Source: Acidovorax sp. Leaf191 (GTDB lineage Bacteria > Pseudomonadota > Gammaproteobacteria > Burkholderiales > Burkholderiaceae_C). Taken from it: a stretch of DNA of 64,000 nucleotides. The stretch's first letter is position 1; each line of letters opens with the position of its first letter. Positions 1-64,000 of the stretch are shown piece after piece. The stretch covers positions 1-64,000 of the forward strand of contig NZ_LMPT01000006.1 in NCBI RefSeq assembly GCF_001424425.1, in the 5' to 3' direction. Under the pieces are notes generated by a model. The model was not told where the DNA came from. It worked only from the letters and a program-made list of their open reading frames with translations, and searched no databases. Made by a program: the position numbers and the translations under genes.

Positions 1-132
1 GCCGGCATGAAGGACTCCAAGGTGATCGTTGCGATCAACAAGGACCCGGAAGCGCCGATCTTCAGCGTGGCCGACTACGGCCTGGAGGCCGACCTGTTCG
101 CGGCTGTGCCCGAACTGGTCAAGGCTATCTGA
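1..132 (+). CDS. etfA: Electron transfer flavoprotein alpha subunit, C-terminal end
   Basis: The frame is open at the window edge and ends in TGA at 130-132, leaving 43 residues. The stretch [14 protein letters not shown] followed by [10 protein letters not shown] and a closing PELVKAI matches the C-terminal end of the FAD-binding domain of EtfA, which passes electrons from acyl-CoA dehydrogenases to ETF-ubiquinone oxidoreductase. Only the tail is visible, so integrity of the gene and an adjoining etfB cannot be judged. It converges on guaA, which ends 88 bases downstream; no clear terminator is seen between them. Confidence 0.85.
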
Positions 133-219
133 AGAGGCGGCCTGCCCGCAAAAGGCATCGTTTGTCGCGCCAAAACCTTTTACGCTTGAAAGCGGCAATA
201 GGCCCCGAAGGACCTGATT

Positions 220-1836
220 TCACTCCCACTCGATCGTCGCTGGCGGCTTGCTGCTCACGTCGTACGTCACGCGGTTGATGCCCCGCACTTCGTTGATGAT
301 GCGGCCCGACACCTTCTTGAGCAACGCGTACGGCAGCTCGGCCCAGTCGGCGGTCATGAAGTCGCTGGTCTGCACGGCGCGCAGGGCGACGACGTAATCG
401 TACGTACGGCCATCGCCCATCACGCCCACGCTCTTGACCGGCAGGAAGACGGTGAAGGCCTGGCTGGTGAGGTCGTACCAGGTCTTGCCGGTGGCTTCGT
501 CGACGTGGTTGCGCAGTTCTTCGATGAAGATCGCGTCGGCGCGGCGCAGCAGGTCGGCGTATTCCTTTTTCACTTCACCCAGGATGCGCACGCCCAGGCC
601 GGGGCCGGGGAAGGGGTGGCGGTAGACCATGTCGGGTGGCAGGCCCAGGGCCACGCCGAGTTCGCGCACCTCGTCCTTGAACAGGTCGCGCAGGGGCTCC
701 AGGAGCTTGAGGCCCAGCTGCTCGGGAAGGCCGCCCACATTGTGGTGGCTTTTGATGGTGACGGCCTTCTTGCTCTTGGCGCCGCCGGATTCAATGACGT
801 CGGGATAGATGGTGCCCTGTGCCAGGAAGGTGGCGCCCTTGTGGCCGCCGTCGCCCGCCTTCAGTTTGGCGGCCTCCTGCTTGAATACCGTGACGAACTC
901 GCCGCCGATGATCTTGCGCTTGGCTTCGGGCTCGCTCACGCCGGCCAGCTTGCCGAGGAACAGTTCGCTGGCATCCACGCGGATCACGCGGGCGTGCAGC
1001 TTGCCCTCGAACATCTCCATGACCATGTCGCCTTCGTTCAGGCGCAGCAGGCCGTGGTCGACGAACACGCAGGTGAGCTGGTCGCCGATGGCGCGGTGAA
1101 TAAGGGCAGCAGCCACCGACGAATCCACACCACCGGACAGGCCCAGGATGACTTCCTCGTCACCCACCTGCTCACGGATCTTGGCGACGGCTTCCTCAAT
1201 GTAGTCGCCCATGATCCAGTCCGCCTGCGTGCGGCAGATATCGATCACAAAGCGGTTGAGCAGTGCCTGGCCCTGCACCGTGTGGGTGACTTCCGGGTGA
1301 AACTGCACCGCGTAGAACCGGCGCGCTTCATCGGCCATGCCCGCAATGGGGCAGGACGGTGTGGAGGCCATGACCTTGAAGCCTGGCGGCAGCTCGGTGA
1401 CCTTGTCGCCGTGGCTCATCCAGACCTTGAGCATGCCGTGGCCTTCTGGCGTGGCGAAGTCTTCGATGCCCTTGAGCAACTCGGTGTGGCCATGGGCACG
1501 CACTTCTGCGTAGCCGAACTCGCGGGTGTTGGAGCCTTCGACCTTGCCGCCCAACTGGGTGGCCATGGTCTGCATGCCGTAGCAGATGCCGAGGACAGGA
1601 ATGCCCAGCTCGAACACGGCATCGGGGGCGCGGTCGTCCACCTCGTAGACACTCGCGTGGCTGCCCGACAGGATCACGCCCTTCAAGCGGCCATCGGCCG
1701 CGAATGCGCGCACCCAGTCGCTGCTCACGTCGCAGGGATGGACTTCGCAGTAGACGTGGGCTTCGCGCACGCGGCGCGCGATGAGCTGCGTGACCTGGGA
1801 GCCGAAGTCGAGGATGAGGATCTTGTCGTGTTGCAT
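220..1836 (-). CDS. guaA: GMP synthase (glutamine-hydrolysing)
   Basis: 538 residues, the usual full length. It makes GMP from XMP, ATP and glutamine in the cytoplasm, the last step of guanine nucleotide synthesis. The N-terminal class I amidotransferase domain shows the nucleophile in GICYG (Cys85) and the FHPEVTHT histidine/glutamate pair. It is followed by the ATP-pyrophosphatase domain with the PP-loop GLSGGVDSS near residue 233, and by the C-terminal dimerisation domain ending in [18 protein letters not shown]. It starts 11 bases after the PIN toxin gene stops and reads the same way as guaB, so it may be co-transcribed with the toxin-antitoxin pair that separates the two gua genes. Confidence 0.98.
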
Positions 1837-1847
1837 GGTGGTGGTCT

Positions 1848-2282
1848 TCAGAGGCGGGAAAGGTCAAGAAGCGGCACGCCGCTGCGCTCGGCAGCGGCAA
1901 TCTGCTGGAGATCGAAGGTGGCCAGCGGCAGGCGCAGTGAGCGCGCAAGCCACAGGTAGGCAGCATCAAAGGTGGGCAGGCCGGTGTCGAGCGCCACGTC
2001 CATCACGGCCTTGTGCTGGGCGGGGGCCAGTTCGTGCAGCTCCACGCGGTGGCGTATGGCTTCGAGCACGCCCCACAGGCCTTCGACCGAGGCGGGCCGT
2101 ATGCGGCCGCTGTGCACGCCGGTGCTGATGAGGTTGCTGCACTCCCACTGCCAGAGGTTGGGGGCCTGGGGCTCGACCTCGTCGCGGCGGATCAGGGTGT
2201 ACAGGCGGCGCGTGTGCTCGCTGGCCGCGTCGGGCAGCAGCCAGGCGGCGGTGACGGAGGCGTCGAGGACGAAGGCGGTCAT
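1848..2282 (-). CDS. vapC: PIN-domain toxin of a type II toxin-antitoxin pair
   Basis: 144 residues. The frame runs further upstream, but the start at 2282 gives MTAFVLDAS, the classic PIN N-terminus, and an ATGA overlap with the antitoxin stop. The acidic residues expected of a PIN ribonuclease are all present: Asp7 in LDAS, Glu47 in WQWECSN, Asp106 in FDAAYLWLA and Asp124 in ATFD. Family knowledge predicts Mg-dependent RNA cleavage, inhibited by the partner encoded just upstream. It sits between guaB and guaA, all on one strand, so its expression may be tied to guaA. The catalytic residues look intact; activity and target RNA cannot be read from sequence. Confidence 0.9.
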
Positions 2283-2539
2283 GCTGCCGCCCTGCCCTTG
2301 CGGCGCAAGGTGTCGGGGCTGGCGGCCTCGGCCGCGGGGCGGATGCTGGCGTGCAGCGCGTCGATCTGGCCCAGTTCGCGGGCGATCTGCTCGTCGGTGA
2401 TGACCGGGCGGCGGCGCACGGGCAGCAGGCGCACCACTTCTTTGCCGTGGCGGGTGATGCGCACTTCTTCGCCCTGCTCGACCAGTTCGATCAGTGCGGA
2501 GAACCTGCTCTTGGCTTCGTAGATACCAACGGACTGCAT
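2279..2539 (-). CDS. Phd/YefM-type antitoxin
   Basis: 86 residues from the ATG at 2539 (a TTG at 2557 would add six residues). The N-terminus MQSVGIYEAKSRFSALIELV and the following EVRITRHGKEVVRL are typical of the Phd/YefM DNA-binding domain; the C-terminal half is charged and low in structure, as expected for the toxin-wrapping tail. Its stop overlaps the toxin start by four bases, giving translational coupling. Antitoxins of this family repress their own promoter, and the upstream region holds a strong promoter covered by four regularly spaced palindromic sites (2568-2634). Confidence 0.88.
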   Translation of the reverse strand: MQSVGIYEAKSRFSALIELVEQGEEVRITRHGKEVVRLLPVRRRPVITDEQIARELGQIDALHASIRPAAEAASPDTLRRKGRAAA

Positions 2540-2567
2540 GGATGCGCGGACCCCCAAAAAGAAAAAG

Positions 2568-2634
2568 TCTGGCCTGAATGGCGAATTCAGACCAGACTAT
2601 ATCATTCTGACCAGATATTTTCAATCAGGCCAGA
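2568..2634. promoter_or_regulatory. Four palindromic operator sites at 19-base period
   Basis: Four 10-base near-palindromes of the form TCWGRCCWGA lie at 2568-2577, 2587-2596, 2606-2615 and 2625-2634, each starting exactly 19 bases after the previous one. They cover the promoter boxes and the likely transcription start of the antitoxin gene. The probable reader is the Phd-type antitoxin alone or with its toxin, by analogy with autoregulated toxin-antitoxin operons. The spacing is slightly under two helical turns. Confidence 0.7.
2596..2624 (-). promoter_or_regulatory. Promoter of the toxin-antitoxin operon
   Basis: On the minus strand a -35 box TTGAAA (2624-2619) and a -10 box TATAGT (2601-2596) are separated by exactly 17 bases, close to sigma-70 consensus. 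The predicted start lies about 50 bases before the antitoxin ATG. The boxes are interleaved with the palindromic sites annotated at 2568-2634, so a repressor bound there would block polymerase. Confidence 0.75.
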
Positions 2635-2649
2635 TTGGATCGGCGGTGC

Positions 2650-4245
<1,596 letters not shown>

Positions 4246-4348
4246 TCAGAGGCAAAAGTGCCTCGAGTCCGTGCAATGTGTCGTGCCAAAAGCACCGCCC
4301 ATCCGATGGCACTGGCCGCGCCCCAGGCTGGCGGCTAAACTTGTTCGC

Positions 4349-4876
4349 ATGAAAACGCACAAGCTTCTCCTGCTGGCCATTGCCTGCACCTGGGCCATGG
4401 GCGCAGCCGCGCAATGGCAGTGGATCGACAAGGACGGCCGCAAGGTCTTCAGTGACCGGCCCCCGCCACAGGAAATCCCCGACAAGAGCATTCTGAAGCA
4501 GCCCAGCGGCGGGCGGCCCGCCGTAGCGGCGCCTGCAGCGCCTTCGGCAGACGCAGCGGCCCCGGCACCCGCAACCGCGCCAGCCGGCAAGGCCGCGGCC
4601 AGCGCGGCCGCTGGCGGCAAGGACAAGGCGCTTGAAGAGAAGAAGGCCCAGGCCGACGCAGAAGAAGCCGCCAAGAAGAAGGCAGAAGAAGACAAACTGA
4701 CCAAGGCCAAGGCCGACAACTGCAACCGCGCACGCCAGGCCAAGGCGGATTTCGACTCCGGCAGGCCCATCACCCAGACGAACGCGCAGGGCGAGCGCAT
4801 CTTCCTGGACGAAGGTGGCCGCGCAGCGGAAACCAAGCGGCTGGACTCCATCATCGCCTCCGACTGCAAGCGTTGA
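4349..4876 (+). CDS. Secreted DUF4124-type protein of unknown role
   Basis: 175 residues from the ATG at 4349. A signal peptide ([20 protein letters not shown]) is followed by [19 protein letters not shown], the core of the DUF4124 domain found in many beta- and gamma-proteobacterial periplasmic proteins. The centre (about residues 50-90) is Ala/Pro-rich, then a Lys/Glu/Ala-rich segment likely forms a coiled coil before two cysteines near the end. It is divergent from guaB with 223 bases between the starts. No enzymatic motif is visible and no function is assigned. Confidence 0.8.
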
Positions 4877-4940
4877 TGGACAGCGCGGGCGCTCGTCGCC
4901 AGCACCTGCACAGGCACCCACGGGCTGCTACCCCGCCAGG

Positions 4941-5321
4941 TCAGTAGCCCGATTTGCCGCCCGGGCGCTGCCGGGCAAAGAGCCCCGTCGTGCGTGCGCC
5001 TTGCCGCGCAAAGCGTTCGCGGCGGGCGACCTTGGGGTCGACCTTCAAGGCCCTGTAGACCTCCACCCGGTCCTGGGCCTTGAGCACCACGTCCAGCCCC
5101 GCAGCGCGCCCCCAGATACCGATGGCCGCAGGCCCCAAAGCCACGCCCTGCAGGCCCTGCACATCCACCCCACAGGCCTGCAGCGCGTCTTGCACCGTGG
5201 CACCTGCAGGCAGCTCCAGCGCCCATTCGCGCACTTCGCGCGGCGCCAGGCAGACGGCCACGGTCACCGGGACCGACGACGCCGGCGCGGCTGCAGGCAC
5301 CGCCCCGGGCGCTTCAGCCAT
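4941..5321 (-). CDS. rnfH: RnfH family protein (RatB/PasI-like)
   Basis: 126 residues from the ATG at 5321, with a short Ala/Pro-rich leader then VPVTVAVCLAPREVREWALELPAGATVQDAL, the beta-grasp RnfH/RatB fold, and KVDPKVARRERF near the end. It overlaps ratA by eight bases, so translation is probably coupled. The pair next to smpB is a conserved neighbourhood in proteobacteria. The protein's biochemical role is not settled; proposals for relatives include a link to Rnf electron transport and to a RatA-related toxin-antitoxin function. Confidence 0.85.
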   Translation of the reverse strand: MAEAPGAVPAAAPASSVPVTVAVCLAPREVREWALELPAGATVQDALQACGVDVQGLQGVALGPAAIGIWGRAAGLDVVLKAQDRVEVYRALKVDPKVARRERFARQGARTTGLFARQRPGGKSGY

Positions 5322-5754
5322 ACACCTGCTCGGCACGCTTGACGAAGGCATCCACCATGCTGCCCGCGATGCGGTCGAACACCGGTCCCACCAGGGCCGC
5401 GAGGGCTGCGCTGTCAAAGCCGTAGTGCAGCAGCAACTCCACCTTGCAGGCGCGCTGGCTGCCGTCGCCCACCGTGTGAAAGTGCCAGTCGCCCTCCAGC
5501 TGCGAGAACGGCCCTTTGACAAGGTGCATCTGCACGCGCTTGCCGGCCTCGTGGGTATTGCGGGTCACGAAGGTCTGGCGGATTCCGCTGAAGGAGATGC
5601 CCACCTCCGCGGTCATGCCGTCGCTGGTGCGCTCCAGCACGGCGGCGTGGTCGCACCAGGGCAGGAACTGGGGATAGTGCTCCACCCCGGTGACCAGGGC
5701 GAACATTTCTTCGGGGCTGTACCAGATGAGGACGGACTTGTGAACGGTTTTCAT
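5314..5754 (-). CDS. ratA: RatA/Coq10-like START-domain protein
   Basis: 146 residues, the usual length. MKTVHKSVLIWYSPEEMFAL, EHYPQFLPWC and the FSQLEGDWHF segment are hallmarks of the polyketide cyclase/START fold shared by bacterial RatA and mitochondrial Coq10. Relatives bind ubiquinone or associate with the 50S subunit and block 70S formation; which role applies here cannot be told. It is transcribed away from smpB across a 112-base intergenic region and is translationally coupled to rnfH. Confidence 0.9.
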   Translation of the reverse strand: MKTVHKSVLIWYSPEEMFALVTGVEHYPQFLPWCDHAAVLERTSDGMTAEVGISFSGIRQTFVTRNTHEAGKRVQMHLVKGPFSQLEGDWHFHTVGDGSQRACKVELLLHYGFDSAALAALVGPVFDRIAGSMVDAFVKRAEQVYG

Positions 5755-5866
5755 GCAGACGGAGCTTGAGCGAAAGCGCGCAAGCCGGAGAAATTAGAAT
5801 CGCTGTTGCGACGACAACATTGTAGGGAGGCCTTTTATCTCCCGGTTTGCGCCGCATCTAAACCCA

Positions 5867-6340
5867 ATGGCCAAGAAACCCGATCCCACCGCCCGCATTG
5901 CCGACAACAAAAAGGCGGCCTACAACTATTTCTTCGAAGAACGCCACGAGGCAGGCGTCGTCCTGTACGGCTGGGAAGTGAAGGCCCTGCGCGAAGGCAA
6001 GGTGCAACTGACCGACGGCTACGTGCTGATCCGCGAGGGTGAGATGTTCCTGATGGGCTGCCAGATCAACCCGCTCAAGACCGCGTCGACCCACGTCAAC
6101 CCCGACGCCATCCGCACCAAGAAGCTGCTGCTCAAGAAGGACGACATCAAGCACCTGATCGTCAAGGTCGAGCAAAAGGGCTACACGCTGGTGCCGCTGA
6201 ACCTGCACTGGAAGAACGGCTATGTGAAGTGCGACATCGCCCTGGCCAAGGGCAAGGCCGAGCACGACAAGCGCGACACCATCAAGGACCGCGAAGGCAA
6301 GCGCGAAGTGGAACGCGCCATGAAGAGCAGGAACAGGTAG
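5867..6340 (+). CDS. smpB: SsrA-binding protein SmpB
   Basis: 157 residues, full length. SmpB binds tmRNA and places it on ribosomes stalled on broken messages. The sequence shows the expected beta-barrel with [20 protein letters not shown] at the N-terminus, the central [14 protein letters not shown] block, and a basic C-terminal tail ([25 protein letters not shown] region) that enters the decoding centre. The ATG at 5867 follows a leader carrying a small hairpin (GGGAG...CTCCC near 5825-5843). The tmRNA gene itself is not in the window. Confidence 0.97.
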
Positions 6341-6430
6341 CCCCCTGAGGTGCTGCGCACCGTCGCCCCCAGGGGGACGCCCCGGTTCCCGCAAGCGGAG
6401 CTCGCTTCGCAGCTTGGCGGCCCTTGCACG
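6341..6430. repeat. GC-rich Comamonadaceae-style intergenic repeat
   Basis: The segment right after smpB (CCCCCTGAGGTGCTGCGCACC, then AGGGGGACGCCCC and GGCGGCCCTTGCACGGGG) shares its block order with the minus-strand reading of 14180-14345 and more loosely with 13690-13783. Such elements are frequent between genes in this family of bacteria; I infer a dispersed non-coding repeat rather than a gene. Confidence 0.5.
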
Positions 6431-6592
6431 GGGATGCTGGCTGGGATCGTGCCAGTTTTGACGCCTGTGCGCGTTGGATGTATTGAGTTTTTTCATGTGC
6501 AGTGGAATAAACCGCTGCGCCGCGGTGTTCATGGAGTTGCAAGGCGGCATGTGCCGTTGTCTGCAAACCCTCTTCTTCCACCTGGAGACACC

Positions 6593-6961
6593 ATGAAAAA
6601 GACCCTCTTGTCCCTCGCCGCGTTCGTAGCCATCGCTGGCTGCTCCACCATGGCGGCCGACGGCCCCGTGAAAACCATGGACGGCGTGCTGGTGGGCGCT
6701 GGCGGCATGACCCTGTACACCTTCGACCGCGACGCCGCCGGCAGCGGCAAGTCGGTCTGCAACGGCCCCTGCGCCACCAACTGGCCGCCGCTGATGGCCG
6801 CCAAGGCGCCCGGCGGCGACTACAGCGTGATCACGCGCGACGATGGCAAGACCCAGCTGGCGTACAAGGGCAAGCCGCTGTACTACTGGGTCAAGGACAC
6901 CAAGCCCGGCGACAAGACGGGTGACGGCGTGAACCAGGCCTGGCGTACCGCCAAGCCCTGA
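6593..6961 (+). CDS. Lipoprotein with secreted COG4315-type repeat
   Basis: 122 residues from the ATG at 6593, preceded by GGAGA at 6584-6588. The N-terminus MKKTLLSLAAFVAIAGCS carries a lipobox with the lipidated cysteine near residue 17. The rest holds two copies of the short beta motif of this family, LVGAGGMTLYTFDRD and LAYKGKPLYYWVKD, around a cysteine pair (VCNGPCATNWPPL). The function of the family is unknown; members are often next to ECF sigma factors, as here, 40 bases before the sigma gene. Confidence 0.82.
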   Translation: MKKTLLSLAAFVAIAGCSTMAADGPVKTMDGVLVGAGGMTLYTFDRDAAGSGKSVCNGPCATNWPPLMAAKAPGGDYSVITRDDGKTQLAYKGKPLYYWVKDTKPGDKTGDGVNQAWRTAKP

Positions 6962-7001
6962 TGGACACGGCCGCCCCGCAGCGCACCGCACCACGGTCTG
7001 C

Positions 7002-7574
7002 ATGAACCGCACCCAGGTCGTCGAGCAGTTGCCCGCCCTGCGCAGGTATGCGCGGGTGCTGACGGGCGATGCCTGGGCTGCGGACGACCTGGTGCAGGAC
7101 ACGCTGGAGCGCGCCTGCAGCAAATGGCTGCTGTGGCGCACCGGCAGCGACCTGCGGGCCTGGCTGTTCACGCTGATGCACAACCTGTACCTGAACCAGG
7201 TGCGCACCCAGCCGCCCTGGCCGCATGCGGACATCGACGACCTGCACGACACCCTGCAGGGCAGCAGCGCCGGCATGGGGGACGACGCGCTGGACCTGGA
7301 GCGCTGCCTGCAGCGCCTGCCGCCCGACCAGCGCGCCGTGCTGCTGCTGGTGACGCTGGAGGACATGGACTATGCCGACACCGCCCGGGTGCTGGGCATC
7401 CCCGTGGGCACGGTGATGTCACGCCTGTCCCGGGCCCGCAGCCGCCTGCGCCTGCTGATGGAGCGGCCGCCTGCGCCGGTGCCCGACGCGTTGACACCCG
7501 CCGCGCAGCAACCTGCGCCCCAGCCTCTTCCCCATCCCACCGGCCAGCCACCCACATTGCGCCGCCTCAAATAA
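7002..7574 (+). CDS. ECF-family RNA polymerase sigma factor
   Basis: 190 residues. Region 2 is visible as LPALRRYARVLTGDAWAADDLVQDTLERA with the LFTLMHNLYLNQVR helix, and region 4 as LPPDQRAVLLLVTLEDMDYADTARVLGIPVGTVMSRLSRARSRL, a normal helix-turn-helix for -35 recognition. A Pro/Ala/Gln-rich tail of about 40 residues follows region 4. It stops three bases before the membrane anti-sigma gene, so the two are co-transcribed. The regulon and the inducing signal are not evident. Confidence 0.92.
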   Translation: MNRTQVVEQLPALRRYARVLTGDAWAADDLVQDTLERACSKWLLWRTGSDLRAWLFTLMHNLYLNQVRTQPPWPHADIDDLHDTLQGSSAGMGDDALDLERCLQRLPPDQRAVLLLVTLEDMDYADTARVLGIPVGTVMSRLSRARSRLRLLMERPPAPVPDALTPAAQQPAPQPLPHPTGQPPTLRRLK

Positions 7575-7577
7575 CCC

Positions 7578-8492
7578 ATGTTTGATGCACGCCAGCCCGC
7601 CATGGACCACAAGCACCACCCCCCTCCTCCACCCGCCGACGGCGATGAAGCCGCCGCGTGGCATGCGCTGGTGGACGGCCGCCTGCCGCCGGCGCAGGCG
7701 GCGGCACTGCGCGACAAGCTCGAACGCCAGGCGGGCGCCGAAGAGACCGTGGCCCACTGGGAGCACCAACGCCTGCAACTGCGCACACTGCACCAGAGCC
7801 TGCTGACCGAGCCAGTGCCCGACGCCCTGCTGGCCGCGGCGCAGCGCGCGTCGGTGCGCCAGCAGCGCCAGACCCAGTGGTGGCGCTGGGGCGGCATGGC
7901 GGCATCGGTACTGGTGGCCTTCGCGCTGGGCTGGACCGGACGCAGCCTGGTGCCCGGCGTATTGCCCGGCATGGCGCGCCTCAACGCGCCCGCGCCCACG
8001 CCGGCGCTCGCCGCCACCGGCCAGCACTTTGCCCAACAGGCCGCAGTGGCCCACGCGGTGTACCAGCCCGAAGTGCGGCACGCCGTGGAGGTGCCGGCAG
8101 CCCAGCAGGAGCACCTGGTGCAGTGGCTCTCCAAGCGGCTGAGCCGCCCGCTCAAGCTGCCCGTGCTCGCCGATGAAGGCTATGAACTGGTGGGAGGCCG
8201 CCTGCTGCCCGGGGCGCCGGGAGACGCAGGTGCACGCGCGCAGTTCATGTACCAGAACGCCCAGGGCGGGCGCATCACCCTGTACCTGGGCGCCGTCGCC
8301 GCAGGCCAGCCCGGCGCGGCAACGGCCGCACCGAAGCAGCCCGATGCCGCAGAAACTGCCTTCCAGTTCTCCAGCGACGGCCCGGTCCCGAGCTTTTACT
8401 GGGTGGACCAGGGCTTTGGCTATGCGCTCAGCGGCCAGCTGTCACGCCAGCAACTGCTGGTGCTGGCATCGGTGGTGTACAGACAGCTCTAG
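7578..8492 (+). CDS. Membrane anti-sigma factor
   Basis: 304 residues if started at the ATG at 7578; an ATG at 7602 (MDHKHH) is an alternative and neither has a clear ribosome site. The cytoplasmic N-terminal part (AAAWHALVDGRLPPAQAAALRDKLERQ) resembles anti-sigma zinc-less helical domains. One membrane helix lies at about residues 104-124 (GGMAASVLVAFALGWTGRSL), and the periplasmic C-terminal domain contains LPVLADEGYELVGGRLLPG and ends with a YALSGQLSRQQL motif. It most likely holds the upstream sigma factor inactive until an envelope signal arrives. Confidence 0.87.
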   Translation: MFDARQPAMDHKHHPPPPPADGDEAAAWHALVDGRLPPAQAAALRDKLERQAGAEETVAHWEHQRLQLRTLHQSLLTEPVPDALLAAAQRASVRQQRQTQWWRWGGMAASVLVAFALGWTGRSLVPGVLPGMARLNAPAPTPALAATGQHFAQQAAVAHAVYQPEVRHAVEVPAAQQEHLVQWLSKRLSRPLKLPVLADEGYELVGGRLLPGAPGDAGARAQFMYQNAQGGRITLYLGAVAAGQPGAATAAPKQPDAAETAFQFSSDGPVPSFYWVDQGFGYALSGQLSRQQLLVLASVVYRQL

Positions 8493-8623
8493 GGAACCTC
8501 TGCACGGATCACCGCACCGTGGGCATCGGCGGTCTCGGGCGGTCTGCGGCGTTGCAAAGACTCGCGGTAGCTGCAGCACGGCAAGGCGTGCCGCGGCGCG
8601 AGAGGGTGAAAGACGAAGCCGTA

Positions 8624-9727
8624 TCAGCCCAGCGCCACCAGCGGATGCGCGTGCGCAGGCCAGGGGCTCGCAAAGAACGGCGCCACCATGTCGGGCGTCA
8701 CGTCCTCGATGCGGGCGGGGTTCCACTTCGGCGCGTGGTCCTTGTCCACGGCCAGCGCGCGGATGCCTTCCACCGTCTCGCTCTGGCCGGGGCGCAGGTA
8801 AAAGCAGTGGCGCACCATGTCGCGCTCCATGCGCAGGTCGTCGGCCAGGCCCATGTCGCGCGCGCGGCGGACCTGTTCCAGCACGACGTGCAGCATCAGC
8901 GGCGAGCGCTTGCGCAGCGTAGCCGCCGTGGCGCGCGCCCAGTCGCTGTCGGCGGACTCCAGCGCCCGCACGATGTCGCCCACGCCGGGCAGCGCAAAAT
9001 ACTGGTCAATATCGGCCCTACCGCTGGATGGATGAGCGCCAGCAGCTACCAATTTTGTAGCAACATAGTTTTTGACCGCCGCACCGTCGGCAAACGTCTG
9101 CGTGGCCAGGGCTTCCCACACTGCAGGCAACTGGTCCGAGGGCATGCGGCCGTCGGCCAGGTGGCTGGCGATGGCTTCGTCGGCACCGATGGTGTCGCCC
9201 GTCAGGGCCAGCCACTCGCCCACGCGGCCGGGGCAGCGGCTCAGAAAGTACCCGCCGCCCACGTCCGGGAACAGGCCGATGGCGGTCTCCGGCATGGCCA
9301 TCTTCGTGCGCTCGGTCACCACGCGCAGCGCAGCACCCTGGCTGATGCCCATGCCGCCGCCCATCACGATGCCGTCCATGAAGGCGATGTAAGGTTTGCC
9401 GTAGTGGTGGATGAGGTGGTTGAGCGCGTATTCCTCGGTGAAGAAGTCTTCGAGCTGCGGGTTGCCCTGGCTGCCGGCCTGGTGCAAAAAGCGGATGTCC
9501 CCGCCCGCGCAAAAGGCGCCGAAAGGCCCTTCCTTGTTGCTGCCGCGAACCGCCACGGCCAGCACCCGCGCATCGCTTTGCCACGCCAGCAGCACGCGCA
9601 TGAGATCGCGCACCATGCCCAGCGACAACGCATTGAGCGCACGCGGGCGGTTCAAGGTGATCAGGCCCACCTGGCCACGCACTTCGCTCAGAACTTCTTT
9701 ATCCACCACCGCCACTGTCTCCGTCAT
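8624..9727 (-). CDS. Enoyl-CoA hydratase/isomerase family, 3-hydroxyisobutyryl-CoA hydrolase-like
   Basis: 367 residues, the normal length for the hydrolase branch of the crotonase superfamily, which cleaves 3-hydroxyisobutyryl-CoA in valine breakdown. The oxyanion-hole segment GAFCAGGDIRFL, GIVMGGGMGIS and the catalytic MPETAIGLFPDVGGGYFL with its Glu and Asp are intact. Residues about 222-239 (KLVAAGAHPSSGRADID region) are encoded by a copy of a dispersed repeat element (9013-9063) read through in frame, so the protein carries an insertion or altered linker there. Nearby genes do not form a valine pathway, so the exact acyl-CoA substrate remains inference. Confidence 0.88.
   Translation of the reverse strand: MTETVAVVDKEVLSEVRGQVGLITLNRPRALNALSLGMVRDLMRVLLAWQSDARVLAVAVRGSNKEGPFGAFCAGGDIRFLHQAGSQGNPQLEDFFTEEYALNHLIHHYGKPYIAFMDGIVMGGGMGISQGAALRVVTERTKMAMPETAIGLFPDVGGGYFLSRCPGRVGEWLALTGDTIGADEAIASHLADGRMPSDQLPAVWEALATQTFADGAAVKNYVATKLVAAGAHPSSGRADIDQYFALPGVGDIVRALESADSDWARATAATLRKRSPLMLHVVLEQVRRARDMGLADDLRMERDMVRHCFYLRPGQSETVEGIRALAVDKDHAPKWNPARIEDVTPDMVAPFFASPWPAHAHPLVALG
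9013..9063 (+). repeat. Dispersed repeat element, copy A, inside a coding sequence
   Basis: Copy of a roughly 50-base element found at 23192-23240, 31793-31847, 41762-41808 and 52224-52280. Shared blocks are CCTCTACCGCT, a variable centre, AGCGCCAGCAGCTAYCAA and a terminal TAGCA, which folds back on the preceding GCTAY. This copy lies within the crotonase-family gene on the opposite strand without breaking its frame. Confidence 0.75.
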
Positions 9728-9817
9728 TTTTTATTCCTTACAAAGGTAGGTTTCACACACACTGAAATGCGCACCCACTGCGGCATGCACTGCATTCCGG
9801 GCCGCGCTGCGCCTTGC

Positions 9818-10702
9818 TCACTGCGAGGCGCGCCGCGCCCCCATGACCTCATTGAACACCAGCGCGCCGATCACCAGCGCACCGCCGCCCAGCACCGCGG
9901 CGCCGGGCTCTTCGCCCGCACCCAGCCAGGCGAGCAAGATACCGAAGATCACCTCCAGCAAACTGAGCAGCGCAATCTCCGGCGCCTTCAGCACCTGCCC
10001 GCAGCGCACGGCCAGCACGCACGGTATGGCCAGTTGCACCACCCCGAGCAATGCCAGCAGCCACAGGTCGTGTGCCGAGGCCTGAAACGGCAGCGCCAGC
10101 GGCAGCGTGGCCACCACCGACAACACCGCGCCCACCAGCACCGCAGGCACCAGGTCCACCGCGTGGCCGTGGCGCTGCGAGTGCTGCACCACCGTCCAGT
10201 TCACCGCCCCGGCCACCGGCACGCACAAGGCCACCAGCGTTCCCACCACTGGCAGGCCCGCCATCTGCGAGCCGTACATCCATCCGATGCCCAGCGCCGC
10301 CACGCCAATGGCAAGCCAGGTGCGGGGCGCGATGTGGTGGCCGATGAAGATGCGCGCAAACAGCGCCGTGAGCAGCGGGGCCGCCGCCATCGTCACCAGC
10401 ACGTTGGCCACGGGCATGAGCAGGATGGCCACCATGAACGCGGTGAACATCACGCTCCAGCACAGGCCGGATATCCACAGCGCCCGGCCGCTGCGGTGCA
10501 GGGACGCGAACACCGTGCGCCCCTGCATCAGCGGCAGTATCACCAGCAGGGCCGCCAGCGTGAACAGGCTGCGCCAGAAGGTCACCTCGAAGCTGCGCGC
10601 CGCCTCCAGATGGCGCGTGACCACGCCCGCGATCGACCACATCAGGGTGACCGCCACCATCAGGGCCACGGCGCGGGAGTGCGTGAGCTGGGGCAAAGAC
10701 AT
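9818..10702 (-). CDS. DMT-family (EamA) membrane transporter
   Basis: 294 residues with about ten hydrophobic helices in two EamA repeats (LMVAVTLMWSIAGVVTRHLE at the start of the first, VALCVPVAGAVNWTVV at the second). The family exports small metabolites such as amino acids or pigments; the substrate cannot be inferred. The second repeat ends in a run that includes GEEPGAAVLGGGALVIGALVFNEVMGARRAS, the usual terminal helix. It is separated from typA by 183 bases that include the typA-operon terminator and reads in the same direction from its own start at 10702. Confidence 0.88.
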   Translation of the reverse strand: MSLPQLTHSRAVALMVAVTLMWSIAGVVTRHLEAARSFEVTFWRSLFTLAALLVILPLMQGRTVFASLHRSGRALWISGLCWSVMFTAFMVAILLMPVANVLVTMAAAPLLTALFARIFIGHHIAPRTWLAIGVAALGIGWMYGSQMAGLPVVGTLVALCVPVAGAVNWTVVQHSQRHGHAVDLVPAVLVGAVLSVVATLPLALPFQASAHDLWLLALLGVVQLAIPCVLAVRCGQVLKAPEIALLSLLEVIFGILLAWLGAGEEPGAAVLGGGALVIGALVFNEVMGARRASQ

Positions 10703-10769
10703 GGAGCGCGTTCAGTCCGGGTGGTGGTAGTGGTGATGGTGATGGAAAGCAGGCAGCACGACCGACATG

Positions 10770-10800
10770 AAAAAAGGGCCACAGCATGGCGGTGGCCCTT
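10770..10800 (-). terminator. Intrinsic terminator after the rimP-typA operon
   Basis: On the minus strand AAGGGCCAC (10800-10792) pairs with GTGGCCCTT (10782-10774) around a nine-base loop, and the stem runs into six T residues. It lies about 85 bases past the typA stop codon and before the DMT transporter start region, so it should end the long translation-factor operon. Confidence 0.85.
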
Positions 10801-10885
10801 CGGGCGACACACAGAAAACTTCGGGGTGAACCTCAGTTCCTGCGTGCGCTCACTCTGCAGAACGCAGCGTCTTCACGCTGGCAAC

Positions 10886-12709
10886 TCAGGAGCGGCCTGC
10901 GCGCTTGCGCTCGTTTTCGGTCAGGAAGCGCTTGCGGATGCGGATCGACTTGGGCGTGATCTCGACCAGCTCGTCGTCCTCGATGAATTCCACCGCGTAT
11001 TCCAGCGTGGCGTCGATGGGCGGCGTGATCTTGATCGCGTCTTCCTTGCCGGACACGCGGAAGTTCGTCAGCTGCTTGGTGCGCGTGGCGTTCACGATCA
11101 GGTCGTTGTCGCGGCTGTGGATGCCGACGATCATGCCTTCGTACACGGGGTCGTTCGCCTTCACGAACATGCGGCCGCGGTCGTCCAGCTTGCCCAGGGC
11201 GTAGGTGAAGATTTCACCGTCGTCCATGGAGATCAGCACGCCGTTCTTGCGGCCGCCGATGTCGCCCTTGTGCGGCTCGTAGCTGTCGAAAATGTTGCTG
11301 ATCAGGCCCGAGCCACGCGTCAGGTTCAGGAATTCGTTGGTGAAGCCGATCAGGCCCCGCGCAGGAATGCGGTACTCCAGGCGCACGCGGCCGCGGCCGT
11401 CCGGCTCCATGTTCACCAGCTCGCCCTTGCGCTCGCCCAGGGCCTGCATCACGCCGCCCTGGTGGCCTTCTTCGATGTCGGCCGTCACCAGCTCGATGGG
11501 CTCGTGCTTGACGCCGTTCACGTCCTTGAACACCACGCGGGGCTTGGACACGGCCAGCTCGTAGCCTTCGCGGCGCATGTTTTCCAGGAGGATGGTCAGG
11601 TGCAGTTCACCGCGGCCCATCACTTCGAAGATGCCTTCTTCGTCGGTTTCCTTCACACGCAGGGCCACGTTGTGCTGGAGTTCCTTTTGCAGGCGGTCCC
11701 AGATCTGGCGGCTGGTCACGAACTTGCCTTCGCGGCCTGCCAGCGGCGAGGTGTTCACGCAGAAGTTCATGGTCAGCGTGGGCTCGTCCACCTTCAGCAT
11801 GGGCAGCGGTGCGGGGTTGGCGGGGTCGGTCACGGTCACGCCGATACCGATATCCTCGATGCCGTTGATCAGCACGATGTCGCCCGGGCCGGCCAGCGGC
11901 GTCTGCATGCGATCGAGGCCCTGGAAGGTCAGCACCTGGTTGACACGGCCCTTCACGGCCTTGCCATCGGGGCCTTCCATGACGACCACGTCCATCATGG
12001 GCTTCAAGGTGCCCTGGCTGATGCGGCCCACGCCGATGCGGCCCACGAAGGTGGAGAAGTCCAGCGCCGAGATCTGCAGCTGCAGCGGAGCTGCCGGGTC
12101 ACCCGAGTTCGGGGGAACGTGCTTGAGGATGGTGTTGAACAGGGCCGACATGTCGGGGCCCCACTGCTCGCCCGGTGCGCCTTCTTCCAGCGACGACCAG
12201 CCGTTGATGCCCGAGGCATACACCACGGGGAAGTCCAGTTGTTCGTCGGTGGCGCCGAGCTTGTCGAACAGGTCGAACGCGGCGTTCACGACCTTGTCGG
12301 GGTTGGCACCGGGCTTGTCCACCTTGTTCACCACCAGGATGGGGCGCAGGCCCAGGGCCAGGGCCTTCTTGGTCACGAAACGCGTCTGGGGCATGGGGCC
12401 CTCTTGCGCGTCGATCAGCAGCACCACGCTGTCCACCATGGACAGGGCACGTTCCACTTCGCCGCCGAAGTCCGCGTGACCGGGGGTGTCCACGATGTTG
12501 ATGTGGGTGCCTTCCCAGCTCACGGCGCAGTTCTTGGCCAGGATGGTGATGCCACGTTCTTTTTCGATGGCGTTGTTGTCCATCACGGTGTCGACCACTT
12601 TTTCGTGGTCGGCGAAGGTGCCGGACTGGCGCAGCAGTTGGTCGACCATGGTGGTTTTGCCATGGTCAACGTGGGCGATGATGGCGATGTTGCGGATCTG
12701 TTTCGTCAT
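10886..12709 (-). CDS. typA: Translational GTPase TypA/BipA
   Basis: 607 residues, full length. The P-loop AHVDHGKT (residues 12-19), [16 protein letters not shown] switch II and the [10 protein letters not shown] guanine-specificity motif are intact. The EF-G-like domains III and V and the TypA-specific C-terminal domain ([20 protein letters not shown] end) follow. TypA assists 50S assembly at low temperature and under stress. Its start overlaps the truB stop by four bases (ATGA), so it is the last gene of the rimP operon and translationally coupled. Confidence 0.97.
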
Positions 12710-13785
12710 AGTTTTTCCAATGTGCCGCTGGCTTGCAGGTGCGGCGTGCCTTCCAAAATTTGTTGAATTTCCAGCGGACTCAGGAGCCTGTCGGGCACCA
12801 GCTCCCCGCCAACGATGTGGCCCACCCCCAGCAGCGCAGGGGGCACGTCGCCAAACACCGCCACGGCACCTGCATCAGGCCAGGTACCTCGGCGGCGTAC
12901 GCCCGACAGGAAGCGAGCGGCATTCTCGCTGTCCAGCGTGACACGCACATGTTGTGCCAAAAGTGATTCCGGCGGCTCGAGCTGCGCAAGCCGCGCGCCC
13001 TCCTCCATGGCCTCGAGCTCTGCCAGCGTGACGCAGCGCTCCACACCGATACCACCGGTATCGATGCGCCGAAGAAAGGTCAGGTGGGCGCCCACGCCCA
13101 GCGCGGCGCCCACGTCTTCGCCCAGCGTGCGGATGTACGTGCCCTTGCTGCAGCGCACCACCATCCGCATGGCGATGGCGTCCGGGTGGTCGGCCAGCAG
13201 GGTGAGCGACAGCGCGTGGATCACCACGTCGCGTGCGGGCCGCTCCACCTCGATGCCGGCGCGGGCATATTCGTACAGCGCCTTGCCGTCCTTCTTGAGG
13301 GCGCTGTGCATGGGCGGCACCTGCTTGATGGGGCCGGTGAACTGCTGCTGCACGGCGGCCAGGCGCTCGGGCGTGAGGTCTGCCAGCACCACGGGGCGGC
13401 GCTCCACCACATCGCCTTCGGCGTCGCCGGTGGTGGTGGTGGTGCCCAGCAGCGCTACGGCTTCGTAGGTCTTGGGGGCGTCGAGCTGCAGCTGGCTGAA
13501 CTTGGTGGCAGCGCCGAAGCACAGCGGCAACACGCCGGTGGCCAGCGGGTCGAGCGTGCCGGTGTGGCCCGCTTTTTCGGCGCGCAGCAGCCACTTCGCC
13601 TTTTGCAAGGCGTCGTTGCTCGACAGGCCGAGCGGTTTATCCAGCAGCAACACCCCATGCACAGGGCGCCGCTGCACCCTGGTGCGAGGCGCGTGCGCAG
13701 CAACGCCCCCACGCTCTTTCACTGCGTGCAAATCGCTGCCCCCCAAGGGGGCTTTCGCACCTTGGGGCGGCCCGGCGGTACTCAT
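12706..13785 (-). CDS. truB: tRNA pseudouridine-55 synthase TruB
   Basis: 359 residues. It converts U55 of tRNA to pseudouridine. [24 protein letters not shown] and [17 protein letters not shown], with the catalytic Asp in the GTLDP loop, are canonical, as is the [13 protein letters not shown] block. The first 32 or so residues before [15 protein letters not shown] are unusual ([12 protein letters not shown], then [10 protein letters not shown]) and are encoded by a copy of a dispersed GC-rich repeat, so the true start may lie downstream or the repeat has supplied a new N-terminus. The gene starts two bases after rbfA and overlaps typA. Confidence 0.95.
13690..13783. repeat. Repeat-derived segment forming the truB 5' end
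   Basis: CCCCCAAGGGGGCTTTCGCACC and the neighbouring GGGGCGGCCCGGCGGTACTC have the composition and block order of Comamonadaceae intergenic repeats and contain the inverted pair CCCCAAGG/CCTTGGGG. Here the segment is within the annotated truB frame, directly at the rbfA-truB junction. Confidence 0.45.
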
Positions 13786-13787
13786 GC

Positions 13788-14159
13788 CTACTCCTCTTTA
13801 GCGCGCGAAGACACAGCCTTGGCGATCAAGGCGTTCATGTCGGCCGCACGCTCGGAGGTGCGGTCGAACACGAAGTGCAGCGTAGGCACGGTGTGGATGT
13901 GCAGGCGCTTGAACAGGCCGTTGCGCAGGAAGCCCGCCGCCTGGTTGAGCGCGACCTGCGTCTCCACGGGGTCGCCCGTCAGCAGGCTGAAGAACACCTT
14001 GGCGTGCGCATAGTCGGGAGTCACCTCCACGCCCTGCAGCGTCACCATGCCCACGCGCGGGTCCTTCAACTCGCGCGCGATCAGCTCCGTCAGATCGCGC
14101 TGGATCTGATCGGCGACCTTGAAGGCGCGGTTGGGGGTGGCAGATTTCTTCGCTGGCAT
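13788..14159 (-). CDS. rbfA: Ribosome-binding factor A
   Basis: 123 residues from the ATG at 14159 ([20 protein letters not shown]); the open frame continues upstream but only this start gives the family N-terminus. The KH-like fold is seen in [38 protein letters not shown] and [19 protein letters not shown]. RbfA matures the 5' end of 16S rRNA in the 30S subunit. It lies 190 bases after infB, the gap being filled by a repeat, and two bases before truB. Confidence 0.95.
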
Positions 14160-14179
14160 GTCAGTATTCCTTCGCCGTT

Positions 14180-14345
14180 TGCTGTTCCGGCATCGCGTGG
14201 TTCTCACGCGGCGCAGGCCAGCGCCCCCGCACAAGGGCCGCCCCGACGCATAGGCGGCGCTGCGCTTGCGTGTGCTGGGGGCGTCCCCCTCCCGCCTCGC
14301 GCCGCGAGGCGAGAGAGGGGGAAGGCGCGAAGCGACTCAGGGGGT
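14180..14345. repeat. GC-rich repeat between infB and rbfA
   Basis: Read on the minus strand the segment starts CCCCCTGAGTCGCTTCGCGCC, contains the palindrome CGCCTCGCGGCGCGAGGCG and AGGGGGACGCCCCC, and ends near GCCCTTGTGCGGGGGCGCTGGCC. The block order matches 6341-6430. It interrupts an otherwise tight operon without a gene. Confidence 0.55.
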
Positions 14346-14348
14346 GTC

Positions 14349-17213
14349 TCATAGAGTCCGGGCGATTTCCTTGATGTCGAAGAATTCGAGGTGATCGCCT
14401 TCCTTGATGTCGTTGTAGTTCTTGAGCTTGATACCGCACTCAAAGCCTTCCTTGACATCCTTGACATCGTCCTTGAGGCGCTTGATCGAATCGACTTCGC
14501 CCGTGTAGACCACCACGTTGTCGCGCAGCAGGCGGAAACGTGCGTTGCGATGGACCATGCCCGAGGTGATGTACGAACCGGCAATCGTGCCGATCTTGGT
14601 CGCCACGAACACCGTGCGGATCTCGGCCGTACCGATGATTTCCTCGCGCTGCTCCGGAGCCAGCATGCCCGACATCGCCACCCGCAGCTCGTCCACAGCG
14701 TCGTAAATGATGCTGTAGTAGTGCAGATCGACGCCATTGCCCTCGGCCAGCTTGCGCGCGCCGGCATCTGCCCGCACGTTGAAGCCGATCACGATGGCCT
14801 TGGAGGCGATCGCCAGGTTGATGTCCGACTCGCTGATGGCGCCCACTGCGGCGTACACCAGCTGCACCTTGACTTCGTCGGTCGACAGCTTGAGCAGCGA
14901 CTGCGCCAGCGCTTCCTGCGAACCCTGCACGTCGGCCTTGACGATGATGGGCAGCATCTTGACTTCGCCCGCCGTCATGTCGGCGAACATGTTTTCGAGC
15001 TTCGCAGCCTGCTGCTTGGCCAGCTTGGTGTTGCGGAACTTGCCGGCACGGTAGGTGGCGATTTCGCGGGCACGGCGTTCGTCCGTGAGCACCATGAATT
15101 CGTCGCCCGCCTGCGGCACTTCCGTCAGACCCTGGATTTCCACCGGGATCGACGGGCCTGCCGTCTTGGCCACGCGGCCGTTTTCGTCCAGCATGGCACG
15201 CACGCGGCCATAGGTCTGGCCTGCCAGCACGATGTCGCCGACCTTGAGGGTACCGGACTGCACCAGCACGGTCGCCACAGGGCCACGGCCCTTGTCGAGC
15301 TGCGCTTCGATCACGAGGCCCTTGGCCAGCGAGTCGACCGGTGCCTTCAGTTCCAGCACTTCGGCCTGCAGCAGCACTTGCTCGAGCAGGGTGTCGATGC
15401 CCATGCCGGTCTTGGAGGACACGGGCACGAACGGCGAATCGCCACCGTATTCTTCCGGCACCACCTCTTCGACCACCAGCTCCTGCTTGACGCGGTCGGG
15501 GTTGGCATCGGGCTTGTCGGCCTTGGTGATGGCCACCACGATGGGAACACCAGCCGCCTTGGCGTGCTTGATGGCTTCCTTGGTCTGGGGCATGACGCCG
15601 TCGTCGGCGGCCACCACCAGGATCACGATGTCGGTGGCCTGGGCACCGCGGGCACGCATGGCCGTGAAGGCCTCGTGACCGGGGGTATCGAGGAACGACA
15701 CCATGCCGCGTGGGGTTTCCACGTGGTAGGCACCGATGTGCTGCGTGATGCCGCCGGCTTCGCCCGCGGCCACCTTGGCACGGCGGATGTAGTCGAGCAG
15801 CGAGGTCTTGCCATGGTCCACGTGGCCCATGACGGTGACCACAGGGGCGCGCGGCAACAGCTCGACGTCCTTCTGGCTCGAATCGTCGTCGGTGAAGGCT
15901 TCCGGATCGTCCAGCGCAGCCACCACCGCCTTGTGGCCCATTTCTTCCACCATGATCATGGCGGTGTCCTGGTCCAGCGGCTGGTTGATGGTGACCATCT
16001 GGCCCATCTTCATCAGGGCCTTGATGACTTCGTTGGCCTTGATCGACATCTTGTGTGCCAGCTCCGCCACCGTGATGGTTTCGGGAACGTGCACTTCGAT
16101 GATGCGTGCCTCGACCGGGGCGGACTGCTGGTGGTCGTCACGGTGGTCGCGGTTGTCGCCACGGCGGCCGCGCGGGCCTCCGCGCCAGTTGTTGCGGCCG
16201 ACACCGCCGCTGCTGTCGCCGCGGGTCTTGATTTCCTTCTTCTTGGCAGCGTCGCCCGCCCAGCTGGAGGACAGCTTGGCCGACTTGACTTCCTTGCCTG
16301 CACCGGGCGCACCAGCGCCTGCTGCGGCAGGGGCGCCCGCACGGGCCACACCCGTGCCGACGGCCGGCTTGTGCAGCGTGCCCTTCTTCGCATCGCCCAC
16401 GGCAGCGGGCTTGGCCACTGGCTTGGGTTCTTCGGGCTTCTTGGCGACCATGACCGCCTTCTTGGGCGTGGCCATCATGGAGCGGATGGCGGCAGCTTCG
16501 GCCTCGGCCTTGCGGCGGCGGGCGTCCAGGTCGGCAGCGCGCGCGGTTTCCTCGTCGGCGCGGGCCTTGGATTCTGCGGCGGCCTTTTCACGGGCTTCGG
16601 TCTGGGCGGCATTGCGCGCAGCAGCTTCGGCCGCCTGTTCGCGGGTGGCTTCCTGCTTGACGGCAGAGGCCTGCGCCTTCTTCTCGGCTTCCTGGGCTGC
16701 GTAGGCGGCGGCGCGCTCTTCGGCTTCGCGCTCGCGCTTTTCGCGGGCTTCGCGCTCGGCACGCTTTTCGGCCAGCTCGGTCTCCTGGCGGCGGATCAGC
16801 TCGGCCTGGCTGCGGGCTTCTTCCTCGCGGCGGGCCAGTTCGATGTCCTCGCTGGAGGCAGCGGCTTCCTCGACGGCGGGCGCTGCGGACTCGGCCGCGG
16901 CCCCGACATCTTCGTCGCGCTGGATGAAGGTGCGCTTCTTGCGCACTTCCACCTGGATGGTGCGCGCCTTGCCGGTGGCATCGGCCTGCTTGATCTCGCT
17001 GGTGGACTTCTTCACCAGCGTGATCTTCTTGCGGTCGGCCGAAGCCGTGCCGTGGCTGGCCTGCAGGTAGGCCAGCAGCTTTTGCTTGTCCGACTCGGTC
17101 AGTGCATCCGACGGGGCAGCCTTGCCCACGCCAGCAGCCTTGAGCTGGTCGAGCAGGGTTTCAGGCGATTTCTTGAGCTCGTTAGCGAACTCGGCGACAG
17201 TATTACTGGACAT
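14349..17213 (-). CDS. infB: Translation initiation factor IF-2
   Basis: 954 residues, a long beta-proteobacterial form. The N-terminal IF2_N domain ([21 protein letters not shown]) is followed by a very charged Glu/Arg/Ala-rich linker at about residues 110-260 and a basic Gly/Arg segment near 335-360. The G domain begins near residue 460 with [14 protein letters not shown], then [15 protein letters not shown] and NKADKP-type ITKADKP, and ends with the C-terminal tRNA-binding domain. AGGGAGG precedes the ATG at 17213. It places initiator tRNA on the 30S subunit. It lies 24 bases after nusA. Confidence 0.98.
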
Positions 17214-17237
17214 ATATGGTTCGTGCCTCCCTGACCT

Positions 17238-18725
17238 TTACTCTTGCTGCCCCGCGAACCAATGTTCGCGCGCCTTCAGGATCAAGGCTTTGGCATCTTC
17301 TTCAGACTGTCCGGTCAGGTCGGTCAGTTCATCTAGGCCCAAATCGGCCAGGTCGTCACGTGTATGCACACCGCCGTCGGCCAGCTTGGCAATCAACTCG
17401 GGGGTGAGGCCTTCAAGGTCGCGCAGGTCCTGGGAGACCTCATCCACGCTTTCCTCGCGGGCGATTTCCATCGTGAGCAGCGCATCCTTGGCACGGGCGC
17501 GCAGCTCGTTGACGGTGTCTTCGTCGAAGCTTTCGATCTCCAGCATTTCCTGCAGCGGCACATAGGCCACTTCTTCGAGGCTGTTGAAGCCTTCGGAGAT
17601 CAGGATGTCGGCGATTTCCTCGTCCACATCCAGCTTTTCCATGAACAGCTTGCGGGCCGTGTCGGTCTCGGTGGCCTGCTTTTGCGCGCTTTCGGCGGCG
17701 TCCATGATGTTGATCTTCCAGCCGGTCAGATCGGACGCCAGGCGCACGTTCTGGCCGCCGCGGCCGATGGCGATGGCGAGGTTTTCCTCGTCCACCACCA
17801 CGTCCATCGCGTGCTTTTCCTCATCGACCACGATGGAGGACACGTTGGCCGGGGCCAGCGCGCCGATCACGAACTGGGCGGGGTCTTCGGACCACAGCAC
17901 GATGTCCACGCGCTCGCCGGCGAGCTCGTTGGTCACCGCGTTCACCCGGGTGCCACGCACGCCGACGCAGGTGCCGATGGGGTCCACGCGCTTGTCGTGG
18001 GACAGCACGGCGATCTTGGCGCGCGAGCCGGAGTCACGGGCGCAGGACTTGATCTCGAGCAGGCCCTGCTCGATCTCGGGCACTTCCTGGCGGAAGAGCT
18101 CGATCATGAACTCAGGGGCCGAGCGCGACAGGATGATGGGTGCGCCACGCAGCGTGAGGTCCACCTCCATGATCATGGCCCGCACGCGGTCGCCGCTGCG
18201 CAGGTTTTCCTTGGGGATCATCTCGCTGCGGCGCAGGCGGCCTTCCACACGGCCGGACTCGACAATGATGTCGCCCTTGTCCATGCGCTTGACGGTGCCG
18301 GTGAAGATGCGTTCGCCGCGCGACATGAAGTCGTTGAGCAGCATTTCGCGCTCTGCGTCGCGGATCTTCTGCAGGATGACCTGCTTGGCCGCCATGGCGC
18401 CGATGCGGCCGATGGGCACGGACTCGACGCCTTCTTCGATGTATTCGCCGACTTCGATGTCCGGGATGCGATCCTTCGCGTCCATCAGCAGCTCTTCGGC
18501 TTCAGGGTTCTGCAGGCCGGCATCGTCGGGCACCACCAGCCAGCGGCGGAAAGTCTCGTAGTTGCCGCTGTCGCGATCGACGGACACGCGAATGTCCACC
18601 TCGCCCTGGTACAGCTTCTTGGTAGCCTGGGCCAGGGCCGACTCCACGGCGCCCAGGACCACGTCCAGCTCCACGTTCTTCTCGCGTGAAATGGCCTCAA
18701 CCAACATCAACAATTCGCGATTCAT
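17238..18725 (-). CDS. nusA: Transcription termination/antitermination factor NusA
   Basis: 495 residues, full length. The N-terminal RNA polymerase-binding domain (about 1-125) is followed by S1 ([22 protein letters not shown] near 140-165) and two KH domains ([21 protein letters not shown] and [21 protein letters not shown]). Two acidic C-terminal repeats close the protein ([21 protein letters not shown] and [20 protein letters not shown]). NusA modulates pausing and termination; in enteric bacteria it feeds back on its own operon leader. It sits between rimP and infB. Confidence 0.98.
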
Positions 18726-18799
18726 GCGACGACTCTCCTATTTCAATCACCTGAGGGCAGTGGCTGCGCACCGCAGCCCCACCCCATTTGTTCAGCGGC

Positions 18800-19393
18800 T
18801 CAGGCGGGCGTTGGCCCAGCCTTGCCTGCACGCCCCTTGAAGTCCACGATGGGCGCCAGGCGGGCATCCTTGATTTCATCCAGGGCAAAACCCAGCGCCT
18901 GCAGCGGCGCGGGCACGCGCTTCTTGCTGACCTTGGCACCGGGCTTCACGGCGGGCTCTTCGCTCCAGACGATCTGCCAGCCCCCTGCCTCGGCCCGCTC
19001 CAGCGTGCCGCGAAATTTCTTGCGGGTGGCGTTGACCTGGCCGCCCGCTGCGGCGCCGATGGGCGCCTTCAAAGTGATGTCGATGACCGAGCCCGCAAAA
19101 CGCACGAAGTCCTGTTCGTGCCGCAGGGGGCGGTCGATGCCGGGTGAGGACACCTCAAGGCGCTTGTACTCGACGCCATCGACCTCCAGCGCAAACTGCA
19201 GCTGGCGGGTGACCTTCTCGCAATCCTCGACCGTGACGAACTGATCGAGCAGGGGCGCGGGCGCATCGGCGGCCGGCTGCACCCAGGGCAAGTCGATGGT
19301 GATGCGCAGCAGACCACCGGCGGAGCGCTCGATCTCCACCAGGTCATACCCCAGGCCCGTCACTATTTGTTCAACGACTTGCTGCAATGCCAC
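18800..19393 (-). CDS. rimP: Ribosome maturation factor RimP
   Basis: 197 residues from a GTG at 19393. VEQIVTGLGYDLVEIERSAGGLLRITIDLP and CEKVTRQLQFALEVD followed by LEVSSPGIDRPL are standard for RimP, needed for 30S assembly. The C-terminal 40 residues are basic and lineage-variable. The start codon has only a weak upstream GGGA. It is the first gene of the operon, behind a 130-base leader with a promoter and an intrinsic terminator. Confidence 0.95.
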   Translation of the reverse strand: MALQQVVEQIVTGLGYDLVEIERSAGGLLRITIDLPWVQPAADAPAPLLDQFVTVEDCEKVTRQLQFALEVDGVEYKRLEVSSPGIDRPLRHEQDFVRFAGSVIDITLKAPIGAAAGGQVNATRKKFRGTLERAEAGGWQIVWSEEPAVKPGAKVSKKRVPAPLQALGFALDEIKDARLAPIVDFKGRAGKAGPTPA

Positions 19394-19481
19394 GTGTTCA
19401 GTTCAATCCCGGAAAAACAAAAAACCCGATAACCCCCGGAGACTCTTCTCCGACAGCTTCGAGCTCCAAAAGCGTTCGACC

Positions 19482-19513
19482 AAAAAAAACGGGCGGTTGG
19501 TACCCGCCCGTTT
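19482..19513 (-). terminator. Intrinsic terminator in the rimP leader
   Basis: On the minus strand AAACGGGCGG (19513-19504 side) pairs perfectly with CCGCCCGTTT (19496-19487 side) around a seven-base loop, giving a ten-base-pair stem that runs into eight T residues. It lies downstream of the predicted rimP promoter and about 90 bases before the rimP start, so it is either an attenuator of the operon or a stop for read-through from the helicase gene. Confidence 0.85.
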
Positions 19514-19528
19514 GGTCGTGAGAGTCGT

Positions 19529-19557
19529 ATTGTAGCGCGCAAAGTGTTGATTTGCAA
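19529..19557 (-). promoter_or_regulatory. Predicted promoter of the rimP-nusA-infB operon
   Basis: TTGCAA (19557-19552) and TACAAT (19534-19529) on the minus strand are spaced by 17 bases, a good sigma-70 match. The predicted transcription start near 19522 lies only about nine bases before the terminator stem. No other obvious promoter is seen between the terminator and rimP. Confidence 0.6.
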
Positions 19558-19706
19558 AGGCGCGCACTCGCAAAACTGTTGTGAACGCACCCCGAATCCG
19601 GCGAAAACCAGCATTCATGCGGCTGCGAGCGGGGTGCACGCCATGGGCGACAAATACCCACAGCCAAAACGGCACGTGGCGCGCGCCCCACACGCGCCAG
19701 CCGCTA

Positions 19707-22700
19707 TCACTGCGATAGCGGCGCCAGCAGCTCGGCCAGGTCGCCCTCGGTGAACAGCGGCTCCTTGCGCGCGGCGGCGCCGCTGTACAGGCTGCCGGCC
19801 AGCTGCGCCTTCCTGTCCTGCAGCGCCAGGATGCGCTCTTCGATGGTGCCCTGCGCCACGAGCTTGATCACCCACACGCTCTGCGTCTGGCCGATGCGGT
19901 GGGCGCGGTCGGTGGCCTGGGCCTCGGCCGCGGGGTTCCACCAGGGGTCGAAGTGGATCACGGTGTCGGCCTGCGGCAGGTTCAGCCCCACCCCGCCCGC
20001 CTTCAGGCTGATGAGGAACAGCGGCACCTGCCCGCTGGTGAACTGCGCGATGACCGCGTCACGCTTTTGGCTCTGCCCGGTGAGCTTGACCCAGGGCAGG
20101 CCGCGCTTTTTCAGCTCGGCCTCGATCAGCGTGAGCATGCTGGTGAACTGCGAGAACAGCAGCACGCGCCGCCCCTCGGCCAGCATTTCGGGCAGCAGCG
20201 CCATCAGCTGCTCCAGCTTGGCCGATGCGCTCACGCCCCGGGCGGCCTCGAGCGGCAGCAGCTGCGGGTGGCAGCACACCTGGCGCAGCTTGAGCAATGC
20301 GTCCAGCACGGTGATCTGCGACTTCGCCAGCCCCTTGGTGTGCAGGGCCTCGCGCACGGTTTTCTCCATGCCCAGGCGGATGGTCTCGTACAGGTCGGCC
20401 TGCGCACCGGCCAGCTCCACCGGCATCACAGTCTCGACCTTGGGCGGCAGCTCGCCGGCCACCAGCGCCTTGGTCCGCCGCAGCATGAACGGCGTGATGC
20501 GCGCGCGCAACTGCGCCATGCGCGCGCCGTCGCCCTGCTTTTCGATGGGCGTGCGAAACACCTGCTTGAAGCGCTGCTGGCTGCCCAGAAACCCCGGCAT
20601 CAAAAAGTGGAACAGGCTCCAGATCTCGCCCAGGTGGTTTTCCATGGGCGTGCCCGACAGGCACAGGCGGTGGCGCGCGTTGAGCGCGCCCACCACCTGC
20701 GCCGCCTGGGTGCTGGCGTTCTTGATGTTCTGCGCCTCGTCCAGCACCACCAGGTGCCACGGCTGGGCCAGCCACCGGTCGCGGTCGCGCTGCAGCAGCG
20801 AATACGGGGCGATGACAAGGTCGTGCTCGGCCACCGCGTCGGCCACCGCATGGCGGCCCGCGCCATGCAGCACCAGGCAGCGCAGGCCGGGGCAAAAGCG
20901 TGCGGCCTCGCGCTGCCAGTTGCCCATCAGGCTCACGGGCGCAATGACGAGCGCGGGGTCGGTCAGGCGCCCGGCGTCTTTTTCGACCTGGATGTGGGCC
21001 AGGGTCTGCAGCGTCTTGCCCAGGCCCATGTCGTCGGCCAGCACCCCGGCCAGGCCGTGGGCGCGCAAGAACTGCAGCCAGTTCAGGCCCTGCTGCTGGT
21101 ATGGCCGCAGGGTGGCGCGCACGCCGGCGGGCAGCGGCACCGGGGGCAAAGCACTGGCGCCCTGCAGCTGGTCCACCACGGCGCGCAGCGCGTGGGCGCC
21201 CTGCCACGGCACGCCCTGGCCCAGCGCGGCGCTGGTGCGCAGGGCGTCCAGGCGCGACAGCTTCAGGCTGTCGGCGGTGAAGTCGTGCGCCCGGTCGCCC
21301 ACCAGGTCCAGCAGCGCGGCCATCCAGGGGCGCAGGGTGTCGGTCGGCAAACGCACGAAGCCCGGGCCCTGCAGCGATGGCAGGTACACATAGGGCGGCA
21401 GCTGCGGCAGGCCGGTGGCAGCATCCAGCGGCTGGTCGGCCGCGGCGGCGATCAGGTCGGGCAGCCAGGGCAGGATGTTGTGGCGCACGCCGTTCACCTC
21501 CATGCCCAGCGACAGCGCAAACCAGGGGGACGTGGCCTCATCGCCTGCGCCTGCGCCTTCTCCTCCCTTGCCATCGCCATCGCCCGCACCCTCTGGCTGC
21601 AGCGCCACGGCCAGCGTGTCGGCATGGGTGATCCAGCCGTTGAGCGCCGCATCCACCGTGACGGCAAAGCCTGCGTCGCGCAGCACCGCAAAGCCGTTGT
21701 CTGCCCAGTGCATCCAGGCGGTTTGCGGCTGCTCGCCGGGAATGCCGAACAGGCCGTCGTCGGTGCCCAGCAGGCCCAGGTGAAGCAGGCGTTCGATGGC
21801 CGACAGCTCGGCCACTGCATCGCGCTGCAGCAGCACCTCAACGCCGTCGGCCCCCGGGACCATCAAGGCCAGGTCCTGCCCCGCCCACCAGCCCACGTGG
21901 CCCTGGTAGTCGAACTGCAATTGCGCGGTGATGAGGCCCATGTCGGGCATATCTTCAGGCGGTGTGGGCGCCAGAAACAGCCGCGCCAGGGGCTTCACGC
22001 CCTGCACCCGGGCGAAGGGCGCCCCCACCGGCGGCAGCGGCAGCACGCCGCCCAGGCGGGTGGCCAGCTCTGCCTGGTGCTTTTGCAGCGCCGCGGTGCT
22101 CAGCGCCGGCGCCTTGAGCAGCATGGCCAGTTGCGCCGCGCTCAGGCCCTGCAAGTCGACCGTGCCGCACAGGCCGTTGGCAGCGTCCACGTACAAAGGC
22201 GGACTGTTGCTGCACAGCGTGGCCGTGGTGCCGGGCAGGCCGGGGCGCAGCGCCCAGGTGGTGTCGCCACCGGCCGCAGCCGGGGCGCGTGACTCGTGCC
22301 AGGCCCAGGCGATAGCCAGCGGTGGCCCCCAGGCCAGGGGCGTGCCCACCATGGAGCCGCCCGCATCCGCGAACAGCCGGCCGGTGCTGGCCGCCTGCTG
22401 CAGCGCCAGCACGCCCACCGAGCCCTCCAGCACCGCCACCGGCCCGGCGCTGTAGGCCGAGTAGTAGCCCAGCCCGCGCGGCATGGCGCGCAGCAGCTGC
22501 AGCACCTGGCGGTCGGCGTCGCTTGCGCGGTCGTACACCGCCTGCCCTGGCGCGGGCTGGGTGCGCACCGGCTTGGGCTTGGCCCAGCCGCCGGTCAGCT
22601 TGGGGTAGGAGACCACGGCTTCGAGCTGCATTTGCTGCAGCGTGGCGCGGGGCAGCCCCACGGTGGAGACCAGATACAGGTACTGCTCGGGCCGGTCCAC

Positions 22701-23189
22701 CTGTGGGTCAGCGGGTGCGGTGGCCGACGCGCCCGCCGCGCGGTCCCATTCGCGCAGCCAGTGCACCAGCCGCGCCTCGGCCTCGGTGCGGGCCAGCGCT
22801 TCCTTGCGCTCTTGCAGGGCCTTCAGCGCGTCGGCAGCCTGCGTGGCCGTGGCCGGCGGCTCGCCGCCCAGGTGCACGGATTTGAGCGCCAGCGCCACCG
22901 CGTGTTTGCAGTCGGCGCCCACCGGGCAGCTGCACTCGCCCCACCACGACTGGACCACGCCGGCGTCGGACAGGGTGAGCTGGACCCGCACGGCATACGG
23001 CACCGGCTGGCTGCCCAGCACCTCGCCGTCCAGCGCCCACCCGGCCATGCCGTCCGGCTTGACGGCGATGCGCAGCACGGCCCCTTGGCGGTGCAGCGCT
23101 GCCCCGCGCGACCAGGTGCCTTTGTCGCACTGGGCCTGCAATGAACCGATCTGGAACCAGGGGGGACGGGGTATGGGCACAAAATCCAA
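19707..23189 (-). CDS. SWI2/SNF2-family DEAD/DEAH helicase with SWIM zinc finger
   Basis: 1160 residues. A SWIM finger near residues 87-100 (CSCPVGADCKHAVALAL) is followed by a long middle region and the Snf2 ATPase core: motif I DDMGLGKTLQTLAH, motif II LDEAQNIKN, and motif VI ATDRAHRIGQ with the preceding HFDPWWNPAAE. Relatives remodel protein-DNA complexes, bacterial ones often linked to RNA polymerase recycling or repair; the specific role is unknown. The start is uncertain: a TTG at 23189 or a GTG at 23180, both directly abutting a dispersed repeat whose reading frame has stops. No ATG is available nearby. Confidence 0.92.
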   Translation of the reverse strand: MDFVPIPRPPWFQIGSLQAQCDKGTWSRGAALHRQGAVLRIAVKPDGMAGWALDGEVLGSQPVPYAVRVQLTLSDAGVVQSWWGECSCPVGADCKHAVALALKSVHLGGEPPATATQAADALKALQERKEALARTEAEARLVHWLREWDRAAGASATAPADPQVDRPEQYLYLVSTVGLPRATLQQMQLEAVVSYPKLTGGWAKPKPVRTQPAPGQAVYDRASDADRQVLQLLRAMPRGLGYYSAYSAGPVAVLEGSVGVLALQQAASTGRLFADAGGSMVGTPLAWGPPLAIAWAWHESRAPAAAGGDTTWALRPGLPGTTATLCSNSPPLYVDAANGLCGTVDLQGLSAAQLAMLLKAPALSTAALQKHQAELATRLGGVLPLPPVGAPFARVQGVKPLARLFLAPTPPEDMPDMGLITAQLQFDYQGHVGWWAGQDLALMVPGADGVEVLLQRDAVAELSAIERLLHLGLLGTDDGLFGIPGEQPQTAWMHWADNGFAVLRDAGFAVTVDAALNGWITHADTLAVALQPEGAGDGDGKGGEGAGAGDEATSPWFALSLGMEVNGVRHNILPWLPDLIAAAADQPLDAATGLPQLPPYVYLPSLQGPGFVRLPTDTLRPWMAALLDLVGDRAHDFTADSLKLSRLDALRTSAALGQGVPWQGAHALRAVVDQLQGASALPPVPLPAGVRATLRPYQQQGLNWLQFLRAHGLAGVLADDMGLGKTLQTLAHIQVEKDAGRLTDPALVIAPVSLMGNWQREAARFCPGLRCLVLHGAGRHAVADAVAEHDLVIAPYSLLQRDRDRWLAQPWHLVVLDEAQNIKNASTQAAQVVGALNARHRLCLSGTPMENHLGEIWSLFHFLMPGFLGSQQRFKQVFRTPIEKQGDGARMAQLRARITPFMLRRTKALVAGELPPKVETVMPVELAGAQADLYETIRLGMEKTVREALHTKGLAKSQITVLDALLKLRQVCCHPQLLPLEAARGVSASAKLEQLMALLPEMLAEGRRVLLFSQFTSMLTLIEAELKKRGLPWVKLTGQSQKRDAVIAQFTSGQVPLFLISLKAGGVGLNLPQADTVIHFDPWWNPAAEAQATDRAHRIGQTQSVWVIKLVAQGTIEERILALQDRKAQLAGSLYSGAAARKEPLFTEGDLAELLAPLSQ

Positions 23190-23191
23190 GC

Positions 23192-23240
23192 AAAAAACGG
23201 CTCTACCGCTTGTCTATCAAGCGCCAGCAGCTATAAAAAC
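23192..23240 (+). repeat. Dispersed repeat element, copy B, at the helicase start
   Basis: AAAAAACGGCTCTACCGCTTG, then AAGCGCCAGCAGCTATAAAAA, match the family described at 9013-9063. It occupies the gap between the thioredoxin-like gene and the helicase and reaches to within three bases of the helicase start codon, so it supplies that gene's leader. Confidence 0.7.
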
Positions 23241-23282
23241 AGGAGCATTTCGCACCAACAGAAGAGAAGACCGCCGCAGCGC

Positions 23283-23702
23283 CTACCGGCTGCGCGCTGC
23301 GCGCACGCGCTCGAAGACTTCTTGCGCCTCACCCCCCGTACCGCCTGTACTGCCCGCACCGCCCGCCTGGGGCGACGACGCCTGCAGGCTGGCCAGCAGC
23401 CGCCCCAGCACCGGCGCCTGCGGCAGCAGCGGCCCGAGGAACAGCGCCCGTTCGCCATCGGCGATCAGCAGCGTGGGGAAGGTTTCCACATCCAGGTCCC
23501 CGGCGATCTCCGCGTCGTCCTCGATGTCCACCCATTCGAAGCGCACGTCCGGGTGCGCGCGGGCCAGTTCGTTGAACAGGGGGCGGTACACGCCGCAGGT
23601 GCCGCACCAGGCAGCGCACAGGCACACGGCCCACCAGCCGCCCGGGGTGGCGGCGGCCGGGCTCTGCGGCGTGGGGTCTGGCAACGGGGCCGGGCTTTGC
23701 AT
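23283..23702 (-). CDS. Thioredoxin-like protein
   Basis: 139 residues from the ATG at 23702, which has GAAGGAG nine bases upstream; the open frame extends further but without a start signal. The active site CLCAAWCGTCGVYRPLF contains the WCGTC redox pair, followed by the cis-proline segment ETFPTLLI. The tail is Gly/Ala-rich. No convincing signal peptide is present, so a cytoplasmic reductase role is likelier than a periplasmic one. It is the last gene of a cluster with two c-type cytochromes, where it might serve thiol maintenance; that link is inference. Confidence 0.85.
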   Translation of the reverse strand: MQSPAPLPDPTPQSPAAATPGGWWAVCLCAAWCGTCGVYRPLFNELARAHPDVRFEWVDIEDDAEIAGDLDVETFPTLLIADGERALFLGPLLPQAPVLGRLLASLQASSPQAGGAGSTGGTGGEAQEVFERVRAARSR

Positions 23703-23784
23703 CGACGGGGGCTCCTTCGGGGGCGGGCTGCGCGGCGGGCGCTGCCGGCAGACCCTGCCACCGCACCACCGCATCACCGCGCCT

Positions 23785-25080
23785 TTACATGCCGCGCCGT
23801 TCGCGGGCGCGGTAAACCTCGATGGTACCCACACCGGGCGCCCGGTTGCCCCAGCTGTTGCGCACAAAGGTGGTCACCGCCGCCACATCCTCGTCGCCCA
23901 GCGTTTGCTGAAACGGCGGCATGCCGTGCGGGCGCGGGTTGCCGGCCGTGGCGGGCAGGTAGCCGCCCTGCAGCACCACCCGCACCGTGTTGGTCGGGTC
24001 GGCCAGCAGCACGGCGCGGTTGCCCGCCAGCGCCGGGAAGGCGCCCGCCTGGCCCTGCCCGGCATCGCCGTGGCATTGCGCGCACTGCTGCTCGTACACC
24101 TTGCCGCCCCGCGCCATGGCGGCGGCGGGTGGCGCGGTGTAGGGCGCCGGGGTGGCGCGGGCGGCCTGCTGCGGCAGCGCCTGCAGGTACACGGCCATGG
24201 CACGGGCGTCGGCATCGGTCAGGTACTGCGTGCTGCGGAACACCACCTCGGCCATGGGGCCCAGCACCGACCCGTGCGGGGCCACACCGGTTTTCAGCAA
24301 GGCCACCACGTCGTCGGTGGCCCAGTCCTTCACGCCCGCCTCGGCCGCCGCGTTGAGCGCGGGGGCATACCAGTTCTGCACCGGGATCAGCCCGCCGTTG
24401 AAGGCCTTGGCGTCTGCCGTGGCGCCCAGCGCGTTGCGCGGCGTGTGGCAGGCCGTGCAGTGGCCCAGGCCGTTGACCAGGTAGGCGCCGCGGTCGTATT
24501 CCGCCGTCTTCGTGGGCGCGGCGTCGCCAGCGGTGCTGGCAGCGCCCGGGGCAAAGAACAGCGCACGCCACACCCCCAGCGCCGCCTGCGTGCTGTACGG
24601 AAAGCGCAGCGCGTGCGTGCGGTTCGGCTCGCTGGCGGCGGGCACGCTGCGCAGGTACGCAAAGATGGCGTCCGAATCCGCGCGCGTCACCTGGGTGTAG
24701 TTGGGGTACGGAAAGGCCGGGTACAGCAGGTGCCCGTCCTTGCTGCGGCCATGGTGCATGGCGCGCCAGAACTCGGCGGACGTCCAACTGCCGATGCCCT
24801 GCGCCGGGTCGGGCGTGAGGTTGGAGGTGTGCACCACGCCGAACGGCGTCTCGATGCCGCGCCCGCCCGCAAACGGCGCGCCGCCCTGCGTGGTGTGGCA
24901 GGCCATGCAGTTGCCGACGCGTGCCAGGTACTCGCCGCGCGCCACCAGCGCGGGCGTGCTCTGCAGCGTCTCGGCCGCGGGCAGCGGCTCTTCGCCGCGC
25001 AGGTTGAGCGTGATGACGGCCGCGGCCGCGATGCCCACGGCTGCCAGCACGGAAGAAAGGGTCCAGAGGATGCGTTTCAT
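23785..25080 (-). CDS. Membrane-anchored three-heme cytochrome c, alcohol dehydrogenase subunit type
   Basis: 431 residues. An N-terminal uncleaved or signal helix (RILWTLSSVLAAVGIAAAAVITL) precedes three CXXCH heme sites: CMACHTTQGG, CTACHTPRN and CAQCHGDAGQG. This size and heme spacing are those of the cytochrome subunit of membrane-bound alcohol/aldehyde/gluconate dehydrogenases, which pass electrons to ubiquinone or oxidases from the periplasm. No dehydrogenase catalytic subunit lies beside it. It follows another cytochrome by 13 bases and precedes the thioredoxin-like gene. Confidence 0.9.
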   Translation of the reverse strand: MKRILWTLSSVLAAVGIAAAAVITLNLRGEEPLPAAETLQSTPALVARGEYLARVGNCMACHTTQGGAPFAGGRGIETPFGVVHTSNLTPDPAQGIGSWTSAEFWRAMHHGRSKDGHLLYPAFPYPNYTQVTRADSDAIFAYLRSVPAASEPNRTHALRFPYSTQAALGVWRALFFAPGAASTAGDAAPTKTAEYDRGAYLVNGLGHCTACHTPRNALGATADAKAFNGGLIPVQNWYAPALNAAAEAGVKDWATDDVVALLKTGVAPHGSVLGPMAEVVFRSTQYLTDADARAMAVYLQALPQQAARATPAPYTAPPAAAMARGGKVYEQQCAQCHGDAGQGQAGAFPALAGNRAVLLADPTNTVRVVLQGGYLPATAGNPRPHGMPPFQQTLGDEDVAAVTTFVRNSWGNRAPGVGTIEVYRARERRGM

Positions 25081-25093
25081 GGGGGCATCCTTC

Positions 25094-25936
25094 TCAACGT
25101 GCTGAAAGTGCTGCAGCCACGGGCACCTCGGCCACGCCGCCGCAGCGGGCGGGCATGGCGGCCGGCAGGGTGCGCGCGGGCTTGCCGCCCCCGGCCACCG
25201 GCTGTGCGGCCAGCCAAGCCGACACGGCGCTCACATCATCAGGCGTCAACTGCCGGGCGATGTCGGCCATGCAATCGGGCGCATGGGCGCGGCGCTGGCC
25301 GGTCTTCCAGGCGCCCAGTTGGCTGTTGAGGTAGTCGCGCGGCAGGCCCAGCAGGCCCGGGATGGACGGCGCCACGCCCGTCATGGCACTGCCGTGGCAC
25401 GACACGCAGGCAGGGATGCGGCGCGCAGCGTCGCCCTGGTGCACCAGCCGGCGCCCCTGCTCCAGCGCGGCGGCAGGCGCCTGGGGAGCGGGCGGCGGCG
25501 GGTACGGCACATCCTGCGCGGCAAAGTGCTCGGCCATTTCACGCAGGTAGTCGTCCGTCAGGTGCTCGATGAGGTAGGTCATCTGCGGGTAGCTGCGCCG
25601 CCCGTCGCGGAAGTTGAGCAACTGGTTGGCCAGGTAGCCCGCCGGCTTGCCCGCGATGCGCGGGAAGTAGCCCTCCTGCGTGGCCCGCCCTTCCTTGCCG
25701 TGGCAGGCGGTGCAGGCCAGCACGCGCGAGGCCATGGCGGCGGCGGGCACCGTGGGCGCTGCAGCAGCCGTGGCAGATGCGGGCATCGTGGCCGACGCCG
25801 TGGCTGGCGGGGTGGGAGCAGCAGGCGCGGCCAGCGCGCTGGCGCTGAAAGCCGCCGCTACCGAGGCCGCCGCCACCGCAGCAGCAGCAGGCCAGCCAGA
25901 AACAGGGCGCAGCAGGCTGCGCAGGCAATCAATCAT
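25094..25936 (-). CDS. Periplasmic diheme cytochrome c (c4-like)
   Basis: 280 residues from the ATG at 25936. A long Ala-rich leader including a signal segment (PAAAAVAAASVAAAFSASALA) precedes two class I cytochrome domains with heme sites CTACHGKEG and CVSCHGSAM. Met ligands are plausible in YPQMTYL. The diheme layout resembles cytochrome c4, a periplasmic electron carrier. It starts the three-gene cytochrome/thioredoxin cluster and is divergent from a MocR-type regulator whose putative binding sites lie between them. Confidence 0.85.
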   Translation of the reverse strand: MIDCLRSLLRPVSGWPAAAAVAAASVAAAFSASALAAPAAPTPPATASATMPASATAAAAPTVPAAAMASRVLACTACHGKEGRATQEGYFPRIAGKPAGYLANQLLNFRDGRRSYPQMTYLIEHLTDDYLREMAEHFAAQDVPYPPPPAPQAPAAALEQGRRLVHQGDAARRIPACVSCHGSAMTGVAPSIPGLLGLPRDYLNSQLGAWKTGQRRAHAPDCMADIARQLTPDDVSAVSAWLAAQPVAGGGKPARTLPAAMPARCGGVAEVPVAAALSAR

Positions 25937-26040
25937 GGGTTTTATTCGGGTGGGGATCGACAGGGTCGCCAACTGGGCCGGGCGTTCATCACCGCCCGCA
26001 CCAGCGCACCACGGCACTCTACGCCCAACCCCCAAAACAG

Positions 26041-26078
26041 TACAGATTCAGTTTCCAGTTAAAAATACAGATCAGTTT
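26041..26078. promoter_or_regulatory. Direct repeat in the cytochrome/MocR divergent region
   Basis: TACAGATTCAGTTT at 26041-26054 and TACAGATCAGTTT at 26066-26078 are near-identical direct repeats starting 25 bases apart, in a locally AT-rich patch of an otherwise GC-rich gap. MocR-type regulators commonly bind direct repeats near their own gene, so this is the likely operator for autoregulation and possibly for the cytochrome genes. Confidence 0.55.
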
Positions 26079-26137
26079 GCGCTGCATCCGCTCCCAGGCC
26101 TCCATGGCCCAAGGGGCCACCCCGTCAGCCCGCCCCC

Positions 26138-27616
26138 ATGAAACGCTACGAACGCCACGCCGACGCCATCGCCCAGCTCATCCACAGCGGCGCCCTGCGC
26201 CCGGGCGACCGCGTGCCGTCCGTGCGCGAGGCCAGCCGCACGCGCGGCATCAGCCCGTCCACCGTGTTCGAGGCGTACTACCTGCTGGAGGCCCAGGGCC
26301 TCATCCACGCCCGGCCGCGTTCGGGCTACTACGTCAGCGCGCGGCTGCCCGCCACCGGGTCCCGCCCCGCAGAGCCCCTGCCCTCGCAGCCCGCGCGCAC
26401 CTCCACCGGCGTGGCCATCAGCGACCTGGTGTTCGAAGTGCTGGGCCTGGCGCGCGACCGCGACCTGGTGCCGCTGGGCTCGGCCTTTCCGGGGCTGGAA
26501 CTGTTTCCGTTGGACCGGCTGGCGCGCTGCCTGGCCAGCGGCATGCGCAAGCTCGACCCCTGGAACATCGTGCAAAGCCTGCCGCCCGGCGACGAACGCC
26601 TGCGCCAGCAGATCGCGCTGCGCTACGGCCTGCACGGCAGCGCGGTGGATGTGGAAGAGATCATCATCACCAACGGCGCGATGGAGGCCCTGAACCTGTG
26701 CCTGGAGGCCGTCACCCAGCCGGGCGACATCGTGGTGGTCGAATCGCCCACCTTCTACGCCGCGCTGCAGGCGCTGGAGCGGCTGAACCTGCAGGCGCTG
26801 GAGATTGCCACCCACCCGCGCGACGGCATCGACCTGGCCGCCCTGGCCGAGGCGCTGGAACGCCAGCCCGCGCACCAGCGGGTCAAGGCCTGCTGGCTCA
26901 TGCCCAGCTTTCAAAACCCCCTGGGCAGCCTGATGCCCGAAAGCAAGAAGCGCGAGCTGGTCGCCCTGCTGGCCCGCCACCAGGTGCCGCTGATCGAAGA
27001 CGACGTGTACGGCGAGCTGCACTTCGCCCCGCACCGCCCGCCCCCGGCCAAGGCGTTCGATGCCCACGGCCTGGTGATGCACTGCAGCTCGTTCAGCAAG
27101 AGCCTGGCGCCCGGCTACCGCGTGGGCTGGGTGGCGGCGGGCCGCTTTGCCACGGCGGTGCAGCGCTTGAAGCTCATGACCACGCTCTCGGCCGCCACGC
27201 CGTCGCAGCAGGCGCTGTCCGAATACCTGGCGCAGGGCGGCTACGACCGCCACCTGCGCCAGCTGCGCCGCAGCCTGGCGCAGCAGCAGGCCATCGCGCT
27301 GGCCGCGGTGGCCCGGCACTTCCCGCCGGGCACGCGGGTGTCGCAGCCCGAGGGCGGGTACTTTGTGTGGGTGGAGCTGCCGCCGCAGGTCGATGCCCTG
27401 CAACTGCACCGCCAGGCACTGCAGCGCGGCATCAGCCTGGCACCGGGGCAGATCTTTTCGGCCGACCGGCGCTTTGCCCACTGCGTGCGCATCAACTACG
27501 GGCACCCGGCGCAAAGCCGCCTGGAAGCCGCGCTGCAGACGGTGGGCGAGCTGGCGACGGCCCTGGCCCAAAGTAGCCCAGGGCCGGGCGAGCACGGCGA
27601 TTCAACCGCTGATTGA
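26138..27616 (+). CDS. MocR-family regulator (GntR helix-turn-helix plus aminotransferase domain)
   Basis: 492 residues. The N-terminal GntR winged helix (residues 1-70) includes GALRPGDRVPSVREASRTRGISPSTVFEAYYLLEAQGL. The remainder is a fold-type I aminotransferase domain with NPLGSLMP, IEDDVYGELHF and the PLP lysine in SSFSKSLAPGYRVGW near residue 323. Such proteins sense PLP or an amine-derived adduct and regulate a neighbouring operon. Here the divergent cytochrome cluster is the nearest candidate, though many MocR proteins control amino-acid genes. Start at 26138 gives the normal GntR N-terminus. Confidence 0.92.
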   Translation: MKRYERHADAIAQLIHSGALRPGDRVPSVREASRTRGISPSTVFEAYYLLEAQGLIHARPRSGYYVSARLPATGSRPAEPLPSQPARTSTGVAISDLVFEVLGLARDRDLVPLGSAFPGLELFPLDRLARCLASGMRKLDPWNIVQSLPPGDERLRQQIALRYGLHGSAVDVEEIIITNGAMEALNLCLEAVTQPGDIVVVESPTFYAALQALERLNLQALEIATHPRDGIDLAALAEALERQPAHQRVKACWLMPSFQNPLGSLMPESKKRELVALLARHQVPLIEDDVYGELHFAPHRPPPAKAFDAHGLVMHCSSFSKSLAPGYRVGWVAAGRFATAVQRLKLMTTLSAATPSQQALSEYLAQGGYDRHLRQLRRSLAQQQAIALAAVARHFPPGTRVSQPEGGYFVWVELPPQVDALQLHRQALQRGISLAPGQIFSADRRFAHCVRINYGHPAQSRLEAALQTVGELATALAQSSPGPGEHGDSTAD

Positions 27617-27859
27617 ACCGATGAATCAACCAATAGTTGAACCGCGGCAGGCCGCGCGGACCCGCCCGCACCGCGCCACCGCAGCACGTTTTGGCTTGCA
27701 GCCACCTGACGAAACCCCGCGGCGTTGGAAAGGCCCAACCTCGGGTTCTCCCGACCTCGGCACGGCTTTTGCCACGGCATACTGACCGCCGCCCGCAACC
27801 CGGGCAGCGCTACCAGCCTGGCAACCCGCCAGCATCCACCACCCACCCAACGCCCCACC

Positions 27860-28213
27860 ATGGCAGCACCCCAGCATGTCCCGTTTCTGACCGTGGAAGA
27901 CGAAGACGACTGGGTCGTCTCATTCGCCCTGGGCCCGCTCGGTGCCAGCCGCCTCACGCTCACGCGCACGCCGCATCTCGAGTTCATGCTGCGGCCCGAG
28001 CAGCGCGGCGTCTCCGTGGGCGGTATGGAGGCCGGCCAGCGCCCCACCCTGCTCGTGGCCGTGCAATGGGGCCACAAATGCGTGGACGTGGTGTCCACCG
28101 CCAAGCGCTACAGCCTGGACATCAGCAAGGTGGACAGCGCCACGCGTGCGGCGGCGCTGCGGGTGCTGGGGAAGATGAATTTCGATCAGCGGTTTCAGTT
28201 GGCGAATGCGTGA
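27860..28213 (+). CDS. Small protein of unknown function
   Basis: 117 residues from the ATG at 27860. I do not recognise the family. The sequence is mixed alpha/beta without signal peptide or membrane helix (FLTVEDEDDWVVSFALGPLG, then LVAVQWGHKCVDVVST). Codon use and GC match the neighbours, the frame is clean and the composition is protein-like, so it is probably real. It stands alone between the MocR gene and a REP-like repeat. Confidence 0.6.
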   Translation: MAAPQHVPFLTVEDEDDWVVSFALGPLGASRLTLTRTPHLEFMLRPEQRGVSVGGMEAGQRPTLLVAVQWGHKCVDVVSTAKRYSLDISKVDSATRAAALRVLGKMNFDQRFQLANA

Positions 28214-28276
28214 GTTCGCGTCGGTGACACCTGGGCAGCGCTCGAGCGCCTGCACACCCCATCTCTCAACCACCAA

Positions 28277-28353
28277 CCGTTCGGGCTGAGCTTGTCGAAG
28301 CCAGGGCACACGCGCCCCCATTGGCAGCCCTTCGACAGGCTCAGGGCGAACGG
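28277..28353. repeat. REP-like inverted pair
   Basis: CCGTTCGGGCTGAGCTTGTCGAAG is followed after about 30 bases by the inverted arm CTTCGACAGGCTCAGGGCG ending in AACGG. It is the first of some dozen loci of this family, all between 28.2 and 50.2 kb and all outside genes. Confidence 0.85.
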
Positions 28354-28431
28354 GGTCAGGCAAGCGCAGCGCGCCGACCATCACCGTCACGGGTTTGCAA
28401 GCACCGCGGCCTCACCCGCCACCCACCGCAT

Positions 28432-29001
28432 TCACACCACCAGCGGATCCAACGGCTTCACCACCCGGCACGGATTCCCCGCCGCAAACACCCGCGCCGG
28501 CACATCGCGCGTGACCACGCTGCCTGCACCAATCACCGCGCCATCGCCAATGGTCACACCGGGGCAGACGATGGCGCCGCCGCCGATCCACACGTCCGCG
28601 CCGATGGTGATCGCGACACCCAGCTCCAGCCCGCCCGCACGCTCCTCGGGCGACATGGGGTGCGATGCCGTGAAGATCTGCACGCCCGGCCCCATCATCG
28701 TGCGCGCGCCGATGTGCACCGGTGCCACGTCCAGCACCACGCAGTTCACGTTGAAGTACACGCCCTCGCCCAGCGTGATGTTGTAGCCGTAGTCGCACTG
28801 GAAAGGCGGCGTGATCGCCACGCTGGCCGGCACGCCCGGCACCAGTTGCGCGACCAGCGCCTTCACCGTGCCGGCCGTGTCGGGCCGGGTGGTGTTGATG
28901 TCGTGGCACAGCTGGCGGGCGCGCAGGCGGTCGGAGGCCAGTTCGGGGTCGGCGGCGTTGTAGAGCGCGCCGGCGATCATCCTGGATTTTTCAGAGGTCA
29001 T
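28432..29001 (-). CDS. Maltose/galactoside O-acetyltransferase-type hexapeptide enzyme
   Basis: 189 residues from the ATG at 29001 ([21 protein letters not shown], the Maa/LacA-type N-terminus). The left-handed beta-helix is seen as hexapeptide repeats from [20 protein letters not shown] to [18 protein letters not shown], with the catalytic His in [11 protein letters not shown]. These enzymes acetylate sugars from acetyl-CoA and often detoxify non-metabolisable sugar. It reads out of the sugar cluster, 40 bases after the dehydrogenase, so acetylation of the same or a by-product sugar is likely. Confidence 0.9.
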
Positions 29002-29040
29002 GGGCCATTGTCCCAGCCCTGCCACGCCAGTCCGGACGGG

Positions 29041-30207
29041 TCAGCCCAAGGGCGTCCACTTGCGCTCGCTCGCGGCGGACTCCACCACCTTTTCGATGAA
29101 GCGCACGCCCTCGGCCCCGTCTTCCACGCGCGGGTAGTCGGCCTCCAGCGCCGTGGCGGTGCGCCCTGCGGCCCGCGCCCGGATGTCCGCCGCCACGCCC
29201 AGGTAGACGTTGGCAAACGCTTCGATGAAAGCCTCCGGGTGCCCGGCCGGAATGCGCCCTGCGCGCAGCGCCGATTCGCTCAGCCAGGGCGAGCCACGGG
29301 TGAGGATGCGGCGCGGCCCGTCCACCGGCGAATGCACCAGGTGGTTGGGGTCCTCCTGCCGCCACACCAGCGTGCCGAGCGTGCCGGACACCTGCAAGCG
29401 CACATCGTTTTCCAGCCCCGCGGCCACCTGCGACGCGACGATCACGCCGCGTGCGCCGCCCGCATAGCGCAGCAGCAGTTGCGCATCGTCGTCCAGCCGC
29501 CGGCCGGCGCCGAAGGTGGTGAGGTCGGCGCACAGCGCCTCGGGCCTAAGGCCGGTGACGGTGGCGGCCAGGTTCTCTGCGTGCGATCCGATGTCTCCCA
29601 TGGTGCCCACCGCGCCGCTGCGGGCCGGGTCCAGCCGCCAGTCGGCCTGCTTGTTGCCGCCGCCCTGCTCCACCGCCGTGGCCAGCCAGCCCTGGTTGTA
29701 TTCCACGGTGACCTTGCGCAGCGTGCCCAGGACGCCGCTGTGCACCAGGTGGCGGGCCTCGCGCACCATCGGATAGCCGGTGTAGTTGTAGGTCACGCCG
29801 AACACGGTGCCGGCCTTTTTCACCGCCGCCACCAGCTCTTCGGCCTGCGCGCTGGTGTGCACCAGCGGCTTGTCGCACACCACATGAAAGCCCGCCTGCA
29901 CGAAGGCCAGGGCCACCGGGTGGTGCACGTGGTTGGGGGTGACGATGCTCACCAGGTCGATGCGCTCATCGGGGCTGCGGCGCAGCTCGTCGGCCAGCAG
30001 GTCCTGCCAGCTGCCGTGGTTGCGGTCGTCCGCCAGGCCCAGCCCGGCGCCGGATGCGCGGGCCCGCTCGGGCGATGACGAGAGCGCACCGGCCACCAGC
30101 GCGAACTGGCCGTCGAGCGCCATGGCCTTGCGGTGCACCGCACCGATGAAGGCGCCGTGGCCGCCGCCCACCATGGCGTAGCGGAGCTTTCTGACTTCAC
30201 TGGACAT
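29041..30207 (-). CDS. Gfo/Idh/MocA-family sugar oxidoreductase
   Basis: 388 residues from the ATG at 30207; the frame runs upstream through a REP-like repeat, which is not coding. The Rossmann motif [31 protein letters not shown] and CDKPLVHT (the EKP-like catalytic lysine) are intact, and the C-terminal domain has [11 protein letters not shown] with a likely catalytic histidine. Such NAD(P) enzymes oxidise or reduce cyclitols, glycosides or keto-sugars. Together with the adjacent TIM-barrel isomerase and CUT2 transporter it suggests a keto-sugar or cyclitol route; the substrate is not determined. Confidence 0.9.
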
Positions 30208-30259
30208 ACGGAAGGCCTTTGTTTGTTGTTCTTGGTTCGCTGTTGCCGACACCACCCGG

Positions 30260-30330
30260 CCGTTCGCCCTGAGCTTGTCGAAGGGATGTCGAGCACTCTG
30301 CCCTGGCTTCGACAGGCTCAGCCCGAACGG
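30260..30330. repeat. REP-like inverted pair
   Basis: Arms CCGTTCGCCCTGAGCTTGTC and GACAGGCTCAGCCCGAACGG face each other across about 30 bases in the gap between the dehydrogenase and the TIM-barrel gene. Same family as 28277-28353. Confidence 0.85.
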
Positions 30331-30379
30331 TGAGGGAGTGGTGGATGGCGGTGGAACGGTGGCGGTGGCTGGAGAGCAT

Positions 30380-31393
30380 TCACACCTTCTGCTGGTCGCG
30401 CGCAAACACCGCGTCGAACGCGCCCGCCGCGGGCTTGAAGTCGAGCCGCTTGCAGAACGCCGCGCTCTCGGTGGCGCCGTGCACGCGGTCCATGCGGCTG
30501 TCCTCCCACTCCACCGAGAGCGGGCCCTGGTAGCCGATGTCGTTGAGCGCGACGATGATGGATTCGAAATCGATCATCCCGCGCCCCACGCTGCGAAAGT
30601 CCCAGGTGCGCCGCGCATCGCCAAAGCTGGTGTGCCCGCCGAACGTGCCCACCGTGCCGTCGCCCTTGCCCCACCACACGTCCTTCATGTGGGCGTTGTA
30701 GATGCGGTCGGCAAACCGGCGGATGAACTTGACGTAGTCCACGCCCTGGTAGGCCAGGTGGCTCGGGTCGTAGTTGAAGCCGAAGCGCCGGTGCTGGTTG
30801 ACCGCCGCAACCGCACGCTCGGCCGAGGCGATGTCGAACGCGATCTCGGTGGGGTGCACCTCCAGCGCGAAGTTGATGTCGTGCTCCTCGAACACATCGA
30901 GGATGGGGCCGAAGCGGTCTGCAAAGTCCACGAACCCCTTGTCCCAGTACGCCTGCGTGGTGGGCGGAAACGCGTAGATCGAATGCCACACCGACGATCC
31001 CGTGAAGCCGGTGACCGTCTTCACGCCGAACTGCGCAGCCGCGCGCGCCGTGTCGGCCAGTTCTTCGGCAGCGCGCTGGCGCACGCCCTCGGGCTCGCCG
31101 TTGCCCCACACGTGGGGCGGCAGGATGGCATGGTGGCGCTCGTCGATCAGGTCGCACACGGCCTGGCCCACAAGGTGGTTGCCGATGGCAAAACACGAGA
31201 GGCCGTGCTGGGCCAGCAGCGCGTGCTTGTCCTTCACGTACTGCGGCGTCGACAGCGCCTCCTGCACGTTGAAATGGTCGCCCCAGCAGGCCAGCTCCAG
31301 GCCGTCATAGCCCATGCTCTTGGCCAGGGGCGCGAGTTCTGCCAGCGGCATGTCGGCCCACTGGCCGGTGAAAAGGGTGACGGGTCTGGGCAT
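30380..31393 (-). CDS. Sugar phosphate isomerase/epimerase-type TIM-barrel protein
   Basis: 337 residues from the ATG at 31393 ([17 protein letters not shown]). The AP-endonuclease-2/xylose-isomerase-like barrel is seen with metal ligands in [30 protein letters not shown] and a C-terminal [10 protein letters not shown]. Members isomerise or epimerise sugars or dehydrate keto-inositols. It is separated from the binding-protein gene by 469 bases of repeats and from the dehydrogenase by one REP-like pair, but all genes share direction and theme. Confidence 0.9.
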
Positions 31394-31425
31394 GGTGCGT
31401 GCGTCCTGGTTATTCGGTCCACCCA

Positions 31426-31493
31426 CCGTTCAGCCTGAGCTTGTCGAAGGCCGGGCACGCAGGGTGTGGCTTCGACAGGCTCAGCCCGAACGG
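31426..31493. repeat. REP-like inverted pair
   Basis: CCGTTCAGCCTGAGCTTGTC and GACAGGCTCAGCCCGAACGG arms with a roughly 25-base centre; 31592-31660 is a near duplicate of the same unit, suggesting local duplication. Confidence 0.85.
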
Positions 31494-31591
31494 GCGGGGG
31501 TGGTGTTGAGCCATTCGGGTCGTGGTGACTGCCATGGCTTTTGTCTGGCAATCGTTGAATTCCAACCTCCGAACCTCCCAACCTCCCAAAT

Positions 31592-31660
31592 CCGTTCAGC
31601 CTGAGCTTGTCGAAGGCCGGGCACGGCTGGGTGCGGCTTCGACAAGCTCAGCCCGAACGG
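31592..31660. repeat. REP-like inverted pair
   Basis: Near copy of 31426-31493 with one arm change (GACAAGCTCAGCCCGAACGG). The outer end runs directly into the G-rich hexamer array. Confidence 0.85.
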
Positions 31661-31668
31661 GCGGGGGT

Positions 31669-31743
31669 GGGTTCGGGTTCGGGTTCGGGTTCGGGTTCGG
31701 GTTCGGGTTCGGGTTCGGGTTCGGGTTCGGGTTCGGGTTCGGG
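31669..31743 (+). repeat. (GGGTTC)12 tandem hexamer array
   Basis: Twelve perfect GGGTTC units from 31669 to 31740, closed by one more GGG. Thirteen G-triplets separated by three bases resemble telomeric G-quadruplex sequence. The perfect units and slippage-prone nature predict copy-number variation between isolates. It lies between the binding-protein and isomerase genes of the sugar operon; the C-rich strand is the template-like minus-strand transcript's sense (GAACCC repeats). Confidence 0.95.
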
Positions 31744-31792
31744 CTGGATGGGTTGAGAGCCATGGCCTCCACTTGCCCAGCAAGCAGTCACT

Positions 31793-31847
31793 GCTATATT
31801 TTTAGTAGCTGCTTGCGCTTACCAGACAAGCGGTAGAGGCCTTTTTT
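31793..31847 (-). repeat. Dispersed repeat element, copy C
   Basis: Reverse-orientation copy: on the minus strand AAAAAAGGCCTCTACCGCTTG, then AAGCGCAAGCAGCTACTAAAAA and TATAGCAG. It begins 16 bases after the stop codon of the binding-protein gene. Read on the plus strand its end (GGTAGAGGCC then TTTTTT) looks terminator-like. Confidence 0.75.
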
Positions 31848-31862
31848 ATCTCAAAACCACCA

Positions 31863-32852
31863 TCAGAACGGCGAGTCCGGGAAGTAGAAGTTCTTCGCGT
31901 TTTCCTTGGTGATCAGCACCGACGGGATGATCGTCGTCGCAGGCAGCTTCTCGCCCTTGATGCGCGCCTCGGCCGTGAGCTTGATCGAGTCGTAAATGAA
32001 CTTGGGGCTGTACGACACATTGGCCTGGATCAGCGGATTGCTGCCATCGGCCAGCGTCTTGATCATGCCCTTGGCACCCGCGCCACCGAACACCAGCTTG
32101 ATGTCCTTGCGCTTGGCCTGCTCGATGGCCTTGAGCACGCCCACGGCCATGTCGTCATCAGCCGCCCACACCGCGTCGATCTGCGGAAAGCGGGTCAGGT
32201 AGTCCTGCATCACTTTGAAGGCATCGTCGCGGTTCCAGTTGGCGTACTTGGCGTCCAGCAGCTTGATGTCGGGGTGGTTCTTCAGCACCGCGTTGAACGC
32301 GTCCATGCGTTCGTTGTCCAGCGTGGTCGCAATGCCGCGCATGGCCACCACGTTGCCCTTGCCGTTCAGCGCCTTGGCGATGTACTCGGCCGGAATCTTG
32401 CCAAACGCGGTGTTGTCACCGGCCACGTACGCATCCTGCGCGCTGGTGTCCGTCAGGCCGCGGTCCACCACCGTCACGTACACACCCTTGGCCTTGACCT
32501 GGGCCACGGGCTTGGTCAGCGCCGCCGATTCGAACGGGAAGATGACCAAGGCGTTGATCTTGTTGACCGTGACCAGGTCCTGCAGCTGGTTGGCCTGCTC
32601 GGGCGCGCCGCCTGCGGTCTTGACGATGACCTGCAGGCCGGGGTGGGCCTTCTCCAGGTCCTTCTTGGCCTGGTTGGCCCAGTACACGATGCCGCCCGTG
32701 AAGCCGTGCGTGGCCGACGGAATGGCCACGCCCACCACCGTCTTGTTGGCCTGCGCCATCGCCGGGCCTGCCAGCGCCAACGCGGCTGCGGCCCCCACGG
32801 CCGAGAGGGCCAGGCGGCGGGTGAAGGACGAAGTTGATGTCTTGCTGTTCAT
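31863..32852 (-). CDS. Periplasmic sugar-binding protein of a CUT2-type ABC transporter
   Basis: 329 residues from the ATG at 32852. A twin-arginine-like or Sec signal ([25 protein letters not shown]) precedes the mature RbsB-like fold: [20 protein letters not shown], the hinge segment [16 protein letters not shown] and [16 protein letters not shown]. The family binds ribose, galactose, xylose or cyclitols. Its permease lies 424 bases upstream with two REP-like pairs between, an arrangement that could stabilise and over-produce the binding protein relative to the membrane parts. Confidence 0.92.
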
Positions 32853-32995
32853 GATGCGTTGTCTCCTGTTGCTGTTGCTGTTGCTTTGCTGAAAATGGCC
32901 ATGAAAGCCTGGCCGACTGGGGAACACTGACGAAACTAAAAACCGGTGGAAGCGCTTCGGAACGGGTGCAAGCACCTGGGGCCTGCGCCACTACC

Positions 32996-33073
32996 CCGTT
33001 CGCCCTGAGCCTGTCGAAGGGCTGTCACGATGGGGCGCGAGTGCCCAGGCTTCGACGGGCTCAGCCCGAACGG
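32996..33073. repeat. REP-like inverted pair
   Basis: CCGTTCGCCCTGAGCCTGTC and GACGGGCTCAGCCCGAACGG arms. Its centre (GGGGCGCGAGTGCCCA) is shared with the next unit at 33116-33217, so the two are tandem duplicates. Confidence 0.85.
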
Positions 33074-33115
33074 TTGGGGGATTGCCGGAATCCAGCGCAG
33101 TGCGCTCGCCCTGCC

Positions 33116-33217
33116 CCGTTCGCCCTGAGCCTGTCGAAGGGCTGCCAACATGGGGCGCGAGTGCCCAAGCTTCGACAGGCCTGTCCTGAGCCACGTCGAA
33201 GGGCTCAGCCCGAACGG
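33116..33217. repeat. REP-like pair with extra internal arm
   Basis: Starts like 32996-33073 but its right half contains an extra arm, GACAGGCCTGTCCTGAGCC, before the final GGCTCAGCCCGAACGG. The same extended right half recurs at 40773-40873 and 48741-49042. Confidence 0.8.
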
Positions 33218-33276
33218 TTCGGGGGTCGGGGCGGCCTCGCGGGGCGAATGAAAGGAATGAAGTGGCGACACGGCCA

Positions 33277-34293
33277 TCACCTCTTTCCACGCTGCATGAA
33301 AGCCACCGCGATGATCACAAACCCCTGCACCGCCGCATTCAAATACACGCTGATGATGCTGGTCAGGTTCAAGATATTGCTGATCACCGACAGCAGGATC
33401 GCGCCCACCACCGTGCCGGTGATGCTGCCCGCCCCACCCTTGAGCACCGTGCCGCCCACGATCACCGCGGCGATCGCCTCCAGCTCCCACAGCAGGCCCG
33501 TGGTGGGTGATGCGGACCCCAGGCGCGGCACGTACAGCAGCGTGGCAATGCCCACGCACACCCCGAGCAGCATGTACGTCAGGATCTTGATCTTGTGCAC
33601 ATCCACCGCCGCGTACTGCGCCACCTGCTCGTTGGAGCCGATGGCCTGCACATAGCGGCCATAGGCCGTGCGGTTCAGGATGACGCCGCCGATGACAGCC
33701 ACCAGCAAAAAGACCCAGACCGGAATCGGCACCCCCAGCAGGTTGGCGTAATACACGGGGCTGTAGATGTCAGACAGATCGTTCTCCAGCGTGATGGCCC
33801 CGCCGTTCGAAAAATACGTGAGGTACGCACGGAAGATGCCCAGCGTGCCCAGCGTCACGATGAAGGGCTCGATGCGCCCCTTGGTGATCAAGAGGCCATG
33901 CACCAGCCCGAACACCGCGCCCAGCACCACCGCCAGCAGCATGCCCACCACCACGGCCGCCATGGGCGAGCCCAGCACGGGCGCCATCGCGTTCATGAAC
34001 AGGATGACCGAGCCTGCGATCAGCGCCGCCATCGACCCCACCGACAAATCGATGCCGCCCGAGATGATCACAAAGCACATGCCCACCGCGATGATGCCGA
34101 TGAAGGCCGTGCGCGTGAGCACGTTCATCACGTTGTCGTAGGTGGCGAAATTGCTGTTGAGCAGCGTGCCGGCAATGCACAGCAGCACCAGCCCGATGAC
34201 CGGGCCCAGCCCGTGCAGCTTGCCCCACCAGGCCGTGGCGCCGCCGTGGCGGCCCGCTGGGGTGGTGGCGTTTTCAGCGGGTACCTGTGGCAT
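33277..34293 (-). CDS. CUT2-type ABC transporter permease
   Basis: 338 residues with eight to ten membrane helices. The RbsC-family signature [22 protein letters not shown] and the cytoplasmic loop around [26 protein letters not shown] are typical. It forms the membrane channel with the ATPase encoded just upstream, overlapping it by 20 bases, so the two are translationally coupled. The substrate follows that of the periplasmic binding protein. Confidence 0.93.
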
Positions 34294-35764
34294 GTGCGAT
34301 CAACTCCTCTTCGGTCAAATGTGGTTCTTGCAGCGTGGTCTGCAGCCGCCCGGCGCGCATCACCGCCACGCGGTGGCACAGGCCGATCAGCTCCATCAGT
34401 TCGGAAGAAATCACCACCACCGCCAGCCCCTGCTCCGCCAGGCGCTGCACCAGGTGATAGATCTCGCGCTTGGCGCCCACGTCCACGCCGCGCGTGGGCT
34501 CGTCCAGCACCACCACGCTGGGGCCGGGGTGCAGCACCTTGGCCAGCGCCAGCTTTTGCTGGTTGCCGCCCGACAGCGACGACGCGCGCACCTCCAGCGA
34601 CCCGGTGCGGATGCCGAACTCCTGCACCGCATCGCGCAGCGCAGCCTGCTCGGCCGCCGGGTCGAGCCAGGGCTTGGCGTAGCGCTCCAGCGCCATCAGC
34701 GTCAGATTGGGGCGCAGGCTGAAGTGCACGTGCAGGCCTTTGCCCTTGCGGTCTTCGCTCAGGTACGTGAGGCCGTGGCGCGCCGCATCGCGCGGGCTTT
34801 TCAGATTCACCGGCTTGCCCGCCAACTCCACCGTGCCGGCCGACCGCGGGCGCAGGCCCAGCAGGCCCTCGAACAGCTCCGTGCGCCCCGCGCCCACCAG
34901 CCCGGCAAAGCCCAGAATCTCGCCGCGCCGCACGTCAAAGCTCACGTCCTCGGCCCAGCCCGGCACAGAGAGGCCCCGCACCTGGATGGCGGGCTCTCCA
35001 CCCGCAGGCGCGGGCAGCTTGGGCGGGAACAAATCCGCCAGCTCGCGGCCCACCATCAGGTTGGCCATCTGCCGCCGCGTCACGCTGGCCGTGGCCTCGC
35101 GCGCCACCAGCAGGCCGTCGCGCATCACCACCACCTCGTCGGTGGTGCGCTCCACTTCGTCGAGCTTGTGCGATATGTAGATGATGGTCACGCCCGCAGC
35201 CTTGAGCCCGGCCATCAGCGCAAACAGGCGCTCCGTCTCGCCGGGGGTCAGGGTGGCAGTGGGCTCGTCCATGATGAGCAGGCGCGCATTGCGGGCCAGC
35301 GCGCGGGCAATCTCCACCAGCTGCTTTTCGGCCACGATGAGCTTCTTCACCCGCGTGTCAGGGTCGAGCGGCAAACCCACCTGTGCAAGTGCAGCGCGCG
35401 TCTTCTCGCGCATCGCCTTGTCATCCAGGAAGGGGCCACGCTTGATCTCATGGCCCAGAAAGATGTTCTGCGCAATCGTCAGGTCGTCCGCCAGATTGAA
35501 CTCCTGGTGGATGAGCACGATGCCCTGCGCCTCGGCCGCGCGCGATCCGCCGCCCGGGGCGCGCACCGCGCCGTCCACCACCACCTCGCCGGTGGTGGGG
35601 CTCTCGTACCCCGCCAGTATCTTCATCAGCGTGGACTTGCCCGCGCCGTTCTCGCCCAGCAGGCCGTACACACGGCCCGGCTGCAGCGCAAAGCCCACGC
35701 CGTGCAGCACGCGCACCGGGCCGAACTCCTTGGTCACATTGCGAAACTCGACAGCGACGCTCAT
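34274..35764 (-). CDS. CUT2-type sugar ABC transporter ATPase, duplicated domain
   Basis: 496 residues with two nucleotide-binding domains, as in RbsA/XylG/MglA. Domain 1 has Walker [17 protein letters not shown], a degenerate signature [13 protein letters not shown] and [13 protein letters not shown]. Domain 2 has the weak Walker [16 protein letters not shown], signature [15 protein letters not shown] and [13 protein letters not shown]. The asymmetry (one degenerate site) is normal for this subfamily. It overlaps the regulator by four bases and the permease by 20. Confidence 0.95.
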
Positions 35765-37008
35765 CGTGTGGCCCCCACGGCATTGGCTTTGGTCGCAGAA
35801 GAAGAGGCACGCGGCGACAGCGCCAAGCTCTGCTGCATGGCCAGCACGCCCGCGCCCACCACGCCGGCATCGTCGGCCAGCGGCGCGTATTGAATCTCCA
35901 GGTGCCGCGTGGAGAGCGCCAGCGACCGGTGGTACACGCTCTGCCGCACCGACGCCAGGAACAGCGGCCCCATGTCCGTCACCCGCCCTGCAATGAACAC
36001 GTGCGACGGGTTGAAGAAATTCACGATGGACGCCAGCATCTGCCCCACCAGGCTGCCCGCCCGCTGAATGATTGCGTTGGCCGCCACATCGCCCGCACGG
36101 CTGGCCTGGGCCACGTCCTCGGTGGTCAGCGTGCCGGTGGCCTGCAGGCGCTCGGCCAGCATCGCGCTCTCGCCCCGCTCCACGGCCTCCATCGCCATGC
36201 GCGCCATGGCGGGCGCAGCGGCCATCGCCTCCACACAGCCCTGGTTGCCGCAGTGGCAGCGCGGCCCGCTCTGGTCCACGCAGATGTGGCCCACGTCACC
36301 GGCCGACCCATTGGCCCCCCGGTACACCTGCCCGTGGCACACGATGCCGCAGCCAATGCCCGTGCCGACCTTGATCACCAAAAAGTTGGGCAGATTGCGT
36401 TGCAGCCGCCACAGCTCGCCCAGCGCCATCAGATTCACGTCGTTGTCCACAAACACCGGCGCGGCAAACGCCTCGCGCAGGTAGTCGCGGATGGAGAAGC
36501 CGTCCCAGTCGGGCATCAGCGGCGGGTTGACGAGCTGCCCGCTTTCAAAATCCACCGGCCCCGGCAGCCCCATGCCGATGGCAATGACCTGCGACGCCGC
36601 CAGCCCGCAGCGCGCCATTAGCTCCCGCATCAGCCCGCGCAGCCGCGCCAGGATCACGCCCGGCCCCTGGCGCACATCGATGGGCTCGCGGTGCCGCGCC
36701 AGCACCGTCATGTCGGGCCGCATGATGGCCACCTGCATGCTGGTCGCGCCCAGGTCGGCGCCGATCACCACGCCCAGGGTTTCGCTCAATCGCAGGGTTT
36801 CGGCGCGCCGGCCGCCAGAGGATTCTTGCAGGCCCACCTCGTCGAGCAGGCCTTCGTCCAGCAACGCCGCCACCATGGCGTTGGCCTTGCTCTTGGAATA
36901 GGCCAGACGCTGCGCGAGTGCATTGCGCGACGCGCCTGCGGACCAGAAGATGGCCTGCAAGACGCCCAGGTCTTCGGCGCCGCAGTGACTCCAGCGGGTG
37001 GATGGCAA
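35761..37008 (-). CDS. ROK-family transcriptional regulator
   Basis: 415 residues from a TTG at 37008, supported by AGGAGA seven bases upstream. The N-terminal winged helix (about 15-70) contains RNALAQRLAYSKSKANAMVAALLDEGLL; the ROK domain follows with GADLGATSMQVAIM and the zinc motif CHCGNQGCVEA. NagC/XylR relatives repress sugar genes until a sugar binds. It heads the operon and overlaps the ATPase gene by ATGA, so it is probably autoregulated through the repeated ACTTTGRCC sites at 37082-37122. Confidence 0.93.
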   Translation of the reverse strand: MPSTRWSHCGAEDLGVLQAIFWSAGASRNALAQRLAYSKSKANAMVAALLDEGLLDEVGLQESSGGRRAETLRLSETLGVVIGADLGATSMQVAIMRPDMTVLARHREPIDVRQGPGVILARLRGLMRELMARCGLAASQVIAIGMGLPGPVDFESGQLVNPPLMPDWDGFSIRDYLREAFAAPVFVDNDVNLMALGELWRLQRNLPNFLVIKVGTGIGCGIVCHGQVYRGANGSAGDVGHICVDQSGPRCHCGNQGCVEAMAAAPAMARMAMEAVERGESAMLAERLQATGTLTTEDVAQASRAGDVAANAIIQRAGSLVGQMLASIVNFFNPSHVFIAGRVTDMGPLFLASVRQSVYHRSLALSTRHLEIQYAPLADDAGVVGAGVLAMQQSLALSPRASSSATKANAVGATR

Positions 37009-37081
37009 GGCTTGTCTCCTGTCGTTTTCGTAAACAGCACCTCATGGGGGTGGGTGCTTGGACAGGGATGCTATGCGGTCT

Positions 37082-37122
37082 ACTTTGGCCGGGCAAGACT
37101 GAACTTTGACCAACTTTCAACC
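37082..37122. promoter_or_regulatory. Repeated sites before the ROK regulator
   Basis: ACTTTGGCC (37082-37090), ACTTTGACC (37103-37111) and ACTTTCAACC (37113-37122) are three similar direct repeats 75-115 bases upstream of the regulator start; starts are 21 and 10 bases apart, roughly helical spacing. They are the best candidate binding sites for the ROK protein. Confidence 0.45.
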
Positions 37123-37217
37123 AAAGCAATCCTATCGAATCGTTGCTACTCGGTTACCAACGACGAACCGTTACTTAGCTAGCCTTCGGATCTGATGCCA
37201 AGCTTACGAAAGCGGGG

Positions 37218-37246
37218 TCGTCATTGTTTCAATAGGGCGCTATAGT
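37218..37246 (+). promoter_or_regulatory. Predicted promoter of the AAA+ gene
   Basis: TCGTCA (37218-37223) and TATAGT (37241-37246) at 17-base spacing. The -10 box is good and the -35 box fair (four of six). Start of transcription would fall near 37253, leaving a leader of about 94 bases that contains the CCATTAAT pair. Confidence 0.45.
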
Positions 37247-37286
37247 GCTTGCAGTTGTTAGCTCCGAAGTATCAAAGCCAGGGGAT

Positions 37287-37318
37287 CCATTAATCGGAAC
37301 TAACCACCCCATTAATGG
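37287..37318 (+). promoter_or_regulatory. Paired CCATTAAT sites in the AAA+ leader
   Basis: CCATTAATCGG at 37287-37297 and the perfect palindrome CCATTAATGG at 37309-37318 start 22 bases apart, about two helical turns, downstream of the predicted promoter. Looks like a two-site operator; the cognate protein is unknown and the AAA+ protein itself, which has a winged helix, is one candidate. Confidence 0.4.
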
Positions 37319-37346
37319 CATGCCTATTGCATAAAGGGTTTACACG

Positions 37347-38603
37347 ATGCTCACTCCAAATGATGTTTTCACTCCTGGGCAGCTCCCAATTCATCCTACG
37401 AATATTTATGCGAATCGAGGAGCATCAGAGAAGCTCTTCACAAAAACGTTAGCGCGAGGAATGGTACCTGTTGTGTACGGTGAATATGGGGTTGGAAAAA
37501 CGTCAATGGCACGGTACGCACTTCGTGAGAAGGATGAAGCCGGTCTTCTCGTAAATATAGAGAGCGTTGCCGATCAAAAATTGGATGCAGTATTTGCAAG
37601 ATGCCTAGAAAAGTTAGGTTATACCGTACAAACTAAAAAAACAACTAGCGCCACCCACTCAAACACGCACGAGCAGTCCGCTCAAGCTGGTGCATCTGTT
37701 GGAGGCTGGGCAAATGCCGTGGTCGCATCAAAGCGCACAAATTCATCAGGCTCGGCCTCTCAAAAAGAAGAGCAGTTCGTTGTAACCTCGCCAACAGACT
37801 CAAAAATAATTGAAGTATGCGAGGAAGCAGGTGTTGCTTTGTTAATCGATGAATTACATCGCGCCACACCAGATTTCTCAGAAGAGTTGGCGAAGTTTAT
37901 AAAAAGCTATGGAAATGCAAACTGCAAAAAATTTCGAATTGTTCTATTAGGAACAGCTTCAGACGCCAGCAAGCTAGTATCTTCAGACCCTGGCATCGAT
38001 CGCCTAATACAGGAAGTGCATCTGACATCAATGACGAATTTCGAATCCGAATATGTTGTAAACGAGGGAATGAAGGCGCTTGCCATAACGATTGAACAAA
38101 ATGTCATTGACAAGCTTGTGAAGACGTGCGTAGGCTCTCCGAGTATTCTTCAGTATTTGTGTTTAGAAGTAGCTGAGGCCGCCTTTGAACGCACGCCACG
38201 TAAAGTGCTTGCTACTGACGTACAGAATGCGGTGGACTCGTTTGTAGAAACAAAGATGGCGCGGTTAAACAAAGCCTACATTTCCGCCATTGAAAGCACA
38301 GGTGAAATTCGCTATAGAAAACAGATTTTGCGAGCGATGGCAGAATGCGATGACGAATATGTAACCATGGAAATGATCAAGAATCGAGTTTCCACCTACT
38401 TGGGCAAGGACGTACCAAGCACATCCTTATCCGGCCCTTTACGAGATTTGAAAGACGAGCGGTACGGTCCAGTTCTAAACGACGTAGAGCGCCCAGAGGG
38501 GGTAGATCGCTTAAACAACTACACGACTTTTAAAGACCCCGCTCTTAAGGCTTTTGTACGGCTCCAGGTACTTAGAGAAGAAGGCAGCAGCGAGACAAAA
38601 TAA
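37347..38603 (+). CDS. Solitary AAA+ ATPase with Orc1/STAND-like architecture, function unknown
   Basis: 418 residues, in an AT-rich gene unlike its neighbours. Walker A GEYGVGKTS at 45-53, Walker B VALLIDELHRA at 163-173 and a sensor-like RIVLLGTAS near 197-205 are intact, so ATP hydrolysis is expected. Between them, residues about 97-145 are a low-complexity Ser/Thr/Ala/Gln stretch. The C-terminal 90 residues (RYRKQILRAMAECDDEYVTMEMIKNRVSTYL) look like a winged helix, as in Orc1/Cdc6- and STAND-type ATPases. No nuclease, protease, TIR or membrane effector domain is fused or adjacent. It may be a stand-alone defence or replication-linked ATPase; no role is assigned. Confidence 0.85.
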   Translation: MLTPNDVFTPGQLPIHPTNIYANRGASEKLFTKTLARGMVPVVYGEYGVGKTSMARYALREKDEAGLLVNIESVADQKLDAVFARCLEKLGYTVQTKKTTSATHSNTHEQSAQAGASVGGWANAVVASKRTNSSGSASQKEEQFVVTSPTDSKIIEVCEEAGVALLIDELHRATPDFSEELAKFIKSYGNANCKKFRIVLLGTASDASKLVSSDPGIDRLIQEVHLTSMTNFESEYVVNEGMKALAITIEQNVIDKLVKTCVGSPSILQYLCLEVAEAAFERTPRKVLATDVQNAVDSFVETKMARLNKAYISAIESTGEIRYRKQILRAMAECDDEYVTMEMIKNRVSTYLGKDVPSTSLSGPLRDLKDERYGPVLNDVERPEGVDRLNNYTTFKDPALKAFVRLQVLREEGSSETK

Positions 38604-38634
38604 ATCACCCCGGGAACTACTTTCCAAATCAGGG

Positions 38635-38655
38635 TTATCGGGACTATGCCGATAA
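38635..38655. repeat. Inverted arms with seven-base centre after the AAA+ gene
   Basis: TTATCGG (38635-38641) and CCGATAA (38649-38655) are perfect inverted arms around GACTATG. The layout is that of a tyrosine-recombinase core site. It lies 32 bases past the AAA+ stop codon, near the right edge of the AT-rich island; a matching site at the left edge is not seen. A simple hairpin terminator is the alternative, but no T-run follows. Confidence 0.5.
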
Positions 38656-38731
38656 GTGTTTATTCAAAATTCCGCGAGACATTTACTTGCCTGCGCCGCA
38701 CTGAGGTTCGCCCAACGGCTCCCGGCCTTTA

Positions 38732-39202
38732 TCAGAGTTCACGGGGCACCACCCCCACCGCCTCGCACCAGCGGCGGTAGTCAGCCCGCCGATCAGCCGT
38801 GGTGATCCGCTGCAGCACCGCATGGTGCGGCCCCAGGTATTCCACGCTGCCCTTCACCACGACATGCACCAGCAGCTCTTCGGTGCCCGTCGCCTCCCAC
38901 CAGTCCACATTGCCGGCGGGCTCGTGGATGTAGTCGCCCGGCCGCACCACGCGGCCATCGTTCAGGCGGCGCTCGCCTGCCAGCGTCAGGGCGTGCACTT
39001 CGCCCGTATGCCGGTGCAGGCCCAGGCGCGTGCCGGGCGACAGGCGCATCAGTTCCACCCAACCGGCATCGTCGGGCAAGAACTGAATGGGCAGGGACCA
39101 CTTGCCTTCGCCTTCGGGAATCCATTCCGCCAGGCCCGCACGCTCCAGCGTCTGGGCCACGATCACGTCGGCAAGGGGGTTGTTCGTTGTCGTCATCGTC
39201 AT
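38732..39202 (-). CDS. Cupin-domain protein, 2,4'-dihydroxyacetophenone dioxygenase type
   Basis: 156 residues. The cupin motif 1 is seen as GTRLGLHRHTGEVHALTLAGERRL (metal-binding His-His-Glu-His pattern), and motif 2 as PGDYIHEPAGNVDWWEA. The family includes metal-dependent dioxygenases cleaving aryl ketones and related proteins. It precedes a tautomerase on the same strand by 48 bases on the downstream side, consistent with a small aromatic-catabolic unit under the divergent LysR regulator. Confidence 0.85.
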   Translation of the reverse strand: MTMTTTNNPLADVIVAQTLERAGLAEWIPEGEGKWSLPIQFLPDDAGWVELMRLSPGTRLGLHRHTGEVHALTLAGERRLNDGRVVRPGDYIHEPAGNVDWWEATGTEELLVHVVVKGSVEYLGPHHAVLQRITTADRRADYRRWCEAVGVVPREL

Positions 39203-39250
39203 GTCGGTGCTCCTGGTAGCTATTGGTTGATGGCTGGCTTGATTGCTTGC

Positions 39251-39649
39251 TTATTGCTCGGGATGCTGGTGGCGGTACTCCTGCGTGCGGCCGCCAAAGC
39301 CGTAGGCGGCGGCCCGCACGTCCTGCACGTAGACGTAGCTTTCGGGGTGCAGCGCGCCCAGCAGGCCCTCGAAGGCTGCGAACGCCTCGGCGATGTAGCG
39401 CGCCTTTTCGGCCTTGGTGTTGGTCTCGTCCACCACCTTGACGTCGAAGTAGAAGCTCGACTGCTTCAGGTCGGCCAGCGACCGGCCGGCGATGTACCAG
39501 TCGGCCGGGTCCACAAAGGTGATGACCACGGCGGTCAGGTCGCGCCGCTTGCCGAGCACGCGGGTGGTCAGGTCCAGCAGGGTTTCGGCAATGCGGACAG
39601 ACAGCTCGGGCGTGCGTTGGGCAGACACTTTGACGTTGAGGATGGGCAT
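39251..39649 (-). CDS. Tautomerase/MIF-family enzyme
   Basis: 132 residues from the ATG at 39649; the frame runs on upstream through the LysR gene but only this start exposes the catalytic Pro after Met removal (MPILNVKVSAQRTPEL). The long double-fold form, with DPADWYIAGRSLADL and KVVDETNTKAEKARYIAEAF, fits the 4-oxalocrotonate tautomerase superfamily. It probably isomerises an enol/keto ring-cleavage product. It is divergent from a LysR regulator and upstream of the cupin gene. Confidence 0.88.
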   Translation of the reverse strand: MPILNVKVSAQRTPELSVRIAETLLDLTTRVLGKRRDLTAVVITFVDPADWYIAGRSLADLKQSSFYFDVKVVDETNTKAEKARYIAEAFAAFEGLLGALHPESYVYVQDVRAAAYGFGGRTQEYRHQHPEQ

Positions 39650-39766
39650 GGAGGGCTCCTGTTGAATGCATCGGGTTGAACGAGCCTTCACTGTAGAAAT
39701 TGCGCTCCGCCACGGAAACCGCCCGTGGCGATAATGGCTTTTGCTCCGCACGCAAAGGCGCGCACG

Positions 39767-40717
39767 ATGAAACAAGAACCCCGCTCCTTCCTCCCCGATC
39801 CGGCCGACCTGCGGTGGCTGGTGCGGTCGCTCGACCTGCGCTCGTTTTCTGCGGCGGCGCGGGAGATGGATGTGGCGGTGTCGGTGGTCGCGCGTGGTGT
39901 GGACCGGCTGGAGGCCGGCTACGGTGTGCGCTTGCTGCGCCGGTCCACGCACGGCCTGTCGGCCACACCCGAGGGTGCAGAGCTGGCGCAGGAAGCGCGT
40001 GCCTTGCTGGCGCAGCTGGAGGACATCGGGGCATCGCTGTCGGACCAGCGCAGCCGCGTGGCGGGCACCTTGCGCCTGGCCTCCAGCCAGGAGATTTGCG
40101 AGGCGCTGGTGCTCCCCCACCTGGCCGACCTGCAGGCGCGCTACCCCGCGCTGCGGGTGGAGCTGCTGGCCGATGACCGCGTGGCCGACCTGGTGACGGA
40201 GGGCATCGACGTGGCGCTGCGCACCACCGTGGGCCACAGCGACCTGGTGGTGGCGCGCGCGCTGGGCCGGTTCGAGCGGCGCCTGTACGCGGCTCCGGAA
40301 TATTTGCGCCTGCACGGCACGCCCGCCGACCCCAGCGATCTGCAGCAGCACCACACCGTCACGCACACCGCGCAGGGGCTGGCGGTGACCTGGGCATTTC
40401 TCAATCCACGCGGCAACGCACAGGGCAAGCCGCTGGAGGTGACCGTGCGCTCGCGCCTGGCCGCCAGCAGTTCGGCCCTGGTGCACCACGCGCTGGTGGG
40501 CGGCGCGGGCATTGGCATGCTGTCGTGCCCGCTCGCGGCGGCCGACGTGGCGCAAGGCCGGTTGGTGGAGGTGCTGGCGCCTTTTGCGTCCCGCACGGTG
40601 CACACGCTGTACGCGGTGTCGTCACCGGGCCGGCGCAATGCGGCCAGGGTGAAGGCGGTGATTGATTTTCTGGTGAAGGCGGCCAAGGACCGGTGGGCGC
40701 TGGCGCCTGTGCGTTGA
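39767..40717 (+). CDS. LysR-type transcriptional regulator
   Basis: 316 residues from the ATG at 39767, with AAGG upstream; GTG 39725 and ATG 39734 are alternative starts. The winged helix (DLRWLVRSLDLRSFSAAAREMDVAVSVVARGVDRLEAGYGVRLLRR) is followed by the periplasmic-binding-protein-like effector domain. It is divergent from the tautomerase-cupin pair, which it most likely controls in response to a pathway intermediate. No strict T-N11-A palindrome stands out in the 117-base gap. Confidence 0.9.
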   Translation: MKQEPRSFLPDPADLRWLVRSLDLRSFSAAAREMDVAVSVVARGVDRLEAGYGVRLLRRSTHGLSATPEGAELAQEARALLAQLEDIGASLSDQRSRVAGTLRLASSQEICEALVLPHLADLQARYPALRVELLADDRVADLVTEGIDVALRTTVGHSDLVVARALGRFERRLYAAPEYLRLHGTPADPSDLQQHHTVTHTAQGLAVTWAFLNPRGNAQGKPLEVTVRSRLAASSSALVHHALVGGAGIGMLSCPLAAADVAQGRLVEVLAPFASRTVHTLYAVSSPGRRNAARVKAVIDFLVKAAKDRWALAPVR

Positions 40718-40772
40718 GGTTATTTTTTGCACCACCGGCTGGCTGGTCCGGGGGGTTCCTGAAGTTGAACAA

Positions 40773-40873
40773 CCGGTCGGGCTGAGCCTGTGGAAGCCTT
40801 GCGCGGCGGCGCTTCGACAAGCCTGTCCTGAGCCTGTCCTGAGCCTGTGGATGGGCTCAGTCAACGTGAACGG
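40773..40873. repeat. REP-like locus with tandem right arms
   Basis: CCGGTCGGGCTGAGCCTGTG faces a right half in which CTGTCCTGAGC is repeated (GACAAGCCTGTCCTGAGCC, then TGTCCTGAGCCTGTGG) before GGGCTCAGTCAACGTGAACGG. It fills the gap between the convergent LysR and methyltransferase genes. Confidence 0.8.
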
Positions 40874-40875
40874 TT

Positions 40876-41625
40876 TCAGGGCGAGTGGGCGCCGCGTTCA
40901 CTGGAGGCCGTTGCCACCCAGCCCCTGAACGCGAACCCCATGTAGAACATGCGCACATCGCCGAACCCGGCCTCGCGCAGGATCGCCTCGTCCTCCTGCG
41001 GCGTCAGCACCGCCAGCTCGGCCGCCACCTTGGCACGCCCGCGGTCGGCCATCTCCGGCGCCATGCCGGACGCCACCTGAAACGCCGCATAGCGCGACAG
41101 CCACAGGTCACGCTCCCCTGCCCCGCCTTCGCCCCGAGCACCTTCACCATCGGCCACGCTCAGGTGCACCGCGACGAACGGCGCGCCGGGCTTCAGCCGC
41201 CGCCGGATCTCGGCCACCATGGCCGCACGCTCCTCGCGCGGCACAAAGTGAAAAGTCAGCAAACACGTCGCGCCATCGAACGGCCCGGCCGGTGCGCTCT
41301 GCACATAGCCGTGGTGCAGCGCCACGCGGTCGCCCGACACGCCCGCGCTTTGCAGCCGCTGCGCGGCCAGGTCCAGCATGGGCTGGCTCGGGTCCACGCC
41401 GTCGAAGCGCCAGCCGGGGTGCGCGCGCGCCATGTCCTCCAGCTCCAGCCCGCCGCCCGCACCCACCACCAGCACCCGGCCGTCGGCGCGCACGCGCTCG
41501 GCCAGCAGGATGCGCACCATGGGCAGCAGGCTGTCGTAGCCGGGCACGTTGCGGCGGGGGCCTTCGGCGTAGCGGGCGACGGCGGCGGGGTCGGTGAAGG
41601 GGGTCGTGGTGGTGGGATGGGGCAT
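40876..41625 (-). CDS. Class I SAM-dependent methyltransferase
   Basis: 249 residues. Motif I VLVVGAGGGLELEDMARAHPGW, an acidic residue closing strand 2 (FDGVDPSQPML) and LTFHFVPREERAAMVAEIRRRLKPGAPF are the standard Rossmann methyltransferase features. The substrate is not evident; the family resembles small-molecule methyltransferases. It converges on the LysR gene and reads away from the Rrf2 gene. Confidence 0.88.
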   Translation of the reverse strand: MPHPTTTTPFTDPAAVARYAEGPRRNVPGYDSLLPMVRILLAERVRADGRVLVVGAGGGLELEDMARAHPGWRFDGVDPSQPMLDLAAQRLQSAGVSGDRVALHHGYVQSAPAGPFDGATCLLTFHFVPREERAAMVAEIRRRLKPGAPFVAVHLSVADGEGARGEGGAGERDLWLSRYAAFQVASGMAPEMADRGRAKVAAELAVLTPQEDEAILREAGFGDVRMFYMGFAFRGWVATASSERGAHSP

Positions 41626-41690
41626 GGTGTGGTGTGCGGGGGGTACGGCGTTTTGCGGTAGAGGTTGAGCCGAGGGTTGGCCGGGTTGGC

Positions 41691-41720
41691 GCAGGGTTTC
41701 GACAGGCTCAACCCGAACGG
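41691..41720. repeat. Single REP-like arm
   Basis: GACAGGCTCAACCCGAACGGG without a facing arm. It lies between the methyltransferase and Rrf2 genes, about 40 bases before copy D of the dispersed repeat. Confidence 0.7.
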
Positions 41721-41761
41721 GTAGGGGTATGCGACAGGGGGCAAAAAATACAAGACGAATT

Positions 41762-41808
41762 GGCCCTTACCGCTTTTCTAGCAAGCGCTAGCAGCTATCA
41801 ATTCAGTA
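41762..41808 (+). repeat. Dispersed repeat element, copy D
   Basis: GGCCCTTACCGCTTTTCTAG, then CAAGCGCTAGCAGCTATCAA and a terminal AGTAG. It sits in the leader of the Rrf2 gene, about 65 bases before its start, analogous to copy B before the helicase. Confidence 0.72.
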
Positions 41809-41857
41809 GTGAACCGTGAGCCCTCCAGCGCTCCTTCTGAGCCCATGCTAACATCAC

Positions 41858-41874
41858 GCAACTTTGAATGTTGC
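41858..41874 (+). promoter_or_regulatory. Inverted repeat directly before the Rrf2 start
   Basis: GCAAC (41858-41862) and GTTGC (41870-41874) flank TTTGAAT and end one base before the ATG at 41875. Position and symmetry suggest autorepression by the Rrf2 protein. Confidence 0.55.
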
Positions 41875-42363
41875 ATGAAACGAGATAGCCGCCTTTCCAA
41901 CGTCCTCCACGCGCTGCTGCACATGGCAGAGATGGATGGCCCCGCCACGTCCGAGTCGCTGGCGCAGGCCATGCAGACCCACCCTGTGGTGGTCCGCCGC
42001 CTGATGGCGGGGCTGCGGTATGCGGGTTTTGTCTCGTCGGCCAAGGGGCATGGCGGAGGGTGGGTGCTGTCGTGCCCGCTGTCCGAAGTGACCCTGCGCG
42101 ACATCCACGAAGCGCTGGGCGCGCCCACGCTGCTGGCGGTGGGCAACAGGGTGGAGAGCCCGGGCTGCATCGTCGAGCAGGCCGTCAACCGCGCGCTGAC
42201 GGACGCGTACCAGGCCGCCGAAGAGGTGCTGCTGGCCCGCCTGGGCGAGGTGACGCTGGCGCAGCTGTCGGCCGAGTTTCATCAACGCATGGTGGCCGGG
42301 TGCCACGGTCACAAGGAGATTTCTCATGGCGGCAGCAGCAATGACAACCACCCAGGCGTATGA
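41875..42363 (+). CDS. Rrf2-family transcriptional regulator
   Basis: 162 residues from the ATG at 41875 (MKRDSRLSNVLHALLHMAE, the typical family start). The winged helix includes ESLAQAMQTHPVVVRRLMAGLRYAGFVSSAKGHGGGW. Only one cysteine (GCIVEQAV) lies in the sensing region plus one near GCHGHKE, so an Fe-S cluster like IscR or NsrR is not clearly supported; a YwnA-like redox sensor is likelier. It overlaps the downstream flavoprotein gene by 38 bases, a tight coupling seen for this pair in related bacteria. Confidence 0.9.
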   Translation: MKRDSRLSNVLHALLHMAEMDGPATSESLAQAMQTHPVVVRRLMAGLRYAGFVSSAKGHGGGWVLSCPLSEVTLRDIHEALGAPTLLAVGNRVESPGCIVEQAVNRALTDAYQAAEEVLLARLGEVTLAQLSAEFHQRMVAGCHGHKEISHGGSSNDNHPGV

Positions 42364-43285
42364 GGTGATCGTGATAGGCGGCAGCTTTGCCGGCCTGTCG
42401 GCCGCGATGCAGTTGGCGCGGGCCCGGCGGCGCGTGTGCGTGGTGGATGCGGGCCAGCCGCGCAACCGGTTTGCCGCCGCGTCGCACGGCTTCTTCGGGC
42501 AGGACGGCGAGCCGCCGCTGGCGATGATCGAGCAGGCGCGCCGCAAGCTGCTGGTCTACCCCACGGTGGCGCTGCGCCAGGGCACGGCGGTGTCGGCCAC
42601 GGTGCAGCAAAGCGCGGGGTCGCCGGAGAGCGGCTTTGCCGTGGTGCTGGACGATGGCACGCACCTGGAGGCTCACAAGCTGGTACTGGCCTTTGGCGTG
42701 CAGGACGGCCTGCCCGACATCGCTGGCCTGCGCGAGCGCTGGGGCACCAGCGTGCTGCACTGCCCCTATTGCCACGGCTACGAGTTTGCGGGCCAGCGGC
42801 TGGGCGTGCTGTACCACTCGCCGCAGTCGGGCATGCACGCGCAGCTGATTGCCGACTGGGGCCCCACCACCCTCTTCCTGAACGGCGAACCCACGCTGGA
42901 ACCGGCCGAGCGCGAGCGGCTGCTGGCGCTGGGCATTGCGGTGGAGCCTGCGCGCATTGCGGTGCTGGAAGGCGACGGCGGGGCATTGCACGACGTGCGC
43001 CTGCAGGCCCACGGCGACAGCGGCGCGCGCCTGCTGCCGCTGGACGCCCTGTACGTAGCGGCCACCACGCGCCCCGCCAGCCCGCTGGCCGAGCAACTGG
43101 GCTGCGCCATGGACGACGGCCCCATGGGCCCGTGCATCCGCACCGATGCGAACAAGATGACCACGGTGCCCGGCGTGTACGCCGCGGGCGACGCCACGCT
43201 GATGCGGCACAACGCCACGCTGGCGTCGGCCGAAGGCGTGCTGGCGGGCGTGGGGGCGCACCAGGCGATGGTGTTCGGGCCATAA
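42326..43285 (+). CDS. Thioredoxin reductase-like FAD/NAD(P) oxidoreductase
   Basis: 319 residues. GGSFAGLSAAMQLARARRRVCVVDAG binds FAD, LHCPYCHGYEF supplies a CXXC redox centre as in thioredoxin reductase, and TVPGVYAAGDATLM is the second FAD motif. The NADPH motif between them is weak. Members paired with Rrf2 regulators are linked to thiol or electrophile stress. The start at 42326 lies inside the Rrf2 gene's last codons. Confidence 0.9.
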   Translation: MAAAAMTTTQAYEVIVIGGSFAGLSAAMQLARARRRVCVVDAGQPRNRFAAASHGFFGQDGEPPLAMIEQARRKLLVYPTVALRQGTAVSATVQQSAGSPESGFAVVLDDGTHLEAHKLVLAFGVQDGLPDIAGLRERWGTSVLHCPYCHGYEFAGQRLGVLYHSPQSGMHAQLIADWGPTTLFLNGEPTLEPAERERLLALGIAVEPARIAVLEGDGGALHDVRLQAHGDSGARLLPLDALYVAATTRPASPLAEQLGCAMDDGPMGPCIRTDANKMTTVPGVYAAGDATLMRHNATLASAEGVLAGVGAHQAMVFGP

Positions 43286-43610
43286 CGAGGCAGCATGGGT
43301 GGGCGCCGACGGCAGCGGGCCTTGCCTGAGGTTTTGGCTGCCGTTCTTTGAGCGCCCCCAACCGTTCGGGCTGAGCCTGTCGAAGCCCTGCGCCGCACGT
43401 CGGCAGCCCCGCCATCACCAGCCACAGGGCTCTGCGTGACCGGTTCACAGGGATGACTGCCGAGCGGACCACCGGTGCAGCCACGCTGCAAAGCCGCAAG
43501 ATCGGCCCAGTCCCGGCGCGCAGGCTGCGGCACACTGTGCGGCGCAACGCCGCGCACGCCGACCTGCGCACCGGCCTGCCAGTTCCCAACCGCCCCAGTC
43601 ATCCATCACC
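43286..43610. other. Spacer before the secreted hydrolase gene
   Basis: 325 bases without a gene. It carries one REP-like arm (43362-43388) and otherwise plain GC-rich sequence. No promoter, terminator hairpin or operator convincing enough to annotate is seen. Confidence 0.6.
43362..43388. repeat. Single REP-like arm
   Basis: CCGTTCGGGCTGAGCCTGTC followed by GAAGCCC, without a facing arm. Same family as 28277-28353. Confidence 0.75.
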
Positions 43611-44657
43611 ATGACCTCCACTGGATTCATCTCCCGCTTGCATGCCCGCTCTGGCTTTGGCAGTGCCTTTCGCTGGCTGTCCACCGCTGCGCTCTGCTGC
43701 GCCGCCACCCTGGCCCACGCCGCAGGCTTTGCCTTCATCGAGGTGCCTGCCGACCAGGACGGGCCCGCGCTGCGCGGCGCCGTGTGGTCGCCGTGCAGCA
43801 CCCCGCCGGGCCGCATCGACCTGGCGCCGCTGGTGCTGCAAGGCACGCGGGACTGCCCCGTGACCGGCCCAGGTCTGCCGCTGGTGGTGGTGTCGCACGG
43901 CGCGGGCGGATCGGCCCTGGGGCACCACGACACGGCGGCAGCGCTGGCCGATGCGGGCTATGTGGTGGCCGCCATCCACCACCCGGGCGACAATTTTCAG
44001 GACATGAGCCGCCAGGGCCACCTGTCGGCCTTTGCCACGCGGCCGGTGGACATGAAGCGGCTGACGGACTACATGCTGGGCGCATGGCCCCAGAGCAAGC
44101 AGCTGGACGCGGGCAAGGTCGGCTTCTTCGGCTTTTCACGCGGCGGCTACACGGGGCTGGTGGCCACTGGCGCGATGCCGGACTGGACGCTGCGGCCAGA
44201 CCTGTGCCCACCGCTGTCCACCCGGCCGCTGTGCGGCGAGATCCGCCGCAACGAGATACCGGCCACACCCGCGCCGGATGCGCGCATCAAGGCGGCGGTC
44301 ATCGTCGATCCCTTGAGCGTGTTCGACGCCAAGGGCCTTCGGCAGGTCGGCGTGCCGGTGCAGTTGTGGGCCTCGGCGCTGGGTGGCGACGGCGTCACGT
44401 TGAACAGCGTGGAAGCCGTGCGCCAGGGCCTGCCCCGCGCGCCCGACTGGCATCTGGCCGCCAACGCGGGTCACTATGCCTTTCTGGCGCCCTGCTCGCC
44501 GGCGTTGGCCGAGGTGGCGCCGGACATTTGCCGCGATGCGCCGGGGTTCGACCGGGTGGCTTTTCACCAGGTGTTCAATGCGCAGGTGGTGCAGTTCTTT
44601 CAGCGGCATATTCCGGCGTCTGCAACGGCAGGCATCGCGGCGGGCAAGGCGCCCTGA
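43611..44657 (+). CDS. Secreted alpha/beta-hydrolase (dienelactone hydrolase/lipase-like)
   Basis: 348 residues. A signal peptide (SAFRWLSTAALCCAATLAHAA) precedes an alpha/beta-hydrolase fold with the oxyanion segment VVVSHGAGGSALGHHDTAA, the nucleophile elbow GFSRGGYTG and a late histidine in NAGHYAFLAPC. The family hydrolyses esters or acylglycerols; PAF-acetylhydrolase-like proteins share this layout. Several cysteines suggest periplasmic disulfides. It stands alone. Confidence 0.85.
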   Translation: MTSTGFISRLHARSGFGSAFRWLSTAALCCAATLAHAAGFAFIEVPADQDGPALRGAVWSPCSTPPGRIDLAPLVLQGTRDCPVTGPGLPLVVVSHGAGGSALGHHDTAAALADAGYVVAAIHHPGDNFQDMSRQGHLSAFATRPVDMKRLTDYMLGAWPQSKQLDAGKVGFFGFSRGGYTGLVATGAMPDWTLRPDLCPPLSTRPLCGEIRRNEIPATPAPDARIKAAVIVDPLSVFDAKGLRQVGVPVQLWASALGGDGVTLNSVEAVRQGLPRAPDWHLAANAGHYAFLAPCSPALAEVAPDICRDAPGFDRVAFHQVFNAQVVQFFQRHIPASATAGIAAGKAP

Positions 44658-44708
44658 GCGGTTTTCGTCAGCGGCGGCAAGTCTGCACCGCTGACAACAT
44701 GGAGCCGC

Positions 44709-45086
44709 TCAGCGCGCATCGCAGCCGTTCACATGCACGGCGCTGTCAGGGTCGACCTTCTGGCAGGCTTTGACCTGGTTGGATTTGACCCGGCCATCCA
44801 CCCAGATCGTGATGTGGGGCTCGGAGGCCTGATGGCACCCTTTCTTTATCTGGACCTGCCCACACGCGCGCAGAACCTGGGCGGCCTTGGATTCGTCGGC
44901 ACCACGGTTTTTGACGTTATCCAGAAATGTCTGGACCTGAGTTTGCGTGTAGGGCTTTCCGGTGGCGGGATTGTTCACGTCGTTGTTGATTTCTGCATCC
45001 CAGTCCGGCTGGAACACATACGTGGGCCTGGCCAAGGCCGTCCCGCACAGCAGCACAGCAAGCACTGCAGTCATGATTTTTTTCAT
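44709..45086 (-). CDS. Small secreted protein of unknown function
   Basis: 125 residues. MKKIMTAVLAVLLCGTALARP is a clear signal peptide. The mature part has four cysteines (CGQVQIKKGC, then KACQ and NGCD), likely two disulfides, and a Gln/Asn-rich start (VNNPATGKPYTQTQVQTFLDNV). I do not recognise the family. It converges on the hydrolase gene, 51 bases away. Confidence 0.7.
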   Translation of the reverse strand: MKKIMTAVLAVLLCGTALARPTYVFQPDWDAEINNDVNNPATGKPYTQTQVQTFLDNVKNRGADESKAAQVLRACGQVQIKKGCHQASEPHITIWVDGRVKSNQVKACQKVDPDSAVHVNGCDAR

Positions 45087-45238
45087 TTTCCGCTCTCCTG
45101 AATGCCTACTCTTTGACGATTTTCGGCGCCCTCGGCTTCATCACTTGTTGAGGAAGCGAGCCCATCGTCGCGCCGACCGGACGGCTTGGCGATTACAGGA
45201 AATTACAGCGGTGTTCAGCTAAAGCGCCCCGCGCAGCG

Positions 45239-46201
45239 TCAGGCCTGCTTGGCGGACAACTGGGGCCGCCGGATCGTCCACAGCGCCGCCGCCATCAGCC
45301 CCACACCCGCCAGTTGCACGGCGCTGAGCGTGCGCCCATACACCGCCCAGTCCACCAGCACCGCGGTGAGCGGGTACACAAACTGCAGCACGGCGATGCG
45401 CCCCAGCGCCAGGCGGGCCATGCCCGCGAACAGCACCACATACGCCAGCCCCGTGTGCACCACGCCCAGGCCCAGCAGCCAGGCCCATGCGGCACCCTGC
45501 TGCGGCCAGCCCAGCACGAAGGGGGCCCACACCAGCGCCACGGCGCCCACCAGGCACTGCCACAGCGCCATCGCAAACGGGCTGATGGCCTTTTGCGTGT
45601 TGGCCAGCAGCGTGACGCCCGCGTAGCACAGCGAGCCGCCCAGGCACATCAGCACACCCGCCATGTAGCCGCCGCCACCACCACTGCTGCTGGCGGCCGC
45701 AGCCGCTGCGGTGCCGTCCAGCAGGCCGGTGGTCAGCACCAGGCCGCCCAATGCGGCCAGGGTCGCCAGCCACTGCGTGGGCGAGACGGCCTCGCGCAGG
45801 AACAGGGCCCCGAACACGATGACCCAGATGGGCTGGATGTGAAAGATCACCGTCGCCACGGCGATGGACGTGCGCGGGATGGCCGCGAAGAACAGCGCCC
45901 AGTTGAACACCATGAGCACGCCGGTGGCGCACGCCACCCAGCGGGCGCGGCCGCTGAGCAGCAGCTCGCGCCCCCGGCCCGTGGCCAGGCACCAGGCCAG
46001 CAGCGCCAGCGCGCCGAATGCGCAGCGGAACCACACCGTCACCAGCGGGTGCTGGCCCGCCTCTTCCACAAACACGCCGATGGTGCCCAGCAGCACGCCC
46101 CCGGCGATGAGCAGCCACTGGCCGTCGCGCTCGCGCTGGACAGGTGGTTGCGATGGCTCTGCGGGGGATAGGGACGCTGCGATGCCGGCTTTGAGATTCA
46201 T
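45239..46201 (-). CDS. DMT-family (EamA) membrane transporter
   Basis: 320 residues with ten predicted helices in two EamA repeats (LIAGGVLLGTIGVFVEE to LFLREAVSPTQWLATLAALGGLVL, then GVLMCLGGSLCYAGVTLLANTQKAISPF onward). A Gly/Ser/Ala run (AAAAAASSSGGGGG) sits in the loop between repeats. Substrate unknown; such exporters are often controlled by a divergent LysR regulator, which is present here with a palindromic box between the genes. Confidence 0.9.
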   Translation of the reverse strand: MNLKAGIAASLSPAEPSQPPVQRERDGQWLLIAGGVLLGTIGVFVEEAGQHPLVTVWFRCAFGALALLAWCLATGRGRELLLSGRARWVACATGVLMVFNWALFFAAIPRTSIAVATVIFHIQPIWVIVFGALFLREAVSPTQWLATLAALGGLVLTTGLLDGTAAAAAASSSGGGGGYMAGVLMCLGGSLCYAGVTLLANTQKAISPFAMALWQCLVGAVALVWAPFVLGWPQQGAAWAWLLGLGVVHTGLAYVVLFAGMARLALGRIAVLQFVYPLTAVLVDWAVYGRTLSAVQLAGVGLMAAALWTIRRPQLSAKQA

Positions 46202-46258
46202 GGGGCTGATGCTCGGGGTTTAGCGTTGTGGTGTAAAACGGATAATTCGAACGACTAA

Positions 46259-46275
46259 CATTCGATAAACGAATG
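46259..46275. promoter_or_regulatory. LysR-type box, perfect inverted repeat
   Basis: CATTCG-ATAAA-CGAATG, containing T-N11-A (46261-46273), the half-site layout of LysR regulators. It is 58 bases upstream of the exporter start and about 230 bases from the LysR start, so it most likely serves activation of the exporter gene. Confidence 0.6.
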
Positions 46276-46372
46276 CCATTGAAAATGGCGTTTGACAGAG
46301 CCCGGCATCCAACGTCTCCACACGCACCCATACGCATCCACACTCACGCACCCGCACTCACGTTCACACCGA

Positions 46373-46398
46373 CCGTTCAGGCTGAGCCTGTCGAAGCC
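46373..46398. repeat. Single REP-like arm
   Basis: CCGTTCAGGCTGAGCCTGTC then GAAGCC; no facing arm within 100 bases. Confidence 0.7.
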
Positions 46399-46505
46399 CG
46401 CCCCAATCCCTGTGCGACGGACCAGAGAATCTGCGCAGGCGCCAGCCACACGGCAAGACGCCAGATCACACCACTGCACACACCCACCGAGGCACTGTCA
46501 CCACA

Positions 46506-47372
46506 ATGAACCACCCAGACTTTCAGATCGACTGGCTGCGTGCCTTTGTGGCCGTGGTGGACGCAGGCTCGCTCTCGGGCGCCGCGCCCCTCGTGCACCG
46601 CTCGCAATCCGCAGTCAGCATGCAGATCAAGAAGCTGGAGGCTGCGCTCGGCCGCCCGGTGCTGCTGCGCGGGCCGCGCCACCTGGAGGTGACGCCGGCC
46701 GGGGCCGAGCTGCTGTCGTACGCGCGCCGCGTGCTCGACCTGCAGGCCGAGACGCACACGGCGCTGTTCGGCCCGCAGCTGGCCGGGCGCGTGCGGCTGG
46801 GTGTGCCGGACGACTATGCCAGCGCCTACCTCACGCCGGTGCTGCGCAGCTTTGCGCACCGCTACCACGGGGTGGAGATCGAGCTGACGTGCGAGCAGTC
46901 CACGTCGCTGATCCCGCGCCTGGGGCGCGGCGAGCTGGACCTGGCGCTGGTCTCGCGCGACAAGCCGCAGCGCGGGCACTTTTTGTTTGATGAGCCGTTG
47001 GTGTGGGTGGGCTCGCCGCAGCACGAGGTGTGGCGGCGCGACCCGCTGCCGATTGCGGTGTACGAGTCGGCCAGCCTGGCCCGCATCGCCACGATGAAGG
47101 CGCTGGCGGCGCGGCGGCGTGCGCACCGCATCGTGTACCACAGCTCCAGCCTGGCGGGGCAACTGGCCGCCGTGGAGAGCGGCCTGGCCGTGGCGGTGCT
47201 CACGCGGTGCAGCGTGCCCGCGCACTTGCAGATACTGCAGGACCTGCCGGCAGAGTTTGACCTGCCGCTGCTCGATTCGATGGAGGTGGCGGTGCTGCGC
47301 AGCAAGGTGTCGCTGCGCTCGCCAGCGGTGGATGCGATGTACGAGCAGATGCTGCGCACGCTGGGGAGTTGA
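46506..47372 (+). CDS. LysR-type transcriptional regulator
   Basis: 288 residues. The N-terminal winged helix (QIDWLRAFVAVVDAGSLSGAAPLVHRSQSAVSMQIKKLEAALGRPVLLR) is followed by an effector domain with GRVRLGVPDDYASAYLTPVL. It is divergent from the EamA exporter and 173 bases upstream of a quinone oxidoreductase on the same strand; either may be its target. Confidence 0.92.
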   Translation: MNHPDFQIDWLRAFVAVVDAGSLSGAAPLVHRSQSAVSMQIKKLEAALGRPVLLRGPRHLEVTPAGAELLSYARRVLDLQAETHTALFGPQLAGRVRLGVPDDYASAYLTPVLRSFAHRYHGVEIELTCEQSTSLIPRLGRGELDLALVSRDKPQRGHFLFDEPLVWVGSPQHEVWRRDPLPIAVYESASLARIATMKALAARRRAHRIVYHSSSLAGQLAAVESGLAVAVLTRCSVPAHLQILQDLPAEFDLPLLDSMEVAVLRSKVSLRSPAVDAMYEQMLRTLGS

Positions 47373-47545
47373 TGGTGCGTGGCGACACGGCCTGCGTGCC
47401 GGCCGGCACTGCGGACCACGACAGCAACCCTGCCGCCGCAAGGCACTTGCGCGACCGTGGCTGCGGCGCAATCCAGTTCTAATGTTTGGCACCGGGGCGC
47501 GCAATTGAACCAACGGCGCGCCCTTCTTCCTACCGAAAGCCAAGC

Positions 47546-48694
47546 ATGACCACCACCACCGACATTCCCACCACCGCACTGCAACTGCGCTCCCTCGTCC
47601 AGCCCGACGGCACCTTGCAGATCAGCCTGGAGCCCACGCCCGTGCCCACGCCGGGGCCTGACGAGGTGCTGATCCGGGTGCAGGCCACGCCCATCAACCC
47701 GTCGGACATCGGCCTGCTCCTGGGCCCGGCCGATTTGTCCACGGTGCAGGTCACCGGCACGGCCGACCGGCCGGTGGCCACGGCCCGCATCCCCGAGCGC
47801 GCCATGCCCGGCATGGCCGCGCGCCTGGGCCAGAGCATGCCCGTGGGCAACGAGGGCGCGGGCCTGGTGGTGGCTGCGGGCGCGTCGCCCGCCGCGCAGG
47901 CGCTGCTGGGCCGCACGGTGGCGGTGATCGGCGGCGCCATGTACGCGCAGTACCGCGCCATGCCGGCGGCGCAGTGCCTGCCGCTGCCCGAAGGCACCAC
48001 GGCGGCCGAGGGCGCATCGTGCTTCGTCAACCCGCTGACCGCGCTGAGCATGGTGGAGGCCATGAAGCGCGAAGGCCACACCGCGCTGGTGCACACCGCC
48101 GCGGCCAGCAACCTGGGCCAGATGCTGAACAAGATCTGCCAGAAGGACGGCATCGGCCTGGTCAACATCGTGCGCAAGCCCGAGCAGGCAGCGCTGCTGC
48201 GCGGCATCGGCGCGCAGTATGTGTGCGACACCAGCGCGCCCACTTTCGTGGCCGACCTGACCGAGGCGCTCGTGGCCACGGGCGCGACCATCGCGTTCGA
48301 CGCCACCGGCGGCGGCACGCTGGCCGGGCAGATCCTGCAGTGCATGGAAGCGGCCATCAACCGCAAGGCGCAGGAGTACAGCCGGTATGGATCGGCGGTG
48401 CACAAGCAGGTGTATTTGTACGGCCACCTGGACACGCGGCCGACCGAGATCCACCGCACGTTCGGCATGGCCTGGGGCATTGGCGGGTGGCTGCTGTTTC
48501 CGTTCCTGGCCAAGATCGGTGATGCCGCGGCCCAGGCGCTGCGCGCGCGCGTGGCGGCGGAGTTGAAGACCACGTTTGCCAGCCACTATGCGCGGACGGT
48601 GTCGCTGGCCGGGGCTGTGAGCGCCGATGCGATCGCGTTTTATGGTGCGCGGAATACGGGTGCGAAGGTGTTGATCGATCCGTCGATGGAGTGA
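47546..48694 (+). CDS. Zinc-independent quinone oxidoreductase-type dehydrogenase (MDR superfamily)
   Basis: 382 residues from the ATG at 47546. The N-terminal GroES-like domain has PGPDEVLIRVQATPINPSDIGLL, and the Rossmann domain shows ALVHTAAASNLGQMLNKICQ. The structural-zinc cysteine cluster and catalytic Cys/His of alcohol dehydrogenases are missing, as in quinone or enoyl reductases of this superfamily. Cofactor is probably NADPH. It follows the LysR gene on the same strand. Confidence 0.9.
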   Translation: MTTTTDIPTTALQLRSLVQPDGTLQISLEPTPVPTPGPDEVLIRVQATPINPSDIGLLLGPADLSTVQVTGTADRPVATARIPERAMPGMAARLGQSMPVGNEGAGLVVAAGASPAAQALLGRTVAVIGGAMYAQYRAMPAAQCLPLPEGTTAAEGASCFVNPLTALSMVEAMKREGHTALVHTAAASNLGQMLNKICQKDGIGLVNIVRKPEQAALLRGIGAQYVCDTSAPTFVADLTEALVATGATIAFDATGGGTLAGQILQCMEAAINRKAQEYSRYGSAVHKQVYLYGHLDTRPTEIHRTFGMAWGIGGWLLFPFLAKIGDAAAQALRARVAAELKTTFASHYARTVSLAGAVSADAIAFYGARNTGAKVLIDPSME

Positions 48695-48740
48695 GCGGGG
48701 GTCGGTGCAGGTCACAGTCTGTCGGAGCGTTGTGCGGCGC

Positions 48741-49042
48741 TTCGACAAGCCTGTCCTGAGTCTGTCAAAGGGCTCAGCGTGAACGGATATTGGGGATTCC
48801 ATTTCACTCACCCCCAAACCGTTCGGGCTGAGCTCTCAAACACCGTTCGGGCTGAGCCTGTCGAAGCCTTGGGCGGCGCTTCGACAAGCCTGTCCTGAGC
48901 CTGCCGAAGGGCTCAGCGTGAACGGGTAATTGTGGCTGCATCTTCACTCGCCCCACACCGTTCGGGCTGAGCCCCTCAAAAACCGTTCGGGCTGAGCCTG
49001 TCGAAGCCTTGCGCCGCGCGCCAACAAACTTCGCGCGAACGG
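48741..49042. repeat. Compound REP-like block
   Basis: About 300 bases made of three consecutive loci: an extended right arm (48741-48786), a doubled left arm plus extended right arm (48819-48925) and a doubled left arm with a shortened partner (48959-49042). The doubled arms read CCGTTCGGGCTGAGC twice with a short CTCAAA link. It fills the gap between the oxidoreductase and DsbA-like genes, which converge. Confidence 0.85.
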
Positions 49043-49076
49043 TGATTGGTTTTCTTTGACTGCGAGCGGCTGTCCG

Positions 49077-49730
49077 TCAGGCCGCTGCCCGCACCAGCGC
49101 CACCAACTGCTCGCGCGGCCCCAGCAGCGCATCGCCCCCCAACAGCCGCAGCGCGCCGCCCTGCCCTGTCACCACCAGTTGCGGCACACCCCGTGCACCC
49201 ACGGCGCGCAGTGTGGACTGGGCGTGGGCCACACGTTCGGCCAGCAGCGTGCGCAGCGCTGCATCGGGCGCCAGCGTGAGCGCCGCGGCGTCGACCAGGC
49301 CCAGGGCATTGAGCACATCGGCCAGCACGGCAGGCTCTGCAGTGTCGCGCCCATCCACATAGCGGGCATGCTGCAGCGCATGCAAGGCATCCAACTCACG
49401 CTCGGGCGCAGTGTGGGCCACAGCAGTCAGCGCCAGCGTGGCAGGGCCTGAGTCGAAGCGGCCAGACGGCGCACCCAGGATATGGTCGCGGTAGGCCTGC
49501 GTGAAGGGCTGGCCCGTGAGCTGCTGGATGCGCTGGTCGTTACTCCACGCATAGGCGGCAAATTCCGCATCCATGGGCCGTGCGCCTGCGCCTGCGAACA
49601 GGCCGGTGGGCGCGAGCGAGACATGGATGCCGTCCACGCCCTGCAGGTGCTTCAGCGCGGGCGCGGCGGCGTAGCACCAGCCGCACAGGGGGTCGAACAG
49701 ATAGGTGACGGTGACGGAGACGGAGGACAT
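49077..49730 (-). CDS. DsbA-family thiol-disulfide protein (FrnE-like)
   Basis: 217 residues. VTYLFDPLCGWCYAAAPAL provides the CGWC redox site and the insertion of the DsbA helical domain follows; a cis-Pro is present in ARGVPQLVV. There is no signal peptide, as in cytoplasmic FrnE/2-hydroxychromene isomerase relatives. The role may be isomerisation of cytoplasmic disulfides. It is six bases downstream of a small helical protein gene. Confidence 0.88.
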   Translation of the reverse strand: MSSVSVTVTYLFDPLCGWCYAAAPALKHLQGVDGIHVSLAPTGLFAGAGARPMDAEFAAYAWSNDQRIQQLTGQPFTQAYRDHILGAPSGRFDSGPATLALTAVAHTAPERELDALHALQHARYVDGRDTAEPAVLADVLNALGLVDAAALTLAPDAALRTLLAERVAHAQSTLRAVGARGVPQLVVTGQGGALRLLGGDALLGPREQLVALVRAAA

Positions 49731-49736
49731 GGTGGG

Positions 49737-50030
49737 TCAGGGGCTTTCAGGATCAGGGGATGCTGTGGGGGATGCGGTGAGGGGTGCTGAAGCAGCGAGC
49801 GCGGCTTCGAACCTTTCGATCTCTTGCGCGAGCGTGCCCCGGCTGCGGAAGTGGCGGCCGGCGCGGTCGTACCAGTTTTCGGCGTCTTCGAGGTCGCCTT
49901 CCTGCACATGCAGGATGCCGTGCAGCCAGGCCGCGAGCATGGAGCCGTCGTGCTGCACCAGGTCGTGCGCCGCGTTCCAGCGACCGGCGTGCAGGTGCTG
50001 CAGGACTTGCTGGAGTGGGTGCATGGACAT
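49737..50030 (-). CDS. Small TPR-like helical protein of unknown function
   Basis: 97 residues. The core LQQVLQHLHAGRWNAAHDLVQHDGSMLAAWLHGILHVQEGDLEDAENWYDRAGR looks like one and a half tetratricopeptide repeats. The tail is Ala/Ser/Pro-rich and unstructured. It precedes the DsbA-like gene by six bases and is likely co-transcribed. I know relatives only as hypothetical proteins. Confidence 0.72.
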   Translation of the reverse strand: MSMHPLQQVLQHLHAGRWNAAHDLVQHDGSMLAAWLHGILHVQEGDLEDAENWYDRAGRHFRSRGTLAQEIERFEAALAASAPLTASPTASPDPESP

Positions 50031-50131
50031 GGGGGGCTCCTTGTGAAAAACGGATGGCGGGCGTTGATGCTGCAGCGCGAAGTCTTGTCGCTATCCGCGT
50101 GTATGTCTATCTGCGCTCCAGCTCCCACCAC

Positions 50132-50172
50132 CCGTTCACGCTGAGCCCTTCGACAAGCTCAGCCCGAACGGG
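50132..50172. repeat. REP-like pair with minimal centre, last of the series
   Basis: CCCGTTCACGCTGAGCCC followed at once by TTCGACAAGCTCAGCCCGAACGGG. Rightwards (50170-50225) three degenerate GCGGTTGTGGGAGCC-like units follow. No member of this family is seen beyond this point. Confidence 0.8.
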
Positions 50173-50302
50173 TGTGGGAGGCTAAACGGTTGTGAGAGCC
50201 CGAGCGGTTGTGGGAGCCTGAACGGCGGCACCAGCGCCAACGGCAGCGATGGATGGAACGCAGGTTCGTCGCCGGCCTTTCCTCTTTCCGTTACTCAGCG
50301 AT

Positions 50303-51169
50303 TTACCACTTCATCTCGCCCTTGTTGACCTTGGCGCCGATGTCCAGCGACAGGCCCATGGGCGCTGCGGGGTAGGCCTTCTTCATCGCGTCGATGAGTT
50401 CAGCGCTGGTCTTGGTGGCGGCGGCATTCTTCTCGAAGGCTTGCAGGTAGCCCTTGGTGTAGGTGATGTTGGCAGCATCCAGCGTGCCGCCGGCAGGCAT
50501 GTGGCCGGGCACGACGACGGCGGGCTGCAGTGCGGCCATCTCGTCGAGCTGGGCGACCCAGGCGCTGCGCTCGGCCACGGTTTGCGTGTCGGCCGTCCAC
50601 ACGTGGGTGTTGGTGCCCGACACCGCGATGTTGCCCACGATGGCCTTGATGGACGGGATCCACGCATACGGGCGGTGCGCCAGCACGCCGGTGGTGCCGC
50701 GGATCTCGACCACCTGGCCGTCCACGCTCAGCGTGTTGCCGCTGATGGCCTTGGGCAGCACGGGCGTGCGCGGTGCGTTGGCGCCCATCTTGGGGCCCCA
50801 GAACGAGAGCTTGGTCGCCAGCTTGGCGTTGATCTTCTCCAGCACGGCGGGGGTGGTCACCACGTCGGCCTTGGGGAAGATGTCCTTGAGCGTTTCCACG
50901 CCGAAGTAGTAGTCGGGGTCGGCCTGGCTCACGTAGATGGTTTTGAGCTCCTTGCCGGTGTCGAGCACGTTGGCGGCAATGCGCAGTGCGTCGGCACGGG
51001 TGAAGCCGGCGTCGATGACCATGGCCTCCTTCTCGCCGTAGACCACGGTGGAGTTGACGTTGAAGCTGTTGCCGTCGGCGTTGTAGACCTTGACTTGCAG
51101 CGGCTGGGCAGCCTGGGCACCGGTGAAGGCGACGGCGAGGGTGGCGGCGATGAGGGTGGTGCGGAACAT
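50303..51169 (-). CDS. Periplasmic MBL-fold protein with eroded metal site
   Basis: 288 residues with a signal peptide (RTTLIAATLAVAFTGAQAA). The fold is clear: VYGEKEAMVIDAGFTRADALRIAANV leads to the usual metal loop, but THxHxDH reads SQADPDYYFG (81-90), so both first histidines and the last are replaced (Gln82, Asp84, Tyr87). The later PGH motif (VVVPGHMPAG) is kept. Zinc-dependent hydrolysis is therefore doubtful; a binding role or unusual metal use is possible. It is divergent from a LysR regulator across a 127-base region with two palindromes. Confidence 0.88.
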   Translation of the reverse strand: MFRTTLIAATLAVAFTGAQAAQPLQVKVYNADGNSFNVNSTVVYGEKEAMVIDAGFTRADALRIAANVLDTGKELKTIYVSQADPDYYFGVETLKDIFPKADVVTTPAVLEKINAKLATKLSFWGPKMGANAPRTPVLPKAISGNTLSVDGQVVEIRGTTGVLAHRPYAWIPSIKAIVGNIAVSGTNTHVWTADTQTVAERSAWVAQLDEMAALQPAVVVPGHMPAGGTLDAANITYTKGYLQAFEKNAAATKTSAELIDAMKKAYPAAPMGLSLDIGAKVNKGEMKW

Positions 51170-51227
51170 GGCGTTTCTCCAGAAAGTTGAAGGGGTTGTC
51201 AGGGCTTGGCGTCGATGTCGAAGCGAA

Positions 51228-51256
51228 GTTTATTTGCGCCAATCGATCCAATAAAC
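51228..51256. promoter_or_regulatory. LysR-type palindrome, distal site
   Basis: GTTTATT (51228-51234) and AATAAAC (51250-51256) are perfect inverted arms with a 15-base centre, lying in the shared promoter region of the MBL gene and the LysR gene. Confidence 0.55.
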
Positions 51257-51269
51257 CCCATAAAATGCG

Positions 51270-51299
51270 CATATTTGTTGCACCAATAGAGCAAATATG
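51270..51299. promoter_or_regulatory. LysR-type palindrome over the regulator start codon
   Basis: CATATTTG (51270-51277) and CAAATATG (51292-51299) are perfect eight-base inverted arms with a 14-base centre. The right arm includes the ATG of the LysR gene (51297-51299). Together with 51228-51256 it resembles a paired recognition and activation site; binding here would repress the regulator's own translation or transcription start. Confidence 0.6.
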
Positions 51300-52190
51300 G
51301 ACCGCCTGACCGCCATGCGGGTGTTTGTGGAAGTGGCCACCAGCGGCAGCTTCAGCGCCACGGCCGAGCGGCTGGAGATGTCGCGCGCCATGGTCACGCG
51401 CTATGTGGGCGAGATGGAGCAATGGCTGCAGGCGCGGCTGCTGCAGCGCACCACCCGCAGCGTGACGCTGACGGATGCCGGCGAGCACTGCCTGCGCCGC
51501 TGCCAGCAGATGCTGGCGCTGTCGCAAGACCTGGAGGAAGAAACCGCCAGCACCACCGAGGGCGAGCTGCGCGGCCAACTGCGGCTGACCTGCAGCGTGT
51601 CGTTCGCGTTCGCGCAGATGGGCGCGGCGATTGCGGACTTTCTGGCGCAACACCCGCAGCTCAAGATCGACCTGGACGCGAGCGAGGGGTCGCTCAACCT
51701 GGTGGAGCGCCGCATCGACCTGGCCATCCGCATCAGCGCCGAGCCCGACCCGCTGCTCATCGGCCGACCGCTGGCGCGGTGTGACTCGGTGCTGGTGGCA
51801 TCACCCGCCTACCTGGCCACGCACGGCACGCCCCAGGGGCCGGCCGATCTGGCGCAGCACCGCTGCCTGAGCTATGCCAACTTTGGCAAGAGCGTGTGGA
51901 CGCTGACCCGGGACGCAGAGACCGAGCGCGTGGGCGTGTCGGGCCACTTTAGCGCCAACGAGGCCACCACACTGATGCGCGCGGCGCTGGCCGGGGGCGG
52001 CATTGCGATGCAGCCGACGTACCTGGCCAACCCGTTGCTGCGCAGTGGCGAGCTGCAGGCCGTGCTGCCCGCGTGGGATTTGCCGGTGATGACGATCTAC
52101 GCGCTGTACACGTCACGCCGGCATTTGTCGCCGGCGGTGCGGGCGCTGCTGGATTTTTTGGTGCAGCGGTTTGAAGGGGTGCCTTGGTAG
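51297..52190 (+). CDS. LysR-type transcriptional regulator
   Basis: 297 residues, CrgA-like branch. MDRLTAMRVFVEVATSGSFSATAERLEMSRAMVTRYVGEMEQWL is the winged helix, and GELRGQLRLTCSVSFAFAQMG opens the effector domain. It is divergent from the MBL-fold gene, its likely target, with two perfect palindromes between them, one covering its own start codon. Confidence 0.93.
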   Translation: MDRLTAMRVFVEVATSGSFSATAERLEMSRAMVTRYVGEMEQWLQARLLQRTTRSVTLTDAGEHCLRRCQQMLALSQDLEEETASTTEGELRGQLRLTCSVSFAFAQMGAAIADFLAQHPQLKIDLDASEGSLNLVERRIDLAIRISAEPDPLLIGRPLARCDSVLVASPAYLATHGTPQGPADLAQHRCLSYANFGKSVWTLTRDAETERVGVSGHFSANEATTLMRAALAGGGIAMQPTYLANPLLRSGELQAVLPAWDLPVMTIYALYTSRRHLSPAVRALLDFLVQRFEGVPW

Positions 52191-52223
52191 TTGGCGCGGG
52201 TAGGCGTGGCAGATGAGTGAAAC

Positions 52224-52280
52224 GCTATATTTTTGATAGCTGGTAGCGCTTTCTGATCCAGCGGTAGAGGCTGTTTTTTG
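52224..52280 (-). repeat. Dispersed repeat element, copy E
   Basis: On the minus strand AAAAAACAGCCTCTACCGCTGG, then AAGCGCTACCAGCTATCAAAAA and TATAGCG. It lies between two convergent genes. Read on the plus strand, GCTATATTTTTGATAGC is a clean small hairpin. Confidence 0.75.
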
Positions 52281-52317
52281 CTTGATGTTGGAAAGGCGAT
52301 CAACAGCACCCCGGCGC

Positions 52318-52361
52318 CCTGGCCCCTCGCCCCTTGCGGGAGAGGGGTTGGGGAGAGGGGG
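52318..52361. repeat. Widespread CCCCTCGCCCC/GGGGAGAGGGG element
   Basis: CTGGCCCCTCGCCCCTTGCG followed by GGAGAGGGGTTGGGGAGAGGGG is a short self-complementary element common between genes in many Proteobacteria. It could act as a bidirectional stop between the two convergent genes, although no T-run follows. Confidence 0.6.
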
Positions 52362-52421
52362 CCACCGCCAAGAAGCACAACGGCACCAAAACCTCAGCCC
52401 CACCCCAAATACCCAGTCACC

Positions 52422-54554
52422 TCAAGGCAACACCGCCGCCGCCTTGGCCCGCGCAATCTGCAGGTCTGCGTCGCGCTGCAGCAGCAGGCGCTGCGCCACC
52501 AGTGCGTTGGCGGCCTCGGTCACGGCCGCCACGTAGCCGTCTTGCGTGCCGTACAGCTCTTCCAGCGACGGCCGCGCATCGCCCGCCGCCAGCCGCGCGG
52601 CGCGCGTCTTGTGGAAGGGGATGAAGCTGCCGGTGAGGTTGGCCAGGTCGGTGATGCCGGGCGTGGCGACGTAGTTGAACTCGATGCTGGTGCCCAGAGG
52701 CGCGCGCGCTTCCACGCTGCGGATGCCGGCGCGGGTGAGGCCGGTGGACGCATCGACCTGCGGCACCATGATCGCGTAGTCGCGGCCCAGGTTGCGCGGG
52801 GGCAGGATGGTGGCGATGCCCGATTCGTCCTGCGGGATGTACTGCGGGCCAAAGTCGAACAGCGGGAAGTTGTTGTACAGGCCCCGGTAGCTGAACTCAG
52901 GAATGGCCGTCTGCACGCCGCCCACCGCCCAGGTCAGCCCCTTCATGGCCGGAAAGGCCAGCGCCTCGGGCCGCACCAGCGTGCCGTTGTCGATGCGTGG
53001 CACCTGGCTGGCGGGCGGCAGCGTGCCGCGCACCACCCAGTCTTCCAGGTTCAGGAACAGCGCGCGGAAGGTGTCGTTGAAGTGCACCACCGTGCCCGTG
53101 GGGTAGGTAGCGCGCGTGGGCGCATACGCGATGCTGGCCGTGCCCCCTGCCCCGCCGTGCTGGGTGCTGGCGTAGTAATAAATGCGCGCGTTGTCGGGCT
53201 GGGCCAGGTCCTTGGTGCCGCGGGCATCGGTCAGCACGGGCGAGCCCTGCAGTTGCCAGAACTCGGTGCCCGACAGGCCCAGAAAGAACTTGGGGCAGGT
53301 GCTGGTGGCGGCGCAGCGTTTCATCACGCCGCCCTGGCGGCCGCTGATGTCGTCGTTGTAGTCCTTGTCCAGCCCGCGCGGCGCCGTCTGGCCGAAGGCC
53401 GTGTGGTCGGTGCGCAGGCCCCCGCCGCCGCCGGGCACGGCAAAGCGGGTGTTGATGTGGGTCTGGCGCGCGGCCACGTGGGCGAAGATGCCGTCGAACA
53501 CCTTGCCGCCGTCGAGCGCCTGGTTGAAGCCCAGGTGCAAGAACGTCTTCATCGCGTTGCCCGACTGCGAGGTGCCCTGCCCCAGCGTGTACTGGATGCG
53601 GCCCGCCAGCGGGTTGGGCGTGCCCGACGAGTCGGCCGCCTTGCTGCGAAAGAAGCTCACCGTGTCGCGCAGCGCGGCCAGGCCCACGCCCATGACCTTA
53701 GGGTCCTTGGCGACGTAGACCAGCTCGTACAGGTAGGCCGGGTCGAACCCGCCTTTGAGGCACACGCTGGTGGGGCTGGCGGTGCCGGGGAAGGCATTGG
53801 TGCCCGCATCGCAGGTGGCGAACTTCCAGTCGGCTGCGGGCACCGGCACGCGTGCATCCGTCTCGTTGGCGCGGCGGGTGAGCGAGTAGCCGGGCTGGGT
53901 GTTGTCCAGGCTGGCGGGCTCGTACGGGATCATGGTGCCGTTGAAGACGCCGCCGGGCAGCGTCATGGACGGGCTGGCCACGGTGGGCACCAGCTCGGCA
54001 CGGTAAGGGCCGGTGATGCTGCTGCCGTCCTTGTTCTTCGCCACGGGCACGGTCACCGTGAGGCGCGCCGGGGTGGTCTTGGGCACGTCGCCCTGCCAGG
54101 CGGAGTACAGCATCACGTAGCCGCGCTCCAGGTACACCGCATCGCTGGGCGTGGCCGTGGGGTTCAGCATCGTGAGGATGTTGCCGCGGTTGGGTGCGTC
54201 GTAGCGCAAGACACCGCTGGCCTTGGCCATGTTCTTGGGCTTGAGCATGACGAAGTCGGCCTGGTACTCGACCATGCCGTTGGCGTTGGTGGGCGCAAGC
54301 GCCAGGTCCTGGATGGTGGTGTTCTTGGGGTCCTTGGGGTCGACCTCGCCGCTGATGGTGCCTGTGAGGCGCTCGTATTCACCCACGTCGCCATAGCTGC
54401 CGGGGAAGGCCTCGGTGGCAGTGATCTGGAGCTTGAGGGCCGGGCCTTTGGGGGCGTCGTCCCCATTGCTGCTGCCGCTGCCGCCACAAGCGGCCAAGGA
54501 TGCCGCGGCGGCGGCCGTGAGGGCGAGTTTTCCGAATGCACGAAGGGGTTGCAT
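52422..54554 (-). CDS. Large alpha/beta-hydrolase-domain lipoprotein
   Basis: 710 residues. LALTAAAAASLAACGG is a lipobox signal with the lipidated cysteine near residue 23. The body contains the nucleophile elbow GTSQSGNAMKTFLHLGFN and matches the large Abhydrolase_10-type domain known from secreted esterase-like proteins; DARGTKDLAQPDNARIYYYAST and the late TGSFIPFHKTRAAR segment are further conserved-looking blocks. Likely an outer-surface or periplasmic esterase. It follows the Bug protein gene by 206 bases on the same strand and may supply the acid taken up by that system. Confidence 0.82.
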   Translation of the reverse strand: MQPLRAFGKLALTAAAAASLAACGGSGSSNGDDAPKGPALKLQITATEAFPGSYGDVGEYERLTGTISGEVDPKDPKNTTIQDLALAPTNANGMVEYQADFVMLKPKNMAKASGVLRYDAPNRGNILTMLNPTATPSDAVYLERGYVMLYSAWQGDVPKTTPARLTVTVPVAKNKDGSSITGPYRAELVPTVASPSMTLPGGVFNGTMIPYEPASLDNTQPGYSLTRRANETDARVPVPAADWKFATCDAGTNAFPGTASPTSVCLKGGFDPAYLYELVYVAKDPKVMGVGLAALRDTVSFFRSKAADSSGTPNPLAGRIQYTLGQGTSQSGNAMKTFLHLGFNQALDGGKVFDGIFAHVAARQTHINTRFAVPGGGGGLRTDHTAFGQTAPRGLDKDYNDDISGRQGGVMKRCAATSTCPKFFLGLSGTEFWQLQGSPVLTDARGTKDLAQPDNARIYYYASTQHGGAGGTASIAYAPTRATYPTGTVVHFNDTFRALFLNLEDWVVRGTLPPASQVPRIDNGTLVRPEALAFPAMKGLTWAVGGVQTAIPEFSYRGLYNNFPLFDFGPQYIPQDESGIATILPPRNLGRDYAIMVPQVDASTGLTRAGIRSVEARAPLGTSIEFNYVATPGITDLANLTGSFIPFHKTRAARLAAGDARPSLEELYGTQDGYVAAVTEAANALVAQRLLLQRDADLQIARAKAAAVLP

Positions 54555-54760
54555 GTTGTCTCCTGGGATGGATGGTGGGTGGTGGCCGCTCTAGCGGCTC
54601 TGAGAGAAAAACGGCAGCGTCTGGTGCGCTGCGCGCGGCAAGGCTCCGCCCGCGCCTGCCGGGGACGGTAGGCGGACTGGCGGAACGGAAAACGGGGTGG
54701 AAAAAGCGCGGCCCGGCGCGGGGGCTGCGGCTTGTGGGCTGGCTTGGGTGGCCTGCTGGC

Positions 54761-55756
54761 TTACTCGGCCTCGATCCCGGCGGCCTTGATCACCTTGCCC
54801 CACTTCTGGGTTTCAGCGGCCTGGAACTTGGCCAGTTCATCGGGCGTGGTCGTCCATGCCTCGGAGCCCGCGTTGTCGTAGAAGCTCTTGGCCGCAGCGC
54901 TCTTGGTGGCAGCCGTGAGCAGCTCGTTCAGGCGCGCCACCACCGGTGCGGGGGTCCCGGCCGGCACGTAGGCCGCAAACCAGTAGCCCATGTCGTAGCC
55001 CTTCACGCCGGCTTCGTCCAGCGTGGGCACGTCGGGCAGCTGGGCGCTGCGCTTTGGGGTGGAGTAGCCCAGGGCACGCAGCTTGCCCGCCTTGACCTGG
55101 GGCACGCCGGTGGAGGTGTCGGTGATCATCAGGTCGATCTGCCCGCCCAGCAGGTCGGTGATGGCCAGCGGGTTGCTCTTGTAGGGCACGTGCAGGATAT
55201 CCACGCTGGCCAGTTGCTTGAGCATCTCGCCGGCCATGCGGCTCGACGAGCTGCCGCTGCCAAAACTGAGCTTGCCGGGGTTCTTCTTGGCAAAGGCCAG
55301 CAGCTCACCCACGTTCTTGTACGGCGCAGTGGCGTTGACCACCAGCACCTGCCCGCCCTTGCCCAGGCCGGTCACCGGCACAAAGTCTTTCACCGGGTCG
55401 TACGAGAGCTTCTTGTACAGATGCTCGTTGGCCGCATGCGTGGTGTTGGTGGTGATGAGCACGCTGTAGCCGTCGGCTGCGGACTTGGCCACGGCCGACG
55501 CCGCGATCATGCCGCTGGCACCGGCCTTGTTGTCGATGACCACCGCCTGCTTGGTGTCGTTGGTGATGGACTGCCCCAGCGCGCGCGCCAGTTGGTCGGT
55601 GGCGCTGCCGGCCGCGAACGGCACGACGAAGGTGATGGGCTTGGCGGGGTAGGCCTGCGCATGGGCAGCCCCGCCCTGCAGCGCGCCCAGCGCCAGCACG
55701 GCGGCGGCCATCGCGTGGCGTCGGCCCTGGTTCAACAGCGAAGTGGATCGGTTCAT
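54761..55756 (-). CDS. Bug-family (TctC-like) periplasmic solute-binding protein
   Basis: 331 residues from the ATG at 55756. After the signal peptide (HAMAAAVLALGALQGGAAHAQA) comes YPAKPITFVVPFAAGSATDQLARAL, the Bug hallmark, and the DLMITDTSTGVPQVKAGKLRALGYST region. These proteins bind carboxylates for tripartite tricarboxylate-type uptake or act as sensors. The tctAB membrane genes are not in the window, as usual for orphan Bug proteins in this group. It is 68 bases after the small AtuA-like gene. Confidence 0.93.
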   Translation of the reverse strand: MNRSTSLLNQGRRHAMAAAVLALGALQGGAAHAQAYPAKPITFVVPFAAGSATDQLARALGQSITNDTKQAVVIDNKAGASGMIAASAVAKSAADGYSVLITTNTTHAANEHLYKKLSYDPVKDFVPVTGLGKGGQVLVVNATAPYKNVGELLAFAKKNPGKLSFGSGSSSSRMAGEMLKQLASVDILHVPYKSNPLAITDLLGGQIDLMITDTSTGVPQVKAGKLRALGYSTPKRSAQLPDVPTLDEAGVKGYDMGYWFAAYVPAGTPAPVVARLNELLTAATKSAAAKSFYDNAGSEAWTTTPDELAKFQAAETQKWGKVIKAAGIEAE

Positions 55757-55824
55757 GGTTGTCTCCTTGTGTTTAGGTATGGAAAAGCGGAAAGGGAATC
55801 GGGAACCCGTCAAACAAGCGACGG

Positions 55825-56235
55825 CTACGGCGGCGGCCCGCCCAGGTGCGGTGCCAGCGCGGCAGGCACGGTGACGGGCATGTCCAGCAGCAGGTAGCTC
55901 AGCGCCTTGCCGTGGCTGTCGAGGTTGAGCGAATCGTTCACGCCGCCGTCCAGCACATCGTCCAGCACGATGTTCATGGCCTGCAGCTGCGGCAGCAGGT
56001 AGCGCGTGACTTGGCGTGGCTGGCGCAGCGCGAACTGGCGGGCCACGGCGGCTTCGGTGACCTGCTCGACCAGCACATCCCACAGCGCGGGGTGCCACGC
56101 GATGACGCTGATGTTGGAGCGGTTGCCTTTGTCGCCGGTGCGGCTGTGGGCCAGGCGATAAAGCGGAACAGTGATGGTTGCCGTGGTGGTTGCCGTGGTG
56201 GAGGGCTGGGTTGCGGCCGGGGTTGCAGAAGTCAT
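55825..56235 (-). CDS. AtuA-like C-terminal domain protein (small subunit)
   Basis: 136 residues from the ATG at 56235. A Thr/Ala-rich N-terminal leader precedes VPLYRLAHSRTGDKGNRSNISVIAWHPALWDVL, the conserved start of the ferredoxin-like AtuA C-terminal domain, and SLNLDSHGKALSYLLLDMPV closes it. In single-chain AtuA this domain is fused to the larger part. Here it is a separate gene 13 bases after the large subunit gene. Confidence 0.88.
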   Translation of the reverse strand: MTSATPAATQPSTTATTTATITVPLYRLAHSRTGDKGNRSNISVIAWHPALWDVLVEQVTEAAVARQFALRQPRQVTRYLLPQLQAMNIVLDDVLDGGVNDSLNLDSHGKALSYLLLDMPVTVPAALAPHLGGPPP

Positions 56236-56248
56236 GGTGTGTGGTCCC

Positions 56249-57631
56249 TCAATCAACCATCTCGAAGCGCACGGCCACGGCATCGCGCGGCACCAGGCAC
56301 GACACCGTGCCCAGGCGTGGGCGCATGGCGGTGCGCACGCCGCCGCCGCCCGCAGGCCCGCAGGTGTAGAGCGCGGTCACCTCGCGCACCAGGCGCTGGG
56401 CGCTGGCGTGGTCGCGGTGCTGCAGGGCCACGCGCAGGCGCACATCACGCACGTCGTTGCGGGCGTCGCCGCTGTTGCTGTTGCTATCGCTGGCGGGCGC
56501 ATCCAGCCACCGGCTGGTGTCGTCGCCGAAGATGCTGGTCACGCCGATCAGGTCGATGCGCAGCGGGCCCAGGCCGGCCAGCCGCTCGCGCAGCACCTCG
56601 CCCGCCAGGCGCGCGCGGGCTTGGGCGCGCGGGCCTGCGTAGGAGATTTCGCCCTCGGCGAACCAGCCGGATTCAAAGCACACGTTGACCTTGAGCGTGG
56701 CGGGCTGCGCGTGGCCCTGCACGCCGGTGAGGCGCACGGCGTCGGTGCCCACGGCCTGCACGCGGGCCTCTCTGATGTCGGCCACCACGTCGGGCGTGAG
56801 GTAGGCCGCCGGGTCGTGCAGCTCGTACAGCAGCTGCTCCTTGACGGTGCGCTCGTCGATGCGCCCGCCGGTGCCGGGTGGCTTGGTGATGGTGCAGTGG
56901 CCGTCGGCGTCGATTTCGGCGATGGGGTAGCCCAGTTGCGCCAGGCCCGGCACGTCCTTGTAGCCGGGGTCGGCAAAGTAGCCGCCCGTGACCTGCGCGC
57001 CGCATTCGAGCAGGTGCCCGGCCATGGTGGCGCGGGCCAGGCGGTCCCAGTCGTCCAGCGCCCAGCCGTAGTGCGCGAGCGCCGGGCCCAGCACGAGCGA
57101 CGGGTCGGCCACGCGGCCGCAGACCACGATGTCGGCCCCGGCGCGCAGCGCATCGGCAATGGCCTGTGCGCCGATGTAGGCGTTGGCGCTCACGATGGGC
57201 TCGGTGGGCATGGCGCTGCCCAGGGCGTCCTGCAGCAGCGCGCGGTGGGCCGGGCCGCTCAGGTCGTCGCCCTGCAGCACGGCGATGCGCGGGCGGGCCA
57301 GGCCCAGCTCGGCCGCCAGCGCTTGAATGCGGCGTGCGGCGCCGTGCGGGTTGGCCGCGCCGAAGTTGCTGACGATGCGCACGCCGTGCGCCAGGCACAG
57401 CCCGAGCACGGGGCGCAGCAGGTCGGCCAGCAGCGGCTCGTAGCCCGCATCGGGGTCGGTGCGGCGGGCCAGTTGCGCCAGGGCCAGCGTGCGCTCGGCC
57501 AGGGTCTCGAAGATGAGCACCGACGGCTGGCCGCTGGCGATGAGCGCCTGCACCACGGGCAAGGCCGCGTCCGTGCGGTCGCCCGAAAAGCCGGCGGCGC
57601 AGCCGACCCGCAGATGGGTGTTGTTCGCCAT
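56249..57631 (-). CDS. AtuA family (DUF1446) protein, large subunit
   Basis: 460 residues from the ATG at 57631, with AGGAGA upstream. VGCAAGFSGDRTDAALPVV, VCGRVADPSLVLGPALAHYGW and ECGAQVTGGYFADPG are the hallmark motifs of the family first known from acyclic terpene (citronellol/geraniol) utilisation, where its biochemical role remains unclear. Many beta-proteobacterial copies sit with Bug proteins and acyl-CoA genes. The split from the small subunit and the divergent LysR regulator define this operon. Confidence 0.9.
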   Translation of the reverse strand: MANNTHLRVGCAAGFSGDRTDAALPVVQALIASGQPSVLIFETLAERTLALAQLARRTDPDAGYEPLLADLLRPVLGLCLAHGVRIVSNFGAANPHGAARRIQALAAELGLARPRIAVLQGDDLSGPAHRALLQDALGSAMPTEPIVSANAYIGAQAIADALRAGADIVVCGRVADPSLVLGPALAHYGWALDDWDRLARATMAGHLLECGAQVTGGYFADPGYKDVPGLAQLGYPIAEIDADGHCTITKPPGTGGRIDERTVKEQLLYELHDPAAYLTPDVVADIREARVQAVGTDAVRLTGVQGHAQPATLKVNVCFESGWFAEGEISYAGPRAQARARLAGEVLRERLAGLGPLRIDLIGVTSIFGDDTSRWLDAPASDSNSNSGDARNDVRDVRLRVALQHRDHASAQRLVREVTALYTCGPAGGGGVRTAMRPRLGTVSCLVPRDAVAVRFEMVD

Positions 57632-57703
57632 GAATGTGTGTCTCCTGGGCCCCACTGTAGAAACACTGCGGTATTCTGTGAAATCGATATTTATGATGAA
57701 TCC

Positions 57704-57718
57704 ATCTGCATTGCAGAT
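57704..57718. promoter_or_regulatory. LysR-type perfect palindrome
   Basis: ATCTGCA-T-TGCAGAT contains a T-N11-A core and lies 38 bases before the LysR start and 73 bases before the AtuA start. It is the likely binding site of the divergent LysR protein. Confidence 0.6.
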
Positions 57719-57756
57719 AAATAGCTTTTGGGGCTTTTCTGCCCTCGCCTTCACCC

Positions 57757-58692
57757 ATGAGCACCGCCCACCTCTCCAGCCGCCAGATCGACGCTTTCAT
57801 CGCGCTGGCCGAGCAGCGCAGCTTCACCCGCGCGGCAGCCCTGTGCCACCTGTCGCAGCCTGCGTTCAGCGCGCTCATCCGCGCGCTGGAGGACGACCTG
57901 GGCCTGCGGCTGTTCGACCGCAGCACGCGGCATGTGGACTTGACGCCCGAGGGGCACAACTTTCTGGAATCGGCCCGCCGCATCCGCGCAGAGATCACCA
58001 ACGCGCTGTCGGCCGTGCGCGATGCCGCCACGCTGCAGCGCGGGCGGGTGGCCCTGGCGCTGCTGCCGTCGCTGGCCGCGGGCTGGCTGCCCGCCGTGCT
58101 GGCGCAGTACCGCGCAGCGCACCCCGGCATCGAGATCGACATCGCCGACGTGCTGTCCGAGCCCTGCATCGAGCGCGTGGCCAGCGGCCATGCCGACTTT
58201 GCGCTGGCCGCCATCCGCGCCGACACCCCTGCGCTGCAGGCCGAGCCTTTTTGCAGCGACGGCTTTTACCTGGTGTGCCCTGCAGACCACCCACTAGCCC
58301 GCCGGCGCAAGGCCGTCACCGCGCAGGACCTGGCGGCCTGGCCCTTCATCCACCTGGCGCGCACCAGCAGCGTGCGCCAGTACCTGGAGGCCGCTCTGCA
58401 CCCGCAGGCCATGCACACGCTGATGGAGGTGGAGCAACTGGCCACCGTGATGGGCATGGTGCGCGCGGGCCTGGGCATCAGCGTGGTGCCGGCGCTCACG
58501 CTGTTCCACTTCGAGCAGCCGGGCCTCGTCACACGCCCCCTGGCGCTGGCAGGCCTCACGCGGCAGATCTACCTGGTGCGGCGGCGCGATGAGAGCCTGT
58601 CGGTGGCGGCGCAGGCGCTGTACGCCCTGGTGATGGCGCATGCGCCCGTACCGGCGCAGCAGGCGCACCAACAGCAGCAACAGCACCGATAG
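57757..58692 (+). CDS. LysR-type transcriptional regulator
   Basis: 311 residues. SRQIDAFIALAEQRSFTRAAALCHLSQPAFSALIRALEDDLGLRLFDR is the winged helix; the effector domain has GRVALALLPSLAAGWLPAVL. The C-terminus is Gln/His-rich (QQAHQQQQQHR) from a CAG-type run. It is divergent from the AtuA operon and should control it. Confidence 0.92.
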   Translation: MSTAHLSSRQIDAFIALAEQRSFTRAAALCHLSQPAFSALIRALEDDLGLRLFDRSTRHVDLTPEGHNFLESARRIRAEITNALSAVRDAATLQRGRVALALLPSLAAGWLPAVLAQYRAAHPGIEIDIADVLSEPCIERVASGHADFALAAIRADTPALQAEPFCSDGFYLVCPADHPLARRRKAVTAQDLAAWPFIHLARTSSVRQYLEAALHPQAMHTLMEVEQLATVMGMVRAGLGISVVPALTLFHFEQPGLVTRPLALAGLTRQIYLVRRRDESLSVAAQALYALVMAHAPVPAQQAHQQQQQHR

Positions 58693-58847
58693 CACCGATA
58701 GCGCAGGTGTATCCAGAAGTTGCTGTCTCCGATGGGGCTATAGGCAACTGGCCTACAAACCGGGGAGCCGGTGTCTTTATCATTGCGCGGAATCAACGGT
58801 GCCAGACCACCGCCCAGCGCACAAACCCATCACAGGAACTGGCACGC

Positions 58848-61469
58848 ATGGCCAACGGCACATCCCACGTCAAGAATTTCATTTTGTCAGCCGGCGGCGA
58901 GATGGCCGGGCTCATTGCCGACTTTGACTGGAGCACCACCGACCTGGGCCCCATAGAGCAGTGGCCGCCCTACCTGACCGGCGCGCTGGTCAACATGCTG
59001 CGCTGCCCCATGCCCATTGCCACGCTGTGGGGCGAGCCGGGCGTGCTGATCTACAACGACCCGTACGCCGGCTTTGCGGGCGGGCGCCACCCCGGCCTGC
59101 TGGGCATGAACATCCGCGAGGCCTGGCCCGAGGCCGCCGACCTGAACGACCGCGTGCTCAAGGTCTGCCTGGCCGGCGGCACGCTGCATTACGACGACCA
59201 GGAACTGAGCCTGAACCGCGACGGCGTGTACCGCCCGCTGTGGGTGGACCTGAACTACTCCCCCCTGGTGGACGACCAGGGCACGCCGGTGGGCGCCCAG
59301 GCGCTGGTGGTGGAGACCACCGACAAGGTGCTGGCCGACCGGCGCCTGCTGATGGAGCGCGAGCGCTTTGCCACGCTGTTCGAGCAGTCGCCCAGCTTCA
59401 TGGTGCTGCTGCAGGGCCCCACCCACCGCATCGAGCTGGCCAACCCCAAGTACCTGGAGATGGTGGGCGATCGCAGCCTGCTGGGCCGCACGGTGGCCGA
59501 CGCACTGCCCGAAGCGGCCGAACAGGGCTATGTGGCCATGCTCGACGGCGTGTACTCCAGCGGCAAGGCGGCCACGGCCTACGGCGCCCGCTTCGACATC
59601 CGGCAGCATGCGGGCGAAGCGGTGAGCGAGCGGTACATGGACTTCGTGTACCAGCCGATCCGCGACACCTCGGGCACCGTGACCGGCATCTTCGTGGAAG
59701 GCCTGGACGTGACCGAGCGCGTGGCGGCCGAGGCCAAGCGCGACGCGCTGATCGAGTTCACCAGCCAGTTGCGCGGCTTGGACGACGTGGACGACATCAG
59801 CCTGGCCGCCGCCCGCATCCTGGGCCACACGCTCAAGGTCAGCCGCGCGGGCTACGGCCGCGTGGACCACGAATCCGACACCCTGCATGTGCAGTGCGAC
59901 TGGACGGCCCCCGGAGTGCAGACGCTGCAGGGCAGCCTCTGCCTGCGGGACTTCGGCACCTTTGTCGACGAGCTCAAGCGGGACGAGTTCGTGCGCGTGA
60001 CCGATGCGCGGCTGGACACCCGCACCGCCATGGCCGCCGACGCCCTGGATGCGCTCAGCGGCCGCGCCTTCATGAACATTCCGGTGGTGGAGCACGGGCG
60101 CCTGGTGGCGGTGCTCTTCGTCAACCAGGACGACGTGCGCCAGTGGACCCATGAGGAGTGCGAGTTCATGCGCGAGATCGCGGCCCGCACCCGCACCGCC
60201 GCCGAGCGCGCGCGCTCCGAGGCCGAGCTGCGCACCAACGAAGCCCAGCTGCGCGAGATGAACGAGTCGCTGGAGCGCAAGGTGACCGAGCGCACGAACG
60301 AGCTGATGGAGGTGGAAGCCAAGTTCCGCCAGTCGCAGAAGATGGAGGCCATCGGCCAGCTCACCGGCGGCATCGCGCACGACTTCAACAACCTGCTGGC
60401 GGGCATGAGCGCCAGCCTGCAGGTGCTGGAAAAGCGCCTGAACGCCCGGAACTTCGACAACACCGAGCGCTACATCGGCATGGCGCAGGGCGCGGTGCGC
60501 CGCGCGGCGGCGCTCACCCAGCGGCTGCTGGCGTTTTCACGCCGCCAGACGCTGGACCCGCGCCCCACCGACGTGAACCGCCTGGTGGGCGGCATCGAGG
60601 AAATGGTGCGCCGCACGGTGGGCCCGTCGGTCGAGGTGGAGGTGGTGGGCGCGGGCGGCCTGTGGCTCACGCAGGTGGACCCGTCGCAGCTGGAGAACGC
60701 GGTGCTCAACCTGTGCATCAACGCGCGCGACGCCATGGCACCCAACGGCGGCCGCCTGACCATCGAGACGGCCAACAAGTGGCTGGACGACCGCGCCGCG
60801 GCCGAGCGCGAGCTGCCGCCCGGCCAGTACATATCGCTGTGCGTGACCGACACCGGCGTGGGCATGACGCCCGAGGTGATCGCCCGCGCGTTCGACCCGT
60901 TCTTCACCACCAAGCCCATGGGCCAGGGCACGGGGCTGGGCTTGTCGATGGTGTACGGCTTCGTGCGGCAGTCGGGCGGGCAGGTGCGCATCTACTCGGT
61001 GCCCGGCGAAGGCACCACCATGTGCCTGTACCTGCCGCGCTACATGGGCGAGGCCGACCAGGAGAACCCGCACGTGCAGCCCACCTTCGACCACCGCGCC
61101 GATGGCGAGGTGGTGCTGGTGATCGAGGACGAGGCCACCATCCGCGGCCTGATCGCCGAAGAGCTGGAAGACCTGGGCTACAACGTGATCTCGGTCGGCG
61201 ACGGCCCCGCGGGCCTGCACGTGCTGCAGTCCGAACGCCGCATCGACCTGCTGCTGACCGACGTGGGCCTGCCCGGCGGCCTCAACGGCCGCCAGGTGGC
61301 CGACGCCGGGCGCGTGACGCGCCCGGACCTGAAGGTGCTGTTCATCACCGGCTACGCCGAGAACGCGGCGGTGGGCAACGGGCTGCTGGCGTTCGGCATG
61401 GAGGTGATCACCAAGCCGTTCGACGTGGCGGCGCTGGCGGCAAAGGTGCAGGAGATGATCGAGCGGTAG
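58848..61469 (+). CDS. Hybrid sensor histidine kinase with PAS and GAF domains
   Basis: 873 residues from the ATG at 58848 with AGGA upstream; the frame opens earlier at 58707. Two PAS-type domains (DFDWSTTDLGPIEQWPPYL onward and FEQSPSFMVLLQGPTHRIELAN) are followed by a GAF domain (VDDISLAAARILGHTLKVSRAG), a coiled coil and the H-box GGIAHDFNNLLAGMSASLQVL. The ATPase domain has the N-box NLCINARDAM and GTGLGLSMVYGF. A C-terminal receiver domain (VLVIEDEATIRGLI, DVGLPG, ITKPFD) completes it. No membrane helix is present, so it senses a cytoplasmic signal, perhaps light, redox or a ligand. A partner output regulator is not adjacent. Confidence 0.93.
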   Translation: MANGTSHVKNFILSAGGEMAGLIADFDWSTTDLGPIEQWPPYLTGALVNMLRCPMPIATLWGEPGVLIYNDPYAGFAGGRHPGLLGMNIREAWPEAADLNDRVLKVCLAGGTLHYDDQELSLNRDGVYRPLWVDLNYSPLVDDQGTPVGAQALVVETTDKVLADRRLLMERERFATLFEQSPSFMVLLQGPTHRIELANPKYLEMVGDRSLLGRTVADALPEAAEQGYVAMLDGVYSSGKAATAYGARFDIRQHAGEAVSERYMDFVYQPIRDTSGTVTGIFVEGLDVTERVAAEAKRDALIEFTSQLRGLDDVDDISLAAARILGHTLKVSRAGYGRVDHESDTLHVQCDWTAPGVQTLQGSLCLRDFGTFVDELKRDEFVRVTDARLDTRTAMAADALDALSGRAFMNIPVVEHGRLVAVLFVNQDDVRQWTHEECEFMREIAARTRTAAERARSEAELRTNEAQLREMNESLERKVTERTNELMEVEAKFRQSQKMEAIGQLTGGIAHDFNNLLAGMSASLQVLEKRLNARNFDNTERYIGMAQGAVRRAAALTQRLLAFSRRQTLDPRPTDVNRLVGGIEEMVRRTVGPSVEVEVVGAGGLWLTQVDPSQLENAVLNLCINARDAMAPNGGRLTIETANKWLDDRAAAERELPPGQYISLCVTDTGVGMTPEVIARAFDPFFTTKPMGQGTGLGLSMVYGFVRQSGGQVRIYSVPGEGTTMCLYLPRYMGEADQENPHVQPTFDHRADGEVVLVIEDEATIRGLIAEELEDLGYNVISVGDGPAGLHVLQSERRIDLLLTDVGLPGGLNGRQVADAGRVTRPDLKVLFITGYAENAAVGNGLLAFGMEVITKPFDVAALAAKVQEMIER

Positions 61470-61505
61470 CGGTATCGGTAGCGGTATCGGTGGTGGCGGC
61501 GCGCA

Positions 61506-61537
61506 GGGTGCGATGGCGCTGCAGCGCCATCGCACCC
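61506..61537. terminator. 32-base perfect palindrome after the histidine kinase
   Basis: GGGTGCGATGGCGCTG (61506-61521) is followed directly by its exact inverse complement CAGCGCCATCGCACCC (61522-61537). It lies 37 bases past the kinase stop and 34 bases before the GNAT gene. The stem is very stable, but no T-run follows, so it may act as a Rho-type or mRNA-end structure. A short CGGTAGCGGTAT direct repeat lies just before it. Confidence 0.55.
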
Positions 61538-61571
61538 GCGCCGGGCCACCATCAGCGACGGGGCGTCTTGA

Positions 61572-62216
61572 ATGATGACTGGAACAATTCAAAAGATCCG
61601 GCGCTTCTTTGCACGGAAAGAGGGTGAATTCCAGATGGGATTCGTCGGCACCTTGCCCCTGTGCAAGGTCCGGCTGCTGCAGCCCGAAGACATTGCGCAG
61701 TGCGAGCAGATCTACCAGCTCAACGAACCGCTGCACTTCCCGGCCGGGTTCTATCCGATGTTCGCGCAATGGCTGCGTGACGGAAAAGTGCTGATCGTGG
61801 TGATCGAGCAGGACAACGCGGTGGTGGCCGTGGGTGGCATGACGGCCGACCCCGTTGAAGGCCAGCAGTTTGTCACCCTCTCGTTCGGCATGGTGCACCC
61901 CGCGCACCAGCAAAAAGGATTGGGCACCTTGCTGCTGCTGTCGCGCATGGCCCTGCTGCGGCAGAACGCCACGCCGGCGCAGGTGCACATCACGACCGTG
62001 GGGGGCTCGGAAACCTTCTATGGCCGGTTCGGGTTCGCGTACCAGGACGCCCGGCAAGCCACGCCCGACTACCTGCAAAAGAGCTATGCCGTGAAACTAT
62101 CGACGGCGGACATCGACAAATGCGCGTTCGTCCTGGGGCACTACACCTGGATCCACCCCGACTTCTACACCACCAGGCTGCCGGGGTACCACAGCACCGG
62201 GTATTCATCGGCCTGA
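61572..62216 (+). CDS. GNAT-family N-acetyltransferase
   Basis: 214 residues. The acetyl-CoA loop is seen in FGMVHPAHQQKGLGTLLLLSRM, with the preceding VVAVGGMTADPVEGQQFVTLSF strand and the later TFYGRFGFAYQDA, the usual order of the GNAT fold. The N-terminal 20 residues are basic. An ATG at 61635 (MGFVGTLPLCKVRLL) is an alternative start. Substrate unknown. Its 3' end overlaps a truncated VOC gene on the other strand by 12 bases. Confidence 0.85.
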   Translation: MMTGTIQKIRRFFARKEGEFQMGFVGTLPLCKVRLLQPEDIAQCEQIYQLNEPLHFPAGFYPMFAQWLRDGKVLIVVIEQDNAVVAVGGMTADPVEGQQFVTLSFGMVHPAHQQKGLGTLLLLSRMALLRQNATPAQVHITTVGGSETFYGRFGFAYQDARQATPDYLQKSYAVKLSTADIDKCAFVLGHYTWIHPDFYTTRLPGYHSTGYSSA

Positions 62217-62381
62217 TCTCCATCCGTCAAAGTCAAAGGTGAGGCCGTCGTTCACGAACACCGGCGCAAAGGGCCCCACGCCGGTGTCTGACCACGGCAC
62301 GCCCAGCAGCCCCGCCAGCAACCGCGCGGCGGCGATCTTGTCCCGCGCGGGGACCAGAAGGTGATCGAGCTCGATGGGCAT
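62205..62381 (-). pseudogene. Truncated VOC/glyoxalase-family gene
   Basis: 58 residues from the ATG at 62381. MPIELDHLLVPARDKIAAARLLAGLLGVPW and PFAPVFVNDGLTFDFD match the first half of a small VOC-superfamily protein of about 125 residues. The frame then ends abruptly in GWRSGR and a stop that lies inside the opposing GNAT gene. The second beta-alpha-beta module with the remaining metal ligand is missing, so the gene is most likely a deletion remnant rather than functional. Confidence 0.65.
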
Positions 62382-62468
62382 GGGAGACCTCCGCAGGGGT
62401 GCGCAGCACACAGGCTGCTGTGGGCCGCATTGTCTGCCCGGTGAGCGGCGGTCGCCACCTGCGGCGCA

Positions 62469-63875
62469 TCAGCTCTTCTTCTTTTGCAGCTTTTTGAGGG
62501 TGGCCTCGAAGGCCTCCGCCACATCAGGCCGGGTTTCAGCGGACACGTCAAAGCGGCTGGCCAGCACGGCCGCATCGGCCTTGGCGCCCAACTGGCCAAT
62601 GGCCTTGAAGACTTTTTTCATGAAAGCCGCGTCACCACCCAGGATGTGCTTTTCAAACCGCAGCAGGTCGATGATGGGGTCCACCAATTGCGGTGAATTC
62701 ACCTTGCCCACGACGTCGAGCAAGCGCTTGTAGTGGTGCAGGTGGGCCTCGGAGAAGTCCCCGCGCTGGTTGAAGAACGCCAGGAACAGGTCGGCAAACA
62801 CTGGCAGGGGTGCCTCTACCAGGATGCGTGCGATGGTGGCATGCTCGTGCTTCAATTTGCCCGCGTAGAACGGCTCGTAGTCCGGGTAAAACGCCAGCTC
62901 GGCGTGAAAGCTCTGGGTCAGCGGGGTCACCAGGCGCTCGCCAAAGCTGCTCAGTACGGTCACCAACAGTTGGGACTCGTCCCAATAGTGCGGACGCAGG
63001 CCGTGGGTCACCATCGCATCGAACGCGCCAGGGGCCGGGTGTGCCAGCGCGCCGCGCACCATGTCCTCGTCGAAGTGCCCGTGCACGAGATTGGAGAATG
63101 CGTCACCCAACAAGGCCACATCGGTGACGGCGTAGAGCCGCGGCCAGTCCTTGGCCTCCATCAGCTGCGCGATGCGCGAGGCTTCGATGCTTGCCGCGTC
63201 GCGCACATACGGCTCCTCCGGCAACTCCAGCCCAAGGGCCGTTCGCTCGGCGCTCAGCTCATTGCTGACATGCATGCGCTGGTAGCGCCGGCCCGCCAGC
63301 GGCGCCAGCGTGGCCAGCGGGTTGTCATCGATCCACAGGGACTCCAAGGCCGTGCAACTTGCCAAGGGTGACAGGTCAGTGATCCGGTTGCCGTCTGCAT
63401 GCAGGCACCTGAGGGCGGGATAGCTGGCGACGAAGGACAGGTCGGTGATGCGGTTGCTCGACAGGTACAGGTTCTCCAGCCTGGGCAGGTCGAGCCCTGC
63501 CGGAAAGCGGGCGAGCTTGTTGTTCCACAAGAACAGCGTCTCAACGTTCAGGCCATTGAGCGCGTCAAAGTCGCTGAAGTCGCAATGCGCAATGGTCAGC
63601 GAGTTGAGATGAGGCAGCGCCTTGAGTGCCTGCAGATTGGTGAACTGCATGCGCTCCAGGCTCAACCGCCGAAGTCCCTGGATGTGCGCCAGGCGCGACA
63701 AGTCCACCGGCTGCGCGGTGCGGTTGCTGCGCAGGTCCATGTCCAGGACGTCATCGCAGCCCGCGATCTGGTCCAGATCGGCGTCGCTGAATTTCTCGAG
63801 ATGCAGTTTGTCGGCATGGTTCAGCACGCGGACAGGGCTGTAGAGACGGTCGGTCCATTTGGGCTTGGTGGTCAT
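62469..63875 (-). CDS. Leucine-rich-repeat protein with helical C-terminal domain
   Basis: 468 residues, no signal peptide. Residues about 40-205 hold leucine-rich repeats of the internalin-like 21-23 type (RLSLERMQFTNLQALKALPHL, ENLYLSSNRITDLSFVASYPAL, CLHADGNRITDLSPLASCTAL). The C-terminal 240 residues are helical, HEAT-like (LPVFADLFLAFFNQRGDF, VGKVNSPQLVDPIIDLLRF, MKKVFKAIGQLGAKADAAVLA) and end in a Lys-rich tail. Such cytoplasmic LRR proteins are suspected to be binding scaffolds or immunity proteins; no effector gene is visible beside it. Function unknown. Confidence 0.82.
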   Translation of the reverse strand: MTTKPKWTDRLYSPVRVLNHADKLHLEKFSDADLDQIAGCDDVLDMDLRSNRTAQPVDLSRLAHIQGLRRLSLERMQFTNLQALKALPHLNSLTIAHCDFSDFDALNGLNVETLFLWNNKLARFPAGLDLPRLENLYLSSNRITDLSFVASYPALRCLHADGNRITDLSPLASCTALESLWIDDNPLATLAPLAGRRYQRMHVSNELSAERTALGLELPEEPYVRDAASIEASRIAQLMEAKDWPRLYAVTDVALLGDAFSNLVHGHFDEDMVRGALAHPAPGAFDAMVTHGLRPHYWDESQLLVTVLSSFGERLVTPLTQSFHAELAFYPDYEPFYAGKLKHEHATIARILVEAPLPVFADLFLAFFNQRGDFSEAHLHHYKRLLDVVGKVNSPQLVDPIIDLLRFEKHILGGDAAFMKKVFKAIGQLGAKADAAVLASRFDVSAETRPDVAEAFEATLKKLQKKKS

Positions 63876-63930
63876 GGGGTCGGGTGGTGACGGTGGGAAG
63901 GAGCCGGAGGGCGAACGGGCGCGCTGGTGC

Positions 63931-64000
63931 TCAAGCCGAGGTGTTGAGGTAGCGGGCGCACAGCTGCCCGATGGCGTCGCACAGCACGTCGGTGGCGGGC
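63931..64000 (-). CDS. C-terminal fragment of a gene leaving the window
   Basis: A minus-strand frame open at the window edge ends in TGA at 63933-63931. The 22 residues PATDVLCDAIGQLCARYLNT plus SA are of the kind ending LysR-family effector domains, but this is too short to identify. It would lie 55 bases upstream of the LRR gene on the same strand. Confidence 0.35.
   Translation of the reverse strand, partial: PATDVLCDAIGQLCARYLNTSA

Follow-up and report, generated by a model that had tools for sequence, protein, structure and literature searches.

A perfect GGGTTC array at the edge of a REP-like palindrome in a sugar-operon spacer of Acidovorax sp. Leaf191, probably a young microsatellite

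The window analysed here is the whole stretch of 64,000 nucleotides at positions 1 to 64,000 of contig NZ_LMPT01000006.1 of Acidovorax sp. Leaf191 (assembly GCF_001424425.1), referred to below as the source genome. Its minus strand carries, in the order of reading, a ROK-family regulator, an ABC sugar ATPase, an ABC sugar permease, a periplasmic sugar-binding protein, a spacer with a tandem hexamer array, an isomerase-like protein, an oxidoreductase and an acetyltransferase. Judged by order and strand, the genes from 28432 to 37008 would form a single operon, and as this operon reads leftwards its message would carry the C-rich (GAACCC)n. The features needed below are as follows.

28432..29025, minus strand: acetyltransferase of the hexapeptide (maltose acetyltransferase-like) kind, by domain match
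29041..30405, minus strand: GFO/IDH/MocA oxidoreductase open frame, the first 66 codons of which read through a REP-like doublet
30380..31426, minus strand: xylose-isomerase-like TIM-barrel protein (sugar isomerase/epimerase type), GTG start, by domain match
31426..31494, no strand assigned: second copy of the doublet that adjoins the array, with the same G-rich edge and no array
31592..31660, no strand assigned: REP-like inverted-repeat doublet adjoining the array (24-nt arms, 92% complementary, 21 nt between arms)
31669..31743, plus strand: perfect array of hexamers, (GGGTTC)12 + GGG, whose G-rich strand is the operon's template strand
31764..31841, minus strand: strong mRNA hairpin soon after the binding-protein stop codon, by fold prediction
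31863..32852, minus strand: periplasmic sugar-binding protein gene (Peripla_BP_4), likely ATG start, by domain match
33277..34293, minus strand: ABC sugar permease (BPD_transp_2), by domain match
34274..35764, minus strand: ABC sugar ATPase with two ABC_tran stretches, by domain match
35761..37008, minus strand: ROK-family regulator, by domain match

The true start of the oxidoreductase probably lies inside its open frame. No intrinsic terminator was found in the operon direction between 31380 and 31900; the single terminator-like site in this interval lies on the plus strand, with 0.8 expected by chance on both strands together. A cmscan of 26000-38000 placed no Rfam family in the spacer, and its two matches, both below gathering scores, fell elsewhere. 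A weak match to AaHKsRNA41 (30254-30436, 27.3 bits against a gathering score of 97) covers another palindrome doublet and is likely to reflect chance or a shared repeat. Two frames in which the array would be a coding repeat were considered and rejected, a minus frame at 31481-31783 (RT repeats, 100 codons, TTG start) and a plus frame at 31522-31836 (GF repeats, 104 codons, GTG start); both run through palindrome halves as well as the array, and we take them to be non-genes.

Tandem Repeats Finder resolved positions 31669-31743 as (GGGTTC)12 followed by GGG, with a period of 6, 12.5 copies, 100% matches and no indels, giving 13 GGG tracts and 12 TTC spacers. This confirms the exact run that an earlier note on this DNA had read from the letters, and the gene order agrees with the note's placement of the array between a binding-protein gene and an isomerase(-like) gene. 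The array lies 119 nt beyond the stop codon of the former and 242 nt ahead of the start codon of the latter; both genes are on the minus strand, and the G-rich strand of the array is the non-coding strand. The note had also called the array telomere-like, a resemblance of letters only: the array sits 31.7 kb into a 98-kb contig with genes on either side, an internal position rather than the chromosome end at which a telomeric repeat would be found. About 3.5e-32 perfect period-6 runs of this length are expected from base composition in 5.87 Mb, which excludes a random assembly of letters but does not exclude slippage, the ordinary source of perfect tandem arrays. Across the 24 contigs of the source genome, exact (GGGTTC)3 or longer occurs at this one place, and the other GGGN3 arrays are built from other units. 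A scan of a genome collection for (GGGTTC)4 returned at least 117 stretches, spread over many phyla; among the matches listed, the longest array per stretch has 4 to 15 units. In 96 of the 117 matches listed the middle of the array fell in a stop-free frame of at least 200 codons on either strand, by a test that is lax in GC-rich DNA. Arrays of (GGGTTC)n arise independently again and again, and the present one is not rare in itself.

Besides the strand of the two genes, the earlier note had left unmentioned a dispersed inverted repeat, the doublet at 31592..31660, along whose outer edge the array sits and whose right edge, CGGGCGGGGGTGGG, is the probable seed of the array. Both doublets in the spacer share the edge CGGGCGGGGGTGG, and an array is found at one only. 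The core of the palindrome, TTCGACARGCTCAGCCCGAACGG, has 91 exact matches in the source genome against none for the reversed pattern, and the copy statistics given here use 90 distinct copies of these 91 matches. Allowing one mismatch, the window holds 20 matches against 0.04 expected. The core was found in 38 of the 47 genomes of the genus, 1 to 101 times in each. A partner half lies within 60 nt 5′ of the core in 39/90 copies, and the element next to the array thus has the features of a REP-like sequence, being a short palindrome present in many copies and often in inverted pairs. Further cores with no more than one mismatch lie at 28286/28331, 30269/30308 and 33005/33051/33125 (28286-28344, 30269-30321 and 33005-33138), and palindromes accordingly occur in the oxidoreductase/isomerase-like gap, in the binding-protein/permease gap and after the last gene of the operon. 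Farther along the window, a 139-nt tandem repeat of 2.2 copies (48719-49019) is built round the same palindrome.

The edge of the element is asymmetric in composition. On the 3′ side of the core, GGGG occurs within 20 nt in 40/90 copies against 5/90 at 50-70 nt, and CCCC within 20 nt in 1/90. The G-rich edge recurs in other genomes, with 13 of 31 copies against 4 in G043 and 12 of 30 against 5 in G029. According to the available text of PMC3733652, GTAG and CGTC tags mark two large REP super-families. Within 12 nt on either side of the core, the 90 copies yielded one GTAG, no CTAC, no CGTC and three GACG; since the tags are missing, we term the element REP-like and place it outside those two super-families. 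The label rests on copy number and palindromic pairing, and not on a tag or a transposase; the source genome has one Y1_Tnp gene, and the 3 kb fetched around it contain no core. A literature text search on the letters of the element returned unrelated papers only. Acidovorax, Comamonad, Burkholderiales, Delftia, Variovorax and Polaromonas are not mentioned in the available text of PMC3733652, nor are Acidovorax, Comamonas, Burkholderia or betaproteobacteria in that of PMC12306157. No description of the present element or of microsatellites at REP edges was recognised in the literature searched, which does not prove that none exists.

Other arrays lie near other copies of the element in the source genome. 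A (TCGGG)10 array (L177:1590) is 25 nt from a core copy and a (GCAGAA)16 array (L181:1372) is 30 nt from another, while (CATCCC)4 (L234:379) lies on the other side of a core copy. At L183:1584-2100 whole elements form a tandem cluster, each followed by a differing number of GTGGAT units, up to 6, and the assembly contains an N there. The G038 locus corresponding to (TCGGG)n has no run of two units. The (GCAGAA)16 array was not found in the G019 relative (L280), and the G038 match stops before the array position.

The history of the spacer was followed in a genus set of 47 genomes, one per species, in which the binding-protein gene was accepted at an E value of 1e-60 or better. The gene is present in 24 of the 47, source genome included, and the isomerase-like gene comes next in the same direction in all 24. 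The longest TTCGGG run in the spacer is 12 units in the source genome (G000), 8 in G019 and 3 in G038. In the remaining 21 it is 0 or 1, and none of these contains any other perfect array of at least 3 units of 4-8 nt. Over 2.67 kb of left flank, identity to the window is 97.8% for G019 and 94.2% for G038. Unit number thus changes between species, with 12, 8 and 3 units within near-identical flanks, as the slippage foreseen in the earlier note would predict. Fourteen of the 21 array-less spacers are short (86-178 nt), two, G035 and G043, have a single palindrome core, that of G043 with a mismatch, and six, including G043, have a different dispersed G-rich element (L144, L149, L150, L153, L155, L159). 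This other element, CCCTCTCCCC...GGGAGAGGGCCGGGGAGAGGG, resembles in its letters an E. coli intrastrand triplex motif described in the available text of PMC4666352. Matches to (GGGTTC)3 in G020, G035 and G036 lie in unrelated surroundings on contigs other than that of the binding-protein gene. A mixed (GGGTGC)n(GGGTTC)n array in G020 (L012:1440-1560) lies at a site that bears no relation to the spacer and may be coding. A tree built from one gene pairs G000 with G019 as sisters (support 97/94); because the tree does not fix the branching of G038 relative to array-less species, a single origin of the array is assumed from the shared flanks. The array is lineage-restricted, and the gene pair persists without it.

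The earlier note's view that the array is suited to G-quadruplex formation holds for the G-rich strand, which has the G-quadruplex motif and a lower predicted minimum energy with quadruplexes allowed (-39.4 kcal/mol) than without (-25.8 kcal/mol; RNA parameters, one program). The C-rich strand, which is that of the operon mRNA, is predicted at -0.5 kcal/mol with quadruplexes allowed, by the same program and parameters. As the message is the C-rich strand, a quadruplex in the mRNA is ruled out; one may form in the template DNA strand, and only there. Scored with G4Hunter over 75 nt, the window peaks at 1.6 at 41551-41670, above 1.48 around the array.

A quadruplex in the template strand could in principle make the array a functional control element, slowing RNA polymerase and setting the ratio of binding protein to isomerase-like protein. 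The 13 GGG tracts with their 3-nt loops and the predicted energy gain on the G-rich strand speak for such an element, and a canonical G4 motif lies on the template-strand side in 9/24 orthologous spacers, three with the array and six with the unrelated element. All three array-bearing species retain the motif on the same strand, which can be cited in favour of function, and the orientation of such sequences alters T7 transcription in the available text of PMC7341879. The enhancement described there, however, concerns the non-template strand, whereas here it is the template strand that is G-rich. Moreover, 15/24 orthologous spacers have no G4 motif on the template-strand side, and the six other motifs belong to a different dispersed repeat that has a G4 motif on the opposite strand too. 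The array itself is absent from 21/24 spacers between the same two genes, and the earlier note's proposal that it sets transcription or mRNA stability is not supported as a conserved role. We regard control by the array as unlikely. Unlikelier still is that the array belongs to the REP-like element as an integral, mobile component and was inserted with it. Other units do lie near other copies, namely (TCGGG)10, (GTGGAT) up to 6 and (GCAGAA)16, but the units vary from copy to copy, and no array occurs within 80 nt 3′ in 84/90 copies or within 80 nt 5′ in 86/90. The other doublet of this spacer shares the edge and lacks an array, and at no unrelated site in the source genome are there three or more GGGTTC units.

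Another rival reading is a phase-variable switch, in which unit number would change reversibly between cells and turn the downstream genes up or down. Unit number does differ between species and perfect units favour slippage, but steps of six bases hold the frame and cannot shift it, and neither of the open frames that cross the array, each of about 100 codons, is in our view a credible gene. Nor was any promoter-like site (sigma-70 type) found on the minus strand in 31380-31900, and a unit change would therefore alter neither a reading frame nor the spacing of a promoter. The genes serve sugar uptake and are not surface antigens; Rehm et al. (2015) likewise thought phase variation unlikely for their related G-rich repeats, in the available text of PMC4692102. 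The phase-like variation put forward in the earlier note is therefore unlikely, and a reversible switch of this description would be most improbable. Less credible again is an assembly or sequencing artefact. The source genome is a 24-contig draft and another of its arrays is broken by an N, but the same array lies in the same flanks in two further genomes. At 75 bp it would also fall within one ordinary read if short reads were used, since these are longer than 75 bp.

We consider it likely that the array is a young, near-neutral microsatellite, born by slippage at the REP-like edge in the sugar-operon spacer. A REP-like palindrome pair would have arrived in the spacer in an ancestor of the three array-sharing species; its outer edge is G-rich (CGGGCGGGGGTGG), and a short TTCGGG seed would have lain beside it. 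Slippage of DNA polymerase would then have added and removed whole six-base units, leading to the 12, 8 and 3 units of today. It was probably aided by the strong hairpin, which would stall synthesis at the palindrome base, and perhaps also by folding of the G-rich strand into quadruplexes. According to the available text of PMC7023247, G-rich repeats able to form quadruplexes are unstable in E. coli, and the folding is linked above all to the displacement that the G-rich strand undergoes when the DNA is transcribed; since the G-rich strand is the template here, that route would be less direct. That slippage acted at this array is suggested by the unit series itself, read from sequence. Some observations count against this reading. 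More than half of the core copies (50/90) have no GGGG at the edge, and the second REP-edge array, (TCGGG)10, has 10 units in G019 too, over a compared stretch only 91% identical, so that arrays at REP edges do not always drift. No core lies within the 1 kb fetched around two further arrays of the source genome, (GGGCCT)7.5 and (GGGAAC)7, and the element is thus not required for such arrays.

A broader and more tentative proposal, which we hold to be possible and rather doubtful, is that the G-rich edge of the REP-like element is a microsatellite birthplace, where hairpin-stalled replication and a G-rich seed would repeatedly start arrays (GGGTTC, TCGGG, GTGGAT, GCAGAA). If so, a dispersed repeat family would seed variable and often quadruplex-prone DNA around the genome. 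A first count in the source genome gave 10 arrays in the 19.7 kb lying no more than 100 nt from the element against 4 in the 147.7 kb farther away, the near loci being six when the array of the window is left out and the L183 cluster is taken as one. In non-coding DNA of three genomes, with the array of the window excluded, 7 loci fell in 16.0 kb at up to 100 nt from the element against 5 in 39.3 kb farther off (one-sided binomial 0.03), non-coding DNA being judged by a crude rule of open frames and GC3. The two other genomes alone gave 3 loci in 9.7 kb against 3 in 24.2 kb (one-sided binomial 0.23). The sample comprised 30 of 77 core loci of the source genome plus the window, 30 of 87 core matches in G043 and 30 of 71 in G029. 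The first, strong-looking excess thus shrank once the count was limited to non-coding DNA over three genomes, and the excess of arrays near the element is small and suggestive, with the two core-less arrays (GGGCCT)7.5 and (GGGAAC)7 counting against it.

The series of 12, 8, 3 and no units at one syntenic place is a natural one for a quadruplex-prone hexamer array, with which slippage could be measured and the idea that microsatellites begin at palindrome edges examined. The case also counsels caution: strand and relatives should be checked before a striking G-rich array in an operon is called a control element.

Apart from the array, the message of the spacer is predicted to be highly structured. 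In mRNA sense the whole spacer folds at -198.7 kcal/mol (z -9.39 against shuffles; energies from RNA parameters), owing to the two palindromes and to the hairpin that follows the stop codon. The minimum-energy structure shows the array part weakly paired and the centroid shows it unpaired, and its transcript would form a C-rich, weakly paired linker between the post-gene hairpin and the two palindromes. By eye, the double hairpin GCAGCTAT...ATAGCTGCTTGCGCTT...AAGCGCTAGAGGCC at 31764-31841, directly after the binding-protein gene, recurs in many of the 24 relatives; within the window, one of its ends was matched elsewhere at chance level only. If the spacer is functional, stabilisation of the binding-protein mRNA by its hairpin and palindromes may be the obvious candidate, by analogy with E. 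coli REP sequences. These structures would be more plausible stabilisers than the array, and there is no sign that the array is needed for any such stabilisation.

Intercistronic REP sequences stabilise the upstream mRNA in the E. coli malE-malF spacer. Here, too, structured palindromes follow a binding-protein gene in a sugar ABC operon; unlike the malE-malF arrangement, an isomerase-like gene comes after the palindromes, and palindromes lie in other gaps as well. For REPs in general, mRNA stabilisation is named as a hypothesis in the available text of PMC3733652. The neighbour of the array resembles REP/BIME sequences in being a dispersed inverted-repeat pair in many copies, also found in other operon gaps, but the array is not part of the element, no GTAG/CGTC tags were found at the element's edges, and no core lies in the 3 kb around the one Y1_Tnp gene. 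The available text of PMC3110155 describes the beta-proteobacterial repeat element (BRE) of Bordetella and Comamonadaceae as dispersed, variable in number, mostly intergenic and about 90 bp long; compared by description only, BRE and the present element are both dispersed and mostly intergenic. The nearest description of the array itself is that of Rehm et al. (2015), whose G-rich heptamer repeats of GGGNATC type in Xanthomonas and Nostoc vary in unit number and have no demonstrated role, in the available text of PMC4692102. The present array shares with them a short G-rich unit, a unit number that varies between relatives, an intergenic position between genes in line with four or more G tracts, and quadruplex competence. 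It differs in its unit, GGGTTC of 6 nt rather than GGGNATC / GGGGAYT of 7 nt, and in forming the only place with (GGGTTC)≥3 in its genome, whereas the heptamers are scattered genome-wide with a preference for four units (PMC4692102, available text). Its distances from the neighbouring stop and start codons (119 and 242 nt) and the non-coding position of its G-rich strand also set it apart. As it lacks three of the four Rehm features tested, we do not file the array as a member of that class, to which it is alike in kind.
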